Shown in pieces: positions 1 through 64,000 of a stretch of DNA of 64,000 bases. A program made the translations under genes and the position numbers. A model generated the notes under the pieces. It was not told where the DNA came from. It saw only the letters and a list, made by a program, of their open reading frames with translations, and made no database searches. This DNA is from Candidatus Phaeomarinobacter ectocarpi (GTDB lineage Bacteria; Pseudomonadota; Alphaproteobacteria; CGMCC-115125): assembly GCF_000689395.1 (NCBI RefSeq), contig NZ_HG966617.1:2950721-3014720 (forward strand), read 5' to 3'. How positions within the stretch are numbered: position 1 is the first letter of the stretch; each line of letters starts with the position of its first letter.

Positions 1-1058
1 GCTGTCGGCACCGGCAGTGCATCAAGTCCACAGTCAGCGACACTGCTGCCCGACGCCAGCTGGAATTGCAGCGCCACCAGATCAAGCCCGGTGACTTCTT
101 CGGTTACCGTATGCTCCACCTGAATGCGCGGGTTGCATTCAATGAAGAAGAACGGCGCGTCGTCGCCCTCACCGGTCGCATCAAGCAGAAACTCAATGGT
201 ACCAAGGCCAAGATAGCTGGCGGCTCTGCCGAGTTTTACCGCCGCGTCCAGCATGCGCGCCCGAAGCGCCGGCGCGAGACGTGGCGCAGGCGCAAGCTCG
301 ATCAGCTTTTGATGACGTCGCTGTATGGTGCAATCGCGCTCCCACAGATGGGCAACGTTCTGACCGTCACCTGCGATCTGCACTTCGATGTGCCGCGCAG
401 TTGGCAGGTAACGCTCCATGTAAAGCGAGCCATCGCCAAAGGCGCTAAGCGCTTCTGCGGAGGCCTGAGCAAATGCTGTGGCAATTTCATCCGTATCCTG
501 AATGATGCGCATGCCGCGCCCACCGCCACCTGCAACGGCCTTGAAGATACCCGGCGCACCGTTGAGCGACGCAAAAAATGTCTTTGCCTCAGCCTCATCG
601 GCCAGAACCGGAGACCCTTCGATCAGCGGAATGCCGTTTGCCTTGGCCAGATCGCGCGCCGCCACCTTGTCGCCAAGTTCTGACAACGTTTCGGGCTTGG
701 GACCGATGAATACCAGTCCGGCATCAGCGCACGCAGCTGAAAGCTCGGCACTCTCAGCAAGCAGCCCATACCCTGGATGGATGCTGTCGCACTTCTCGGC
801 TTTCGCAATTTCGATGATGGCCGACACGTCAAGATAGGCAGCAACGCCCGCCCCTTCGAGCTGAACTGCCTTATCCGCAATCTGGGTGTGCAGCGCCCCC
901 GCATCGTCCGGCGAGTGGATGGCAACCGTTTCAATGCCGCGTGCCGCCGCAGTCCGCACAACGCGCACGGCGATTTCACCGCGATTGGCAATCAGGCACT
1001 TGTGATTCGAGGTCAAACTGGTGTCCCTGGCAGATTTTTTTGCTTTTTCGGGCCGCAT
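1..1058 (-). CDS. Biotin carboxylase (acyl-CoA carboxylase alpha-type), N-terminal part, runs off left edge
   Basis: The reverse strand from an ATG at 1058 encodes about 352 residues and is still open at the window edge. The N-terminal motif KCLIANRGEIAVRVVR is the biotin-carboxylase signature. It is followed by HPGYGLLAE, the ATP-grasp glycine loop (AGGGGRGMR), the RDCTIQRRHQK segment and IECNPRIQVEHTVTE, in the order expected for the biotin carboxylase domain. These enzymes use ATP and bicarbonate to carboxylate biotin for acetyl-, propionyl- or related acyl-CoA carboxylases. The C-terminal part, and any biotinyl or carboxyltransferase domain, lies outside the window, so the substrate cannot be assigned. 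No strong ribosome binding site precedes the ATG, so the exact start is uncertain. Confidence 0.88.
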   Translation of the reverse strand, partial: MRPEKAKKSARDTSLTSNHKCLIANRGEIAVRVVRTAAARGIETVAIHSPDDAGALHTQIADKAVQLEGAGVAAYLDVSAIIEIAKAEKCDSIHPGYGLLAESAELSAACADAGLVFIGPKPETLSELGDKVAARDLAKANGIPLIEGSPVLADEAEAKTFFASLNGAPGIFKAVAGGGGRGMRIIQDTDEIATAFAQASAEALSAFGDGSLYMERYLPTARHIEVQIAGDGQNVAHLWERDCTIQRRHQKLIELAPAPRLAPALRARMLDAAVKLGRAASYLGLGTIEFLLDATGEGDDAPFFFIECNPRIQVEHTVTEEVTGLDLVALQFQLASGSSVADCGLDALPVPT

Positions 1059-1167
1059 ACTGGCAGGGCTTGGCCACAATCGAAAGAGGCATTAGGCCCG
1101 GAATTCTGCGGGCTTCTCATAGGTCACCCGTAGCCAAGCCCTTGAAGGTGAACAGGGATCACACTAC

Positions 1168-1182
1168 CTGACATCTTGTCAG
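1168..1182. promoter_or_regulatory. Palindrome CTGACA-TCT-TGTCAG upstream of the monooxygenase
   Basis: A perfect 6-bp inverted repeat with a 3-nt spacer lies in the 209-bp gap between the divergent biotin carboxylase and monooxygenase genes, about 85 bp before the monooxygenase start. Its position and symmetry suggest a regulator site. The cognate protein is unknown and chance occurrence cannot be excluded. Confidence 0.3.
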
Positions 1183-1267
1183 TTGGGCAAAAATACTGTT
1201 CTCTCAGTCACAAAGCGACATATCCCCGACGTAAAGCCTCAAAAGTCGGCGCAATCAGGTGGACCAC

Positions 1268-2794
1268 ATGACACTTCAGGAAACTTCGATCACGGCCAAG
1301 CCGGAGCATATTGATGTGCTCATTATTGGTGCTGGCATATCCGGCGTCGGCGCTGGCTATCACCTCAAGGCCAATAGCCCAGGCAAGAGCTTTGCCATCC
1401 TCGAAGGCCGCGAGACCATGGGCGGCACCTGGGACCTGTTCAAATATCCCGGCATTCGCTCTGACTCAGACATGTACACGCTGGGCTACTCGTTCCGCCC
1501 CTGGACAGACCCAAAGGCCATTGCCGATGGCCCGTCGATCCTGAAATACGTCAAGGACACCGCGCGCGAACACGGCATCGACAAGCACATCCGCTTCTCA
1601 CACAAGGTTATCAGCGCCGACTGGTCCACGCCGGACGCCCTGTGGCACATCAAGGCCGAACGCGGCCCGACGAAAGAACCCGTGAGTTTCACCGCCAACT
1701 TCCTCTTTATGTGCGGCGGCTACTACAATTACGACGAAGCTTTCACGCCGGAGTTTGAAGGCCGCGAAGACTTCAAGGGTCAGGTCATCCATCCGCAGTT
1801 CTGGCCGGAAGACATGGACTATACCGGCAAGAAAGTCGTGGTGATTGGCTCTGGTGCCACCGCAATGACGTTGGTGCCTTCCATGACGGACAAGGCGGAG
1901 CATGTGACCATGCTGCAGCGGACACCGACCTATGTGGTGTCGCGCCCCGGCACGGACGCGTTTGCGAATTTCATGCGCAAATACCTGCCCAGCAAGCTGG
2001 CCTACGGCATCACCCGGTGGAAGAACGTTCTCATGGGCATGTACTTCTACCGCATGTGCATGAAGCAGCCTGCCAAGGTGAAGGACTACCTGCTTGGCAT
2101 GGTCCGCGAGGAACTGGGGGATGAAGAAGTGAAGAAGCACTTCACACCCACCTACAAACCATGGGACCAGCGTGTCTGCCTCGTGCCGGACAGCGACCTC
2201 TATGAAGCCCTGAAATCCGGCAAGGCATCGGCAGTGACCGATCACATTGATCGCTTCACGGAAAATGGCATCAAGCTCAAATCCGGTGAAACGCTGGATG
2301 CGGACATCATCGTCACGGCAACCGGGCTGAAGCTGCAGGTCTGGAACGGTCTTGATGTGTCTGTGGATGGCAAACTGATGACCGCCGCAGACACCATGGC
2401 CTACAAGGGCTTCATGTATTCCGGCATCCCCAATATGGCGTCATCCTTTGGCTACACGAACGCCTCATGGACGCTGAAATGTGACCTCACTTGCGAGTAT
2501 GTCTGTCGCCTGCTGAACCACATGGATGCCAAGGGCCTGGATCAGGCAACACCAAGCTTTACCGAAGGTGATGTGGAAGTGGAGCCCTGGCTCGACCTCA
2601 AATCCGGCTACGTCCAGCGCGCCATGGAGAGTTTCCCCAAGCAGGGCTCCAAGACGCCGTGGAAGCTACATCAGAATTACGCAAAGGATCTGGTGATGCT
2701 GCGCTTTGGCAGCCTGGAAGACGACGGCATGGTGTTTTCAAAGAAGCCGGCAACCAAAACCGTTGCGGCTCCAGCAGCCATTGCCGCCGAATAA
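1268..2794 (+). CDS. Flavin-containing monooxygenase, Baeyer-Villiger type
   Basis: A 508-residue NADPH/FAD monooxygenase predicted to insert oxygen next to a ketone or to oxidise a heteroatom. It has an N-terminal FAD Rossmann motif (GAGISGVGAG), then the type I Baeyer-Villiger fingerprint F-x-G-x-x-x-H-x-x-x-W-P (FKGQVIHPQFWP, around residue 175), and a second dinucleotide motif (VVVIGSGATAMTLVP). I chose ATG 1268 because AGGTGG lies just upstream; a GTG three codons earlier is possible. The gene stands alone, divergent from the biotin carboxylase and followed by an intrinsic terminator. The substrate cannot be read from sequence. The CoA transferase downstream could act on acids released from ester products, which is speculation. 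Confidence 0.85.
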   Translation: MTLQETSITAKPEHIDVLIIGAGISGVGAGYHLKANSPGKSFAILEGRETMGGTWDLFKYPGIRSDSDMYTLGYSFRPWTDPKAIADGPSILKYVKDTAREHGIDKHIRFSHKVISADWSTPDALWHIKAERGPTKEPVSFTANFLFMCGGYYNYDEAFTPEFEGREDFKGQVIHPQFWPEDMDYTGKKVVVIGSGATAMTLVPSMTDKAEHVTMLQRTPTYVVSRPGTDAFANFMRKYLPSKLAYGITRWKNVLMGMYFYRMCMKQPAKVKDYLLGMVREELGDEEVKKHFTPTYKPWDQRVCLVPDSDLYEALKSGKASAVTDHIDRFTENGIKLKSGETLDADIIVTATGLKLQVWNGLDVSVDGKLMTAADTMAYKGFMYSGIPNMASSFGYTNASWTLKCDLTCEYVCRLLNHMDAKGLDQATPSFTEGDVEVEPWLDLKSGYVQRAMESFPKQGSKTPWKLHQNYAKDLVMLRFGSLEDDGMVFSKKPATKTVAAPAAIAAE

Positions 2795-2821
2795 CAGCCA
2801 ACCAACTCTCAGAACGACAAG

Positions 2822-2849
2822 ACCGCCGGGTACCCGCCCGGCGGTTTTT
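2822..2849 (+). terminator. Rho-independent terminator after the monooxygenase
   Basis: A perfect 9-bp GC-rich stem (ACCGCCGGG / CCCGGCGGT) with a 6-nt loop is followed directly by a T run. It lies 28 bp past the monooxygenase stop codon and separates that gene from the CoA transferase. Confidence 0.9.
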
Positions 2850-2940
2850 CTTTGGTGAAATGCATCAGGTGGATACCCTAGGCATCACGCATTTGCGCTA
2901 GAACAATGCCGAACACTCATCCCGCGACCAGAGTTGGCTC

Positions 2941-4791
2941 ATGACCAAACACCACACGGACCCCGCTGCCCTCGCAGACGAGATTATCGCCGCAACTAAC
3001 GGCGAAATTGTACTCGCCATGCCGCTGGGTCTGGGAAAAGCAAATGTCACCTGCAACGCGCTGTTCGCCCGGGCGATGCTAGACCCGTCGATTTCGCTGA
3101 CCATCCTGACGGCCCTGACGCTGGAAAAACCCAATCCGGGAAATGAGCTCGAACGCAATTTCATCAAGCCGGTGATTGACCGCCTGTTCGGCGACTATCC
3201 CGAGTTGGACTATGTGCGCCCGCTGCGCAATGGCACGCTTCCTGACAACATCACGATTGTTGAATTCTTCTTCCTCGCGGGGAAATGGCTTTCCACACCC
3301 GCAGCGCAGCAGAACTACATTTCAGCCAACTACACACACGCGTTGGGCGCCATTCTTGATCGCAAGCCAAACGTCATGGCCCAGATCGTTGCGCGGCGTG
3401 AAACAGAGGGAGGTCCCAGAATATCCCTGAGCTGCAACCCGGACCTGACCGTTGATCTGCTCAACGCGCGTGATGAAGGCATCATCAGCCCCATCATGGT
3501 GGCAGAGGAAAACGAAAACCTGCCCTTCATGGGCGGCGATGCAGATTATCCCGAAGGTGAAGTCGACCATATGCTGACCGGTCAGACCTGGCCCCTGTTT
3601 GCACCACCACGCGAACCGGTAAGCCTGACTGACCATGCCATCGGACTTCAGATTGCTCGGTTGGTGCCAGACGGCGGCACGTTGCAGATCGGTATCGGTT
3701 CAATCGGTGACGCCGTGGCAGCCGGCCTGATCATGCGCCACAGCAAGAACGCGGATTTCAAAGAAGCAATCTCGAACCTTGAAGGGGCCACGATAAGCGG
3801 CCCCGCCCACATGGAACAGTTTGATCAGGGCTTGTTCGGCGCCAGCGAAATGTTTGTGCCTGCCTTCCTTGATCTGATCGAGGCGGATGTCCTCACGCGC
3901 GAAGTTGACGGTGTGTGTCTTCAGGCGGGCTTCTTCCTTGGCCCATCTGATTTCTATCAGCGCCTGCGCGACATGGATGAGACCCAGCGTGCGCGCATTG
4001 CCATGCGCCCCGTCTCCTACGTCAATGAACTCTACGGTCCCGAAGCAGAAAAACGCCGCGCCCGCACCAATGCCCGCTTCATCAACAGCGGCATGATGGC
4101 CACGCTTATGGGTGCCGTAGTTTCTGATGGCCTTGAAGATGGGCGCGTCGTCTCAGGCGTTGGCGGCCAGTATAATTTTGTGGCGCAAGCCTTTGCACTG
4201 GAAGGGGCGCGATCCGTGATTGCCATACGCGCAACCCGAGAAGGGTCGAACGGCGCGGAGAGTAACATTCGCTGGTCCTACGGACACACGACCATTCCCC
4301 GCCACCTGCGCGACATCGTGGTGACCGAATATGGCGTTGCCGACCTGCGCGGAAAATCGGACGCACAAGTCATCGTGGCCATGTTGGAAATCAGCGACAG
4401 CCGCTTCCAGCCAGATCTCATGGCGCAGGCCAAGAAGGCAGGCAAGCTGCAGGCCGATTACACCATTCCCGAGCACGCCATTGAGAATACGCCGGAGGGA
4501 CTTGCACGCAGGCTCAAGACAACATCAGCCAAGGGTGACCTACCGGCCTTCCCGTTTGGCTCGGACTTCACGGAAGTCGAACAGCGACTCATTCCAGCCT
4601 TGGGCACGATGCGCGAAGCATCCGCTTCTCCCCTTGCAGCGCTCAAGCTTGCACTGTCAGGCCGTGGCGCCGGATCAGCAGAAGAGAACGAAGCCTTGGC
4701 GCGAATGAAACTGGATGCACCAACCAACATGCGTCAGCGTCTCTACGCCGCCTTGCTGCGCGGCGCTCTGCGGAAGACCGTCGCAGCCTAG
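2941..4791 (+). CDS. Acetyl-CoA hydrolase/CoA-transferase family protein
   Basis: A 616-residue protein of the class I CoA-transferase / acetyl-CoA hydrolase family, which moves CoA between carboxylic acids through a glutamyl-CoA thioester. The likely catalytic glutamate is E303 in GASEM, in the place of the GxxSEM motif of butyrate/4-hydroxybutyrate CoA-transferases. The C-terminal half has the family glycine motif GVGGQYNF and the segment VVTEYGVADLRGKS. It is longer than the roughly 430-residue 4-hydroxybutyrate transferases, with an extra C-terminal segment after about residue 520. It converges on the ABC permease gene with only 8 bp between stops. The acyl substrate is unknown. Confidence 0.85.
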   Translation: MTKHHTDPAALADEIIAATNGEIVLAMPLGLGKANVTCNALFARAMLDPSISLTILTALTLEKPNPGNELERNFIKPVIDRLFGDYPELDYVRPLRNGTLPDNITIVEFFFLAGKWLSTPAAQQNYISANYTHALGAILDRKPNVMAQIVARRETEGGPRISLSCNPDLTVDLLNARDEGIISPIMVAEENENLPFMGGDADYPEGEVDHMLTGQTWPLFAPPREPVSLTDHAIGLQIARLVPDGGTLQIGIGSIGDAVAAGLIMRHSKNADFKEAISNLEGATISGPAHMEQFDQGLFGASEMFVPAFLDLIEADVLTREVDGVCLQAGFFLGPSDFYQRLRDMDETQRARIAMRPVSYVNELYGPEAEKRRARTNARFINSGMMATLMGAVVSDGLEDGRVVSGVGGQYNFVAQAFALEGARSVIAIRATREGSNGAESNIRWSYGHTTIPRHLRDIVVTEYGVADLRGKSDAQVIVAMLEISDSRFQPDLMAQAKKAGKLQADYTIPEHAIENTPEGLARRLKTTSAKGDLPAFPFGSDFTEVEQRLIPALGTMREASASPLAALKLALSGRGAGSAEENEALARMKLDAPTNMRQRLYAALLRGALRKTVAA

Positions 4792-4799
4792 CTCACACC

Positions 4800-5954
4800 C
4801 TAGTCCAGCGTGCGCTGATATCGCATCACAGCGAGGATACCGACGGCCACTGTGAAAAGGCAGATAGCGGCAAACGGCATCTGTATGTCTGAAAAGTCTG
4901 CACCCTTCAGCATGATGCCACGCGCAATGCGCAGGAAGTGAGTGAGCGGCAAGCCTTCACCAATGATCTGTGCCCAGTCCGGCATGCCGCGAAAGGGAAA
5001 CATGAAACCGGAGAGCAGGATCGACGGAAGAAAGAAAAAGAATGTGAGCTGCATCGCCTGCATCTGCGACTGGGCAAAGGTCGAGAACATGAAGCCCAGC
5101 GCCAGATTGGCGATGATGAACAGCATGATGCCCACAAGCAGAAGCGGCAACGAGCCGGCAAACGGTACGCCGAACACATACTTGGCCGCAACGAGCACAA
5201 TGACCGTCTGCACCGCCCCCACAGCCACGTAAGGCCCGATCTTGCCGATCATCACTTCATAGGGTTTGGCCGGCATGGCTAGCAGGTTTTCCATGGTGCC
5301 CCGCTCTCCTTCGCGGGTCATGGCGATGGATGTAATCATCACCGACGTCATGGTGAGGATCACCCCCAACAGACCAGGCACGATGTTGTATTGCGTGAGG
5401 CCTTCGGGGTTATAGCGCGCATGGACAATCACCTCGACCGGCGCAGGCCCCTGTTTCAAATGCGCAAGCGCGCCCTTGAGGTCGTGGCGTAGCGCAAGAT
5501 TCACAATCTCGTTTGCGCGGCCCACCGCATTTGAAGAAGCCGACGGATCTGATGCATCAGCCTCGATCAACAATTGAGGCCGGTCGCCACGAACAAGCCG
5601 CTCTGTGAAGCCTGCAGGAAACGTGACGACAAAAGCCACGTCACCGCGCCTGAGAAGATCGGCTGCCTGCTGATGGTCTTCGACCTGCTCGACAAAGTCA
5701 TAGTATCCCGATGTCTCCATAGCGGTGAGGATGGTGCGGACGATCGGTGTCTGCTCTTCAACCAATGCGGCAGCGGGTAGATCCTTTGGGTCCAGATTGA
5801 TGGCATAGCCGAATAGGACAAGCTGCATGATCGGCACGCCCAGCATCATGGCCAGGGTCAGCCGGTCACGGCGCATCTGGATCATCTCCTTGAGGAAGAT
5901 GGCGGCGATGCGTGCATAAGCTGATGCGGAAGACGTGAGGCCCAGGAACCTCAT
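4800..5954 (-). CDS. ABC-2 type transporter permease (YhhJ/YbhS-like)
   Basis: A 384-residue integral membrane protein with the ABC-2 permease layout: one N-terminal membrane segment (about residues 33-55), a large extracytoplasmic loop (about 56-185), then five hydrophobic segments to the C-terminus, including MTREGERGTMENLLAMP between segments two and three. It is the last gene of the operon tetR-hlyD-ATPase-permease and overlaps the ATPase gene by 4 bases. E. coli YbhGFSR has two permeases. Only one is present here, so the channel is probably a homodimer. Likely role: export of a drug or other hydrophobic compound across the inner membrane. Confidence 0.88.
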   Translation of the reverse strand: MRFLGLTSSASAYARIAAIFLKEMIQMRRDRLTLAMMLGVPIMQLVLFGYAINLDPKDLPAAALVEEQTPIVRTILTAMETSGYYDFVEQVEDHQQAADLLRRGDVAFVVTFPAGFTERLVRGDRPQLLIEADASDPSASSNAVGRANEIVNLALRHDLKGALAHLKQGPAPVEVIVHARYNPEGLTQYNIVPGLLGVILTMTSVMITSIAMTREGERGTMENLLAMPAKPYEVMIGKIGPYVAVGAVQTVIVLVAAKYVFGVPFAGSLPLLLVGIMLFIIANLALGFMFSTFAQSQMQAMQLTFFFFLPSILLSGFMFPFRGMPDWAQIIGEGLPLTHFLRIARGIMLKGADFSDIQMPFAAICLFTVAVGILAVMRYQRTLD

Positions 5955-6895
5955 GAGTGCACCCGCAGGTCGCCGCCAGTGCGCGACATCAGTGCGATGA
6001 ACGCGTCTTCTAGGCCGGGTGCCACCTCCTCCCAGGTTGCCGTTGACGGGTCCACCGTCGCGATCGCTCGCTCGAGTGCCGCACGGTCCTGCCCGCTGAC
6101 GTGCAGCGCCGCACCGAAATAGGCGGCGTGTTCGACACCAGGCTGAGACTCAAGATAGGCCGACAGCGGACGCACATCATTGCCAACACCACGGAATGTG
6201 ATCAGTCCGGATTTCGCAATCACGTCACTGACCCGTCCTTCAGTGATGAGTTTGCCGTAGGCAAGGTAGACGATGCGATCACAGCGCTCGGCTTCATCCA
6301 TGTAGTGCGTTGAAACCAGTACCGTCAGGCCAGCCGACGACAACCGGTGGATTTCATCCCAGAAGTCACGGCGTGCCTGCGGGTCAACACCGGCCGTCGG
6401 TTCGTCCAGAAGCAAGAGTTGTGGTTGGTGCATGGTCACTGCACCAAGGGCCAGCCGCTGTTTCCAACCACCAGACAGGGCGCCAGCCAATTGATGCTGC
6501 CGATCCGCCAAACCAAGCGTTTCCAGGGTGCGGTCTACCTGCTCTGACAAACGGTCGAGTTCATAGAGCCGCGCAACGAATTCAAGGTTTTCGCGAATGG
6601 TGAGATCACCCCAGAAGGAAAACTTCTGGGTCATGTACCCCGTGCGTCGCTTGATGGCCGCACTTTCGCTCAGGATGTCAAAGCCCAGCGCCCGTCCCGC
6701 ACCTTCGGTCGGGTCGAGCAGGCCGCAGATCATGCGAATGGTTGTGGTCTTGCCGGAGCCGTTGGGCCCAAGAAACCCCCAGACCTGACCACGCGGCATC
6801 TGGATATCCACACCATCCACCGCCGTCTTGTCGCCAAAGCGTTTGACCAGACCGCGAACATCTATCGCCAGATCGTTTTGTGAGGTCACGTTCAT
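5951..6895 (-). CDS. ABC transporter ATP-binding protein
   Basis: A 314-residue single ATPase domain that powers the neighbouring permease. Walker A is GPNGSGKT (residues 43-50), the signature is LSGGWKQRLALG (tryptophan in place of the usual glutamine), Walker B is LLLLDEPTAGVDP and the H-loop is VSTHYMDEAERCD. The C-terminal 90 residues form the small regulatory extension common in DrrA/CcmA-like exporters. The gene overlaps both neighbours by ATGA-type 4-base junctions, so the operon is translationally coupled. The substrate is unknown. Confidence 0.92.
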   Translation of the reverse strand: MNVTSQNDLAIDVRGLVKRFGDKTAVDGVDIQMPRGQVWGFLGPNGSGKTTTIRMICGLLDPTEGAGRALGFDILSESAAIKRRTGYMTQKFSFWGDLTIRENLEFVARLYELDRLSEQVDRTLETLGLADRQHQLAGALSGGWKQRLALGAVTMHQPQLLLLDEPTAGVDPQARRDFWDEIHRLSSAGLTVLVSTHYMDEAERCDRIVYLAYGKLITEGRVSDVIAKSGLITFRGVGNDVRPLSAYLESQPGVEHAAYFGAALHVSGQDRAALERAIATVDPSTATWEEVAPGLEDAFIALMSRTGGDLRVHS

Positions 6896-7848
6896 GGCAC
6901 CCTCACATCAACTGGTTGCCCCGGACGCAGGGCCGAGCCGTCCAGTGGTTTTGCTTCCACAAGAAACACCAATGTGTCACGCGACTCTTCGCTGTAGATC
7001 ACCGGCGGTGTGAACTCGGCTTCACGCGCAATGTGCGTGATACGCGCCGCAACAGTCTGATCAAGAGCATCTGCTGAAATTGATACCGCACCATCATGCT
7101 GCACATGCGCTAGATGCCTTTGAGGCACAAAGAAACGAACCTTGAGACCATCAGCAGGCAGGACCGCTGCCACGGGCGTACCAGCGGATACAAACTCGCC
7201 TGTCCTATTGAATACTTCTTCTACGGTTCCCGAGGTCTTCGACAGCACATTGCGCTCAGTGAGATGCCACTGAGCCTGGGTCAGGGCGTCCGAAGCTGCG
7301 TCGCGTGCCGCTGCTGCCGCATCAACCGTGTCATCGCGTGCAGCCAGTTTTGCGGTTTCCAGATTTGCCGTCGCCGTATTCATCCGGGCAAGCGCAACAC
7401 CGTAGCGTGCCGTTGCCTCGTCACCGCGCGCTGCGGCAGCGACACCGCGCTGGACCAACGCCAATGAGCGGTCGCGCTCGGACCGCGCCAGTCGCAAATC
7501 CGCATTTGCTTCGGCAAGTTGCGCTTCGAAGGCCCTCATTTCCTGCGAGCGAACCCCTTTTTCAAGATCTGCTAATTGCGCAGTTGCCTGTTCCAACCTT
7601 GCTTTTGCTTCCGCAACGGCAGCGGTTTGCAGGCCATTGTCCAACTCGAACACCAGATCGCCAGTTGAAACAGTCTGCCCTTCTGACAAGGGCACGTCCG
7701 TCAGCCATCCCGACGCGGGAGCCGCGACATACACCAGCTGAGCTTCGACATATCCCGTGTAAATGCGACCGTCTGACTCCTGTCCGCAAGCCACCAGCGC
7801 GAGAGGCACACAAAGCACCAAGGCCATTCGATGAAAGAGTGTGGTCAT
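6892..7848 (-). CDS. HlyD-family membrane fusion lipoprotein
   Basis: A 318-residue periplasmic adaptor with a lipoprotein signal: a hydrophobic N-terminus ending in LALVAC, with the predicted lipidated cysteine around residue 21. A biotinyl-lipoyl-like beta segment (VAAPASGWLTDVPLSEGQ) is followed by a long helical hairpin (about residues 75-190, rich in Ala, Glu and Arg) and then the second half-motif and a beta barrel. This resembles YbhG. It should bridge the inner-membrane ABC pump to an outer-membrane channel, which is not encoded here. It lies between the TetR gene and the ATPase gene, with 4-base overlaps on both sides. Confidence 0.88.
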   Translation of the reverse strand: MTTLFHRMALVLCVPLALVACGQESDGRIYTGYVEAQLVYVAAPASGWLTDVPLSEGQTVSTGDLVFELDNGLQTAAVAEAKARLEQATAQLADLEKGVRSQEMRAFEAQLAEANADLRLARSERDRSLALVQRGVAAAARGDEATARYGVALARMNTATANLETAKLAARDDTVDAAAAARDAASDALTQAQWHLTERNVLSKTSGTVEEVFNRTGEFVSAGTPVAAVLPADGLKVRFFVPQRHLAHVQHDGAVSISADALDQTVAARITHIAREAEFTPPVIYSEESRDTLVFLVEAKPLDGSALRPGQPVDVRVP

Positions 7849-8477
7849 GCGCTAACCTCCTCAATGACACCGAGGGCGCGCTTGAGATGCGTCACATGCA
7901 TGGCCATCAGGGCATCAATATCGACGCGCGCTTCGGGGACAGTTTCAAACACAACGCTCCACAAAGCGGAAAACGCGATGGGTGCCGCCACGAGCCTCGC
8001 GGCGAGTGCCGGATCACCCACCTCTATTTCTCCGGCTGCTTTGGCGCGGGCCAGGAGCCCCGTCACACCACCCAGCAGTCGGTCCAGCACATCTTCACGG
8101 TAGGACTGAACAATTTCGGGAAACATGCCGGACTCGGAGATGAGTAGCTTGATGATCCGGGGCAGAGCTGTTTCGCGGATCAGGTGCGGGACAAACAGGC
8201 CAATACCATCCAGCGCCTCGCCAACGGAGGGCGCGTCGCGCATCAGGTTTTCGATGTGTTCAACTTTTGGAAGCGCGACGTTTCGCAGGACGGCTTCGAA
8301 CAGATCTTCCTTCGACGAGAAGTAGAGGTAGACGGTGCCCTTGGAGAGAGAAGCCGCCCGCGCAATGTCGTCCATGCGCGCCGCCGCAAAACTCTTCTCC
8401 ACAAAGACTTCCAGAGCAGCTGAAAGCAGGGCCTGCCGTCGTTCGTCTTTCGCATCATCTGTCCGCGCCCGTTGCAT
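7845..8477 (-). CDS. TetR family repressor of the ABC exporter operon
   Basis: A 210-residue TetR-type regulator with an N-terminal helix-turn-helix (MDDIARAASLSKGTVYLYF, about residues 38-56) and a helical ligand-binding C-terminus. It is the first gene of the exporter operon. A perfect 14-bp inverted repeat 12 bp upstream of its ATG overlaps the likely promoter, pointing to autoregulation and control of the pump. The arrangement resembles E. coli cecR-ybhGFSR. The inducing ligand is unknown. Confidence 0.9.
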   Translation of the reverse strand: MQRARTDDAKDERRQALLSAALEVFVEKSFAAARMDDIARAASLSKGTVYLYFSSKEDLFEAVLRNVALPKVEHIENLMRDAPSVGEALDGIGLFVPHLIRETALPRIIKLLISESGMFPEIVQSYREDVLDRLLGGVTGLLARAKAAGEIEVGDPALAARLVAAPIAFSALWSVVFETVPEARVDIDALMAMHVTHLKRALGVIEEVSA

Positions 8478-8488
8478 GAAGCTCTCAC

Positions 8489-8518
8489 ATTAAATAACTG
8501 ACCAGTCAGTTATTTAAT
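8489..8518. promoter_or_regulatory. Palindromic TetR operator for the exporter operon
   Basis: Two perfect 14-nt arms (ATTAAATAACTGAC and its complement) flank a 2-nt centre (CA). The core TGAC-CA-GTCA resembles known TetR-family operators. It lies immediately upstream of the tetR start and overlaps the putative -10 region, so binding would block the whole tetR-hlyD-ABC operon. Confidence 0.8.
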
Positions 8519-8539
8519 ACATCGAACGCCGCATATCAA
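8511..8539 (-). promoter_or_regulatory. Putative promoter of the tetR-hlyD-ABC operon
   Basis: On the reverse strand a -35-like TTGATA (8534-8539) is separated by 17 bp from TAAATA (8511-8516), which lies inside the palindromic operator. The -35 and spacing are good; the -10 matches poorly. A shifted hexamer TATTAA is an alternative. Confidence 0.45.
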
Positions 8540-8595
8540 GCCGCAACATGTCTAATCGAAGGTTTGTCGCAGAAATCCTGGATTTTTGGGGAGGT

Positions 8596-10326
8596 TTAGC
8601 GCTTGTCTTTCTGGCTTTCAGCAATGGCGCTATGGACAAAACTCACACATACCGAGCCATCACCCACAGCCGAGGCCACCCGTTTGATGGACCCCGAGCG
8701 GATATCACCGACAGCAAAGACCCCGGGACAACTCGTCTCCAGATGGAAGGGCTTTCGCGCTAAAGGCCAGTTAGCAGTTTCAAGGTGTTCTGCAGTCAGC
8801 GTATCGCCCGTGCGGACAAATCCCTTCTCATCGCGGATGATCCTGTCCTCCAGAAAATCTGACGCCGGTTTTGCACCAATGAACAAGAACAGGTGCGTTG
8901 CATCCATTGCTGTGTCTTCACCACTTTGGTTGTTGCGCACGTGAATGCGTTCCACGCCACTCTCACCCTCAAGGCGTTGCACCTCTGTATGCACAACGAG
9001 CTCGATGTTCGGCGTGCTCTCTATCCGCCGGATGAGATATTGCGACATGGTATCTGCCAGGTTGTCCCGGCGGATCAGAATCGACACCTTGCGGGCACGG
9101 CCCGAGAGATAGACCGCCGCCTGTCCGGCCGAGTTTCCGCCGCCGACAATCACCACATGCTGATCCCGGCACATCATCCCCTGGATATGGCTGGCTCCGT
9201 AATGAACACCGACGCCTTCGAATTTCTCAAGTCCCTCAATGTCCGGCTGCCGGTAAATAGCGCCAGACGCAATTACAACAGCACGCGCCTTCAATTGGCC
9301 ACCGCAATCAAGCGTGAGGTGATGGAAGGGTGACCCGCAGGTCAATGCCGCGGCTTCCTGCGCCACGGCCACTTCGGCACCGAACTTTTGCGCCTGCAGG
9401 AATCCTCGCCCGGTAAGCGCCTGACCGGAAATGCCGGTGGGAAACCCAAGATAGTTTTCAATGCGCGACGATGACCCCGCCTGACCGCCAATGGCGCATT
9501 TTTCAAGCACCACAACATCTAGCCCCTCGGACGCGGAATACACTGCAGCGGCAAGGCCAGCAGGACCACCGCCAATAACAGCGACATCAAAGGACGCGTC
9601 AGCCGGCAACTCCGCAGTCAGCCCCAGGCAATCAGCCACTTCCTTGATGGTTGGCTGAGACAGCCGTGTATGCCCACAGATCACCAGCGGCTTCGGACAG
9701 GTTTCTGCATCAAGCGCCTTGCGCCTGCCGGCCTCCGCGTCGGCTGACGCATCAACCACCGCATAGGGAACAGCATTGCGTGACAGAAACTCGCGTATGC
9801 CGGCAGCTTGCTTGTCGGTCTCGTCACCCACAATGATGATATCACCCAGATGCTTGGAAATCATATTCATCCGTCTAAGGATGAATGCTTGCAGGATCTT
9901 CTCGCCCAGCTCAGCTTCCACAGCCAGAAGATCGCGCAATAGCTCATTCGACACTTTGACCGCACGCAGATCAGATTTCGCTGCACCGGCAACAAAGGCA
10001 CCCCGCCCGGTCATCGTGACGGTTTCACCGCTGAAGCCGCCACGCTCATGGGTATAGACAATGTGCTCGCCCGCTTCGTCGCGGCGCAGGATATCCATCT
10101 GCCCATCCAGCACGAGATAGAAGGCGACGTTCCGCTCACCGACTTCCCAAAGGCGCGTTCCTGCCGATACCAAGACCTCATCGCCATAGGTCAGCACCTT
10201 TTTGGTCTCGTCATCGCTCAGGCGCGGATAAAGCTCGTCCATCCGTCCTTCGACACCAGCCGCCCATGGCGGCGCATCAGGAGCAGGAGAGGGGGTGGTT
10301 ACAACCTTGTGTGAGACATCGGTCAC
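8596..10326 (-). CDS. Cyclic-nucleotide-domain / thioredoxin-reductase-like flavoprotein
   Basis: A 576-residue fusion. Residues about 30-150 form a CRP-type cyclic-nucleotide-binding domain, about 160-235 a small thioredoxin-fold-like linker, and about 245-570 a thioredoxin-reductase-like module with FAD motif GGGPAGLAAAVYSASEG, NAD(P)H motif VVIVGGGNSAGQAAVYLSG and the C-terminal FAD motif PGVFAVGDIR. Where true thioredoxin reductases have the redox pair CATC, this protein has GASH, so it cannot relay electrons through that disulfide. The architecture is known in bacteria but poorly characterised. It may be an NAD(P)H-dependent oxidoreductase gated by a nucleotide or redox signal. The gene is monocistronic. 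Confidence 0.87.
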   Translation of the reverse strand: MTDVSHKVVTTPSPAPDAPPWAAGVEGRMDELYPRLSDDETKKVLTYGDEVLVSAGTRLWEVGERNVAFYLVLDGQMDILRRDEAGEHIVYTHERGGFSGETVTMTGRGAFVAGAAKSDLRAVKVSNELLRDLLAVEAELGEKILQAFILRRMNMISKHLGDIIIVGDETDKQAAGIREFLSRNAVPYAVVDASADAEAGRRKALDAETCPKPLVICGHTRLSQPTIKEVADCLGLTAELPADASFDVAVIGGGPAGLAAAVYSASEGLDVVVLEKCAIGGQAGSSSRIENYLGFPTGISGQALTGRGFLQAQKFGAEVAVAQEAAALTCGSPFHHLTLDCGGQLKARAVVIASGAIYRQPDIEGLEKFEGVGVHYGASHIQGMMCRDQHVVIVGGGNSAGQAAVYLSGRARKVSILIRRDNLADTMSQYLIRRIESTPNIELVVHTEVQRLEGESGVERIHVRNNQSGEDTAMDATHLFLFIGAKPASDFLEDRIIRDEKGFVRTGDTLTAEHLETANWPLARKPFHLETSCPGVFAVGDIRSGSIKRVASAVGDGSVCVSFVHSAIAESQKDKR

Positions 10327-10573
10327 AAAATTCTGCCTGTTCTTGAGAAAAGTCGGAAAAACTCCCGAAAATCAGGGAAGTCTCCGGACAGGGTTTCAGC
10401 GAAAACACTCGTAATACGTGCATTACAAAGTGCCAGAGCACAGATTGTTAACGCCCCCTCGCTACCATGGAAGGGAAAAATCACGTCCAGGTGCCGGGCC
10501 CTCGCAAAGGCCGAGTGCGGGCATCGTTGCTGAAACCATTACTGTCGACCATCGACAACAAAAAGAGCGACAA

Positions 10574-11827
10574 ATGTCCAATCCGTCTCTTATCGACTTC
10601 CTCGCCAGCAAAAATTCTGAAAGCGCCGCGCAAGACGATCTTGTGACACGCGCCCTTGAGACAGTACGCCAGCATCTGGAGATGGATGTCGCCTACGTAT
10701 CAGAAATCGTCGACAACAAATCCGTCTTTCGCAAAGTGGATGCCCCCGGCCTCGAGGAACTGATCAAACCCGGCGACGAAAAATCGCTGGACGATGTCTA
10801 TTGCAAACACATTCTGGAAGGCCGCCTGCCCGAGTTGATGCCAGACACATCCAAGGAACCGTTTGCAGCCAACATGCCGGTGACTGAGATGATCGGCGCC
10901 CATGTCAGCGTGCCGCTGCGCCGCGACAACGGACAGGTGTATGGGATGTTCTGCTGCTTCAGCGCCGAACCAAAAGAACACCTCAACGAACGCGACCTGA
11001 ACATCACACGCGCTTTTGCGGGCCTGGTTGCCGAGAAGATCGGCGCGGACCTCAAACATTCTGAAGATTATGATGAAAAGCGCACACGCATTGAACACAC
11101 AATAGCAAACAACGAGATGTCTCTTGTTTTCCAGCCGATTGTGGATCTCTCAACGAACCAGCCCATTGGCTTTGAAAGCCTGGCCCGCTTCTCAGGCCAG
11201 CCGCAGCGTCCGCCAAATGAGTGGTTTGACGAAGCCAATGAAGTGGGCTTGGGCATCGATCTGGAGTTACGTGCCATACGGACCGCACTTGAAGAAGCTG
11301 CATCTTTGCCAGATGGCATCTCCGTCTCCGTAAATGCCTCGCCGTTTGTGGTGGTGGACCCACGGTTCGGTGATGTGTTTGACGGTCTTGATCTCACAGA
11401 CATCGTTGTCGAAATCACAGAGCATGCTCAGGTGGAAGACTATGGTGCACTGGGCCGTGCATTGAAGCCCTTGCGCAATCGCGGGCTGCGCCTTGCAATC
11501 GACGATGCAGGCGGCGGCTATGCAGGTCTGCAATACATGCTGCTTCTCCACCCTGACATCATTAAGCTGGACATCTCGCTTACCAGCAACGTGCACACCA
11601 ACGCTGCAAAGTCGTCCCTGGCGTCAGCGCTTGTCTTGTTTGCAAGCCAGACCGGCGCCGCGATTATCGCCGAGGGTATTGAGACACAAGAAGAGCTGAA
11701 CGCCCTCAAGATGCTTGGCGTGCACCGTGGTCAGGGGTATCTGCTTGGTCGCCCAGCCGCGTTGGTGGATGCGCTGGAGATGCTGCCGGCAGATGACAAG
11801 TCCGCGGAGCTCGGTCGCACTGCCTGA
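10574..11827 (+). CDS. GAF-EAL domain c-di-GMP phosphodiesterase
   Basis: A 417-residue cytoplasmic protein with an N-terminal GAF domain (about residues 20-165) and a C-terminal EAL domain (about 175-410). The EAL signature is degenerate (ESLARF), but the catalytic glutamate is kept. NASP, EITEHAQ, the aspartate pair in AIDDAGGGYAG, DIIKLD, AEGIETQEE and QGYLLG retain the other metal and base residues, so activity is plausible. I chose ATG 10574; an in-frame GTG at 10418 would add 52 low-complexity residues that do not look like a domain. It likely hydrolyses cyclic di-GMP in response to a small ligand or redox state sensed by GAF. Confidence 0.87.
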   Translation: MSNPSLIDFLASKNSESAAQDDLVTRALETVRQHLEMDVAYVSEIVDNKSVFRKVDAPGLEELIKPGDEKSLDDVYCKHILEGRLPELMPDTSKEPFAANMPVTEMIGAHVSVPLRRDNGQVYGMFCCFSAEPKEHLNERDLNITRAFAGLVAEKIGADLKHSEDYDEKRTRIEHTIANNEMSLVFQPIVDLSTNQPIGFESLARFSGQPQRPPNEWFDEANEVGLGIDLELRAIRTALEEAASLPDGISVSVNASPFVVVDPRFGDVFDGLDLTDIVVEITEHAQVEDYGALGRALKPLRNRGLRLAIDDAGGGYAGLQYMLLLHPDIIKLDISLTSNVHTNAAKSSLASALVLFASQTGAAIIAEGIETQEELNALKMLGVHRGQGYLLGRPAALVDALEMLPADDKSAELGRTA

Positions 11828-11832
11828 GGCAA

Positions 11833-12711
11833 TCAGTCGATGATGCGACGGCAGGCCTTCGCGAGCATACTGCCCAGCTGTGGATTATAGGCAGGAAAGA
11901 GATGTGCCTCGATGGCCTCCAGCTCCATCAGCAGCAACTGACCTTGATGCGGCACCACATCAACGCGGGTAGCGATGGCCGGTCCGGGCATCACCTCAAG
12001 GAATGCGCGACACGCTTCAATCTCCCCTGAAGGAGGGTGATACGCTTCATCCGCCCCCCCGTGATGGGTATGGATCAGGTAGTTTCCATCGGCGGGTCGC
12101 TTGCGTAGGGCGTGAGAGAACTCACGCTCGACGAACACGAACGACAACTCTCCTTGATCCAGAATGCCGGACATGAACGGCTGGGCGAAATGGGTGTCAG
12201 GCACCAGGTCCAGGCCATCTTCATCACGCGTCACCCGACGCATATCAAACCCTCCGCCGCCATAAAGTGGCTTGAGCACAATCTCAGGCGTGCCCAAGCG
12301 CGCGCGCAAGTCATCCACGGTGGTATCCGGACCATCCACAAAAGCACTGGGAATAACCGGAAGGCCCTTGGCCTCCAACTCTTCCAGATACCGCTTGTTC
12401 ATGTTCCAGAAAATTGTCTGCGGATCATTCATCACAGGGGCATATGCAGCAGCCCGGGATAGAAAAGCTGCGAACGCGTTCGGCTTTTCTTTGTAGTTCC
12501 ATGTTGTGCGCACAAAGTAGAGATCAAAGTCCGCTGTCGAAGGATCAACCTGCTCCCAGTCCACTTCGATCAGTTCAAGCCCCACCGCTGCGAAGGCCGG
12601 CGCAAAAGCATCCAGCTCCATGTCATGCTCGAACGCATCCGGCCACTTGTCCGGCGACGTTGTCAGATTGTGTTTGCAGGCAAGAAAAGCGATCTTTCGG
12701 GAGGCAGGCAT
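11833..12711 (-). CDS. ATP-grasp domain ligase, RimK/DcsG-like, unknown substrate
   Basis: A 292-residue ATP-grasp protein. K147 in IVLKPLYGGGG starts the ATP-binding loop, and MELEAIEAHLF (262-272) is the metal-binding ELExIE signature shared with D-cycloserine ligase DcsG and its many uncharacterised relatives. These enzymes activate a carboxylate as acyl-phosphate for attack by an amine or similar group. The ATG at 12711 gives the family's usual length; the open frame extends 25 codons further upstream. It is convergent with the GAF-EAL gene (5 bp apart) and divergent from a helical protein gene. No biosynthetic neighbours point to a substrate. Confidence 0.75.
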   Translation of the reverse strand: MPASRKIAFLACKHNLTTSPDKWPDAFEHDMELDAFAPAFAAVGLELIEVDWEQVDPSTADFDLYFVRTTWNYKEKPNAFAAFLSRAAAYAPVMNDPQTIFWNMNKRYLEELEAKGLPVIPSAFVDGPDTTVDDLRARLGTPEIVLKPLYGGGGFDMRRVTRDEDGLDLVPDTHFAQPFMSGILDQGELSFVFVEREFSHALRKRPADGNYLIHTHHGGADEAYHPPSGEIEACRAFLEVMPGPAIATRVDVVPHQGQLLLMELEAIEAHLFPAYNPQLGSMLAKACRRIID

Positions 12712-12803
12712 AGGACACCGACACAACTGGAGTTCGACACAAAGCGGGGTAACCAGCATAGCCTTCCATGCTGACCCCGCGACCACTTTCCCAAGAGCAC
12801 AAG

Positions 12804-13319
12804 ATGAGCTTGAAAGACACGGTTGCCGCCTGGGACGGAAAATCCGTCAAGGCCATTGCGGAGATCTATGACGTCAACAAGACAGATCTCACCTTCGGCT
12901 CACGGCTGATCCGATCGCTAGGTGACCCTGAATGCGAACGTGGCATCACGTGGCTGATCAAACACCACCTCGAACTGGGGTGGCTGCCTCAGTCCACAGA
13001 TGAAACATCAGCGGTGCTGAACGCGCTGCCGCACACGACCCATTGGGAGGCTCGTCTTCATGTGCTGCAGTGTCTTCCCTACCTCACCATTCCATTGGAT
13101 CAGGTCAAACCGGTGCAGGGACATCTGCAGAACGCAATCCTTGATGACGCAAAGTTCGTCCGCGCCTGGGCGTATCACGGCCTTCATGTGCTGGCCTCGC
13201 AACACCCCGACTTTCAGGAAACTGCAGGTGACATTCTGAAGAAAGCACGGGAAACAGAAGCAGCCGCATCAGCGAAGGTCAAAATTCGTCATGCTCTCAA
13301 GGCATTGGGCATTGATTAA
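12804..13319 (+). CDS. Hypothetical helical (HEAT-like) protein
   Basis: A 171-residue protein with no recognised catalytic motif. It is predicted to be almost wholly alpha-helical, with repeated helix pairs (for example WEARLHVLQCLPYL and FVRAWAYHGLHVLAS) that resemble HEAT-type scaffolds. There is no signal peptide or membrane segment. The ATG at 12804 starts MSLKDTVAAWDG; an upstream in-frame ATG at 12768 adds 12 residues. It is divergent from the ATP-grasp gene with a gap of about 90 bp, so a shared promoter region is possible. Function unknown. Confidence 0.65.
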   Translation: MSLKDTVAAWDGKSVKAIAEIYDVNKTDLTFGSRLIRSLGDPECERGITWLIKHHLELGWLPQSTDETSAVLNALPHTTHWEARLHVLQCLPYLTIPLDQVKPVQGHLQNAILDDAKFVRAWAYHGLHVLASQHPDFQETAGDILKKARETEAAASAKVKIRHALKALGID

Positions 13320-13370
13320 GACAATAATGCTTAGCTACCAGCGTAACTGTATCCCACCTGGCACGGCGAA

Positions 13371-14717
13371 ATGCTCAGTCTGCTCAAGACTAAATACTGG
13401 CCTGAGACACGCGAAGGTGCGGAGCTTCGGGTTGCATCGGAGCGGACATTTGCGACGTTCTGCGTACTCGCCGGCATTTCGGGCACACTCGTCTCAATAA
13501 CCAACATCCCCTACCTGGCCATTCACCCGGTCCAGGTTGCACTTGGTCAGGCGATCGCTATTGGATTTCTGCTCGGGCCGACACTCATCAACGGGCACCC
13601 TTCCTTCGGCAGACGCGTCAGGTTGGCAGGCTATGGCGCCATGACGCTGTTCATCACACTGTCCCTTAGCCTGGGCATCCTGATCTCATCTACCAACCTG
13701 TTGCTCCTCCCGGCCATTGCTGCTTTCACGCTCATTCAGGGCTGGCGATTTGGACTTCTCACCACTGCAGTTTCCTGCGGCGCATTTGTGTTTGGCTATG
13801 TGAACGAAACCACTGGCACTACGGGCCACGACCCTGACCCTGCCTTTCTTGTGAGCTTGATCTGCGGCGCGGTCATCTTGTTTCTAGGCAGCACGATCTA
13901 CCGCCGCGAAATGCAACGCGCTGCAGACCGTATTGAGGCCGAGCGTGAGCGCGCCCTGGAAGCCGACAAGGCCAAATCAGAATTCCTGGCGATGATGAGC
14001 CACGAAATTCGCACCCCCATGAACGGCGTGATTGGCATGCTGCAATTGCTGACCATGTCGAAGATGCCAGAAGCAGATCAAGAACACGCCGAGATTGCCT
14101 TGCACTCGGCACACTCACTGCTGTCCATCCTCAATGACATACTCGACTACTCCAAGAATGAAGCTGGCGGCCTCGAAATCAAATGCGTGCCCTTTGATCC
14201 GGCGGAGCTGGCACGCGAGGTTACAGACCTCTTTCGCCCGCTGGCATCAGCAAAACAGGTGGTCATAAATCTGCATGGATCGGACGGATTGCCAGCGCGT
14301 GTCATGAGTGACCGCGACCGGATTCGGCAGGTCCTGTCCAACCTGATCAGCAACGCCGTCAAGTTTACGGACGCAGGGTCTGTGGACGTGTTCATCAAAC
14401 ACGCCCGCAATATGGATGGTGGTTGCCTTCAGGTTGAGGTACACGACACAGGCATCGGCATTCCTGACAACCAGGCTGACACCGTGTTTGATCGCTTCAA
14501 ACAGGTTGAGACCAGCAATACCCGTCGCCATGGTGGAACCGGTCTTGGTCTCGCGATTTGCCGTCAGATCACCGAGCACATGAACGGCACAATCAGCCTT
14601 GAAAGAAATGCCGGTGGAGGCTGCTGCTTCTGCTTTGACATCCCCTGCCCGGCTGCAGCGGGTAGCGCGCACCCCTCAACAGACGAACCCGGAACCCTGA
14701 TTGGCCAGACAGGCTGA
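13371..14717 (+). CDS. Membrane sensor histidine kinase
   Basis: A 448-residue kinase. The N-terminal 175 residues hold about five hydrophobic segments with no recognised extracytoplasmic sensor. A short helix follows, then the HisKA box with phospho-acceptor H211 (MMSHEIRTPMNG) and a complete ATPase domain: N-box NLISNAVKFT, G1 DTGIGIP, F-box DRFKQVE and G2 GGTGLGLAI. The H-box type is that of hybrid kinases, but no receiver domain follows. No response regulator gene is adjacent, so the partner is elsewhere. Confidence 0.87.
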   Translation: MLSLLKTKYWPETREGAELRVASERTFATFCVLAGISGTLVSITNIPYLAIHPVQVALGQAIAIGFLLGPTLINGHPSFGRRVRLAGYGAMTLFITLSLSLGILISSTNLLLLPAIAAFTLIQGWRFGLLTTAVSCGAFVFGYVNETTGTTGHDPDPAFLVSLICGAVILFLGSTIYRREMQRAADRIEAERERALEADKAKSEFLAMMSHEIRTPMNGVIGMLQLLTMSKMPEADQEHAEIALHSAHSLLSILNDILDYSKNEAGGLEIKCVPFDPAELAREVTDLFRPLASAKQVVINLHGSDGLPARVMSDRDRIRQVLSNLISNAVKFTDAGSVDVFIKHARNMDGGCLQVEVHDTGIGIPDNQADTVFDRFKQVETSNTRRHGGTGLGLAICRQITEHMNGTISLERNAGGGCCFCFDIPCPAAAGSAHPSTDEPGTLIGQTG

Positions 14718-14745
14718 CCTGACAGCCAATGACAGGTAGGGCAGC

Positions 14746-15642
14746 CTACTCGGCCGCCTGCTTGCCTTCACGATCCCGCAGGAAGCGATACAGCTGCGCA
14801 TCCCAATGGCTGGTGGCCGACAGCTTGGCCCGCTTGGTCCACGGCTCGAAGCGAGGTGCCCGTACACCTTCAGGATGATCGCCCAGCACCGTGACACGCT
14901 GAATGACCCGCTCACCCACAAAATCATTGATGACAAAATGCTGGGTCACCCGGTTGTCCCACATGCCGATCATGCCTTGTGACCAGTTGATGCGCGCGGT
15001 GAAACGCGGGTTTTGAACCCAGCGGGTGAGGAAGGCGAGGAGCGCTTCACTCTCGAATGCATTCATCTCGACAATACGCCGCGTGAAATGCTCGTTGACG
15101 TAAAGCGCTTTTTCTCGGGTCTCAGGATGCAACCGCACCACCGGATGAATGGCCATCGCGTCGCGATTGCCATGCGGCCGCGCATCATGGAGCGCCGTCA
15201 GCCCTTCCAGCATTTCCTGCATCGGTTCGGAGAGGTCGTTATAGGCGGCAATGAGATTGGTCCACATGGTGTCACCGCCCGCCTCAGGACACGTCACCAT
15301 GTTGAGGATCGACATCAGGGGGGGCGAGTCGGTGAACGTCAGATCCGTATGCCACTCATCCGCAATGCCACCTTCACTGGCTGCCAGCTCAAAGATGTGG
15401 GGGTCGGGTGCATCAGGCTTGGCGAGGTTCGGATGTGCCCCTTCAAGCTCGCCAAATTTCTGCCCAAGGGCGACATGCTGTGCCGGCGTCAGGTTCTGGT
15501 TTGGAAAAACAAGAACCTTGCGCTCCGTCAGCAGTGACTTGACCGCATCCACATCACTTTGGCCCGCCTCCGCCAGATTGATTCCGGACACCGAAGCCCC
15601 CAGTGATCCTGCCAGCGGACGGACGTCCAATGTTGCACTCAT
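14746..15642 (-). CDS. TauD/TfdA family Fe(II)/2-oxoglutarate dioxygenase
   Basis: A 298-residue dioxygenase. The iron facial triad is visible as H98-x-D100 (EWHTDLTF) and H235 (RVTQHFVIND), and R249 is the likely 2-oxoglutarate-binding arginine. Family members hydroxylate taurine, 2,4-D, alkyl sulfates or other small acids and release the leaving group as an aldehyde product. Start ATG 15642 is preceded by AAGGGG at good spacing; an upstream in-frame ATG at 15690 is less likely. No sulfonate transporter or desulfonation genes are adjacent, so the substrate is open. A palindromic site about 105 bp upstream could regulate it. Confidence 0.87.
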   Translation of the reverse strand: MSATLDVRPLAGSLGASVSGINLAEAGQSDVDAVKSLLTERKVLVFPNQNLTPAQHVALGQKFGELEGAHPNLAKPDAPDPHIFELAASEGGIADEWHTDLTFTDSPPLMSILNMVTCPEAGGDTMWTNLIAAYNDLSEPMQEMLEGLTALHDARPHGNRDAMAIHPVVRLHPETREKALYVNEHFTRRIVEMNAFESEALLAFLTRWVQNPRFTARINWSQGMIGMWDNRVTQHFVINDFVGERVIQRVTVLGDHPEGVRAPRFEPWTKRAKLSATSHWDAQLYRFLRDREGKQAAE

Positions 15643-15746
15643 TTCCTGCCCCTTACGTTCCTGGGATTCATCGCGTCCCTTGATCGCCATTATTCAACGG
15701 AAGCGGTCACAAGACCAGCATCCGCCACACTTGACACCAACACAAC

Positions 15747-15769
15747 TATTGGCACAAATAATGCCAATA
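15747..15769. promoter_or_regulatory. Inverted repeat TATTGGCA-N7-TGCCAATA between dioxygenase and hypothetical gene
   Basis: Perfect 8-bp arms with a 7-nt AT-rich spacer lie in the divergent region between the dioxygenase (start 15642) and the gene at 15834. The same bases also fit a sigma54 -24/-12 element on the + strand (TTGGCAC, then ATGC, GG-to-GC spacing 10). Either an operator, for example for the nearby LysR regulator, or a sigma54 promoter is possible. Confidence 0.5.
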
Positions 15770-15833
15770 CAAGGGTGGCACATCGGTCATGGATCGAATG
15801 ATCCCATGAAAGTGCGTCGATGAAAGAACGCTG

Positions 15834-16535
15834 ATGAAGTGGTTGGCCAAGATTGCCCTGTCCATTGTGACTGCACTGGTCATAGGTGCAGCCTGGCTCT
15901 TCTGGCTCGCCTTCTTCTCTGAGCGCCCACCGCTGACAACAGAGCAGGCGGCGCTGGAAGGAGACGGCAGCACCATCGACTATTGCGCCCTTCCGAAGCT
16001 CGACAGCAGCGGCAGGCGGGCAGCCGACATTCCAAAGGGAAACACGCCCGGCTGCAGCTACACCCACTTTCCCCTGCCGATCCTACGTGAGTGCACAGAG
16101 CCGCTGCCGGTGGGCACCGTCGACATTCGCGGCCTGTGGATCGGCGTCACCGGCAAGGTCGGACATGTGGAACGCGTTGAACAATGCGGCACCCGGACGG
16201 TCATCACGAGCAGCGGCATCATCCACGATTCCGGCCCCAACAGCACCGGGGGTTTCACGTCCAACGACACTGAGGGTGCGGTCGTGTTTACCATCGGTGA
16301 CAGGGAATATTGCCCGCGCACATCTGCGGGCATGGTCTGGAATCAGGGCGCGCTTGAGTTTCGAGTTTTCGGCTGGGGTCCAACCGTCGTGCGGCGTTAC
16401 CTCGATGGGCAACAGCTGGTGTGGGAATATGTCGATGGCAGCATCACCCGCATGAACCGCATCTGCACATTGCCAGAGGATCAAAAAGTGCCAGCCCCGC
16501 GCGGGCCGCGCTATTCGCTTTTTTCTGCCGACTGA
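15834..16535 (+). CDS. Hypothetical membrane-anchored exported protein
   Basis: A 233-residue protein of unknown function. One N-terminal membrane segment (about residues 6-28) has no clear cleavage site, so it is probably anchored with the rest in the periplasm. The body contains six or more cysteines (for example in IDYCALPK, GCSYTHF, LRECTEP and VEQCGTR), consistent with disulfides in an extracytoplasmic domain. The end of the gene overlaps the convergent lysR gene by 25 bp. Coding bias and composition match the neighbours. Confidence 0.65.
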   Translation: MKWLAKIALSIVTALVIGAAWLFWLAFFSERPPLTTEQAALEGDGSTIDYCALPKLDSSGRRAADIPKGNTPGCSYTHFPLPILRECTEPLPVGTVDIRGLWIGVTGKVGHVERVEQCGTRTVITSSGIIHDSGPNSTGGFTSNDTEGAVVFTIGDREYCPRTSAGMVWNQGALEFRVFGWGPTVVRRYLDGQQLVWEYVDGSITRMNRICTLPEDQKVPAPRGPRYSLFSAD

Positions 16536-17443
16536 TCATCGGCCGCTGCAGCCATAAGCGCAGGCAACCGATCAGCCAGCAAGTCATAGACAAGGCGAAT
16601 ACGCCGGCTGGTACGCAACTCCCGATGGGTGACCAGCCATACAGGAACCGGCACGGGCGCCATGCTGGGAAGCACCTGCTCCAGCTCGGGAAATCTGTCC
16701 GCAGCCTCTTTGGTAAGAAACGTGGCCCCCAGCCCGGCGCGTGTCAGTTCCATCAACAGCCCACCGCTTGCAGTTGACGCACGCATATTCTCCCGCGTGA
16801 CCGGCATACCCAGCCCTTGCAGAAACGGAACGATGTTTTCCGCTTCATCGAAACTGAGCAGATCAATGTCAGCCAGATCATCCAGCCCGTCTGGCCGCCC
16901 GGACCGATCAAGATAGTCACGGGATGCATAAAGATGCGCGGTGGTTTCCGCGACCAACCGCCCGATGAGATCCGGCTGCTCCGGTCGTGCATGGCGGATG
17001 GATATGTCGGCTTCACGACGGGTAAGGTCCCGTACATCGTTCGAGGTAATGACCTCGACAAATATCCCCGGCGCGACCTGCTGGAGTTCAGCGATGATCG
17101 ACGGCAGGTAATACCGCGCAAACAGCTCGGTTGCGGTAATGCTGACCTTGCCTTCCACGTGGCTGGACTGGCCCGACGCAGCAAGCGATACCTTGAGTGC
17201 TGCGTCACCCATGTCTTTCACATGCGCCAGCACTTCGTGTCCGGCCTGGGTCAGCGTCATGGCCCGGTGCCCGCGCTCAAACAGCGTCACCCCCAAGGCG
17301 TCCTCCAGTCCGGTGACCTGTCGGCTCAAGGTGGGCTGCGTCTGGCCGAGCGCCCGGGCGGCAGCTGACAAGGACCCTTCCTCCGCTGTCGCCAGAAACG
17401 CGCGGATTTGGTTCCAGTCAAAGGATATGGCGTTCCAATTCAT
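16511..17443 (-). CDS. LysR family transcriptional regulator
   Basis: A 310-residue LysR regulator with an N-terminal winged helix-turn-helix (GSLSAAARALGQTQPTLSRQ, about residues 18-37, then VTGLEDALGVTLFER) and a periplasmic-binding-protein-like effector domain. Possible targets are the methyltransferase, divergent across 98 bp, and less certainly the dioxygenase region with the TTGGCA palindrome. The C-terminus overlaps the convergent upstream gene by 25 bp. Confidence 0.9.
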   Translation of the reverse strand: MNWNAISFDWNQIRAFLATAEEGSLSAAARALGQTQPTLSRQVTGLEDALGVTLFERGHRAMTLTQAGHEVLAHVKDMGDAALKVSLAASGQSSHVEGKVSITATELFARYYLPSIIAELQQVAPGIFVEVITSNDVRDLTRREADISIRHARPEQPDLIGRLVAETTAHLYASRDYLDRSGRPDGLDDLADIDLLSFDEAENIVPFLQGLGMPVTRENMRASTASGGLLMELTRAGLGATFLTKEAADRFPELEQVLPSMAPVPVPVWLVTHRELRTSRRIRLVYDLLADRLPALMAAAADDQSAEKSE

Positions 17444-17541
17444 CTATTTTTGCATACCAAACGAACATAATTCAGCAATTTCTATCTGAAATACGCATGG
17501 GTATCTACTGGGCATACAGTTTCAGCCCGCAGGAGGCACCT

Positions 17542-18165
17542 ATGCCGCACGACGCCAAATTCTGGGACAAGATCGCAGACAAGTACTTCGCCTCTCCCAT
17601 AGGCGACATGGACGCCTATGAAGAAAAGCTGCGCCTGACCCGCGAACAGTTTCGCCCCGACATGCAGGTGATGGAATTTGGCTGCGGCACCGGGAGCACG
17701 GCCCTACGCCACGCCCCCCACGTGGCTCACATTGATGCCTTCGACATCTCAGACGCCATGCTGGCAATCGCCAAACGGCAGGCCCTGGAACAAAACGTCA
17801 GCAACGTCAAATTCACGACCGCCGATATTGCCGACATGAACGTGCCGGATGAAAGCTACGACGCCATCCTCGGCAACAGCATCATGCACCTGATCGAAGA
17901 TCCAGCGGGCACAACAAAAGACATCTATCGCTGGCTCAAGCCCGGCGGAGTGTTTGTCTCAAGCACCGTATGCCTGGGCGACGGCATGAACTGGCTAAAG
18001 CTCATCCTGCCCCTGGGCCGCGCCATCGGCAAAGTGCCCTTTGTGCAATTCCTCAAAGCTGACGCCCTTGTCGGCTTCATGACCGACGCCGGCTTCAAGA
18101 TCGAAACCCACTGGCAGCCCGGCAATGGGCGGACGGTGTTTCTCATCTGCCGCAAACCCGGGTAG
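17542..18165 (+). CDS. Class I SAM-dependent methyltransferase
   Basis: A 207-residue methyltransferase. Motif I is VMEFGCGTGSTAL, followed by an acidic position at the end of beta-2 (IDAFDISDAM) and a motif IV-like region (YDAILGNSIMHLI). The start at 17542 is set by GGAGG six bases upstream; an earlier in-frame ATG at 17497 lacks such a site. It resembles UbiE/arsenite-type small-molecule methyltransferases, but the substrate cannot be told. It is transcribed divergently from lysR, the usual layout for a LysR target. Confidence 0.82.
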   Translation: MPHDAKFWDKIADKYFASPIGDMDAYEEKLRLTREQFRPDMQVMEFGCGTGSTALRHAPHVAHIDAFDISDAMLAIAKRQALEQNVSNVKFTTADIADMNVPDESYDAILGNSIMHLIEDPAGTTKDIYRWLKPGGVFVSSTVCLGDGMNWLKLILPLGRAIGKVPFVQFLKADALVGFMTDAGFKIETHWQPGNGRTVFLICRKPG

Positions 18166-18269
18166 CCAATCAGGCGAGGGGCGCACCCAGGACATTTCCT
18201 GGATACGCCCACTCTGCTGTTCTTGATCGCTGTAAGCCTCGCCGACCGCTTGCCGACGTTCCAACAGAA

Positions 18270-19424
18270 TCAGGTTCTGGCTTCACCAACCCGCAGGGAA
18301 GGCTCAGATGCTGGCGGCACGTCACTGCTGGTCCGCTCGTTGTCAGGGCCAAAGACCTTCTGGTCCGGCAAGAAGGGAGCGATCAGCAGACCCGCGACCG
18401 TCATCGGATAGTTCGGCGCGGTGCCGATGCCGATCACGTCACTCGGCCGTTCGTTCTTCGGATTGTAAAACGTGCCAAAAAGCATGTCCCACACGATGAA
18501 CTCGCCGCCATAGTTGGAATCGCCAACGTCCTTGTTTGGGTAATGGTGGTAGCGATGGTTGTCGCCAATCGAGAAGATGTGCTCCCAGAACCGCAGCTTC
18601 AGATCGATGTTGCCATGCTGAAATGCGCCGATGCACAGCTGCATCATGATGGCGACCATCACGATCTCTGCTGACGGTTGCAGAAGCGCGAAAGGCAGCG
18701 CGTAGAAGAATACCTGGATCACGACCTCCACCGGATGGCTACGGATGCCATTGAGCCAGTAGAGCCGCTCCACCGAATGGTGCGCCGCGTGGAACCGCCA
18801 CAGGAACGGCACTTCATGCATGGCGCGGTGAAGCCAGTAACGGAAGAAATCCTTGATCAGGATCAGCAGAAAGACCTGAGCAACCCCGGGCAGTTCCGCT
18901 GGCCACAGGCCATGGCCATAAGGCTCCAGCACTTCGATAAGGCTGAGGATGAAGAGCACCTGCAGAAGGTACTTGCCAAAGCCATTCCAGAAGGCGCCGG
19001 ACATAAACAGGATGAGGTCGACGCTCGTATCGTTGCCGCCTTCCAGCCATTTCCGGCTGAACGGCATCAACCGCTCAATCGGCGCAACCATGATGCCCTT
19101 GATGAAGGGGAGAAGCACCAGCGTGAGCAGTGAGTTGAACGTCACGCCGTTGGCAGCGAGTTCGAACCCTGCATAGAGCGACACGATGAGTGCCACTGGA
19201 AACAATGTGTGCTGCAGGACGCGCCGCAGCAGTGTCCCTTCCAGCCGATAAGACAGCCCATCGAGATGCCGCAACGCCCAGTTCATTGGGCGCACAAGCA
19301 CATAGGCACCGGCAGCTTCCAGCAGGTTGAAGGGCATCCCGCCCCATTTTTCGATTCTGTAGGCCAGTCCCGAGGTTGGAGGCACAGTCCTGTTTTTTTG
19401 CGGTTGCGTTTCAGCGTGTGTCAC
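18270..19424 (-). CDS. Sterol desaturase / fatty acid hydroxylase family membrane protein
   Basis: A 384-residue membrane di-iron enzyme. The eight-histidine pattern is visible: H199-x3-H203, H212-x2-HH216 and H290-x2-HH294, with a further H270. Four to six hydrophobic segments surround these motifs. Members hydroxylate or desaturate lipids, sterols or carotenoids at the inner membrane. The start codon is GTG at 19424, preceded by AGGAG about 9 bp upstream. The TetR gene divergent from it is a likely regulator. The true lipid substrate is unknown. Confidence 0.88.
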   Translation of the reverse strand: MTHAETQPQKNRTVPPTSGLAYRIEKWGGMPFNLLEAAGAYVLVRPMNWALRHLDGLSYRLEGTLLRRVLQHTLFPVALIVSLYAGFELAANGVTFNSLLTLVLLPFIKGIMVAPIERLMPFSRKWLEGGNDTSVDLILFMSGAFWNGFGKYLLQVLFILSLIEVLEPYGHGLWPAELPGVAQVFLLILIKDFFRYWLHRAMHEVPFLWRFHAAHHSVERLYWLNGIRSHPVEVVIQVFFYALPFALLQPSAEIVMVAIMMQLCIGAFQHGNIDLKLRFWEHIFSIGDNHRYHHYPNKDVGDSNYGGEFIVWDMLFGTFYNPKNERPSDVIGIGTAPNYPMTVAGLLIAPFLPDQKVFGPDNERTSSDVPPASEPSLRVGEART

Positions 19425-19458
19425 GTCGCCCTCTCCTTTGGATATCGAAAGCCTGGAT

Positions 19459-19490
19459 TTGGTTGTCTTTGACTTGGTTGTCTTTTTGAC
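19459..19490. repeat. Tandem imperfect repeat TTGGTTGTCTTTGAC
   Basis: Two adjacent copies of 15 and 17 nt (the second has two extra T residues) lie 35-66 bp upstream of the desaturase start, in the divergent region shared with the TetR gene. They could be a tandem regulator site or a slippage duplication. Confidence 0.55.
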
Positions 19491-19528
19491 AGGCAGAGCA
19501 GGACGGTCCCGGCTGCGAAAGGTTTAAT

Positions 19529-19538
19529 GAACATGTTC
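19529..19538. promoter_or_regulatory. Palindrome GAACATGTTC in the desaturase/tetR intergenic region
   Basis: A perfect 10-bp palindrome followed by another GTTC half-site 8 nt downstream lies between the divergent hydroxylase and TetR genes. It could be the operator of the adjacent TetR protein. It does not match the alphaproteobacterial LexA box (GTTC-N7-GTTC) because the spacing is 8. Confidence 0.4.
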
Positions 19539-19643
19539 TTTTTACTGTTCGCAAAACCTCCTGTCAAGCAGCATGGCGCGCTTACATGTATGCTGTGCCT
19601 CTTGTTACGGGTGGAGGGCGGACGTCCGACTTGCGCGTAGCGT

Positions 19644-20318
19644 GTGGAAATGCCACTCCCTTGGGACCGTCACCAAGAGCAGTTTCCAGTGGCCAGACCC
19701 TCGATAACGCCTGAAAAACGCGAAGAAATGCGCAGCCATGTGCGGGAGGCATTTGTCCGGCTTTCCCGACGTCGCAAAATCGCTCCCGGCGACGCCCGGG
19801 CATGGGGCGACATCTCGATCAGGGACGTGATCGAGGAAGCCGGAATATCGATCGGCACTTTCTACAAGTATTTTGAAAACCGGGCTGACCTGTCTCAGAC
19901 GCTGTGGGCTGAACCGGTGGGGCGGTTACGCTCGGACATGCAGGCAAGCTTTGATGACGCCACCAGCCCGGTAGAAAAAGTCCGCGTCCTGCTTAACCAC
20001 TATGTGGCCTTCGCGCTGGATAACGACCGCCTGTTTCGCAGCGCGTTCCTCCTCGTGCGCGACGAGGGCGCCCGCCCGCAGGACCCGCAGGACCTGGACG
20101 AAGAAACCTTCTACAAAAACCTCTGCGAAGCCTTCCGCGCCGGCCAGAAAAGCGGCCAGTTCAAAGCTTTTGATCCGCACATGATGGCGCAACTCTTCTG
20201 GGCCGGCATCCACGGCAGCCTCGCCCTGCCCATCAACCTGGACCGCTACAAGTTCGATTCCCCGAAGGTGCTGTCAGCGCAGATGATTGAGGCGTTGATG
20301 GGGCTTGTGGAAGCCTGA
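19644..20318 (+). CDS. TetR family transcriptional regulator
   Basis: A TetR-type regulator of about 224 residues. The helix-turn-helix is ISIRDVIEEAGISIGTFYKY (about residues 53-72), followed by a helical C-terminal domain. Its N-terminal leader before the helix-turn-helix is long, so the true start may be one of several in-frame GTG/ATG codons (GTG 19644, ATG 19650, GTG 19692). It is divergent from the desaturase-family gene, whose upstream region carries palindromes and tandem repeats. A lipid or hydrocarbon ligand would fit that context, but this is inference. Confidence 0.85.
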   Translation: MEMPLPWDRHQEQFPVARPSITPEKREEMRSHVREAFVRLSRRRKIAPGDARAWGDISIRDVIEEAGISIGTFYKYFENRADLSQTLWAEPVGRLRSDMQASFDDATSPVEKVRVLLNHYVAFALDNDRLFRSAFLLVRDEGARPQDPQDLDEETFYKNLCEAFRAGQKSGQFKAFDPHMMAQLFWAGIHGSLALPINLDRYKFDSPKVLSAQMIEALMGLVEA

Positions 20319-20324
20319 GCTGCC

Positions 20325-21161
20325 TCAGTCAAAACTGGCTTTGAAAGTCTCAGCAGTTAGTGAGACGTGCTGGTCTAGAGGCGGGTACAACTCGAATGCC
20401 TTTGGTTCACGAGAAAAATTCCATAGTCGAAAGAGGCACCATTCATCGCGCTTGGCATCAGCCACCGCCAGTTCGTTTTTTGTGATGTGGAAGGGCGTTC
20501 TCTCCCAACCATTTGTCGTTTTAACTTCAATGAGGCGAGACCGGCCGTCGGATCCGTAACTCTGGACGTCGTACCCAGCACCGTCTCCGTCCTCCTCTGC
20601 CACCCAGCGCACCAGGTCCGCCAGATCTTTACGCCCTGCTTGGGACAGTGTTGCGCGCTCAAAGTCGACAACAAACCTCTCACCAGCCTTACCAAGCTCT
20701 CGGTTTCGTTTGTCGCGGCCAACCACGTCATACCTCCTTGCCACAGCAAGCGTCTGTTGAAGTTCATCGGGCTCTGGCTCGTTGGAAAGTGTGGGTGCTG
20801 GCCCGACCCAGAGCGAGGTTGGCTCTTGCAGCATCTCACCATCGCCTTGCGTTGTTGGCGATCGCCCCAACCATTGCGGGTTTCGCTCAAGCCAACGTGC
20901 AACCGCATCAGCGAGCGACATTTGAAAGTTGAACCGCGGCATATATCCGCCAATCCAAACTTCACCCATCGCTTTCAGCACGGCGCTGATGTTTTGATGT
21001 TTGTATTCAATGGAGCCACGTCCCCTGCCGATTAAGGATTGGAGCTGACGATTGTGTTCAGCCTTGTTGTAGCTCCTAAAAGCCAATTCACTCTGCAGCA
21101 TGTCGAAGTAGTCGGCGACTACTGCGTCGTTCTCATCTGATGTCCAATCATCCCCTGGCAT
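20325..21161 (-). CDS. DUF3883 domain protein, restriction-nuclease-like, beside tRNA-Ser
   Basis: A 278-residue protein in two parts. Residues 1-95 (starting DDWTSDENDAVVADYFDML and including SIEYKHQNISAVL) look like the N-terminal head found on several HNH/McrA-type proteins; I recall this resemblance and have not searched it. Residues 155-255 are a DUF3883 region with a PD-(D/E)xK-like pattern: E161 in GKAGERFV, D198 in GYD, and E212-V-K214 in IEVKTT. This suggests a DNA-cleaving or DNA-binding defence function. By eye the gene is less GC-rich than its neighbours, and it lies 52 bp from the 3' end of a tRNA gene, a common integration site. No integrase, modification gene or repeated tRNA end is visible. 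Confidence 0.7.
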   Translation of the reverse strand: MPGDDWTSDENDAVVADYFDMLQSELAFRSYNKAEHNRQLQSLIGRGRGSIEYKHQNISAVLKAMGEVWIGGYMPRFNFQMSLADAVARWLERNPQWLGRSPTTQGDGEMLQEPTSLWVGPAPTLSNEPEPDELQQTLAVARRYDVVGRDKRNRELGKAGERFVVDFERATLSQAGRKDLADLVRWVAEEDGDGAGYDVQSYGSDGRSRLIEVKTTNGWERTPFHITKNELAVADAKRDEWCLFRLWNFSREPKAFELYPPLDQHVSLTAETFKASFD

Positions 21162-21213
21162 GAAACAAGTTTAGACTCTGTAGGTCGCCTTGTCGTGATT
21201 CTTGGACAGTATG

Positions 21214-21303
<90 letters not shown>

Positions 21304-21416
21304 GCGGGGCATGGGCGGCGGCTGGCGTGTTAAGCGCACCGCCCACTGGTCAACAGGGCGCGGACAATAGACTCGCCGCGCTGCAAACCGCAAGAGCGGC
21401 CATGCAGCAAACGCGG

Positions 21417-21611
21417 CTAGCCGTCGGTTACCGCTTCCCACAGGGCTGACAGGAACTCTGACAGCCAGTCGATCAGCGGGTCCGCCACATCAAAGAACGG
21501 GATGTAGTCTTCCAGCACATCGCGGATGTCACCATCCAGCGCGGCGGCAAACAGGGCAATCAGCACGGCCCAGAAGATGATGATGAGTAGTCCGCGAAAC
21601 AGCGATCCCAT
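21417..21611 (-). CDS. Small hypothetical membrane protein (64 aa)
   Basis: A short frame starting MGSLFRGLLIIIFWAVLIAL, with one N-terminal membrane segment (about residues 6-25), then a strongly acidic, Asp/Glu- and aromatic-rich tail. The ATG at 21611 is preceded by AAGGGA at 6-8 bp. It lies directly downstream of the SIMPL-domain gene on the same strand (33 bp between them), so it may be co-transcribed. No family is recognised. Confidence 0.6.
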   Translation of the reverse strand: MGSLFRGLLIIIFWAVLIALFAAALDGDIRDVLEDYIPFFDVADPLIDWLSEFLSALWEAVTDG

Positions 21612-21644
21612 AGGGGGTCCCTTAAAAGTGTGGGTGCCAAGAAC

Positions 21645-22367
21645 CTAGTCGCTCAAAGAGTAGTCCACAGTCGCCACAACGCGAACTGTCTTTTCAAGCT
21701 GGCTTTCCTGGCTGACACCGCCGGTATTGTCGCGCGGGCGAATGACGATGACGCCCTGATTGGCGCGCAGAATACCGCCCAGCTTTGATCCTGAATTGTC
21801 TGCAAATTCCTGCGCACCGGTCCGCGCGGCGGCTGTTGCCTGGGCAATCAGGTCCGGCTTGATCTCGTTGAGACCATTGAAGGAGTAGGTCGGCCCGCCA
21901 AGATCCGCCAGCACGACGCCCCGGCGCACCAGTTCGCCCGTGTCCCGTCCCAACTCATCCACCAGTTGAACATTCGTCGTCCGCAGCAGCAGGTTCTGCG
22001 CAATGATGTAGCGCGCCTGGCCAATGCCGCCGGAGCGGTAAGCCTGCGCCAGCAGATCCGTTACTTCCAGACGCTCCAGGCTGATTTCCTCGGCCTTGAC
22101 GCCGCGGGACATCAAAAACTCACGGATGGTGTCGGTGTTGCCGTCAATCTCGGCCTGCACCTGTGTGAGGTCGCTGCCCGCCGCCGTATAGCGCAGCCGC
22201 CACATGGCGAGGTCAGCGGTCACGTCGCGCTCGGCCAGACCTTTGACGGTCACATAGCGCTCCGCCTTGCGGCCTTCAAAAAAGCCGGTGCCCACCTGCC
22301 AGCCGGCAAAGGCGACGCCTGCTGCAAGCACAACCGCGCCCAGAAACCCAAAAGGTCCGCTATTCAT
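21645..22367 (-). CDS. SIMPL (DUF541) domain periplasmic protein
   Basis: A 240-residue protein with an N-terminal signal or anchor (about residues 5-25) and a SIMPL domain: the VTVKGLAERDVTADLAMW strand, a coiled middle and YIIAQNLLLRTT. The family is periplasmic or membrane-anchored; E. coli YggE belongs to it and is linked to oxidative stress, but no reaction is known. I chose ATG 22367 (MNSGPFGFLG) with GGGA just upstream, rather than the start at 22406. The gene diverges from pcs across 85 bp. Confidence 0.82.
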   Translation of the reverse strand: MNSGPFGFLGAVVLAAGVAFAGWQVGTGFFEGRKAERYVTVKGLAERDVTADLAMWRLRYTAAGSDLTQVQAEIDGNTDTIREFLMSRGVKAEEISLERLEVTDLLAQAYRSGGIGQARYIIAQNLLLRTTNVQLVDELGRDTGELVRRGVVLADLGGPTYSFNGLNEIKPDLIAQATAAARTGAQEFADNSGSKLGGILRANQGVIVIRPRDNTGGVSQESQLEKTVRVVATVDYSLSD

Positions 22368-22452
22368 CTGTCCCGCTCCCGCTACTGGTATCCGCCATAA
22401 CGGCACCTGCTATTGTTATGCATCTTTGATGATCCACGATTCGAGCAACAAC

Positions 22453-23199
22453 ATGGCGACAATTTCACCCGAAGGCCGGCCTGAAGGGGGTCCTGAAGAG
22501 ACCTTCACGGCCTTTGAACGCCAGCGCGCCTGGGCCATTCATGTGTTCACAGCGTCCGGGGCGGTCATCGCCATGCTCGCGCTGACAGCGGTCACCAATG
22601 GTGACCCACAGGCCGCGTTTTTGTGGCTGGGCCTGGCTTTTGTGGTCGATGGGCTCGATGGACCGCTGGCCCGCCGCTACCGGGTTTTGGAGGTTTTGCC
22701 CCGCATTTCGGGAGAAACCCTGGATCTGGTGGTCGATTACCTCACCTATGTGGTGGTTCCCGCCTTGATGCTGGCCAGCCTTGGCCTGCTGCCCGAAGGC
22801 TGGGGCGCAGCCACCGCCGGCGTGGTGCTGGCGGTGTCGCTCTACACCTTCGCCAATCGCGATATGAAGACGGACGACAACTATTTTGAAGGCTTCCCCG
22901 CCGTCTGGAATGTGCTGGTCCTTTATATGTGGGTGCTGGAAACAGACCCGTGGGCGAATCTTGCGGTCATTGCCGTCTGTGCGGTGCTGACCTTCACCCG
23001 CCTCAAATTCACCCACCCCATGCGAGTGGTGAAATTACGGCTGATTACCTTGGTTTTTACCGCCATCTGGGCCGCGTTGAGCCTGATGATGGTGATGACC
23101 TACCCCGAGCCGCCGGTATGGGCTGTGGTCGTCTGGATTGCCCTTGTGGCGTATTTTCTGGGCCTGACAGCACATAGGAGCCTTGTTTCAGGCAGTTAA
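22453..23199 (+). CDS. pcs: Phosphatidylcholine synthase
   Basis: A 248-residue integral membrane CDP-alcohol phosphatidyltransferase that condenses CDP-diacylglycerol with choline to make phosphatidylcholine. The signature begins DGPLAR and continues to G-x3-D-x3-D (SGETLDLVVDYL) with the longer spacing typical of Pcs proteins of rhizobia. Seven or eight hydrophobic segments follow, and FANRDMKTDDNYFEGFPAVW is a conserved Pcs stretch. Two starts are possible: ATG 22453 (used here) and ATG 22429; neither has a strong ribosome site. The gene implies that the organism can make phosphatidylcholine from choline. Confidence 0.9.
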   Translation: MATISPEGRPEGGPEETFTAFERQRAWAIHVFTASGAVIAMLALTAVTNGDPQAAFLWLGLAFVVDGLDGPLARRYRVLEVLPRISGETLDLVVDYLTYVVVPALMLASLGLLPEGWGAATAGVVLAVSLYTFANRDMKTDDNYFEGFPAVWNVLVLYMWVLETDPWANLAVIAVCAVLTFTRLKFTHPMRVVKLRLITLVFTAIWAALSLMMVMTYPEPPVWAVVVWIALVAYFLGLTAHRSLVSGS

Positions 23200-23223
23200 G
23201 CGCGCCAAACGGCCATACGCCGC

Positions 23224-23251
23224 TTGACTTGAGGCCCCCAAAAAGTATGAT
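23224..23251 (+). promoter_or_regulatory. Sigma70-type promoter of rplU-rpmA
   Basis: TTGACT (23224-23229), a 16-bp spacer and TATGAT (23246-23251) give a near-consensus promoter. Transcription would begin near 23258 and give a leader of about 115 nt before rplU, containing a hairpin. Confidence 0.75.
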
Positions 23252-23262
23252 CCGCGCCCAAT

Positions 23263-23299
23263 CGCCGGGTATCTTTCGATCTCCGGCGGATTTTCTTTT
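23263..23299 (+). promoter_or_regulatory. Leader hairpin with T-rich tail before rplU
   Basis: CGCCGG / CCGGCG (6 bp) encloses a partly paired interior (ATC/GAT around a TTTC loop) and is followed by ATTTTCTTTT. It lies inside the predicted rplU leader, so it could be an attenuator or autoregulatory element. Alternatively it terminates pcs read-through. Confidence 0.5.
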
Positions 23300-23371
23300 G
23301 ACCAAGGGTAACTTTGGCGCGGAACGTGTCCGCCGCCTTTCTTCGTGCCCTTCATTATATGGACGACGCTC

Positions 23372-23683
23372 ATGTTCGCGGTCATCCGCACCGGCGGTAA
23401 GCAGTACAAAGTGGCTCAGGACGATGTCCTGTCGGTCGAAAAGCTACTTGGCGAGCCCGGCGACAAGATTGAAATTTCCGAAGTACTGATGGTCGGTGGT
23501 GAAGGCGCGCCGAAAGTCGGTGCTCCGCTTCTCGAAGGCGCAAAGGTCTCTGCCGAAGTTCTTGGCCAGAGCCGCGACCGCAAGGTTCGCATCTTCAAGA
23601 AGGTTCGTCGGCACACATATCGCCGTACGAAGGGCCACCGTCAGCACAAGACACAGATCAAGATCACTGGCATCAGCGCGTAA
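23372..23683 (+). CDS. rplU: 50S ribosomal protein L21
   Basis: A 103-residue bL21 starting MFAVIRTGGKQYKV, the conserved N-terminus, and containing the C-terminal motif YRRTKGHRQ. The ATG at 23372 matches the universal start; an in-frame upstream ATG at 23345 is not expected. It is paired with rpmA 44 bp downstream, as in most bacteria, behind the promoter near 23224. Confidence 0.97.
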   Translation: MFAVIRTGGKQYKVAQDDVLSVEKLLGEPGDKIEISEVLMVGGEGAPKVGAPLLEGAKVSAEVLGQSRDRKVRIFKKVRRHTYRRTKGHRQHKTQIKITGISA

Positions 23684-23727
23684 CACGCAGCCGACCGGTA
23701 TTTTAAAGACATACGGAGACACACAAG

Positions 23728-24006
23728 ATGGCACATAAAAAAGCAGGCGGCTCATCCCGCAACGGTCGCGACTCAGCCGGCCGTCGTCTTGGTATCAAGA
23801 AGTACGGCGGCGAAGCCGTGATCCCAGGCAACATCATTCTGCGTCAGCGCGGTACCAAGTGGCACCCGGGCGACAATGTCGGCATGGGCAAGGACCACAC
23901 GATTTTTGCAAAGGTCGAAGGCAACGTGTCCTTCCGCACCCGCGCAGGCGACCGCACCTATGTATCAGTGGTACCGGCAACCCCGGCATCAGCGGCAGCT
24001 GAATAA
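23728..24006 (+). CDS. rpmA: 50S ribosomal protein L27
   Basis: A 92-residue bL27 beginning [16 protein letters not shown], the conserved N-terminal tail that reaches the peptidyl-transferase centre, followed by GVKxxGG-type and [10 protein letters not shown] motifs. No N-terminal prosequence of the Firmicutes kind is present. It is second in the rplU operon and is followed by two hairpins, the second an intrinsic terminator. Confidence 0.97.
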
Positions 24007-24021
24007 GAACACGGTGGACCA

Positions 24022-24043
24022 ATTGCCACCGTTTGGTGGCAAT
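24022..24043 (+). other. Perfect 9-bp hairpin after rpmA
   Basis: ATTGCCACC / GGTGGCAAT with a GTTT tetraloop begins 16 bp after the rpmA stop. No T run follows, so it is more likely a 3'-end stabilising structure than a terminator itself. Confidence 0.6.
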
Positions 24044-24071
24044 CCATTCATGAGGCAATAGCCGACCGGGA

Positions 24072-24102
24072 GGGAGATGGATCGTCATCTCCCTTTTGTT
24101 TT
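24072..24102 (+). terminator. Rho-independent terminator of rplU-rpmA
   Basis: An 8-bp stem GGGAGATG / CATCTCCC with a 6-nt loop is followed by TTTTGTTTT. It lies 66 bp past rpmA and before the acetyltransferase gene. Confidence 0.85.
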
Positions 24103-24131
24103 GCTCTCTCGCCATCATGAAAGGACGTCCC

Positions 24132-24698
24132 ATGCGGGCGCAGATGAAGACGAAGCGGCTTGAGCTGCGGTGGATAACAATGGAAGACGCACCACGGCTC
24201 ACAGAACTCGCTGACAACTGGAACGTGGCCCGGATGCTGGCCCGTCTCCCATACCCCTATCCTGAAAACGGGGCGGAAGACTGGATCGCAACCCATTCAG
24301 ACACCCGCGCACGAGGCAAGGGATCGCCCTATGCCATCGTACTCGAGGGGGCACTGATTGGTGTGGTGGGCATTGAGCTGATGGACAATGTCCACGCTCC
24401 TGGCCTCAACGTGGAACTCGGCTACTGGCTCGGCGAGCCCTATTGGGGACACGGATACGCGACAGAAGCAGCGCAGGCCGCTGTCACCATCGGATTTGCT
24501 GATCTGGGTGTGGGGCATCTCACATCCGGCCACTTTGAAGAAAACGCAGCCTCAGGCAGCGTGCTCACCAAGTGCGGCTTTGAGTATAGTGGCAAGTCCA
24601 AGCGTCACTGCCTGGCGCGTGGCGAAGATATGCCGTCCCTCGATCTGGTCATGACCCGTGACCGCTGGATTGATGGATTGGTGCAACAAAGAGGCTGA
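24132..24698 (+). CDS. GNAT family N-acetyltransferase (RimJ/RimL-like), first of two
   Basis: A 188-residue acetyltransferase with the RimJ/RimL pattern: TKRLELRWITMEDA at the N-terminus, the central ELGYWLGEPYWGHGYATEA (motif A, acetyl-CoA pyrophosphate loop) and C-terminal SVLTKCGFEYSG. The ATG at 24132 follows AAAGGA at 8 bp; ATGs at 24117 and 24144 are alternatives. It is followed with no gap by a paralogue and then obgE. Two GNAT genes in this place are common in alphaproteobacteria. The substrate (ribosomal protein, other protein or small amine) is unknown. Confidence 0.87.
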   Translation: MRAQMKTKRLELRWITMEDAPRLTELADNWNVARMLARLPYPYPENGAEDWIATHSDTRARGKGSPYAIVLEGALIGVVGIELMDNVHAPGLNVELGYWLGEPYWGHGYATEAAQAAVTIGFADLGVGHLTSGHFEENAASGSVLTKCGFEYSGKSKRHCLARGEDMPSLDLVMTRDRWIDGLVQQRG

Positions 24699-27581
<2,883 letters not shown>

Positions 27582-27585
<4 letters not shown>

Positions 27586-28874
27586 GTGTCGTTGAAAAAC
27601 TCCATACAGCAGACCCTGATGTGGTCGCCACCATGCGCGACATCGGCGCCCATGCCCGTGACGCCGCCAAGGTTCTGCGCTCAGCTCCGCGCAAACAAAA
27701 AGATGCAGCCCTGCTTGCCGCGGCCATGACCATCCGCGCCGACGTGGACCTCATTCTTGCCGCCAATGAAAAAGACATGGAAGCAGCTCAGGCGCGTGGC
27801 CTGACTGGTGCCATGCTCGACCGTCTGAAACTCGACGATGACCGTATCGAGGCCATTGCCAAAGGTCTTGAAGCCATCGTTGAACTCGAAGACCCCGTCG
27901 GCACAACCATCACAGAATGGGACATGCCTTCCGGTCTACACATCGAGCGCCGTCGGGTGCCCCTTGGTGTCATCGGCATCATCTATGAAAGCCGCCCCAA
28001 CGTGACCGCGGACGCAGGTGCCCTGTGCCTCAAATCCGGCAATGCGGTCATCCTGCGTGGCGGCTCGGAGAGTTTTCATTCGTCGCGCGCCATCCACACC
28101 ATTCTGGAACACGGCCTTGATGCTGCGCAGCTCCCCTCAAAAGCCATTCAGCTTGTGCCCACCACGGACCGTGCGGCTGTTGGTGAAATGCTCAAGGGCC
28201 TTGATGGGTCGATCGATCTGCTCGTGCCCCGGGGCGGCCGCAGCCTGACAGAACGCGTCACCAATGATGCCCGCGTGCCCGTACTCGGCCACCTGGATGG
28301 GCTTTGCCATGTCTATGTCGACAAGGACGCGGACATCGAGATGGCACAGAAGATAGCCATCAACGCCAAACTTCGCCGCACCGGCATTTGCGGGTCTGCT
28401 GAAACACTGCTGGTCGACGAAGCCGTTGCAGACACCCACCTGCCTGCCGTCGTGAAGGCGCTGCAGGACGCTGGCTGCGAGATCCGCGGCGACGAAAAGT
28501 CTCAGGCGCTTGTGCCCGGCATTTCTGCGGCCACTGTAGAAGACTGGAGCACTGAGTATCTCGACGCGATTATCGCTGTTGCTGTCGTGCCCGGCGTCAA
28601 AGGCGCATTGGCGCACATTGCTGAATATGGCTCACAGCACACCGAATGCATCGTGACCGACAATCAGGAAACGGCCGACAAATTCCTGACCGATTGCGAC
28701 AGCGCCATTCTGCTGCACAACGCCTCAACACAATACGCTGATGGCGGTGAATTCGGCATGGGGGCTGAAATCGGCATTGCTACCGGCAAGCTGCATGCGC
28801 GCGGACCCGTTGGCCTGGAACAACTCACATCCTTCAAATATGTGGTGCGCGGCAGCGGCCAGACCCGGCCGTAA
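27582..28874 (+). CDS. proA: Gamma-glutamyl phosphate reductase
   Basis: A 430-residue NADPH-dependent dehydrogenase of the aldehyde-dehydrogenase fold that reduces glutamyl phosphate to the semialdehyde of proline synthesis. The catalytic cysteine lies in [13 protein letters not shown]. Other conserved segments are [27 protein letters not shown] and the C-terminal [16 protein letters not shown]. Length is normal. Its stop TAA touches the nadD start, and its start overlaps proB by ATGA. Confidence 0.97.
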
Positions 28875-29504
28875 ATGTCCTCAGAGCTCAGCCCCGGCCT
28901 GAACAACGGCTTGATCGGTGGATTGCGTATCGGCCTGTTGGGCGGATCGTTCAATCCGGCCCATGAGGGCCACAGGCATATCAGCCTGGTCGCACTGCGC
29001 CGCTTGCAGCTGCATCAGGTGTGGTGGCTGGTGTCTCCGCAAAACCCGCTGAAGCCCGAAAAAGGCATGGCGCCGTTTGCCCAGCGCATGGAAAGTGCGC
29101 GGACAATGGCCGATCACCCAGCCATCCGTGTGACGGACATCGAAACGCAGATGGGCACCCGCTACACTGCTGACACTATACGTCAGTTGACCGACCGCGC
29201 TCCTGCGACCCGTTTTGTGTGGCTGATGGGCGCAGACAATCTGCTCAGCTTTCCCAAATGGCACCAGTGGACCAGCATCATGGAACGCGTGCCCGTCGCG
29301 GTTATTGCCCGGCCCGGATACAGCCTGAAGGCACGGCTGTCACATGCCGCAAGCCGTTATGCCAACAGACAATTTCCCGTTGAGCACGCATCCCGGCTGG
29401 CAGATGTTGAAGCGCCCGCCTGGGTCTTTATTGAGGACCAGCCCACACCGCTTTCATCGACACAGATCCGTCGACAGATCGGGTCCGCCTGGGTTGCCGA
29501 CTGA
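28875..29504 (+). CDS. nadD: Nicotinate-nucleotide adenylyltransferase
   Basis: A 209-residue enzyme that transfers AMP to nicotinate mononucleotide in NAD synthesis. The nucleotidyltransferase motif is GLLGGSFNPAHEGH (GGxFxPxHxGH) and the C-terminal motif is SSTQIRRQI (SxTxxR). An N-terminal extension of about 15 residues precedes the first strand, as in other alphaproteobacteria. It follows proA with no gap. In related genomes rsfS comes next; here the egtB-egtD pair intervenes. Confidence 0.95.
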   Translation: MSSELSPGLNNGLIGGLRIGLLGGSFNPAHEGHRHISLVALRRLQLHQVWWLVSPQNPLKPEKGMAPFAQRMESARTMADHPAIRVTDIETQMGTRYTADTIRQLTDRAPATRFVWLMGADNLLSFPKWHQWTSIMERVPVAVIARPGYSLKARLSHAASRYANRQFPVEHASRLADVEAPAWVFIEDQPTPLSSTQIRRQIGSAWVAD

Positions 29505-29639
29505 GCGAAAATGATCCGTAGCGGTCCAAATACAGTGCGCGGATAGCCTCTGGAAACACACAATCGCGTCACTTACCTGACACGTGGTTGACTTACGCCT
29601 TTGAACTTGGCGGAGTTGGCGCTTCGCAGTTTCCATAAG

Positions 29640-31016
29640 ATGCCGAAAGACGCCTCAATGCCTTCTTCTGTCAGCCAAGCGACCGCCTCTGATAATATTG
29701 CGTCCGCCGGCGCCCAACGCCTGTCGCGCGAGACGCTCTTGGCTCACTTTGAGCGGGTGCGCGCTGCAACGGAAAGCCTGGCTGCGCCGCTGACGCCTGA
29801 AGACCAGATGCTGCAGTCGATGGAAGACGCCAGCCCGGCCCGATGGCACCGCGCGCACACCACATGGTTCTTTGAGACTTTTGTCTTGAAGCCGCATGAC
29901 CCGACCTATCAACCGGTCGATCCGATCTACGACTATCTGTTCAATTCCTACTATCAGTCCGTCGGCCCGCAATACCCCCGCCCCAACCGTGGGCTCGTCT
30001 CGCGCCCCAGCGTGGCGGAAGTGGGAACATACCGCAGCCAGGTCGATGCAGCTCTCCTGAGCTTTGCCCAATCTACCGACGACGACATTTGGCAAACCAT
30101 TGCGCCGTTGATTGAGCTGGGCCTGCATCACGAACAGCAACACCAGGAACTGCTCGTCACAGACCTGAAACACGCTCTGTCCTTCAACCCGATGTGGCCT
30201 GCGGTTTATCCGGCACCTCAAAACCAAAGCGATGCAGCACCCGCCCTTGGATGGGTCGACTTTCCCGGTGGCATCACCATGTGTGGCCACTCCGGTGATC
30301 TGGCCAATGACGGGTTTGCCTATGATTGCGAAGGACCGCGCCACCAGGTCCTGCTGCGCGACTACGCGCTCGCAACCCGTCCCACCACAAATGCCGAGTA
30401 TCTCGAATTTGTTCGTGACGGCGGATACACAGACCCACGCTGGTGGCACGCTGAAGGATGGGACCGGGCCCAGGCAGATCAGTGGCAGGCTCCGCTTTAC
30501 TGGATCCAGGACAACACGGCATCTGACACATGGACAACCTATACGCTGCATGGCCGTGTCGACGTGAACCCCCATGAGCCCGTTTGCCACATCTCATTCT
30601 TTGAAGCCGCCGCCTATGCTGCATGGCGCAGCGAACAGGGCTGCGACGTCCGCCTGCCAACCGAGTTTGAGCTTGAACACGCAGCCGCAGGCCTTGAGCC
30701 GGCCGGCAACTTTGCCGGCCCACAGCCAGGACAGTCCGCATTGCATCCCAAGTCAGCAGACGGTGAGGCACAGCTCAAGCAGGTATTCGGCGACGTATGG
30801 GAATGGACGCAGAGCGCATATACGCCTTACCCCGGATTTAAGCCTGTTGCAGGCGCCATTGGTGAATACAATGGCAAGTTCATGGCCAATCAGATGGTCT
30901 TGCGCGGCGGCAGCGTCGCCACTGCTGAGAACCACATGCGCGCGACCTACCGAAATTTCTTTCCTGCCCACGCGCGATGGCAGTTTTCAGGATTGCGCCT
31001 TGCACGCGACACCTGA
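29640..31016 (+). CDS. egtB: Ergothioneine synthase EgtB (iron-dependent sulfoxide synthase)
   Basis: A protein of about 458 residues that couples hercynine to a thiol donor (gamma-glutamylcysteine or cysteine) using Fe(II) and O2. An N-terminal DinB-like domain provides the three iron histidines, H70 (RWHRAHTT), H164 and H168 (LGLHHEQQHQELL). A C-terminal formylglycine-generating-enzyme-type domain follows (VFGDVWEWTQSAYTPYPGF, VLRGGSVAT, RNFFPAHARWQFSGLRLA). The start is uncertain: ATG 29640 and ATG 29658 are both possible, and the upstream TTG 29601 is less likely. Paired with egtD. Confidence 0.92.
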   Translation: MPKDASMPSSVSQATASDNIASAGAQRLSRETLLAHFERVRAATESLAAPLTPEDQMLQSMEDASPARWHRAHTTWFFETFVLKPHDPTYQPVDPIYDYLFNSYYQSVGPQYPRPNRGLVSRPSVAEVGTYRSQVDAALLSFAQSTDDDIWQTIAPLIELGLHHEQQHQELLVTDLKHALSFNPMWPAVYPAPQNQSDAAPALGWVDFPGGITMCGHSGDLANDGFAYDCEGPRHQVLLRDYALATRPTTNAEYLEFVRDGGYTDPRWWHAEGWDRAQADQWQAPLYWIQDNTASDTWTTYTLHGRVDVNPHEPVCHISFFEAAAYAAWRSEQGCDVRLPTEFELEHAAAGLEPAGNFAGPQPGQSALHPKSADGEAQLKQVFGDVWEWTQSAYTPYPGFKPVAGAIGEYNGKFMANQMVLRGGSVATAENHMRATYRNFFPAHARWQFSGLRLARDT

Positions 31017-31112
31017 CATTTCCAGATCATAAATCCCGCCCCACATCACAAAGCCTGCGAAGACGCCTGAACGGCCAATCCACAGCCCGACCAGTATCGG
31101 GAAGGAAACAAA

Positions 31113-32126
31113 ATGACCGCCCACGACACGACAACACTTGATCGCCCCGCAACGGACTCCTCCGCGCTCGCTTTCTTTGTAGACGAAAAACCTGCGCTGG
31201 CGACATTTCTTGATGATGCCATGACAGGCCTTGCCGCCTCTCCAAAACGGATTGCGCCCAAATACTTTTACGACGAACGCGGCTCCGAGCTGTTCGACAA
31301 GATATGTCAGACCCCGGAATATTATCCAACCCGCACAGAACTCGGCCTGCTCGAACAGCACGGTGCCGATATCGCCGAGGCCGTCGGCCCCGATTGTCTG
31401 GTGGTTGAATATGGCGCGGGCTCAAGCCTCAAGATACGCCGCCTGCTCGACGCCCTCGACAAGCCGGCAGGATACGTAGCGGTCGACATCAGTCGAGATT
31501 ACCTGCATGGCCAGATGAGCGGTCTGGCCGGAGACATGCCCGAGATTGCCGTCGGTGCCATTTGTGCCGATTTCACGCAGGGTTTCGACCTACCTGCTGA
31601 GACCCGTGATCTGGGTACCCGCAAGCTCGGCTTTCTGCCCGGCTCGACTATTGGCAATTTTGTGCCCGCCGAGGCCGAGGCCCTTTTGGCCCGCAGCACC
31701 AAACTGCTTGGCAAAGGCGGCCAGTTTCTCATTGGTGTGGACCTGAAAAAGCCGAAACACATTCTGGATGCCGCCTATGACGATGGCGCCGGTGTTACGG
31801 CTGCGTTCAATCTGAACCTGCTCAAACGGATGCAGTCAGAGCTGGGTGCCGAACTCAACGAAAGCGGCTTTTCCCACGTGGCCTTCTACAATGGCGATCA
31901 GGGCCGTGTTGAAATGCACCTGGAAGCCAAAGGCCCGCAGACAATTCGTCTGGAAGGCCAAACCTTCGATTTTGACGATGGTGAGCGCATTCACACTGAA
32001 AGCTCTTACAAATATGAGCCTCAGGAGTTCGCAGATATGGCCAAAAAGGCCGGATTTGTGCCGCGCGGCCTGTGGACGGACGCGGATGGGCTGTTCTCGC
32101 TCCACCTGCTGGAAGTCGCCGGTTAA
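31113..32126 (+). CDS. egtD: L-histidine N-alpha-methyltransferase EgtD
   Basis: A 337-residue SAM-dependent enzyme that trimethylates histidine to hercynine, the substrate of EgtB. Family motifs include PKYFYDERGSELFDKI, TRTELGLL, the SAM loop VVEYGAGSSLKIRRLL, GYVAVDIS and FLPGSTIGNF. The ATG at 31113 has GGAAGG 5-7 bp upstream. With egtB it forms a two-gene ergothioneine module. EgtA, EgtC and the lyase EgtE are not in the window. Confidence 0.95.
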   Translation: MTAHDTTTLDRPATDSSALAFFVDEKPALATFLDDAMTGLAASPKRIAPKYFYDERGSELFDKICQTPEYYPTRTELGLLEQHGADIAEAVGPDCLVVEYGAGSSLKIRRLLDALDKPAGYVAVDISRDYLHGQMSGLAGDMPEIAVGAICADFTQGFDLPAETRDLGTRKLGFLPGSTIGNFVPAEAEALLARSTKLLGKGGQFLIGVDLKKPKHILDAAYDDGAGVTAAFNLNLLKRMQSELGAELNESGFSHVAFYNGDQGRVEMHLEAKGPQTIRLEGQTFDFDDGERIHTESSYKYEPQEFADMAKKAGFVPRGLWTDADGLFSLHLLEVAG

Positions 32127-32298
32127 CCGCCTGAAATCACTGTATTTGCGGTTGCAGGCCTAATCGTCATATTGTCCTCATGGAAGCGGGCCACGGTGCC
32201 CGTACCGGCAGGATAACTCGCCGATTCGGCAAGGTCTCCGTGAGCCGGCACCCTTCCCCACAAATGAATTGGGTGGAGGGCAAAAGTGGAGCTGAAAC

Positions 32299-32724
32299 CT
32301 GAGTATCGACTATGCTGGCCAAGAGGCCAAAGCGGCGGAAGAAACATCTTTCGCAGGCACACAGTCAGAAGACCACAACCAGTCCGACCGGCTTCGCGCA
32401 GCAGCGCTGGCGTGTCTTGAAGACACCAAGGCCGAAGACGTTGTCACCATCGAACTCGCAGGCAAATCATCTATGGCCGACTGCATGGTAATCGCCAGCG
32501 GCCGGTCACAGCGCCATGTGGGATCCGTTGCTGACTATCTGGTTGAGGCCCTGAAGAAAGCAGGCTGCAAGGCCCCGCGCGTTGAAGGCATGACCCATGC
32601 TGATTGGGTCCTGATCGACGCCGGTGACATTGTAATCCATGTTTTCCGTCCAGAAGTGCGTGATTTCTACAATCTTGAGCGCCTCTGGTCCTCTGACATG
32701 CCCGAAGACCAGCTGGCCAACTAG
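32299..32724 (+). CDS. rsfS: Ribosomal silencing factor RsfS, apparently with a CTG start
   Basis: A 141-residue RsfS/Iojap protein that binds L14 of the 50S subunit and blocks subunit joining. The conserved core begins LRAAALACLEDTKAEDVV, then IELAGKSSMADCMVIASGRS and HADWVLIDAGDIVIHVF. No ATG, GTG or TTG occurs in frame between the upstream stop (32293) and the core; the first ATG (32473) lies inside it and would delete the conserved N-terminus. The only plausible initiator is CTG at 32299, with GTGGAG seven bases upstream. An assembly error or frameshift is the alternative. Confidence 0.85.
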   Translation: MSIDYAGQEAKAAEETSFAGTQSEDHNQSDRLRAAALACLEDTKAEDVVTIELAGKSSMADCMVIASGRSQRHVGSVADYLVEALKKAGCKAPRVEGMTHADWVLIDAGDIVIHVFRPEVRDFYNLERLWSSDMPEDQLAN

Positions 32725-32776
32725 CCAGTTGCAGGACGCTCCTGCCTGAGTGCAGGCGCAGACAAAGAAGAACACA

Positions 32777-33241
32777 ATGCGCATCACCGTCTGCGCCATC
32801 GGCCGCATGCGTGACAAGAATGAGCGCGCTCTTGCCGACGATTACCTCTCCCGGGCACAAGCTCTGGGCCGCAATCTGGGCATCACGGACATCAAGACAA
32901 TCGAGCTGGATGCAAAGCCAACCAGGGAACTGGAAGGCGAAGCACTGCTGGCTGCCCTGCCTGACAACGCGTTCATCATTGCCATGGACGAAACCGGCAG
33001 ACAGCGGCCAAGTCGCGATTTGGCAAATTGGCTGGATAGCCTCAAGGATGGCACCCACCGTGACATCGCGTTTGTGATCGGTGGGGCGGACGGCCACAGT
33101 GCGGCTGTCAAAGCCAAGGCGAACGCCATGCTGTCTCTGGGCGCCATGACTTGGCCGCATATGCTGGCGAGAATCATGCTGCTTGAGCAGGTCTACCGGG
33201 CCATATCCATTCTGGCTCGCCACCCTTATCATCGCGACTAG
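32777..33241 (+). CDS. rlmH: 23S rRNA pseudouridine(1915) N3-methyltransferase RlmH
   Basis: A 154-residue SPOUT methyltransferase that modifies helix 69 of 23S rRNA. The C-terminal SAM knot is clear: VIGGADGHSAAV, LSLGAMTWPHMLARIMLLEQ and the terminal RHPYHRD. The ATG at 32777 gives the family length and the conserved MRITVCAIGRM start. It directly follows rsfS, the usual partner. Confidence 0.96.
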   Translation: MRITVCAIGRMRDKNERALADDYLSRAQALGRNLGITDIKTIELDAKPTRELEGEALLAALPDNAFIIAMDETGRQRPSRDLANWLDSLKDGTHRDIAFVIGGADGHSAAVKAKANAMLSLGAMTWPHMLARIMLLEQVYRAISILARHPYHRD

Positions 33242-33309
33242 TCACCAAGACCAGACAGTGAGTCGGAATTTCCGGGTCACCCACAGCAGGCCACAAGACC
33301 AAAAACACC

Positions 33310-34833
33310 ATGAGACTTTTCGGCCGACCAAAAACATCTGGCGACGCGCCTGCGCGCCCCATCGTCGTGGCCATGCTCCAGGGCTGGGGCGCGGTCGCAG
33401 ACAATCCGCGTGCGCCGATTTTCAGCACCCGCACGCCCGCCTTCAACCGGCTGGCCCAGCGCGCCGCTGCAACATCCATAGTTCCCGCCACCACGCCCAC
33501 AAGCATGAGCAGCGCCCTTGCAGCCATTGCCGAGGGCAACAACGCGATTGCCCCCAGCTCACCTCTGGAGGCAGTCCTTCGATCGCCCGGTGGTCTTGCG
33601 GAACACACAGGGTTTCAGTCTTTCGTCAAAGACCTGACGCGTGTAGGCGGCGATTGCCACCTTCTGTGCTGCCTGACGTCATCGGGCATCGAAGGTCTCA
33701 CAGCTCACGCTGCAAAGATCGCAGCCAATCTCAGTCACGCGGGCATTCGCGTGTGGGTCCACGCCATTCTTGATGGCCGGGATACCGCACCTGATGCTGC
33801 GCTGGGCGCTTTGCACGAGTTTCACGAAGATGTAGCAGGCGTTGATACGGTGCGCTTTGCAACCGTGTCCGGCCGCGCCTTCGCCCTCGACGAAACAGCG
33901 GACGCCAAGGCACTGGCCCTTGTGCGTGATGCCATTGTGGATGCCAGCCCGCAGGAACGCAGCGGCCTTGCACAATACATCGATGCCCAAAACCAGGCAG
34001 GCGTGAATGATGGCGACATCAAGCCTGCTGCGGACCAGACCTATCCAGGCATGCGCAGCGATGACGCATTGCTGATACTTCATCCGCAAGCAGATGGTTT
34101 TTCAGACCTGCTGAAAGTTCTGGTGCCCGGCGACACATTGGATGTGCCGTCAGCGCGTCCTGCTACGCTTTCTGCTTGCAGGCGCATGATCGGCTGGCCC
34201 CAGCCTGGAACGTCAAAGCCAGGTACGTCACCTGTCGCGCAGGCAAGCCAGCCCCTGTCGTTGTTTCAACCATCCCATCCGCGCCTTCCTGACATTGTGC
34301 GCAGCGCAGATTTGAGCCTGATGATGGCAGCCCCACGCCATGAGCACACATTGTGGGCGGCATCCGTTGAAGGATGCACCCCCAATGCCAGCAAGACACT
34401 GGTGGCATCGAACGCACTTGAAGCTGCAGATGCTGCAGTGCGTGCCATCAAGGACGACAAGACCGACGTGATTTTTGCATTGCTTGCCGGCGTGCCAGCG
34501 GCAGTGCGTATGCCGGGCAGTCAGACACTGGATTCAGCCGCCCGCCGCATCATCGAGCAGCAGGACAAAGGGTTGGGCCGGATCGCTGCCATTATTGAGC
34601 GGCGCGGCGGCACGCTGTTGGCCATCGGGACGGACACCAGCCTCGGCCTTGCAACGTCCTTACCCTGCCTCATCCATGGCGGCCCCTGCACAAGCGACAC
34701 ACAGCTCAATGCAGGGACACTGGCTGACATTGCACCGACCATACTGGATCTGGCCGGCGCGCAGCCGCACGACCAATTGTCGGGGACATCGCTTCTGGCC
34801 CATGAGGAGGTCATTGATGCGGCAGCATCGTGA
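33310..34833 (+). CDS. Degenerate GpmI-like protein (phosphoglycerate mutase pseudoenzyme)
   Basis: A 507-residue protein in the usual gpmI position (rlmH-gpmI-envC-ctpA). Homology to cofactor-independent phosphoglycerate mutase shows in MLQGWG, VWVHAILDGRDTAP (148-161), RFATVSGR (182-189) and TLADIAPTILDLAG. The catalytic set is mostly lost: the metal-binding Asp of LDGWG is Gln24, the nucleophilic Ser segment (QMGNSEVGH) is absent, DMVGH has become AAVRM (397-401), and TADHGN reads GTDTSL (440-445). The NFRxDR arginines are also missing. Length and open frame are intact, so it is probably expressed without mutase activity. Its function is unknown. The envC gene overlaps its end. Confidence 0.8.
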   Translation: MRLFGRPKTSGDAPARPIVVAMLQGWGAVADNPRAPIFSTRTPAFNRLAQRAAATSIVPATTPTSMSSALAAIAEGNNAIAPSSPLEAVLRSPGGLAEHTGFQSFVKDLTRVGGDCHLLCCLTSSGIEGLTAHAAKIAANLSHAGIRVWVHAILDGRDTAPDAALGALHEFHEDVAGVDTVRFATVSGRAFALDETADAKALALVRDAIVDASPQERSGLAQYIDAQNQAGVNDGDIKPAADQTYPGMRSDDALLILHPQADGFSDLLKVLVPGDTLDVPSARPATLSACRRMIGWPQPGTSKPGTSPVAQASQPLSLFQPSHPRLPDIVRSADLSLMMAAPRHEHTLWAASVEGCTPNASKTLVASNALEAADAAVRAIKDDKTDVIFALLAGVPAAVRMPGSQTLDSAARRIIEQQDKGLGRIAAIIERRGGTLLAIGTDTSLGLATSLPCLIHGGPCTSDTQLNAGTLADIAPTILDLAGAQPHDQLSGTSLLAHEEVIDAAAS

Positions 34834-36073
34834 CATTTCATTTACAGCAACACTGGCGGTCGCACTGATCGGCGCGTTCGCGGTCGCGCTGCCTGCCGGA
34901 CATGCGCAGGAAACACGCATAGACCCCGCTCAGGCTGAAGAACTCATGGAAGTCGAGCGCGCCCTGGGCGGTGCGTCATCGTCTCGCGATGCAGCGGAGG
35001 CCAAGGCCAAGGCTGCCGCACGCGCTGTTTTGAGATTGCGCGAGGAACTGGTAGCTGCAGGGGACCGGGCAGCGGCACTGGAAAGCGCCGTCAGCGAAAA
35101 CCAGTCCCATATCGAAGGTCTAGTTGCCGCCCGGGCGGTGAGCGAAGCATTGCTGGCAACGCGGCGGGAGCAGCTGGTTGAAAGCCTTGCAGCCCTCCAG
35201 CGGCTCGACCTGGAGCCACCACCCGCCTTGCTGGTGAAACCGCAGGATGCCCTGGCGGCAGCCCGAGGCGCCATGCTGCTGGGCACCCTCGTCCCTGAAC
35301 TCAAGGACGTCGCCGATGACCTGTCCAGGCAGATCAAGAGTCTTGAGGACCTGACCCGCACCATCACCAGCCAGCGCGAACAGCTGACGCAGGATGTTGC
35401 GGCACTGGAAGTAGAGCAGCGTCGGATTGATGAATTGCTGGTCGCCAAGCGCGAGGAAGAACTCATCAGTTCCACTGACGCCAAACGCGCCGCGGACAAA
35501 TATGCGGAACTGGCAGGCCGCGCCCGCTCCCTGCGCGATTTGCTGGGCGGTCTGGAGCAGGATGTGCCGACATTTGCGGCTTTGCGCCCCGGGGATGATG
35601 CGGAAACAGCGCCGCCAGCCTTCTCCACCCTGCGCGGCACCCTGCGAAGCCCGGCAACAGGCCGGATTGTCCAACGTTTTGGGACCGATGACGGCTCAGG
35701 CAGCCCGTCTCAGGGGGTCAGCCTGCGTGCCCGGGCCGGGGGGCAGGTCGTAAGCCCTGCGGATGCCGAAATCGTGTTTGCCGGGCCATTTCGCAGTTAT
35801 GGCAACGTGTTGATAATCACCCCGGGCGACAATTACCTTATTGTTATCGCTGGACTGGCCGAGATTTACGCAGGGCCAGGCCAGCAGTTGCTTGCCGGAG
35901 AGCCCATTGGGCGCCTTCCGACGGGCGCAACTGCGGCAAATGGTGGCCAAAATGGGCGTCCGGAGGCCGGTAGAGGTGCAGGTAATACACCTGTGCTCTA
36001 TATAGAGATGAGAAAAGACGGGAAACCGGTTGATCCGGCCCCGTGGATCAGGTTTCAGAGCCGCCCGGCTTAG
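34817..36073 (+). CDS. EnvC-type murein hydrolase activator (degenerate LytM)
   Basis: A 418-residue exported protein: signal peptide (about residues 1-30, ending near GHAQ), a long coiled coil (about 35-260) and a C-terminal LytM/M23 domain (about 280-410). The zinc ligands of active M23 peptidases (HxxxD, HxH) are missing: QGVSLRARAG and VLYIEMRKDG replace them, as in E. coli EnvC, which activates amidases rather than cutting peptidoglycan itself. ATG 34817 is fixed by AGGAGG six bases upstream and overlaps the preceding gene by 17 bp. Likely role: daughter-cell separation at the septum. Confidence 0.88.
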   Translation: MRQHRDISFTATLAVALIGAFAVALPAGHAQETRIDPAQAEELMEVERALGGASSSRDAAEAKAKAAARAVLRLREELVAAGDRAAALESAVSENQSHIEGLVAARAVSEALLATRREQLVESLAALQRLDLEPPPALLVKPQDALAAARGAMLLGTLVPELKDVADDLSRQIKSLEDLTRTITSQREQLTQDVAALEVEQRRIDELLVAKREEELISSTDAKRAADKYAELAGRARSLRDLLGGLEQDVPTFAALRPGDDAETAPPAFSTLRGTLRSPATGRIVQRFGTDDGSGSPSQGVSLRARAGGQVVSPADAEIVFAGPFRSYGNVLIITPGDNYLIVIAGLAEIYAGPGQQLLAGEPIGRLPTGATAANGGQNGRPEAGRGAGNTPVLYIEMRKDGKPVDPAPWIRFQSRPA

Positions 36074-36192
36074 GCATTTTGCTCGTTGAGCACCGCGCTT
36101 AGGCCACAATCTGGCGGAATTGTAACTGGCACGAGATCAAGGGCGACGGCACCGTGTGCGCGTCGGTCAGATGTGAGAATGAAGGGTAGCGA

Positions 36193-37548
36193 ATGATGCA
36201 CCGTACGGTGATTGCAGGGGCCGCAGGCCTGGTGAGCCTGGCTCTTGTAGGGATTTTTGCCCTTGATGCGGGCCCGACCCGTGGTGGCGCAGAAGCCGCA
36301 AGTTCTGAAACATACCGGCAGCTTAACCTGTTTGGCGATGTGTTCGAGCGCGTCCGCGCGGACTACGTGGAAGAGCCGGCTGATGCTGACCTGATCGATA
36401 ACGCGATCAACGGCATGCTGACCTCACTCGACCCTCATTCAAGCTACCTCAACCCCAAGACGTTCCGCGACATGCAGGTGCAGACCCGCGGCGAATTCGG
36501 CGGACTTGGCATTGAAGTCACCATGGAAGAGGGCTTCGTCAAAGTCGTGGCCCCGATTGACGACACCCCAGCCGACAAGGCAGGCCTGCGCGCCAACGAC
36601 CTGATCACCCATCTGGATGGCGATCCGGTTCTTGGCCTTACCCTTTCAGCAGCTGTTGAAAAGATGCGTGGACCAGTCAACGCACCCATCACTGTGACGA
36701 TCGTCCGTCAGGGCCGCAATGAAGCGTTTGATGTAACCGTCGTGCGCGACATCATTCGCATCAAGTCCGTGCGCTACAAGCGCGATGAAGGCGTCGGCTA
36801 CATCCGCGTCACAACATTCAACGAGCAGACATCAGACGGCGTGCGTGCCGCTCTGCGCGAAATGTCGGACATGCCTGGCTTCGTGGTTGACCTGCGCAAC
36901 AACCCCGGCGGTCTGCTGGATCAGGCCATCGAGGTCTCAGACATCTTCCTTGAAAAGGGCGAAGTCGTTTCAACCCGTGGCCGCTACCCTGAGGACACCC
37001 AGCGCTACAACTCACGGCCTGGCGATCTTGCCAATGGCAAGCAGGTGGTTGTGCTCGTGAATGGCGGATCCGCTTCAGCGTCGGAAATTGTCGCTGGTGC
37101 CCTGCAGGATCATGAGCGTGCACTGGTGCTTGGCACGCGCTCTTTCGGCAAGGGATCAGTCCAGACCATCATTCCGCTTGGTTCCGATGGCGCCATTCGC
37201 CTGACAACAGCCCGCTACTACACACCTGCGGGCCGGTCGATCCAGGCCAAGGGCATTACACCGGACATCAAGGTCGAGCAGAACGTGCCGGAAGACGAAG
37301 ACATCCGCACAACCGGTGAAGCCGGACTGGCGGGCCATCTGGCTGCTGAAGACGAGGACGAAAAGGGTGGGTCATCCGCCTACGTGCCTCGCGATGCCAA
37401 AGATGACCTTCAGCTCATCTATGCCCGTGACCTGATCCTCGGCAAGCGGACATATGATCCGGCAAATCCAACACCAACCGCTGATGCAAGCGCAGCGGCA
37501 GGTGCTGGAAGCGAAGGCGGCGCCGCTATGGCCCCGATTCCCAACTAA
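36193..37548 (+). CDS. ctpA: Carboxy-terminal processing protease (S41 family)
   Basis: A 451-residue periplasmic serine protease. It has an N-terminal signal or anchor (residues 1-27), a PDZ domain (about 95-180) and the S41 protease core with the catalytic serine in SASASE (293-298) and lysine K320 in RSFGKGS. A flexible C-terminal tail rich in Ala, Thr and Pro follows. ATG 36193 has AAGGG upstream. The gene lies behind envC, a frequent pairing because CtpA controls peptidoglycan hydrolases. It is followed by two strong hairpins. Confidence 0.95.
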   Translation: MMHRTVIAGAAGLVSLALVGIFALDAGPTRGGAEAASSETYRQLNLFGDVFERVRADYVEEPADADLIDNAINGMLTSLDPHSSYLNPKTFRDMQVQTRGEFGGLGIEVTMEEGFVKVVAPIDDTPADKAGLRANDLITHLDGDPVLGLTLSAAVEKMRGPVNAPITVTIVRQGRNEAFDVTVVRDIIRIKSVRYKRDEGVGYIRVTTFNEQTSDGVRAALREMSDMPGFVVDLRNNPGGLLDQAIEVSDIFLEKGEVVSTRGRYPEDTQRYNSRPGDLANGKQVVVLVNGGSASASEIVAGALQDHERALVLGTRSFGKGSVQTIIPLGSDGAIRLTTARYYTPAGRSIQAKGITPDIKVEQNVPEDEDIRTTGEAGLAGHLAAEDEDEKGGSSAYVPRDAKDDLQLIYARDLILGKRTYDPANPTPTADASAAAGAGSEGGAAMAPIPN

Positions 37549-37559
37549 TGCGCCAATCG

Positions 37560-37594
37560 ATCAGGAGATAGCGACGCTATCTCCTGATTTCTTT
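37560..37594 (+). terminator. Terminator-like hairpin after ctpA
   Basis: A perfect 12-bp stem (TCAGGAGATAGC / GCTATCTCCTGA), extendable by an A-T pair, has a 3-nt loop and is followed by TTTCTTTC. It lies 12 bp after the ctpA stop and ends the long obgE-ctpA block. Confidence 0.75.
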
Positions 37595-37610
37595 CATTTC
37601 GTTCATCTTG

Positions 37611-37649
37611 TCCGGCCACGGCGACCTTGAAAGGTCTTCCGTGGCCGGA
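37611..37649 (+). other. Second long hairpin in the ctpA-deacetylase gap
   Basis: An 11-bp stem (TCCGGCCACGG / CCGTGGCCGGA) encloses a further 5-bp stem (GACCT / AGGTC) with a TGAA tetraloop. No T run follows. It could be a back-up terminator, a processed RNA structure or a short extragenic palindromic repeat; no second copy was noticed in this window. Confidence 0.6.
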
Positions 37650-37777
37650 TTCGTTTGAGCCATCCTGCACCGCGTTAAGCGTGACTGGACGCAGGTCGCG
37701 CAAGCCCTTATGCCAGCACAGATAAACCGCTATCGTGAGCGCTCTTGAATTCATATCGGTGCACCCACCTGCCTGCC

Positions 37778-39025
37778 ATGACCGCCATCCCGACAGATAC
37801 AGACCCTCAGGACACGCCTGATACCGGCCCGACACGGATCAGCCCGCTGGCTATTGCCGTTTTCGCAGTCGCGTTGCTGATCGGTGGATTGCTCATCTGG
37901 CTGTCCTTTGCAGGCGATGATGGACGGCCCGCCGAGCACGTTTTGCAGCTCTCCACCGATGAAAACGCCGGCACAGAGACGCTGATCAGCGGCGAGACCG
38001 TTTCCATTCCCCCGCAGCCGCAGGTTCTGGATGGCGATGAAACGCCCGGCGCTGGAGACGAGACGGACACACCAACGCAGGACGAGAACGCACTGCCCGC
38101 CACGGACGGTAACCTTCAGCAGATCGGATCGCTGCCGCTGCTGGCCGCAGGCGCGTCCCTGGAAGGCGCCCCGATAGAAGGCCTGTATGAAGAAACCACG
38201 GCTGGGCTTCTTCCCATTGTGGCGGCCGATGGCCGCCGCCCTGTCGCCAGCTACGGCCGCCCCTTTGAGCCACCGCTTACAGGCGACGATGCGCGCCCGC
38301 GCGTGGCCATCATGATCATGGGCTTTGGTCTCAATCGCACATTTGCTGAACGCGCCCTGGAGCAATTGCCCGCTGACGTCTCTTTGGCATTCACACCCTA
38401 TTCCAGTGAACTGCAAAACCAGATCAATGCCGCACGAGCCGACGGCCATGAGGTCGCTCTTGAGCTTCCAATGGAGCCGTTTGACTATCCCGATAATGAT
38501 CCGGGTCCCTACACATTGCTGACCAACCTGCCCGCCGAAGCAAACCGCAAGCGCCTCGAATGGCTGCTGGCGCGAACAACGGGCTACTTCGCCACCGTCA
38601 ATCGACAGGGCGGACGGTTCCTGTCGGAATCTGAGTCACTTGCACCCATCATGACTGCTTTGATGGAACGCGGCGTAGGCTTCGTCGATACCGGCGATGG
38701 CGCACGCAACGCGACCGAAGATGCAGTGCCGGCAGGCTTCAACTGGGCCATCGGCAATCGGGTTGTGGATGCCGCCAAATCCCCACGCCAGATCGACAAG
38801 GCACTGGCTGACCTGGAGGACGTTGCCCGCCAGAACGGCATGGCCGTCGGCATTGGAACAGCCCTTCCCATTACCGTTGAACGCGTTGCTCAATGGGCTG
38901 AAAGCCTTGCGGACAAAGGCATTGATCTCGTTCCGGTTTCTGCGGCACTTGCCCATGGCATGTCCGGTCCGGCTGGCAGTGAGGCAACAAGCCAGGCAGA
39001 CGCTTCCGGCGATCTCAACGAATAG
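37778..39025 (+). CDS. Divergent polysaccharide deacetylase family protein (YibQ-like)
   Basis: A 415-residue protein with one N-terminal membrane segment (about residues 19-40), a low-complexity acidic linker (40-165) and a C-terminal divergent polysaccharide-deacetylase fold: VAIMIMGFGLN, LPADVSLAFTPYS, HEVALELPMEPFDYP, GVGFVDTGDG and IGIGTALP. The family is thought to act on envelope glycans, but the standard metal site is not conserved. ATG 37778 is preferred to the TTG at 37745. It is next to rppH, 18 bp downstream, an arrangement common in alphaproteobacteria. Confidence 0.85.
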   Translation: MTAIPTDTDPQDTPDTGPTRISPLAIAVFAVALLIGGLLIWLSFAGDDGRPAEHVLQLSTDENAGTETLISGETVSIPPQPQVLDGDETPGAGDETDTPTQDENALPATDGNLQQIGSLPLLAAGASLEGAPIEGLYEETTAGLLPIVAADGRRPVASYGRPFEPPLTGDDARPRVAIMIMGFGLNRTFAERALEQLPADVSLAFTPYSSELQNQINAARADGHEVALELPMEPFDYPDNDPGPYTLLTNLPAEANRKRLEWLLARTTGYFATVNRQGGRFLSESESLAPIMTALMERGVGFVDTGDGARNATEDAVPAGFNWAIGNRVVDAAKSPRQIDKALADLEDVARQNGMAVGIGTALPITVERVAQWAESLADKGIDLVPVSAALAHGMSGPAGSEATSQADASGDLNE

Positions 39026-39043
39026 AACCGGTATCTTTCTGCC

Positions 39044-39529
39044 ATGAGCAAACTTCCCTACCGCCCCTGCGTCGGCATCATGCTGCTCAACGCGTCCAAT
39101 AAGGTCTGGATTGGCCGACGGGCCATGAAGCGATCAGTGCAGCAGGATGAACCCGGCTCATGGCAAATGCCGCAAGGCGGCATCGACGAGGGTGAAGACC
39201 CATTGCCAGCAGCCCTGCGTGAGCTGGAAGAAGAAACCGGCATCAGCGATGTGGAAGTGATCGGGCAGACAGAGAACTGGCTGACCTATGATCTGCCAGA
39301 GCATCTCGTTGGCAAAGCCCTCAAGGGCAAGTATTGCGGCCAGAAGCAAAAATGGTTCGCCATGCGCTATCTGGGCAACGACAGCGCCATCGATCTGTCA
39401 AAGGCGGAAGACGATGAGTTCGATGACTGGCGCTGGGAAGATGCGGCACAGCTTCCAGGATTGATCGTGGAGTTCAAACGCCCGGTCTACGAACAGGTCG
39501 TGGAACACTTCGCGCATTTAACCGCTTAG
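39044..39529 (+). CDS. rppH: RNA pyrophosphohydrolase (Nudix)
   Basis: A 161-residue Nudix hydrolase that removes pyrophosphate from 5'-triphosphate mRNA and so starts decay. The Nudix box runs from GGIDEGEDPLPAALREL to EEETGIS (GX5EX7REUXEEXGU). Other conserved parts are RPCVGIMLLN, WQMPQGGIDEGE and QKWFAMRY. Length is typical. It lies close behind the deacetylase-family gene, probably in one transcript. Confidence 0.95.
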   Translation: MSKLPYRPCVGIMLLNASNKVWIGRRAMKRSVQQDEPGSWQMPQGGIDEGEDPLPAALRELEEETGISDVEVIGQTENWLTYDLPEHLVGKALKGKYCGQKQKWFAMRYLGNDSAIDLSKAEDDEFDDWRWEDAAQLPGLIVEFKRPVYEQVVEHFAHLTA

Positions 39530-39549
39530 TCGGACTTCAGGCAGAAACG

Positions 39550-40362
39550 TCAGGCGGCTTTGGCCAGACGCTTGGCATGGTTTGAGAAACCCCACCACAC
39601 AACAGACGTCAGCGGTTTTGCAACGCGGGCCCCGATCTTGATGCCGCACGCATTGGCAATCATCGCAACCAGCCGGTCTGTGTGACGGCGCTGATACAGC
39701 CCCAGGGCCCGCGCCTGATAGGCCTTTGCGCAGCCTTCGCGATCATAATCAGCGGCAGGCGTGTTTGCGCAGTAATATGCATAGGACAATTCGTCGTCAT
39801 CTGCTTCGTTGACACGTCCCAGCGCTATCTTCAGCCGGCGCATCTTTGACGGCACATCTTTTTCATACCTAAGGAAGTGATCGTAGAAGAGCTTGTAGTG
39901 GTTGAACTCATCGCGGGCGAGATTGGCGGCCACCTGCTTGAGGACGGGCTCTTCGCTGGCATCGCGGATGGCTGAATAGAAAGACGACGTCCCGGTTTCC
40001 ACAACGCAGCGCGCCAGCAGCTCCCCGCCACGGCTACCGCGCGTGGACTCATCAACGTCCATCGGGATGGAATACCCCTCCTGGAAGTCTTTCAGCGCTT
40101 TGTCGAAACTGAATGTGGGGTCGGCCAGTTCGGCCCAGCGGGCCAGAGCCGCGCCATGTTGCTCTTCTTCGACGCCCCAGCGCTCGATTTCAGCGAGCAG
40201 CTCAGGATCGTCAGAAAACACCTGGCTGAGATAGGTCACATAGTCAGGCGCATTGGCTTCCACCAAGGATGCAGCTTTGACCGTGCGCAGGAGATCTGCA
40301 TCCACCTTTGACGCGTCAAAAGCGGCCCAGTCGATGTCATCTAGGGTCCAGTGCTGAGTCAT
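39550..40362 (-). CDS. Ferritin-like di-iron domain protein
   Basis: A 270-residue soluble protein with two E-x-x-H iron motifs in a helical bundle: VEEEQHG (about residues 65-71) and ARDEFNHYKLF (about 149-159), each preceded by a helix carrying a lone glutamate (SLVEANAPDY, CVVETGTSSF). This is the layout of ferritin-like and acyl-ACP-desaturase-like proteins. It may be a di-iron oxidase or oxygenase. No partner reductase gene is nearby and the substrate is unknown. It is convergent with rppH (20 bp apart). Confidence 0.78.
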   Translation of the reverse strand: MTQHWTLDDIDWAAFDASKVDADLLRTVKAASLVEANAPDYVTYLSQVFSDDPELLAEIERWGVEEEQHGAALARWAELADPTFSFDKALKDFQEGYSIPMDVDESTRGSRGGELLARCVVETGTSSFYSAIRDASEEPVLKQVAANLARDEFNHYKLFYDHFLRYEKDVPSKMRRLKIALGRVNEADDDELSYAYYCANTPAADYDREGCAKAYQARALGLYQRRHTDRLVAMIANACGIKIGARVAKPLTSVVWWGFSNHAKRLAKAA

Positions 40363-40425
40363 CTATGGGTAATCCCCACCTTATTACGCCGGTTGAAGCC
40401 CCCTCACCGGCAATATGCCCATACA

Positions 40426-40465
40426 ATAAACCCGCCCGGACATCATTTTGTCCAGCCGGGTTTAT
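40426..40465 (-). terminator. Hairpin terminator candidate after atpC
   Basis: A bipartite stem, ATAAACCCG / CGGGTTTAT (9 bp) and inner GGACA / TGTCC (5 bp), lies 47 bp beyond the atpC stop in the direction of transcription. The flanking sequence is only moderately U-rich on the reverse strand. Confidence 0.6.
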
Positions 40466-40512
40466 CGACAATCTTTTTGTGGGTTCGGCGCGTTTGCGCC
40501 CAAACCACTGTT

Positions 40513-40908
40513 CTAAAGCGCGTCGCGAAGCTGCTTGAGATGGTTGAGCTTTACCTCAGCCCGTGATCTCGCGGCGTCTGAGGCAGCATCGTCCACATCT
40601 TCCTGCGCGTTCTGGATTTCCTGATCCAAAGCAGCGCTGTCCAGCTCATCAAGCGGAACAGAGTGCTCGGCCAGAAGCGTCAGGCCCTCTGCATTGACTT
40701 CCGCAAAGCCACCACGCACGAACAGACGGGTTTCTTCCCGACCGTCCTGAACGTCTACAACACCGGGGCGCAATGTGGTCATGAAGGGCGCGTGTCCCGC
40801 CATCACACCAAAGTCGCCTTCAGCGCCGGGCACAGTCACCATGTCCGCATCCGCAGACATGAGAAGCCGTTCCGGGCTTACGAGTTCAAAATGCAGCTTG
40901 TCAGCCAT
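40513..40908 (-). CDS. atpC: F1 ATP synthase epsilon subunit
   Basis: A 131-residue epsilon subunit of the F1 rotor. The N-terminal beta sandwich (HFELVSPERLLMSADADMV, VPGAEGDFGVMAGHAP) is followed by a C-terminal helical hairpin ending LNHLKQLRDAL. It is the last gene of atpHAGDC, 23 bp after atpD, with a hairpin beyond it. Confidence 0.96.
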   Translation of the reverse strand: MADKLHFELVSPERLLMSADADMVTVPGAEGDFGVMAGHAPFMTTLRPGVVDVQDGREETRLFVRGGFAEVNAEGLTLLAEHSVPLDELDSAALDQEIQNAQEDVDDAASDAARSRAEVKLNHLKQLRDAL

Positions 40909-40931
40909 GTGCTTTTACCAATCCAGACCGC

Positions 40932-42608
<1,677 letters not shown>

Positions 42609-42716
42609 TTACAGCGCCCCCCGGCTTGCTGTGTGCCCAGCCGCTGATTCCCTGTTCAGCGTGGGCATTGTTGTGTGGTCGAAGGGGCTTAGCGCCGCTC
42701 TTATGTCGTCTTGTAT

Positions 42717-43595
42717 CTAGACCGCTTCCGCGCCCGAGATAATTTCAATCAGTTCCTTGGTGATCTGTGCCTGACGTGACCGGTTATAGGTCAATGTCAG
42801 CTTGTCGATCATGTCACCAGCGTTGCGCGTTGCGTTGTCCATGGCGCTCATGCGGGCCCCTTGTTCAGACGCTGCGTTTTCCAGAAGTGCGCGGAACACC
42901 TGTGTCGTCAGGCTACGCGGCAGAAGATCATTCATGATCTCTGTTTCTTCCGGCTCATATTCGTATGGCACCGGCTCACCGGCATCCGCAGGACGCTCAG
43001 GAATAGAGGCCGGAATAATCTGCTGTTCTGTAGGAATCTGCGTCACAACATTCTGGAAGGCAGAATAGAAAATGGTTGCGACGTCAAACTCGCCAGCTTC
43101 AAACATGTCGAGGACACGCTTGGTCACAGTCTCCGCCTGCGCATAGCCGATGCGGCGCACATCAGTGAACTCAAACGTATCAACAATCAGATCAGCAAAC
43201 TGACGCTTGAGAATGTCGCGGCCCTTGCGGCCAACGCACAGGATCTTCACTGTCTTGCCATCAGCCAGAAGGTCCTGAACCTTCAACCGGGCAATACGTG
43301 CGATGGATGAGTTAAAGCCACCGCACAGACCACGATCTGCTGTTGCAACCACCAGCAGGTGAACCTGCTCGCTGCCCGTGCCGATCAGCAGCGGTGATGC
43401 ACCAGCTGACGTCAGCATGGATCCACCGAGGTTTGCCATCACGCTGTCCATACGCTCAGCATACGGACGAGCAGCTTCAGCAGCTTCCTGCGCCCGGCGC
43501 AGCTTTGACGCTGCCACCATCTGCATGGCCTTGGTGATCTTCTGCGTCGCCTTGACGCTTGCGATCCGGTTACGGAGTTCCTTGAGGCTCGCCAT
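42717..43595 (-). CDS. atpG: F1 ATP synthase gamma subunit
   Basis: A 292-residue rotor shaft subunit. The N-terminal helix [20 protein letters not shown] and the C-terminal helix [19 protein letters not shown] form the coiled coil that turns inside the alpha3-beta3 ring. An internal segment ([12 protein letters not shown]) is the conserved nucleotide-free domain loop. It lies between atpA and atpD. Confidence 0.97.
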
Positions 43596-43630
43596 TGCTT
43601 GCTCTCGTATCCTTCTAGCGGCTCAGGCCG

Positions 43631-45160
43631 TTATGCGAACGACTTTGCGAAAGCTTCAACGCCTTCACGAAGCTTGGCATTGGTGTCGTCAGACAGGGCG
43701 CCAGTATCACGGATGCTCGTCATTACGTCAGCATGCTTTTCATGGAATGTGCGCAGCAGCTCTTCTTCAAAGCGCGCGATGTCATCAACCGGCAGATTGT
43801 CCAGGAAGCCCTGAGTACCCGCGAAGATCACAACAACCTGCTCTTCCATGGACAAGGGCGAGAACTGCGGCTGCTTGAGCAGCTCAGTCAGGCGCTCACC
43901 ACGGTTGAGAAGACGCTGGGTCGTCGCATCAAGGTCAGAACCGAACTGCGCAAACGCCGCCATTTCACGGTACTGCGCCAGCTCACCCTTAATGGCACCA
44001 GCCACTTTCTTCATGGCCTTCGTCTGGGCAGAACCACCCACACGCGACACCGACAGACCTACATTCACAGCAGGACGGATGCCCTGGAAGAACAGATCTG
44101 TTTCAAGGAAGATCTGTCCGTCGGTGATCGAGATCACATTTGTCGGGATGTAGGCCGACACGTCGTTGGCCTGCGTTTCAATGATTGGCAGCGCCGTCAT
44201 GGAACCAAGACCATTGTCTTCGTTCAGCTTGGCAGAACGCTCAAGCAGACGGGAGTGAAGGTAGAACACGTCACCCGGATACGCTTCACGTCCTGGAGGA
44301 CGACGAAGCAGCAGGGACATCTGGCGATACGCCACAGCCTGCTTGGAAAGATCATCATACACGATCAGCGAGTGCATGCCGTTATCGCGGAAGTATTCCG
44401 CAATGGCGCAACCACCGAATGGTGCAAGGAACTGAAGCGGTGCAGGCTCGGACGCTGTCGCGGCCACAACCACGGAATATTCCATGGCGCCGTTTTCTTC
44501 GAGCGTCTTCACGATCTGAGCAACCGTTGAACGCTTCTGGCCGATGGCGACATAGACGCAGTAGAGCTTCTTGCTCTCGTCGTCGCCCTGGTTGACCTGC
44601 TTCTGGTTGAGGATGGCGTCAATCGCAACAGCCGTCTTGCCGGTCTGGCGGTCACCGATCACAAGCTCACGCTGGCCACGGCCAACGGGGATAAGAGCGT
44701 CAATCGCCTTGATGCCTGTCTGCATTGGCTCATGCACGGACTTACGTGGAATGATGCCAGGCGCTTTCACGTCAACGACGCGGCGCTCAGTGGCCTCAAT
44801 CGGGCCCTTGCCGTCGATCGGGTTACCAAGCGGGTCAACCACGCGACCAAGCAGACCCTTGCCCACGGGCACATCCACAATGGCGCCGGTGCGCTTGACG
44901 GTGTCGCCTTCCTTGATCTGCTGGTCAGACCCAAAGATCACGATACCAACATTGTCGTCTTCCAGGTTGAGCGCCATGCCGCGCACACCATTGGGGAATT
45001 CGACCATTTCACCAGCCTGAACCTGGTCAAGACCGTAGACGCGGGCAATGCCGTCACCAACGGAAAGAACCTGGCCGATCTCGGTGACTTCAGCATCGGA
45101 GCCAAAGTTCTGGATCTGCGTTTTCAGGATCGAGGAAATCTCGGCGGCTTGAATGTCCAT
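43631..45160 (-). CDS. atpA: F1 ATP synthase alpha subunit
   Basis: A 509-residue non-catalytic nucleotide-binding subunit. Walker A is GDRQTGKTA, and the alpha-specific segments [20 protein letters not shown] and [15 protein letters not shown] are present. Start ATG 45160 overlaps the atpH stop codon and has GAGG seven bases upstream; a TTG one codon earlier is unlikely. Confidence 0.97.
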
Positions 45161-45720
45161 CAACCGGCCTCTTTCATAGCAAGCTTCATGCGATTGAGTT
45201 TTGTGCGCAGGGACGTGTCGACCATCCGGCTGCCAAGCTTGACCACGAGGCCGCCCAGAAGTCCGTTATCAACCTTGGTGCTGAGCGTTACGTCGCTGCC
45301 GGTAGCGGCTTTGAGCGTTTCAGTCAGTTTTTGCACCTGCACATCGGTGAGGGGGTGGGCAGAAGTCACTTCTGCCGAAACTTCGCCGCGATACTGCGCG
45401 ACGAGAGCTTGGTAGGTCTTGATCATGCCATCCAGCGCAAACAGGCGCCGGTTGGTAGCCACAAGGCCGATAAATTTCTTTGTAAGGTCAGAAGCCCCGG
45501 CGCGCTCAAGGATCGCGCCCATGGCCTTCGTCTGGTCATCACGGCCAAAAAGCGGGCTTTTGACGAGATCGCGAAGGTCCGCGCTCTCACTCATCATCTG
45601 CTCAAGGCCCGCAAGATCACTGGCAACCGCATCAATGGCGCCAGCTTCCTTTGCGAGGTCAAACAGAGCACTCGCATATCGTCCGGCGACACCGGTAAAA
45701 TTCGCGTCTTCGCCTGCCAC
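45160..45720 (-). CDS. atpH: F1 ATP synthase delta subunit
   Basis: A 186-residue peripheral-stalk subunit (OSCP homologue): an N-terminal helical domain ([16 protein letters not shown]) and a C-terminal part ending [21 protein letters not shown]. The start is GTG at 45720. It is the first gene of the F1-only operon atpHAGDC; the F0 genes are elsewhere, as usual in alphaproteobacteria. Its stop overlaps the atpA start. Confidence 0.95.
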
Positions 45721-46082
45721 GTAACCGCCCGCTAGAAATTACTGGTTGGATATTTCTCAACCCCGGGGCCGGACGATTGCCACAACCTGCCAAGGCGTTG
45801 AAATACTTAAGAAAATCGGGTGCAACCCAAGCGTTAAGAAATACCGCTTTCGGCCAAACCGCGCGTTAGGTAACACACCGTTTTCCGCTGTGCAACATAA
45901 GCTGCGCGGCGTGCTGACGCACTTGCCTCACAGGTAAGCGGATTCGGTCAGCGAGTGACCGTTTCAGCTACGTTCCCGCCAAAGTTGCACTTATTTAAGA
46001 ACTTTTCGGCACTCTGACATACGCGGACAGAATGAGCCGCAGGGCGAGCCTGCTGTGTATGCAGGCTGGAGGGCGGCAGGGC
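45721..46082. other. Divergent intergenic region atpH / CHASE-GGDEF-EAL gene
   Basis: About 360 bp with no gene. It must carry the promoters of the atp operon (reverse strand) and of the signalling gene (forward strand). On the reverse strand TTGCAC with a 17-bp spacer to TACCTA is a weak promoter candidate. I see no strong repeat or RNA structure. Confidence 0.5.
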
Positions 46083-48551
46083 ATGCAGATACAGAATCTC
46101 TGGTCTATGAAGAGTGCCGCATTGGTGGTTCTCGCCACAGCACTTGGCGGCGCCCTGGCCACATACGCCGCCTATGAATTTGCCGTCAAAGCCGAACGCA
46201 TGGCTGCCGAGCAGCGCTTCAAATTTGCCCGCGCCGAAACAGTGACTGCCATTGAAGCCCGCATGCGCAACTATGAATCGGTATTGCGCAGCTCGAATTC
46301 AGTCTTCGAGATCAATGAGGACCTGACCCGTCAGCAGTGGCAGGACTTCACACAGGGCCTTCAGCTCCACCGGAACTTCCCGGGCACCCAGGCGCTGGGA
46401 TACTCCATCTGGGTGTCGCCCGAAAACAAGGCCGCCTATGAGGCATCGGTTCGGGCGGATGGCTTTCCGGACTTCAAGATCAAGCCGGATGGCCCACGTG
46501 AGGCCTACACGTCGATCACCTTCATCGAGCCGATGGATGTCCGCAACAGGCAGGCATTTGGTTACGACATGTGGTCTCAAGAGACCCGCCGCACTGCGAT
46601 GTCCCGCGCGCGAGACACCGGCGAGATCACGATTTCAGGTCCGGTCAAGCTGGTCCAGGAAATCGATTCTGAAGTGCAGGCCGGCATTTTGATGTATCTG
46701 CCGCACTACACTACCAGCACTCTCGATGACGTCGTGGATCGCAGGGCCGCCAATACCGGATTTGTGTATGGCGCATTCCGCATGGGCGACCTGATGGCAG
46801 GCATCATCGGATCAGACCTCCGCGACATCGAAATTGAGATCTTCGATACCGATGGCAGTGACACTGCCAACTCGCTCTATTCCAGCATCGAGTCAGAAGA
46901 CACCGCACAGCAAAACCCGCAGCTGACCGCGACCGATGCCATCACCATGTACGGGCGTACATGGCAGATGGCCTCACACAGCAAACCATCTCTCTTCGCC
47001 CGCGCGGGCGATGTCGGGCTTGGTCAGGCAGTGGTGATGGCGAGCGCGGGTGCAAGCCTCTTTGTCCTGATCCTTGTGCTGCTTGCCCTCAACACCCGCA
47101 GGCGCGCAGCGGAGATTGCAAGGCGCATGACCCGCGATCTCGACCAACGAACAGAAGAACTGTCTGCGTCCCTGCGCCGCCAGGTCCGCATTGAAGATGA
47201 GCTGCGTAGTCTGGTCACAACAGACACTCTTACAGGACTGGCCAACCGGAGCGCCTTCAATGTCTGGCTGAAAGAAGTAGGTAAGCAAAATCATCAGTCC
47301 GGCGTATTCCCCACCAAAGGCACAAATGGTGGTTACGGCATCATGATGATGGATCTGGACCGGTTCAAAACCATCAACGACACCCTGGGTCACATGAAGG
47401 GTGATGAACTTCTGACGGCCGTTGGCACCAAGCTCAAGAACGAACTGCCGGACACCTGCAAGCTGGCCAGGCTTGGCGGAGATGAGTTCGCCGTCATCGT
47501 TGCGGACGACGAGGATCAGACCCAGTCTCTCGAACTGGCCAATAGGATCCGCAATCTGTTTTCCGACCCCTTCGATTGCGATGGTCGCTACATCAAGACC
47601 ACCTGCAGTATTGGTGTGGCCTATATCAGCGCGGACATGCCAAACCCGGAACGGGCCATGTCACAGGCCGACATTGCGCTCTACCGCGCCAAGGACAGCG
47701 GTCGCGGCGTCATCAAGGTGTTTGATGAAACGCTCGAGGCCGAATCCATTCGCCGCGCGACCATCGAAGACGCCTTGGACGGCGCCCTCGCCCGCCGGGA
47801 ATTCCATCTGGAGTTCCAACCCAAAATCGGTAGCAACGGCGGCAGCGTTGTTGGAGCTGAGGTTCTTCTGCGGTGGATACATCCTGACATGGGGTTTATC
47901 CCGCCCGACATGTTCATCCAGACCGCGGAAGAAACAGGCTACATCGAATCCATCTCGGCATGGATCCTTGATGCGACCTGTAAACAGATCCGCACATGGA
48001 TGGACAACGGCGTGACGGATATTCCGCTGGCCATCAACCTGTCGTCCCAACAGCTCCAGTCGCCTGAGCTGATTGCAACGATCACCAACACCCTGCGCCG
48101 ACACAACATTCCGCCAGAAAAACTCGAAATCGAAATCACTGAAAGCATGCTCATCGACGACTTTGAGCAGGCCTGTCGGCGGCTCAAGCAGCTACGCGAG
48201 ATCGGCATCAAGATTGCTCTTGATGATTTCGGAACCGGCTATTCGTCCCTGTCCTATCTCCACAAGCTGCAAGTGGACGTTCTGAAAATTGACCGGTCCT
48301 TTGTCGGCAGCCTCGACACGCCGCAATCCAAGACCATCGTTCAATCCATCATGACGCTTGCCAAGACGCTGGACTTGAGCACGGTTGGCGAAGGCGTTGA
48401 AACAGTCGAGCAGGCCCAATTCCTGAGGGCAAATGGCTGCGATGAAATGCAGGGCTGGCTGTTCGCCAAATCCCTGCGGGCAGAGGACTTCGAGCAGTGG
48501 ATTGCCGATAGCGAAGCCATGTCCACCGCCGCAAAACTTGCCGTCGTCTGA
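46083..48551 (+). CDS. CHASE-GGDEF-EAL membrane c-di-GMP signalling protein
   Basis: An 822-residue dual protein. Two membrane segments (about residues 10-33 and 316-338) flank a periplasmic CHASE-type sensor. A GGDEF domain follows with intact LARLGGDEFAVI (465-469) and no RxxD inhibitory site just before it. The EAL domain (about 560-800) has AEVLLRW, NLSSQQL, EITESMLI, DDFGTGYSSL, DVLKIDRSFV and EGVET, all consistent with activity. It could both make and break cyclic di-GMP in response to an external ligand. ATG 46083 is favoured; ATG 46032 is an alternative. Confidence 0.9.
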   Translation: MQIQNLWSMKSAALVVLATALGGALATYAAYEFAVKAERMAAEQRFKFARAETVTAIEARMRNYESVLRSSNSVFEINEDLTRQQWQDFTQGLQLHRNFPGTQALGYSIWVSPENKAAYEASVRADGFPDFKIKPDGPREAYTSITFIEPMDVRNRQAFGYDMWSQETRRTAMSRARDTGEITISGPVKLVQEIDSEVQAGILMYLPHYTTSTLDDVVDRRAANTGFVYGAFRMGDLMAGIIGSDLRDIEIEIFDTDGSDTANSLYSSIESEDTAQQNPQLTATDAITMYGRTWQMASHSKPSLFARAGDVGLGQAVVMASAGASLFVLILVLLALNTRRRAAEIARRMTRDLDQRTEELSASLRRQVRIEDELRSLVTTDTLTGLANRSAFNVWLKEVGKQNHQSGVFPTKGTNGGYGIMMMDLDRFKTINDTLGHMKGDELLTAVGTKLKNELPDTCKLARLGGDEFAVIVADDEDQTQSLELANRIRNLFSDPFDCDGRYIKTTCSIGVAYISADMPNPERAMSQADIALYRAKDSGRGVIKVFDETLEAESIRRATIEDALDGALARREFHLEFQPKIGSNGGSVVGAEVLLRWIHPDMGFIPPDMFIQTAEETGYIESISAWILDATCKQIRTWMDNGVTDIPLAINLSSQQLQSPELIATITNTLRRHNIPPEKLEIEITESMLIDDFEQACRRLKQLREIGIKIALDDFGTGYSSLSYLHKLQVDVLKIDRSFVGSLDTPQSKTIVQSIMTLAKTLDLSTVGEGVETVEQAQFLRANGCDEMQGWLFAKSLRAEDFEQWIADSEAMSTAAKLAVV

Positions 48552-48573
48552 CATTCAAAGCGACGGCACCTGC

Positions 48574-50790
48574 CTACAAGAAACTCTGCGGGTCGACATC
48601 CACAGCAAGGCGCACGGCATTGGGCAGCTTCACTTGCGCCAGCCATGCGCGCACATATTTCTGCACCTGAAAATCACGCGTCGTCTTGATTAGGAACCGC
48701 ACCCTGTGGCGGCCGCGCAGCAAGGCAATGGGCGCAGGTGCGGGCCCCAGCACGCGAACACCCTCGGCCGCAGGAACAGCACGCGCCAGGTAACGCGCCA
48801 CCTCTGTCGCCTGCGGAAGTTCAGGAGCTGACAATATGAGAGAAACCAACCGGCCATAAGGCGGCATGCCCGCGTCTTCGCGCTCCCGTGCTTCCTGCTG
48901 CAGAAACTGGTCACGGTCTCCGGCCACCAGTGCCTGCATCACCTTGTGATGCGGCATGTATGTCTGAAGGATCACCCGGCCGGGTTTCTCGCCACGTCCG
49001 GCACGCCCGGAGACCTGATGCAAAAGCTGATAAGTCCGCTCAGCAGCCCGTAGGTCGCCGCCGGTCAGCCCAAGGTCAGCATCGACGACACCCACCAAGG
49101 TGAGATTGGGGAAGTTGTGTCCCTTGGCAACAACCTGCGTCCCGACGATGAGGTCCACTTCCTGCCGGGTGATCTGGCCAACGGCCTCCTGGGTTGCAGC
49201 CGGTCCGTGCAGATGGTCACTCGACAAAACACTCAACCGCGCGTCCGGGAACCGTTCAGCGGCTTCCTCCGCAATCCGTTCCACGCCGGGGCCGCAGGCA
49301 GCCAGTGAGTTTTCGCTCTGGCACTCAGGACATTTATAGGGCGTTGGAGCACGCGTGCCGCAATGGTGACACTGCAACTCTTTGCGAAAGCGGTGCTCGA
49401 CCAGCCACGCATCGCAATTGGGACACTCAAACCGATGCCCGCAAGTGCGGCACAGCGTGAGCGGTGCATAACCGCGCCGGTTGAGGAACAGCATGGCCTG
49501 ATTGCCAGCTTCCAACGTGTCCACAATGGCCGTCACCAATGACTGCGACAACCAGCGCCCGCGCTCAGGTGCATCAGCGCGCAGATCAATCGCGGTAACG
49601 TCCGGCAGTTCAGCTGCGCCGTGCCGCTCCGGCAAAACCAGCCGCTGATATCGCCCACGTTGCACATTGACGACGGTCTCAAGCGACGGCGTGGCAGATG
49701 CCAGCACAATGGGAATGTCGCCAAGAGACGCCCGCGCCACCGCCATGTCACGCGCGTTGTAGATGACGCCCTCTTCCTGCTTGAAAGCGGACTCATGTTC
49801 CTCATCAACAACAATGAGACCAAGATCTGCATACGGAAGAAATAGCGCAGACCGTGCACCGACAATCACGCGCGCACGACCTTCAGCGACACCACGCCAG
49901 ATGCGTCGACGTTCTTTTTGGTTGAGATCAGAATGCCACGGGGCGGGAGGCGCGCCAAAGCGCGTTTCAAACCGCTTCAGCAATTGCGGCGTAAGCGCGA
50001 TTTCCGGCAACATCACCAGAACCTGCTTGCCTTGCCGCAAAGCCGTCGCCACGGCTTCGAAATAGACTTCAGTCTTCCCGGCGCCCGTCACCCCATCAAG
50101 AAGCGTGGCGGAAAACCCATTACCCACATGAGCGCCAAGATCATGCGCTGCTAATGATTGCGCATCGCTCAGCTGCGGGCCTTCAAGGTCACCGTCGGGC
50201 TCAATGAAAGCCCTCTCTCCCGGCATCTCAACCACGTCAAGTGCACCTGCCTTGACCAGCCCACTCACGACGCTGGTTCCCACGCCGGCCATTTCGGCAA
50301 TTTCACGGGCAGGCCGGGCGAGCTGCGGTCCGGTCTCGCGCAGCATTTCCAGGACCCGCTGACGCTGGGGCGTGGCGCGTAAGGGCTCTGCTCCACTCAG
50401 GCGATAGCCGGTAATGGTCGGAGCAGGTTCAAGGGCCTGGGGAACCCGCATGGCGAGACGTAAAACAGCGCCCGGTGGTGACAGCGTGTAGGCCGCGACC
50501 CAATCCACAAACTTGCGCAACACGTCTGGCATCGGCGGCGCGTCAAATCGACTCACAATTGCCTTGAGCTTTTTCGGGTCCACCGGCTTGGCCTCGACAC
50601 CGTCTGGCAGCGGGTCCCAGACGACACCGGTCACTTCCCGCGGCCCCAAAGGCACCCGCACAAAGTCTCCCGGCCGCACGTCGAGATCATCCAGAACTGC
50701 ATAGTCATAGGCGCCCGGCAGCGCGAGCGGCAGCAACACACGGGCTGTGACGACGTCAATATCCATATCTAGCGCGGGTTGGTCGGCCAT
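48574..50790 (-). CDS. priA: Primosomal helicase PriA
   Basis: A 738-residue 3'-5' DNA helicase for replication restart. The N-terminal DNA-binding domain starts VVTARVLLPLALPGAYDY. The helicase core has Walker A GVTGAGKTEVYFEAV, the DEEHE box and QKERRRIW, and the zinc-binding region shows CRTCGHRFECPNC and CHHCG. Length is typical. The gene is divergent from the DUF484-xerC pair. Confidence 0.95.
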   Translation of the reverse strand: MADQPALDMDIDVVTARVLLPLALPGAYDYAVLDDLDVRPGDFVRVPLGPREVTGVVWDPLPDGVEAKPVDPKKLKAIVSRFDAPPMPDVLRKFVDWVAAYTLSPPGAVLRLAMRVPQALEPAPTITGYRLSGAEPLRATPQRQRVLEMLRETGPQLARPAREIAEMAGVGTSVVSGLVKAGALDVVEMPGERAFIEPDGDLEGPQLSDAQSLAAHDLGAHVGNGFSATLLDGVTGAGKTEVYFEAVATALRQGKQVLVMLPEIALTPQLLKRFETRFGAPPAPWHSDLNQKERRRIWRGVAEGRARVIVGARSALFLPYADLGLIVVDEEHESAFKQEEGVIYNARDMAVARASLGDIPIVLASATPSLETVVNVQRGRYQRLVLPERHGAAELPDVTAIDLRADAPERGRWLSQSLVTAIVDTLEAGNQAMLFLNRRGYAPLTLCRTCGHRFECPNCDAWLVEHRFRKELQCHHCGTRAPTPYKCPECQSENSLAACGPGVERIAEEAAERFPDARLSVLSSDHLHGPAATQEAVGQITRQEVDLIVGTQVVAKGHNFPNLTLVGVVDADLGLTGGDLRAAERTYQLLHQVSGRAGRGEKPGRVILQTYMPHHKVMQALVAGDRDQFLQQEAREREDAGMPPYGRLVSLILSAPELPQATEVARYLARAVPAAEGVRVLGPAPAPIALLRGRHRVRFLIKTTRDFQVQKYVRAWLAQVKLPNAVRLAVDVDPQSFL

Positions 50791-50912
50791 TTGTTCTCAA
50801 TGCCGGGTTGGCGGGGGCGAATCCCATACCGTACAGTCTACGATACGCAAAAGATTCGTTTTTGCAGTCTGTCGGAAGCCTGATTTTCCGCGCAGATGTC
50901 AGGGAAAAACAC

Positions 50913-51779
50913 ATGACGTCACCCACAGAAACCGGCGGTGGACCGAACACCGAAAGCACCGGCGAAAGCCCAGCCGAAAGCAATGGACCGCTCCAAAGCA
51001 CCCTTGGTGGCGCTGGAGCGCTGCGCTCGGCCCTGACCCGCCCTGCGACAGACGGGGCGCTGACTGCTGAAACCGTCAAAGCCTTTTTGATGGCAAATCC
51101 GGGCACGCTGCATGACGAGCCGGACCTGCTCGCCAAACTGACACCGGATGCCCACCGCGAAGGCGACGGTGTGGTCGACTTTCAGGTCTTCACCATTGAA
51201 CGTTTGCGCCAGGAGATCGAAGACCTCCGCGAGCTGCAACAGGCACTGGTGACGGCATCAGAAGAAAACGCCATTTCCCGTGACCGCATCTTTGCAGCCG
51301 TCCTCAAAGTCCTCGACGCCCGCAATTTTGAGCACCTGATCCACTACATAACCACTGAACTTGCCGACGACATCGAAGTTGATCTCGTGGCCATGGGTGT
51401 TGAAGCATCAGACTCGACCCGCAACATGGCCGGCATGCGCTCGCCAACCGACACACCCGGCGGCCCGTCCGTCATGGTGCTTGAATCCGGAATGGTCGAT
51501 GCGTTGCTTGGCGTCCGGCCCGACGGCTCTCCGCGCCAACATGCGTTGCGCGACGATGTGGAAGGCGCACAGGAGCTGTTTGGGCCCCATGCGGTGCAGG
51601 TTCAGTCAGAAGCGCTGATCCGCATGACGTTCTCCCGCGCAGCACCTCCAGGCATTCTGGCGCTGGGCTCTACCCGGGCGAACCAGTTTTACCCAGAGCA
51701 GGCCGTAGACCATTTGAAGTTCCTGGCACAGGTGATCGAGCGTAATGTACGCCTGTGGCTTGATCTGCCGCCTGCCTAG
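50913..51779 (+). CDS. DUF484 family protein
   Basis: A 288-residue cytoplasmic protein of the DUF484 family, a GAF-like fold of unknown function often encoded next to xerC. Typical features are ETVKAFLMANPGTLHDEPDLL near the start, then VVDFQVFTIERLRQEIEDLRE (helical) and the C-terminal GILALGSTRANQFYPEQAVD. The first 55 residues are Gly/Pro/Ser-rich and probably disordered. ATG 50913 has AGGGA upstream. It is 18 bp from xerC and likely co-transcribed. Confidence 0.85.
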   Translation: MTSPTETGGGPNTESTGESPAESNGPLQSTLGGAGALRSALTRPATDGALTAETVKAFLMANPGTLHDEPDLLAKLTPDAHREGDGVVDFQVFTIERLRQEIEDLRELQQALVTASEENAISRDRIFAAVLKVLDARNFEHLIHYITTELADDIEVDLVAMGVEASDSTRNMAGMRSPTDTPGGPSVMVLESGMVDALLGVRPDGSPRQHALRDDVEGAQELFGPHAVQVQSEALIRMTFSRAAPPGILALGSTRANQFYPEQAVDHLKFLAQVIERNVRLWLDLPPA

Positions 51780-51797
51780 AGCAAGAGCACCATCAGT

Positions 51798-52763
51798 GTG
51801 AGCGCATCTGACCCTGTTCGAGAGGCCCTGCCGCGTAAGACACGCGACGCTCTGGACGGCTGGCTTTCTTCTCTTGCTCTCGAGCGGCGCCTCAGCGCGC
51901 ACACGGTCACCAACTACCAGCGCGACGTCCTTGGCTTTCTGAGCTTCACCGCCCACCACACGGGCGAATCCGTTTCTTTCAGCACGCTCAGCAAACTGCG
52001 GGCGGCTGACTTTCGCGCATGGCTTGCCCAGCGCCGCACACACGATGATGTCGGTCCGCGCACATTGGCACGCGGGCTGTCGGCTGTTCGCACCTTCTTT
52101 CGCTACCTCGCCCGCGAGGACATGGCCGACAACGCTCAAATCGCTCTGGTGCGCACGCCAAAGCAGCCAGTCTCTATACCCAAGGCGCTGAGCGTCGAGG
52201 CTGCTGACAAACTGCTCGACAATCTGGAACCCGACAAAAGCTGGACGCAGGCCCGGGATCTGGCGGTCCTGACGCTTCTGTATGGGGCTGGACTGCGCAT
52301 CAGCGAGGCACTCTCGCTGGATGTAAGAGATTGGCCCAGGCGCGGCACGCCCCTGCGCGTCATCGGCAAGGGCAACAAGACGCGCGTCCTGCCCGTGATC
52401 GATGCCATTCATGACGCTGTGGAGGACTACCGCGAGCAGTGCCCGCATGGACTGGACCCGTCAGGTCCGCTCTTCGTTGGCGCACGCGGTGGGCGTCTTA
52501 ACCCTCGAAGTCTTCAGGGCACGCTGGCACGCCTGCGCTCAGGACTGGGGCTACCGGACAGCGCGACACCGCATGCCCTTCGCCATTCCTTCGCAACACA
52601 CCTGCTTGGAGCCGGGGGTGATCTGCGGACCATCCAGGAACTTCTGGGTCACGCGAGCCTGTCCACAACGCAAACCTACGCAGCTGTTGACACCGCACGG
52701 CTGATGGAAGTCTATGACGCCGCCCACCCAAGGGCAGGTTCAGGCTCAGCCGACAAAGGCTAA
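51798..52763 (+). CDS. xerC: Tyrosine recombinase XerC
   Basis: A 321-residue site-specific recombinase that resolves chromosome dimers at dif with XerD. The catalytic set is complete: R167 (GAGLRISEAL), K191 (IGKGNKTR), H259 and R262 (HALRHSFATHL), H285 (LLGHASLSTT) and nucleophile Y294 (TQTYAAVD). The N-terminal SAM-like core-binding domain is about 15-115. The start is GTG. It converges on lpdA with 11 bp between stop codons. Confidence 0.93.
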   Translation: MSASDPVREALPRKTRDALDGWLSSLALERRLSAHTVTNYQRDVLGFLSFTAHHTGESVSFSTLSKLRAADFRAWLAQRRTHDDVGPRTLARGLSAVRTFFRYLAREDMADNAQIALVRTPKQPVSIPKALSVEAADKLLDNLEPDKSWTQARDLAVLTLLYGAGLRISEALSLDVRDWPRRGTPLRVIGKGNKTRVLPVIDAIHDAVEDYREQCPHGLDPSGPLFVGARGGRLNPRSLQGTLARLRSGLGLPDSATPHALRHSFATHLLGAGGDLRTIQELLGHASLSTTQTYAAVDTARLMEVYDAAHPRAGSGSADKG

Positions 52764-52774
52764 CACCCTATCCG

Positions 52775-54181
52775 CTACATGCTCAGTGAGCGACCATCCA
52801 CGGCAAGAGCTGCTTCCTTGACGGCTTCCGTCAATGTCGGGTGCGCATGGCAGGTCCGGGCGATGTCTTCGGACGACGCGCCAAACTCCATGGCCAACGC
52901 TGCTTCCGCGATCATCGTGCCGGCTTCCATACCGAGGATGTGGACGCCGAGAACGCGGTCAGTTTTTGCGTCGGCAAGGATTTTCACAAATCCATCCGCC
53001 TGCTTGTTGACCTTGGCACGACCATTGGCACTGAACGGGAACTTGCCGACCTTGTAGTCGACGCCTGCCTCTTTCAGTTCTTCTTCCGTCTTGCCGACCG
53101 TGGCCACTTCCGGAGCCGTGTAGATCACGCCGGGGATCACATCATAATTCACATGGCCGGATTGGCCCGCGAGGATTTCTGCGATCGCAACGCCTTCGTC
53201 TTCAGCCTTGTGCGCCAGCATCGGACCGATGATGGCGTCACCAATGGCGTAGATACCATCCACATTGGTTTTGAAATGGGCATCCGTCGCAATGCGTCCA
53301 CGATCATCCATCTCAACACCCGCTTCTGCGAGGCCCAGACCGTCCGTGTAGGGGCGGCGTCCAATCGCCACGAGTGCGTAATCCGCTTCAATGACTTCTG
53401 TGTCCCCACCCTTGGCAGGTTCTACAGAAACCTTGAGACCGTTCTTTGTCTTGTCGATGCCAGTCACTTTTGTGCCCAGCTTGAAGTCAAAGCCCTGCTT
53501 CTTGAGAATGCGCTGGAACTGCTTGGCAACTTCATTGTCTGTGCCGGGAATGATGCGGTCGAGGAATTCAACCACCGTCACCTTGGCCCCCAGACGGGAC
53601 CAGACCGAGCCGAGCTCAAGCCCGATGACACCACCGCCGACAACCAGCAGATGCTTGGGCACTTCCGGCAGTGTCAAAGCGCCGGTCGAGGAGACAATGC
53701 GTTCCTCGTCGATCTCCACACCCGGCAGAGGCATGACGTCAGACCCGGTGGCAATCACGATGTTCTTGGTCTCAAGCACACGTGTGCCGCCATCATTGAG
53801 CGCCACTTCGACCTTGCCGGGTGACAGTACCTTGCCGGTGCCAAAAACCGGCTCGACCTTGTTCTTCTTGAACAGGAACGCAATGCCTTTGGTGTTGCCA
53901 TCCACACCTTCGTCCTTGAACGCCATCATCTTGGGCAGATCAAGCGACACCCCTTTGACGTTGATGCCCAGGTCAGCCATGTGGCCGGTGCTTTCCGCAT
54001 AAAGCTCGGATGCATGCAGTAGGGCCTTTGAGGGAATGCAGCCAATGTTGAGGCAGGTGCCGCCAAGTGTTTCGCGCTTTTCAACGCACGCGACCTTGAG
54101 GCCGAGCTGGGCTGCACGAATGGCGCCGACATAGCCACCGGGGCCGGCACCGATCATCACAAGATCAAACTGGTCAGACAC
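52775..54181 (-). CDS. lpdA: Dihydrolipoamide dehydrogenase (E3)
   Basis: A 468-residue FAD disulfide oxidoreductase that reoxidises dihydrolipoamide for the 2-oxoglutarate (and perhaps pyruvate) dehydrogenase complex. FAD motif [17 protein letters not shown], redox pair C43/C48 ([13 protein letters not shown]), NAD motif [15 protein letters not shown] and the C-terminal His-Glu pair in [10 protein letters not shown] use GTG 54181 because AGGAG lies about 9 bp upstream; the open frame continues to a GTG at 54208. Last gene of the sucA-sucB operon. Confidence 0.96.
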
Positions 54182-54241
54182 GGGCGTATTCTCCTTTGGC
54201 GCAGCCACTCAACGGCTGCCTGAATTAGTTTGCGGGTGGCA

Positions 54242-54589
54242 CTATTTCGAAGGTGGCAAGGGTACCTTTGCACCGCTCAACCCTGTGTCACCTGGCGCAG
54301 CACTCTGCGACGGCATGTAAAAGGCGTGCTCTTCAGCCCAATAAAGGCGCTCATCAACACGCACACGAACAAACGGCCCACCAGGCGCCTTGGGCGCGCG
54401 ACCAACCGGACCATAAAGGTCCATGTGCTTTTCAACGCGGACACATGCAGGCACATCAGTGCCCGACGCCACCGTCTGAAAGTCTTCAAGCTGCGGACAG
54501 ACAAGCGCTGTTTCGGCAGACACCATCAGCGCGCTGGCTGGAGACGCAAGAAACACACTCAGTCCTGCAATGGTGAGCAGACGGATCAC
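54242..54589 (-). CDS. Small exported protein in the odh operon (unknown)
   Basis: A 115-residue protein whose ATG overlaps the sucB stop by 4 bases (ATGA), with lpdA starting about 60 bp after it. An N-terminal signal peptide ([20 protein letters not shown]) predicts export, so it is an envelope protein encoded between two cytoplasmic enzyme genes. The mature part has two cysteines ([20 protein letters not shown]) and a Pro-rich C-terminus. No family is recognised. Reading-frame quality, overlap and signal peptide support a real gene. Confidence 0.7.
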
Positions 54590-55824
54590 AGGTCAAGCAA
54601 CAGGCGCTGTGGATCTTCGAGGCTTTCCTTGACGCGCACCAGGAAGGTCACAGCTTCGCGGCCATCCACAATGCGGTGATCATAGGAAAGCGCCAGATAC
54701 ATCATCGGACGGATTTCGATCTGGCCGTTCACCACCATCGGGCGTTCCTGGATCTTGTGCATACCCAGAATGCCGGACTGCGGCGCGTTGAGGATCGGCG
54801 TCGACATCAGCGAGCCGTACACTCCCCCATTGGAAATGGTGAAAGTGCCACCCTGCATCTCATCCATGGTGAGCTTGCCATCGCGGGCACGGCGACCAAA
54901 ATCGTTGATCGTGCCTTCGATGTCCGCAACGGACATCTCATCTGCATTTCGCACCACCGGCACAACAAGACCGTTCGGCGTACCAACAGCAACACCCATG
55001 TGAACGAAATTCTTGAAGACGAGCTCTTCGCCATCAATCTCGGCATTGACCTGCGGCAGCTCTTTCAACGCATGGGTACATGCCTTGACGAAGAAGCCCA
55101 TGAAGCCGAGGCGAACGCCATGCTTCTTTTCAAACAGTTCTTTGTACTGTTTGCGCAACTCCATCACCGGACCCATGTCCACCTCGTTGAAGGTGGTGAG
55201 CATCGCGGCGGTGTTCTGAGCTTCCTTGAGGCGGCGCGCGATTGTCTTGCGCAGACGCGTCATCTTCACGCGCTCTTCGCGTGGTGCATCTTCCGCAGAC
55301 GAAGGCGCACGCGGCGCAGACGTTGGCGCCGGGGCTGCCGGGGCTTCCGCCTTGGCTTCAAGCGCTGCCTGAACGTCTGCTTTTACAAGCCGACCGCCCT
55401 TGCCTGTACCTTCGATTGTCGAGGGGTCCACATTGTTTTCTTCCACCATCTTGCGAACGGCAGGAGAAAGTGGCGGCTCATCTGATGCGGCGGCAGGAGC
55501 AGGCTCAGCCTTGGCCGGGGCCGGATCGGATTTCGCAGGAGCCGGTGCAGGTTCTGCTTTCTTCTCGGTTACTTTGACATCACCGGCGCCTTCGCCAATG
55601 GCACCAAGAAGCGCATCCACTTCAACCGTGTCGCCTTCCTCGGCGGTAATTTCAGCAAGCACACCGGCCGCAGGTGCAGGAACTTCCAGCGTCACCTTGT
55701 CGGTTTCAAGCTCCAGCAGAGGCTCGTCGGCAGCCACTGCATCGCCAGGTTTCTTGAACCACTGCGCCACCGTTGCTTCGGTAACGGATTCGCCAAGCGT
55801 GGGAACTCTGATTTCCGTGCTCAT
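54586..55824 (-). CDS. sucB: Dihydrolipoyl succinyltransferase (E2 of 2-oxoglutarate dehydrogenase)
   Basis: A 412-residue E2. One N-terminal lipoyl domain with lipoylated lysine K43 ([12 protein letters not shown]), an Ala/Pro linker, a peripheral-subunit-binding domain ([18 protein letters not shown]), a second linker and the catalytic core with [13 protein letters not shown]. It forms the complex core that links SucA and LpdA. It starts 55 bp after sucA, and its stop is coupled to the small exported protein gene. Confidence 0.96.
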
Positions 55825-55879
55825 GTTATGGCCTCTTTGGTGCGGCTTTTGTCAGCCGTCGTGAAACGTAATGTGAAAA

Positions 55880-58846
55880 CTAGATGGTGAGCGCTTCATC
55901 CAGGAACATGTTGAGTTCCTGCTTGTGCTTGCTCATCAAGCCGGTTGCTGTGGATGCTGTGGAGGCACGGCCCGCATAACGCGCACGCCGGTGCTTGGCA
56001 TCAATGTGTTTCAGAACCCATTCGATGTTGGGCTCCATGAATGTCCACGCGCCCATATTCTTGGGTTCTTCCTGACACCACATCATGTCCGCATTCGCGA
56101 AGCGTTCCAGCTCCTTGATCATGGATTTGGCGGGAAATGGGTAGAGCTGCTCCACGCGCATCAGATAAATGTCATCAATGCCGCGCTTCTCACGCTCTTC
56201 CAGCAGATCGTAATAGACCTTGCCCGAGCACATGACCACGCGCCTGATCTTCTGCGACTCCACCAGTTTGACGGTCGAGCCGGGCATGTATTCCGCGTCA
56301 TCCCACAACACCCGGTGGAAGGAAGAACCTTCGCCCATTTCCTTGAGTGTCGAGACGGCCTTCTTATGCCGCAACAGCGACTTGGGCGTCATGATGATCA
56401 GCGGCTTGCGGAACTTCCGATGCAGCTGACGGCGCAGGATGTGGAAGTAGTTTGCCGGCGTCGTGCAATTGGCAATCTGCAGATTGTCCTCTGCACACAG
56501 CTGCAGGTAACGCTCAAGGCGGGCCGAGGAATGCTCCGGACCCTGACCTTCATAACCATGCGGCAGCAGCATCACGAGACCCGACATGCGCAACCACTTG
56601 CGCTCACCCGATGAGATGAACTGATCAATGATGACCTGAGCACCGTTGGCAAAATCGCCGAACTGCGCTTCCCACAGGACAAGCGCATTGGGCTCGGCCA
56701 GCGAGTAGCCATACTCATAGCCAAGCACGGCAGCCTCAGACAGCATCGAATCGACCACGTCGTACTCGACTTGACCTTCTTTGAGATTGTTGAGCGGCAT
56801 GTACCGCTCTTCGGTTTCCTGATCGATGATGGCGGAGTGGCGTTGCGAGAACGTGCCGCGCGTTGAGTCCTGACCCACAAGGCGGACAGGAAACCCTTCA
56901 TCTATGAGGGAACCGAACGCGAGCGACTCAGCAGTGGCCCAGTCAATACCCTCACCAGCCTGCACCACATCCATGCGCGCCTTGAAAACGCGCTTCAGCG
57001 TGCGGTGCGCATTCACTTCTTCAGGAATGGTCGCAAGCTTGGTGCCGATCTCCTGCAGTGTCTGCACAGGCACCGCTGTTTCACCGCGACGGGCTTCGCC
57101 TTCGGCAACGGAAAGACCGCTCCAGCGCCCGTCCAGCCAGTCAGCCTTGTTGGTGCGGAAATTGTCAGCTGTGTCAAAGCTTTCGGAGAGCATCGCGTTG
57201 AAACTCTCCTTCATGCCGTCGATCTCAGCCTGATCCACCAGACCCTCAGCAATCAGACGCTCTGAATAGATCTGCAGCGTCGTCGGCTGCTTCTTGATGG
57301 TCTTGTACATCAGCGGCTGGGTGAACATGGGCTCGTCGCCCTCGTTGTGCCCAAAGCGCCGGTAGCAGAACATGTCGATGACCACGTCAGCGCCGAACTG
57401 CTGACGGTATTCCGTCGCGATCTTCGCCACGTGAACCACGGCTTCCGGATCATCCCCATTCACATGGAAGATCGGTGCCTGAACCATCTTGGCAACGTCA
57501 GACGGATAAGGCGACGAGCGCGAGAAACGCGGGCTGGTCGTAAAGCCAATCTGGTTGTTGACGATGAAGTGGATGGTGCCGCCATTGCGACCACCCTTAA
57601 GTTGCGACAGCCCAAAGCATTCAGCCACGATGCCCTGACCCGCAAAGGCCGCGTCGCCGTGCAACAGAATTGGCATGACCTTGGTACGGTCACGACCATG
57701 CTGCATGTCCTGCTTGGCGCGGGCCTTGCCCAGCACCACCGGGTTCACCGCTTCCAGGTGAGACGGGTTGGCCGTCAGTGACAGGTGAACCTTGTTGCCG
57801 TCAAACTCACGGTCAGACGACGTACCCAGATGGTACTTCACGTCTCCTGAGCCGGCGATGTCTTCGGGGTTGACCGAACCACCTTTGAACTCATGGAAGA
57901 TCGCCTGGTACGGCTTGCCCATAACTGTCGCGAGCACATTGAGGCGACCACGGTGCGGCATGCCGAGGATGATTTCCTCAAGGCCCATATTGCCGCCGCG
58001 CTTGATGATCTGCTCCATGGCAGGGATGAGGCTTTCGCCACCATCCAGACCAAAGCGCTTTGTGCCCGTATATTTGACGTGCAGAAAATTCTCGAAGCCT
58101 TCAGACTCGATGAGTTTTTGAAGGATCGCCTTCTTGCCCATGTCCGTGAAAGACACTTCCTTGCCACGGCCCTCGATGCGCTCCTGGATCCAGCCTTTTT
58201 GTTCCGGATCAGCGATGTGCATGAACTCGACGCCGATGGTGTCGCAGTAGGTGCGCCATAGGATTTCCATCATCTCATTGATGGTAGCCGTCTCCAGACC
58301 CAGCACATGGTCGATGAAGATCGGACGATCCATGTCGTCGTCGGTAAAACCGTATGACATTGGGTTGAGTTCGGGATGATCTTTCGGCGGCTCAATGTTC
58401 AGCGGGTCAAGCTTGGCAATGAGGTGGCCACGAATACGGTAGGCACGGATCATCATGATCGCGCGGATGGAATCGAGGGTAGCTGCCCGCACCTGCTCGT
58501 CAGTCAGGCTGACGCCCGCACTGGATGCCTTGCCTTCGATTTTGCCCTTCAGGTGGGATTCGGCTTCACCCCAGTTGCTGTCCAGAGCCGAAACCAGGTC
58601 GCCATTGGCCAGCGGCGGCCAGTCGGCGCGCGCCCAGGAAGGCCCATTGGCTTCGGTTGCAACCGCACCCGGATCATCCTTCAGACCATCAAAATAGGCC
58701 CGCAGACGCGCATCCACAGAACTGGGGTTCTGGGCGTACCGGTGGTGCATCTGTTCGAGATATTGGGCGTTGCCGCCATAAAGGAATGACGTCTCGTCAA
58801 AGGCTTCATTTGCAGGCGTCCGCTGACGCCCCGAGCCATCTGCCAT
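55880..58846 (-). CDS. sucA: 2-Oxoglutarate dehydrogenase E1
   Basis: A 988-residue thiamine-diphosphate decarboxylase that starts oxidation of 2-oxoglutarate to succinyl-CoA. N-terminal segment ANEAFDETSFLYGGNAQYLE, then EIILGMPHRGRLNVLA, HGDAAFAGQG (ThDP region), RFGHNEGDEPMFTQP and YGYSLAEPNALVLWEAQFGD. Length and order are typical of the alphaproteobacterial enzyme. First gene of the sucA-sucB-(small protein)-lpdA run, separated from sucD by a hairpin. Confidence 0.97.
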   Translation of the reverse strand: MADGSGRQRTPANEAFDETSFLYGGNAQYLEQMHHRYAQNPSSVDARLRAYFDGLKDDPGAVATEANGPSWARADWPPLANGDLVSALDSNWGEAESHLKGKIEGKASSAGVSLTDEQVRAATLDSIRAIMMIRAYRIRGHLIAKLDPLNIEPPKDHPELNPMSYGFTDDDMDRPIFIDHVLGLETATINEMMEILWRTYCDTIGVEFMHIADPEQKGWIQERIEGRGKEVSFTDMGKKAILQKLIESEGFENFLHVKYTGTKRFGLDGGESLIPAMEQIIKRGGNMGLEEIILGMPHRGRLNVLATVMGKPYQAIFHEFKGGSVNPEDIAGSGDVKYHLGTSSDREFDGNKVHLSLTANPSHLEAVNPVVLGKARAKQDMQHGRDRTKVMPILLHGDAAFAGQGIVAECFGLSQLKGGRNGGTIHFIVNNQIGFTTSPRFSRSSPYPSDVAKMVQAPIFHVNGDDPEAVVHVAKIATEYRQQFGADVVIDMFCYRRFGHNEGDEPMFTQPLMYKTIKKQPTTLQIYSERLIAEGLVDQAEIDGMKESFNAMLSESFDTADNFRTNKADWLDGRWSGLSVAEGEARRGETAVPVQTLQEIGTKLATIPEEVNAHRTLKRVFKARMDVVQAGEGIDWATAESLAFGSLIDEGFPVRLVGQDSTRGTFSQRHSAIIDQETEERYMPLNNLKEGQVEYDVVDSMLSEAAVLGYEYGYSLAEPNALVLWEAQFGDFANGAQVIIDQFISSGERKWLRMSGLVMLLPHGYEGQGPEHSSARLERYLQLCAEDNLQIANCTTPANYFHILRRQLHRKFRKPLIIMTPKSLLRHKKAVSTLKEMGEGSSFHRVLWDDAEYMPGSTVKLVESQKIRRVVMCSGKVYYDLLEEREKRGIDDIYLMRVEQLYPFPAKSMIKELERFANADMMWCQEEPKNMGAWTFMEPNIEWVLKHIDAKHRRARYAGRASTASTATGLMSKHKQELNMFLDEALTI

Positions 58847-59001
58847 TTTGTGTCGCTCCCGCGCGGTCGCAAGGTGCTGTGGGGCTTATCGGCCCGCGCG
58901 CTTTCGAATACCAAAAGCCCCAAATTCCCCGCAGCTTCGCACGGGTTTGGTTAACGCGCTATTCAAAATGCCCCAAATTCCGGTGACATTTTGAGAATAC
59001 T

Positions 59002-59037
59002 GGCCCCGCGAAACCGCATAGGGGTTCTCGCGGGGCC
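59002..59037 (-). other. Strong hairpin between sucD and sucA
   Basis: A 10-bp GC-rich stem (GGCCCCGCGA / TCGCGGGGCC) encloses a partly paired interior (AACC / GGTT) in the 231-bp gap. On the reverse strand no T run follows, so it may only partly separate sucCD from sucAB transcription, for example as an RNA-processing or mRNA-stability element. Confidence 0.6.
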
Positions 59038-59077
59038 GGCATTCATTTTGTCTTCACGAAATCGATTAGCCCCCGGG

Positions 59078-59953
59078 TTAGCCCTTGAGCACATCCACAA
59101 GCGTGGAGCCCAGCGCTGCTGGAGACGGCGAGACCGTAATCCCGGCAGATTTCATTGCTTCGATCTTGCTGGCAGCATCGCCCTTGCCACCGGAAATGAT
59201 GGCACCCGCATGGCCCATCCGGCGGCCCGGAGGCGCTGTCACACCAGCAATGAAGCCCACAACCGGCTTCTTGGTTTTGGACTGCTTGAGGAACTCGGCG
59301 GCATCTTCTTCAGCTGACCCACCAATTTCACCGATCATGATGATGGATTCGGTCTTGTCATCGCCCAGGAACATGTCCAGGCAATCAATGAAGTTGGTGC
59401 CGTTGACCGGGTCACCGCCGATGCCGATGCAGGTGGTCTGACCAAGGCCTGCAGCCGTCGTCTGGCCCACAGCCTCATAGGTCAGCGTGCCAGAGCGCGA
59501 CACGATGCCGACCGTGCCCGGCTGGTGAATGTGGCCTGGCATGATGCCGATCTTGCACTCGCCCGGCGTTATGACGCCCGGGCAGTTGGGACCAACCAGC
59601 CGTGTCTTGGAGCCACACAGCGCCTTTTTGACCTTCACCATGTCGAGCACGGGAATGCCCTCGGTGATGCAGACCGCCAGCGGAATTTCCGCGTCGATCG
59701 CCTCAAGGATCGCATCCGCAGCGAAGGGAGGCGGCACGTAGATCATGGTCGCGTCAGCGCCGGTCTTTTCAACCGCCTCGCCGACTGTATCGAATACAGG
59801 CAGATCAAGATGCTTGGTGCCGCCCTTGCCCGGCGTTACGCCGCCAACAAGCTTGGTGCCATACTCAATCGCGGTTTCCGAATGGAACGTACCCTGAGCA
59901 CCTGTGAAGCCCTGGGTGATAACCTTGGTGTTGCTGTCAATCAGAACGGCCAT
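59078..59953 (-). CDS. sucD: Succinyl-CoA synthetase alpha subunit
   Basis: A 291-residue subunit carrying the phosphohistidine H248 ([10 protein letters not shown]) and a CoA-binding Rossmann domain ([16 protein letters not shown]). It makes succinate with substrate-level ATP or GTP formation. Its start directly follows the sucC stop. Conserved [20 protein letters not shown] is present. Confidence 0.97.
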
Positions 59954-61123
59954 CTATTTGGCCTCCTTCACGGCTTTGACGATCTTCTCGGCGGCATCCG
60001 CCAGATTGTCAGCAGGAATAATGGCAAGGCCGCTATCGGCCATGATCTGCTTGCCAAGCTCAACATTGGTGCCTTCAAGGCGCACAACGAGCGGCACCGC
60101 AAGCGATGTCTCCTTGGCAGCGGCGATCACGCCTTCCGCGATGATATCGCAGCGCATGATGCCCCCGAAAATGTTGACCAGAATGCCTTCAACCGCAGGG
60201 TCAGACAGGATGATCTTGAAGGCTTCCGTCACCTTCTCCTTGGTGGCGCCGCCACCCACATCCAGGAAGTTGGCAGGCTCTTCGCCGTACAGCTTGATGA
60301 TGTCCATCGTCGCCATGGCAAGGCCTGCGCCGTTGACCATGCAGCCAATGGTGCCATCGAGCTTGACGTAGGAGAGGTCATACTTGGCAGCTTCAAGCTC
60401 GGCTGCTTCTTCTTCGGCAGGGTCATGCAGGTCTGCAATTTCCTTGTGCCGGTACAGCGCGTTGGAGTCGAAGTTCATCTTGGCGTCGAGGCAAAGAACG
60501 TCGCCGCCCTTTGTGACCACCAGAGGGTTGATTTCAACGAGGCTGGCGTCAGTGCCGATGAACGCGTCATACAGGCCCTTGAAGAGCTTGGCGCCCGCCT
60601 TGGCTTCTGCGCCCTTGAGCTGCAGCGCATGAGCAAGTGCACGACCATGGAACGGCATGAAGCCGGAAGCCGGATCCACATCAATGGTGTGGATCTTCTC
60701 AGGCGTCTCAGCCGCCACTTCTTCGATGTTCATGCCACCTTCGGTTGACGCCACAAAGGCCACCCGGCTGGTTTCACGATCAACAAGGAGCGAGAGATAG
60801 AGCTCACGATCAATGTCGGAGCCTTCTTCCACGTAGAGCCGCTGAACCAGCTTGCCCTCGGGGCCGGTCTGGTGTGTCACGAGCGTCATGCCCAGCATGC
60901 GTTCGGCTTCGGCGCGGACTTCATCGATGGATTTCACCACCTTGACACCGCCGCCCTTGCCACGCCCACCTGCGTGGATTTGCGCTTTGACGACCCAAAC
61001 GGGGCCGCCCATGTCTTCTGCAACCTTGACCGCTTCATCAACGGAGAAGGCGGGCTTGCCCTGGGCAACGGCAACGCCGAAGCCACCAAGCACGCCTTTG
61101 GCCTGATACTCGTGGATGTTCAT
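59954..61123 (-). CDS. sucC: Succinyl-CoA synthetase beta subunit
   Basis: A 389-residue ATP-grasp subunit. The start [17 protein letters not shown] at ATG 61123 is the conserved one; 29 upstream in-frame codons to 61210 are not expected. The nucleotide segment is [19 protein letters not shown], with [20 protein letters not shown] and [12 protein letters not shown]-type motifs at the catalytic end. It is transcribed with sucD. Confidence 0.96.
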
Positions 61124-61299
61124 GTTTTTCCGACTGGCTGGGGAAGTCTGATGGAACTCATCAAGATTCCAAGTGGAAGGAGAACTAGGATTCGCTTTTG
61201 GGTATAGCACCGGTAAGGGCGATGCCCAACAGGTGACACCTGACGTAATGTCAATGCTACGCTCACTTTCCTTAAGGGCAAGACAACGGAGATACCTCC

Positions 61300-62220
61300 A
61301 TGAAATGGCGCGGCAGACGACGCAGCACCAACATGATCGACAAGCGCGGTCAGACGGCCTCTCGCGGTGGCGGGTTCGGCAGGTCCCGTGCCGGCGGCAT
61401 GGGTCGGCATTTCCAGATACCCAGAGGCCGGGGCGGAAAAATCAGCTTTTCCGGCATCCTCATCATGATCGCCCTGTTTGCCATCACCTATTACCTGAAC
61501 GGAGACGGGTCTGGCGGCGGCTTTTCCACCAGCGGGCCCTCACAGAACCTGACTGCCGAACAGCAGGCCGCCCAGGACGAAATGGCAGAATTCTCAGCCG
61601 TGGTCCTGGCCGATACCGAAGATGTTTGGAATTCTCTGCTGCCCGCCGCGTACGGGCAGGAATACCGCGAGCCAAAGATGGTGCTGTTCTCAGACGGCGT
61701 AAACTCCGGCTGTGGTTTTGCCAGCTCAGCCGTCGGGCCGTTCTACTGCCCGGCCGGCGAGAAGATCTATCTTGATCTCGACTTCTTTACCGAGCTGGTT
61801 CAGCGCTTTGGGGTCGAGGGCGATTTCGCTTCGGCCTATGTGATCGCCCATGAGGTCGGCCACCATATCCAGACGGTTCTGGGCATCTCGGCGCAGGTAC
61901 GCCAGGCCCAGGGCGAAGTGGGCAAGGTTGCGGGCAACAAACTTTCCGTCATGCAGGAGCTACAGGCGGATTGCTTCGCGGGCGTGTGGGCCAATCGCGC
62001 CGACGGCATGAGCCAGATACTGGAGCCCGGCGACATTCAGGAAGCCATGAATGCAGCGTCAGCCATTGGCGATGACACGCTTCAGCGTCAGGCCGGCGGC
62101 CGCGTTATGCCGGACAGCTTCACCCATGGCACTTCTTCGCAAAGGCAGCGCTGGTTCATGAAAGGCTATCAGACCGGCGATCCGGTTCAGTGCGACACGT
62201 TTTCAGCCGCAACGCTGTAA
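61300..62220 (+). CDS. Neutral zinc metallopeptidase, YpfJ/KPN_02809 family
   Basis: A 306-residue membrane-anchored zinc peptidase. A basic glycine/arginine-rich N-terminus, then one membrane segment (about residues 50-67), then a peptidase domain with HEVGHHIQ (HExxH type) and the downstream [15 protein letters not shown] glutamate ligand region. Peptide substrate unknown. It is divergent from sucC (176 bp apart) and ends at a terminator shared with the convergent mdh gene. Confidence 0.88.
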
Positions 62221-62248
62221 ATCGAAGGACTGCAGCAGACACGAAAGA

Positions 62249-62282
62249 GGCGCGGTCCCGGAAAGGAACCGCGCCTTTTTTG
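62249..62282 (+). terminator. Rho-independent terminator between the peptidase and mdh
   Basis: An 8-bp stem GGCGCGGT / ACCGCGCC with an 11-nt loop is followed by TTTTTT. On the reverse strand the flank is also T-rich, so it may serve mdh too. Confidence 0.85.
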
Positions 62283-62302
62283 TTCTTTTGAAAGCTGTTG
62301 AC

Positions 62303-62374
62303 CTAGCTCCAGAAAATCCACGCCGGCACCGCGAACATCGCGATCCAGAATGCGACCTTCAGGTAGAACTGCAC
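62303..62374 (-). CDS. Possible 23-aa membrane miniprotein directly after mdh
   Basis: A GTG immediately following the mdh stop codon opens a 23-codon frame encoding a hydrophobic aromatic-rich peptide (VAFWIAMFAVPAWIFW core), ending TAG. The composition is that of one membrane helix. There is no clear ribosome site apart from coupling to mdh, so the call is tentative. Confidence 0.3.
   Translation of the reverse strand: MQFYLKVAFWIAMFAVPAWIFWS

Positions 62375-64000
<1,626 letters not shown>

Follow-up and report, generated by a model that had tools for sequence, protein, structure and literature searches.

The gene at the gpmI position of the window (the whole 64,000 nucleotide stretch analysed here, from Candidatus Phaeomarinobacter ectocarpi) very probably codes for an old, vertically inherited pseudoenzyme derived from the phosphoglycerate mutase GpmI (iPGM). 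Its catalytic residues appear to have been lost a single time, its reaction is now, by gene content, covered by GpmA, and it has been retained under purifying selection, very probably for a non-catalytic purpose.

The gpmI locus

The reading frame is uninterrupted and starts with ATG (Table 1). Homology to iPGM/GpmI spans both domains of the protein: an N-terminal part of the phosphatase domain is followed by the transferase domain (approximately residues 85-300) and by the C-terminal part of the phosphatase domain. The Pfam domains iPGM_N and Metalloenzyme are matched with 78 and 27.8 bits, respectively, and the score against NCBIfam model TIGR01307 is 84.8 bits, below the curated equivalog cut-off of 330.65 bits.

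In nearly all of the 30 loci compared, the genes are arranged as rlmH-gpmI-envC-ctpA. The extended order proA-nadD-rlmH-gpmI-envC-ctpA-deacetylase-Nudix is identical around dead and intact copies of GpmI, and gene order is conserved in all genomes of the clade that still carry the dead gene. The original prediction had described an intact, full-length gene for 507 aa in this locus, with the structural motifs LDGRDTAP and FATVSGR retained, and it holds on each of these points.

Two features upstream of gpmI are recorded here. EgtB- and EgtD-like genes (positions 29601-32126, plus strand) lie between nadD and rlmH in the genus of the window and in some Parvibaculaceae (G068, G097); in the loci compared, they were not found at this position in Parvibaculum or in G012. 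Upstream of rlmH, an RsfS-like frame (32332-32724, plus strand) is readable well ahead of its first ATG, GTG or TTG codon (32473). The N-terminal part that is usually present, LEDTKAEDVVTIELAGKSSMADCM, is encoded in the same frame but lacks a standard start codon, and translation may begin at a rare one such as CTG.

Table 1. Coordinates of the dead gpmI gene, its neighbours and the codons discussed in the text (positions in the window).
Feature	Position	Strand	Evidence
Catalytically dead GpmI (iPGM) homologue, 507 aa	33310..34833	+	Pfam, NCBIfam, residue alignment, AlphaFold
rlmH, conserved upstream neighbour	32777..33241	+	Pfam SPOUT_MTase 153 bits; synteny
envC-type M23 protein; start overlaps end of dead gpmI by 17 nt	34817..36073	+	Pfam M23, synteny
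ctpA-type S41 protease with PDZ domain	36193..37548	+	Pfam, synteny
Divergent polysaccharide deacetylase (YibQ type)	37745..39025	+	Pfam PF04748 178 bits
Q24 codon, at position of metal ligand D12	33379..33381	+	Alignment
Site of missing nucleophile segment GQMGNSEVGH (Ser62), ~aa 64-77	33499..33540	+	Alignment
E128 in place of substrate His123	33691..33693	+	Alignment
R157-D158, retained R153/D154 pair	33778..33783	+	Alignment; D154 in every dead-clade member
R189, retained R185, in every dead-clade member	33874..33876	+	Alignment
HPQADG replacing NFRADR (R261, R264 lost)	34081..34098	+	Alignment
Region corresponding to DMVGH (D403, H407 lost)	34486..34521	+	Alignment
GTDTSL replacing TADHGN; D444 -> Thr, position 445 = Asp	34627..34644	+	Aligned through Parvibaculum

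Loss of catalytic, metal and substrate residues

Sixteen positions were scored, with motifs used to place them in the numbering of the Bacillus stearothermophilus enzyme. The numbering and the roles of the residues, including those that bind substrate, are what we take them to be in structures of the 1EJJ type. The metal triads of iPGM and its phosphoserine mechanism have been described (PMC5382265).

In the residue alignment, 13 of the 16 positions are lost in the window protein. None of the six metal ligands (D12, D403, H407, D444, H445, H462) is retained, and the nucleophile Ser62 is absent together with the whole GNSEVGH segment. Five of the eight substrate residues (H123, R191, R261, R264, K336) are lost, so that R153, D154 and R185 are the only scored positions to persist. 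Also lost are the Glu immediately before K336 (labelled E334) and the HTAHT motif.

These results agree with most of what had been read from the letters alone: glutamine replaces the first metal-binding Asp, the QMGNSEVGH segment is missing, the arginines of NFRxDR are gone and no Asp/His pair aligns with DMVGH. The reading of TADHGN as GTDTSL was correct in that the motif and its His are lost, but the Asp, which had been considered a possible remaining ligand, is not D444. When aligned through the Parvibaculum sequence GTYGKAE, position 444 is Thr and the Asp takes the place of the former His at position 445, which leaves this motif with no metal ligand.

The C-terminal positions of the window protein are aligned with some uncertainty, as are residues 295-360, but none of the alternative alignments that were tried for metal ligands elsewhere in the protein restores them. 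Eight His, Asp or Cys residues are conserved in the phosphatase part of the four proteins from the genus, and none of these aligns with a metal ligand. Assignment to ApgM, phosphopentomutase or sulfatases, further metal-dependent enzymes of the alkaline phosphatase superfamily, was rejected, as no ligand of the two-metal site is kept and the best structural matches are to iPGM.

Predicted structure

The AlphaFold model of the window protein has a mean pLDDT of 72, with residues 295-360 poorly predicted; that of the Parvibaculum copy reaches 89. As had been proposed, the model was compared with the 1EJJ-type enzyme, which it matches with a Z score of 33.4 over 459 residues; its best matches are iPGM structures. 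The Parvibaculum model has a TM score of 0.90 to iPGM. Both models are nearest to ligand-bound entries (1ejj, 1o98, 5vpu), which may reflect a bias of the predictor. By prediction, then, the dead protein retains the two-domain iPGM fold, and the combination of lost catalytic residues with a fold that is predicted to be kept is that of a conserved pseudoenzyme.

Distribution of dead copies

A search of 59 relatives returned dead copies in three other genomes of the genus, with 94, 75 and 62% identity to the window protein, and all four genomes of the genus carry the dead copy in the same locus. The nearest sequence from outside the genus, in G012, is dead as well. The order to which G012 belongs was then searched (40 genomes, all from one family, the Parvibaculaceae). 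A match was obtained in 32 genomes, and in all 30 that were assessed the copy is dead and in the same locus. These include a genome matching Parvibaculum lavamentivorans DS-1 (G070).

Altogether 182 homologues were scored. Intact enzymes (132 sequences) have 15-16 of the 16 residues and dead copies have 2-7; the range between is occupied solely by fragments at contig ends. As the homologues thus fall into two distinct groups, intact and dead, the dead state cannot be attributed to chance. Among the scored homologues, dead copies are confined to the genus of the window and the Parvibaculaceae. The original prediction had named intact close relatives, next to a randomly decaying copy, as the alternative to be considered; the copies assessed in the genus and in the Parvibaculaceae are all dead and dN/dS is low.

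D154 and R185 are the sole positions retained in every dead copy. Parvibaculaceae copies are less degraded, having kept D12, which is lost in the genus of the window, as well as the length of the TADHGN loop region. Three of them were scored against TIGR01307 and reach 300 to 325 bits (cut-off 330.65 bits). The copy from genus g58 (G068) has kept H123 and H407, has Thr in place of S62 and, with 7 of 16 residues, ranks with the least degraded copies in the dead clade. An apparent duplication of gpmI in G088 was dismissed, as it consists of two contigs of one MAG.

In one genus of the Parvibaculaceae search (g57, genome G060, contig C3, 270000-288000) the dead gpmI has been deleted: rlmH is directly followed by envC, and ctpA and the Nudix gene are kept. 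The role of dead GpmI is thus dispensable in this genus. The deacetylase downstream of ctpA is also missing from this locus, with a second paralogue remaining elsewhere. As a single case, this joint loss is only a lead.

Origin of the dead clade

In a tree of GpmI proteins the dead copies are grouped with full support (100/100). The stem branches are long, however (1.48 and 3.11 changes per site), which makes this tree suspect when taken alone, and a tree was therefore computed from seven flanking genes (ProA, NadD, RlmH, EnvC, CtpA, deacetylase, Nudix). It joins the genus of the window with the Parvibaculaceae (SH-aLRT 93; 96/92 in another run). Long-branch attraction as the cause of the GpmI grouping was rejected, as the flanking genes, which lack this acceleration, group identically. 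In addition, 15 derived residues (e.g. D251, G129, R432) occur in both dead groups and are rarely seen in intact enzymes. These data support the view that the catalytic residues were lost once, in the common ancestor of the genus and the Parvibaculaceae, and that the dead gene was inherited vertically.

Replacement by GpmA

The original prediction had raised the matter of a second intact gpmI or a gpmA in the genome. No intact gpmI is present: searches of the closed genome with iPGM_N and Metalloenzyme returned no second iPGM or metalloenzyme-type mutase besides the window gene. However, a short-form GpmA is encoded, as is enolase. GpmA (TIGR01258) scores above the cut-off in all four genomes of the genus and in 37 of the 40 Parvibaculaceae genomes, and it is matched in every one of the 27 good ones. 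By contrast, it was found in none of the 17 genomes with residue-checked intact GpmI. Two genomes without GpmI have GpmA, and one MAG (G253, 8% contamination) matches both. A Parvibaculum MAG with 6% listed contamination carries a full-length GpmA (G082, contig C131, 14655-15383) besides the short form.

Gene content thus shows a mutase step that is now, as judged from sequence, covered by the unrelated short GpmA. P. lavamentivorans has been counted as having both iPGM and dPGM, based on TBLASTN hits, and its dPGM lacks the oligomerisation segment (Foster et al. 2010, PMC2964296). The iPGM of this species is very probably dead. GpmA is manganese-independent and helps another bacterium under manganese starvation (PMC6684088); we conjecture that manganese starvation may have driven the swap from GpmI to GpmA.

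Purifying selection and a shift of constraint

Within the genus, dN/dS of gpmI is 0.048 (G002), 0.089 (G003) and 0.231 (G001), and that of envC in the same genomes is 0.051, 0.087 and 0.174, respectively; for the two distant pairs dS is near saturation and the dN/dS values are rough. In 14 pairs from Parvibaculaceae, dN/dS of gpmI ranges from 0.03 to 0.20, close to three pairs of intact enzymes (0.11 to 0.28). Across 18 pairs, dead gpmI shows 0.03 to 0.23, with dS up to about 2, and full-length copies from 34 genomes contain no internal stop. Decaying pseudogenes would be expected to have a dN/dS near 1 and frame breaks among relatives, neither of which was found. Instead, purifying selection is combined with long-term retention in the clade, as in conserved pseudoenzymes. 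Reading the gene as a pseudoenzyme and not as a decaying gene is thus upheld by the comparison among relatives with the degenerate copy that had been proposed for it, by the intact frames and by conservation across two orders.

Constraint is not evenly distributed. The part of the protein that now changes slowest is the transferase domain (69% identity and dN/dS 0.12 between G000 and G001), and the C-terminal phosphatase part changes fastest (56% and 0.29). Among intact enzymes, the single pair compared shows slightly better conservation of the C-terminal phosphatase part (57 vs 52%). In the dead clade, constraint has moved to the transferase domain.

Alternative explanations

A gene that is decaying but not yet broken, with residues lost at random and the frame open by chance, might be suspected from the long stem branches in the GpmI tree, from an evolutionary rate above that of most neighbours and from the clean loss of gpmI in genus g57. 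With the low dN/dS in all 18 pairs, frames free of internal stops, and the same kind of losses and common derived residues extending through two orders, this explanation has next to no chance of being correct. It is also highly improbable that the frame is kept as a DNA or RNA element that couples translation into envC or carries a promoter for envC-ctpA. The start of envC does lie within or beside the end of gpmI in many genomes, and the original prediction had taken the envC ribosome site in the gpmI end as evidence against decay, but intact relatives have the same overlap. We thus regard the overlap as ordinary and discarded a special coupling of the dead gene to envC. In addition, selection acts at the amino acid level, and G060 does without gpmI between rlmH and envC. 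An enzyme re-specialised around another active site, probably in the transferase domain, and leaving the old metals unused could account for newly conserved residues throughout the clade (e.g. D251 beside the old D252, R249, E170, K381, K420, R432). We consider it very unlikely, as the protein has neither the nucleophile nor any of the six Asp/His metal ligands, the conserved His, Asp and Cys residues of the phosphatase part do not align with the ligands, and within the alkaline phosphatase superfamily no enzyme is known to us that works without the two-metal/nucleophile site.

The original prediction had tied a new role to the neighbouring cell-wall genes envC and ctpA. A regulator or structural partner of the envelope proteins (EnvC, CtpA, deacetylase) would be consistent with the gene order being kept wherever the clade retains gpmI, and with the locus of G060 having lost gpmI and the deacetylase downstream of ctpA. 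However, the same order surrounds active GpmI and was present before the loss, so that the gene order is inherited and does not support such a link. G060 has deleted gpmI and kept rlmH, envC and ctpA; the joint loss with the deacetylase is a single event, and in G042 the deacetylase is absent from the locus while GpmI is intact. Furthermore, EnvC- and CtpA-type proteins work in the periplasm, whereas dead GpmI has no evident export signal. The envelope connection is therefore unlikely.

Proposed role of the dead protein

We return to the reading as a conserved pseudoenzyme. After a single loss of the GpmI catalytic residues, placed in the ancestor of the genus and the Parvibaculaceae, the protein has kept its chromosomal place and, by prediction, its two-domain fold, and has been under purifying selection. 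The acquisition of GpmA would have made the chemistry of GpmI redundant, and the protein would have been retained for something that does not need catalysis. As something keeps the dead protein under selection, it has very probably acquired a new, non-catalytic role.

Given a pseudoenzyme, the likeliest role, with somewhat less than an even chance of being right, is that the transferase domain binds a ligand or another protein in the cytoplasm. This is suggested by the transferase domain being the most constrained part and containing D154 and R185, one half of the former pocket, with the metal-binding phosphatase domain changing fastest; D154 and R185 may also be kept for structure only. More doubtful is a sensor for phosphoglycerate-type metabolites or a protein clamp. 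The two-domain hinge of iPGM would close on a ligand via the D154/R185 pocket and signal carbon flux to a partner without chemistry. A protein of this kind would, if real, be the first regulatory pseudoenzyme described that derives from iPGM, kept through two bacterial orders.

Comparison with known systems

Non-homologous replacement of core glycolytic enzymes is well known, with the usual assumption that the displaced enzyme disappears. The case described here is a clear natural experiment in which such an enzyme remained at its original locus, appears to have lost its chemistry once, and was then held under strong selection while two orders diverged. Such a history suggests that the non-catalytic function of a glycolytic enzyme can be strong enough to outlive catalysis. 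As Parvibaculum is culturable, the hidden role is open to direct testing.

The window protein shares whole-length homology, the predicted fold and the locus with GpmI/GpmM/iPGM (TIGR01307; 1ejj, 1o98, 5vpu), but differs in lacking most of the scored residues, in the deletion of the nucleophile segment and in a score far below the equivalog cut-off. The Parvibaculum 'iPGM' (P. lavamentivorans; PMC2964296) belongs to the same dead clade and occupies the same locus, but is less degraded. The annotation is hereby corrected for this species, to which two phosphoglycerate mutases have been attributed: judged by its residues, its iPGM is almost certainly inactive. The short monomer-type GpmA (TIGR01258), which appears to cover the former GpmI reaction, is from an unrelated protein family. 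In the literature searched (open-access papers), no description of a pseudo-iPGM or pseudo-GpmI was found; YejM was considered as a precedent among pseudoenzymes and discarded, since it is reported to be a metalloenzyme. The closest general parallel is with pseudoenzymes and pseudophosphatases (PMC5106787, PMC10211241), which likewise have an enzyme fold without the catalytic residues and are under selection.
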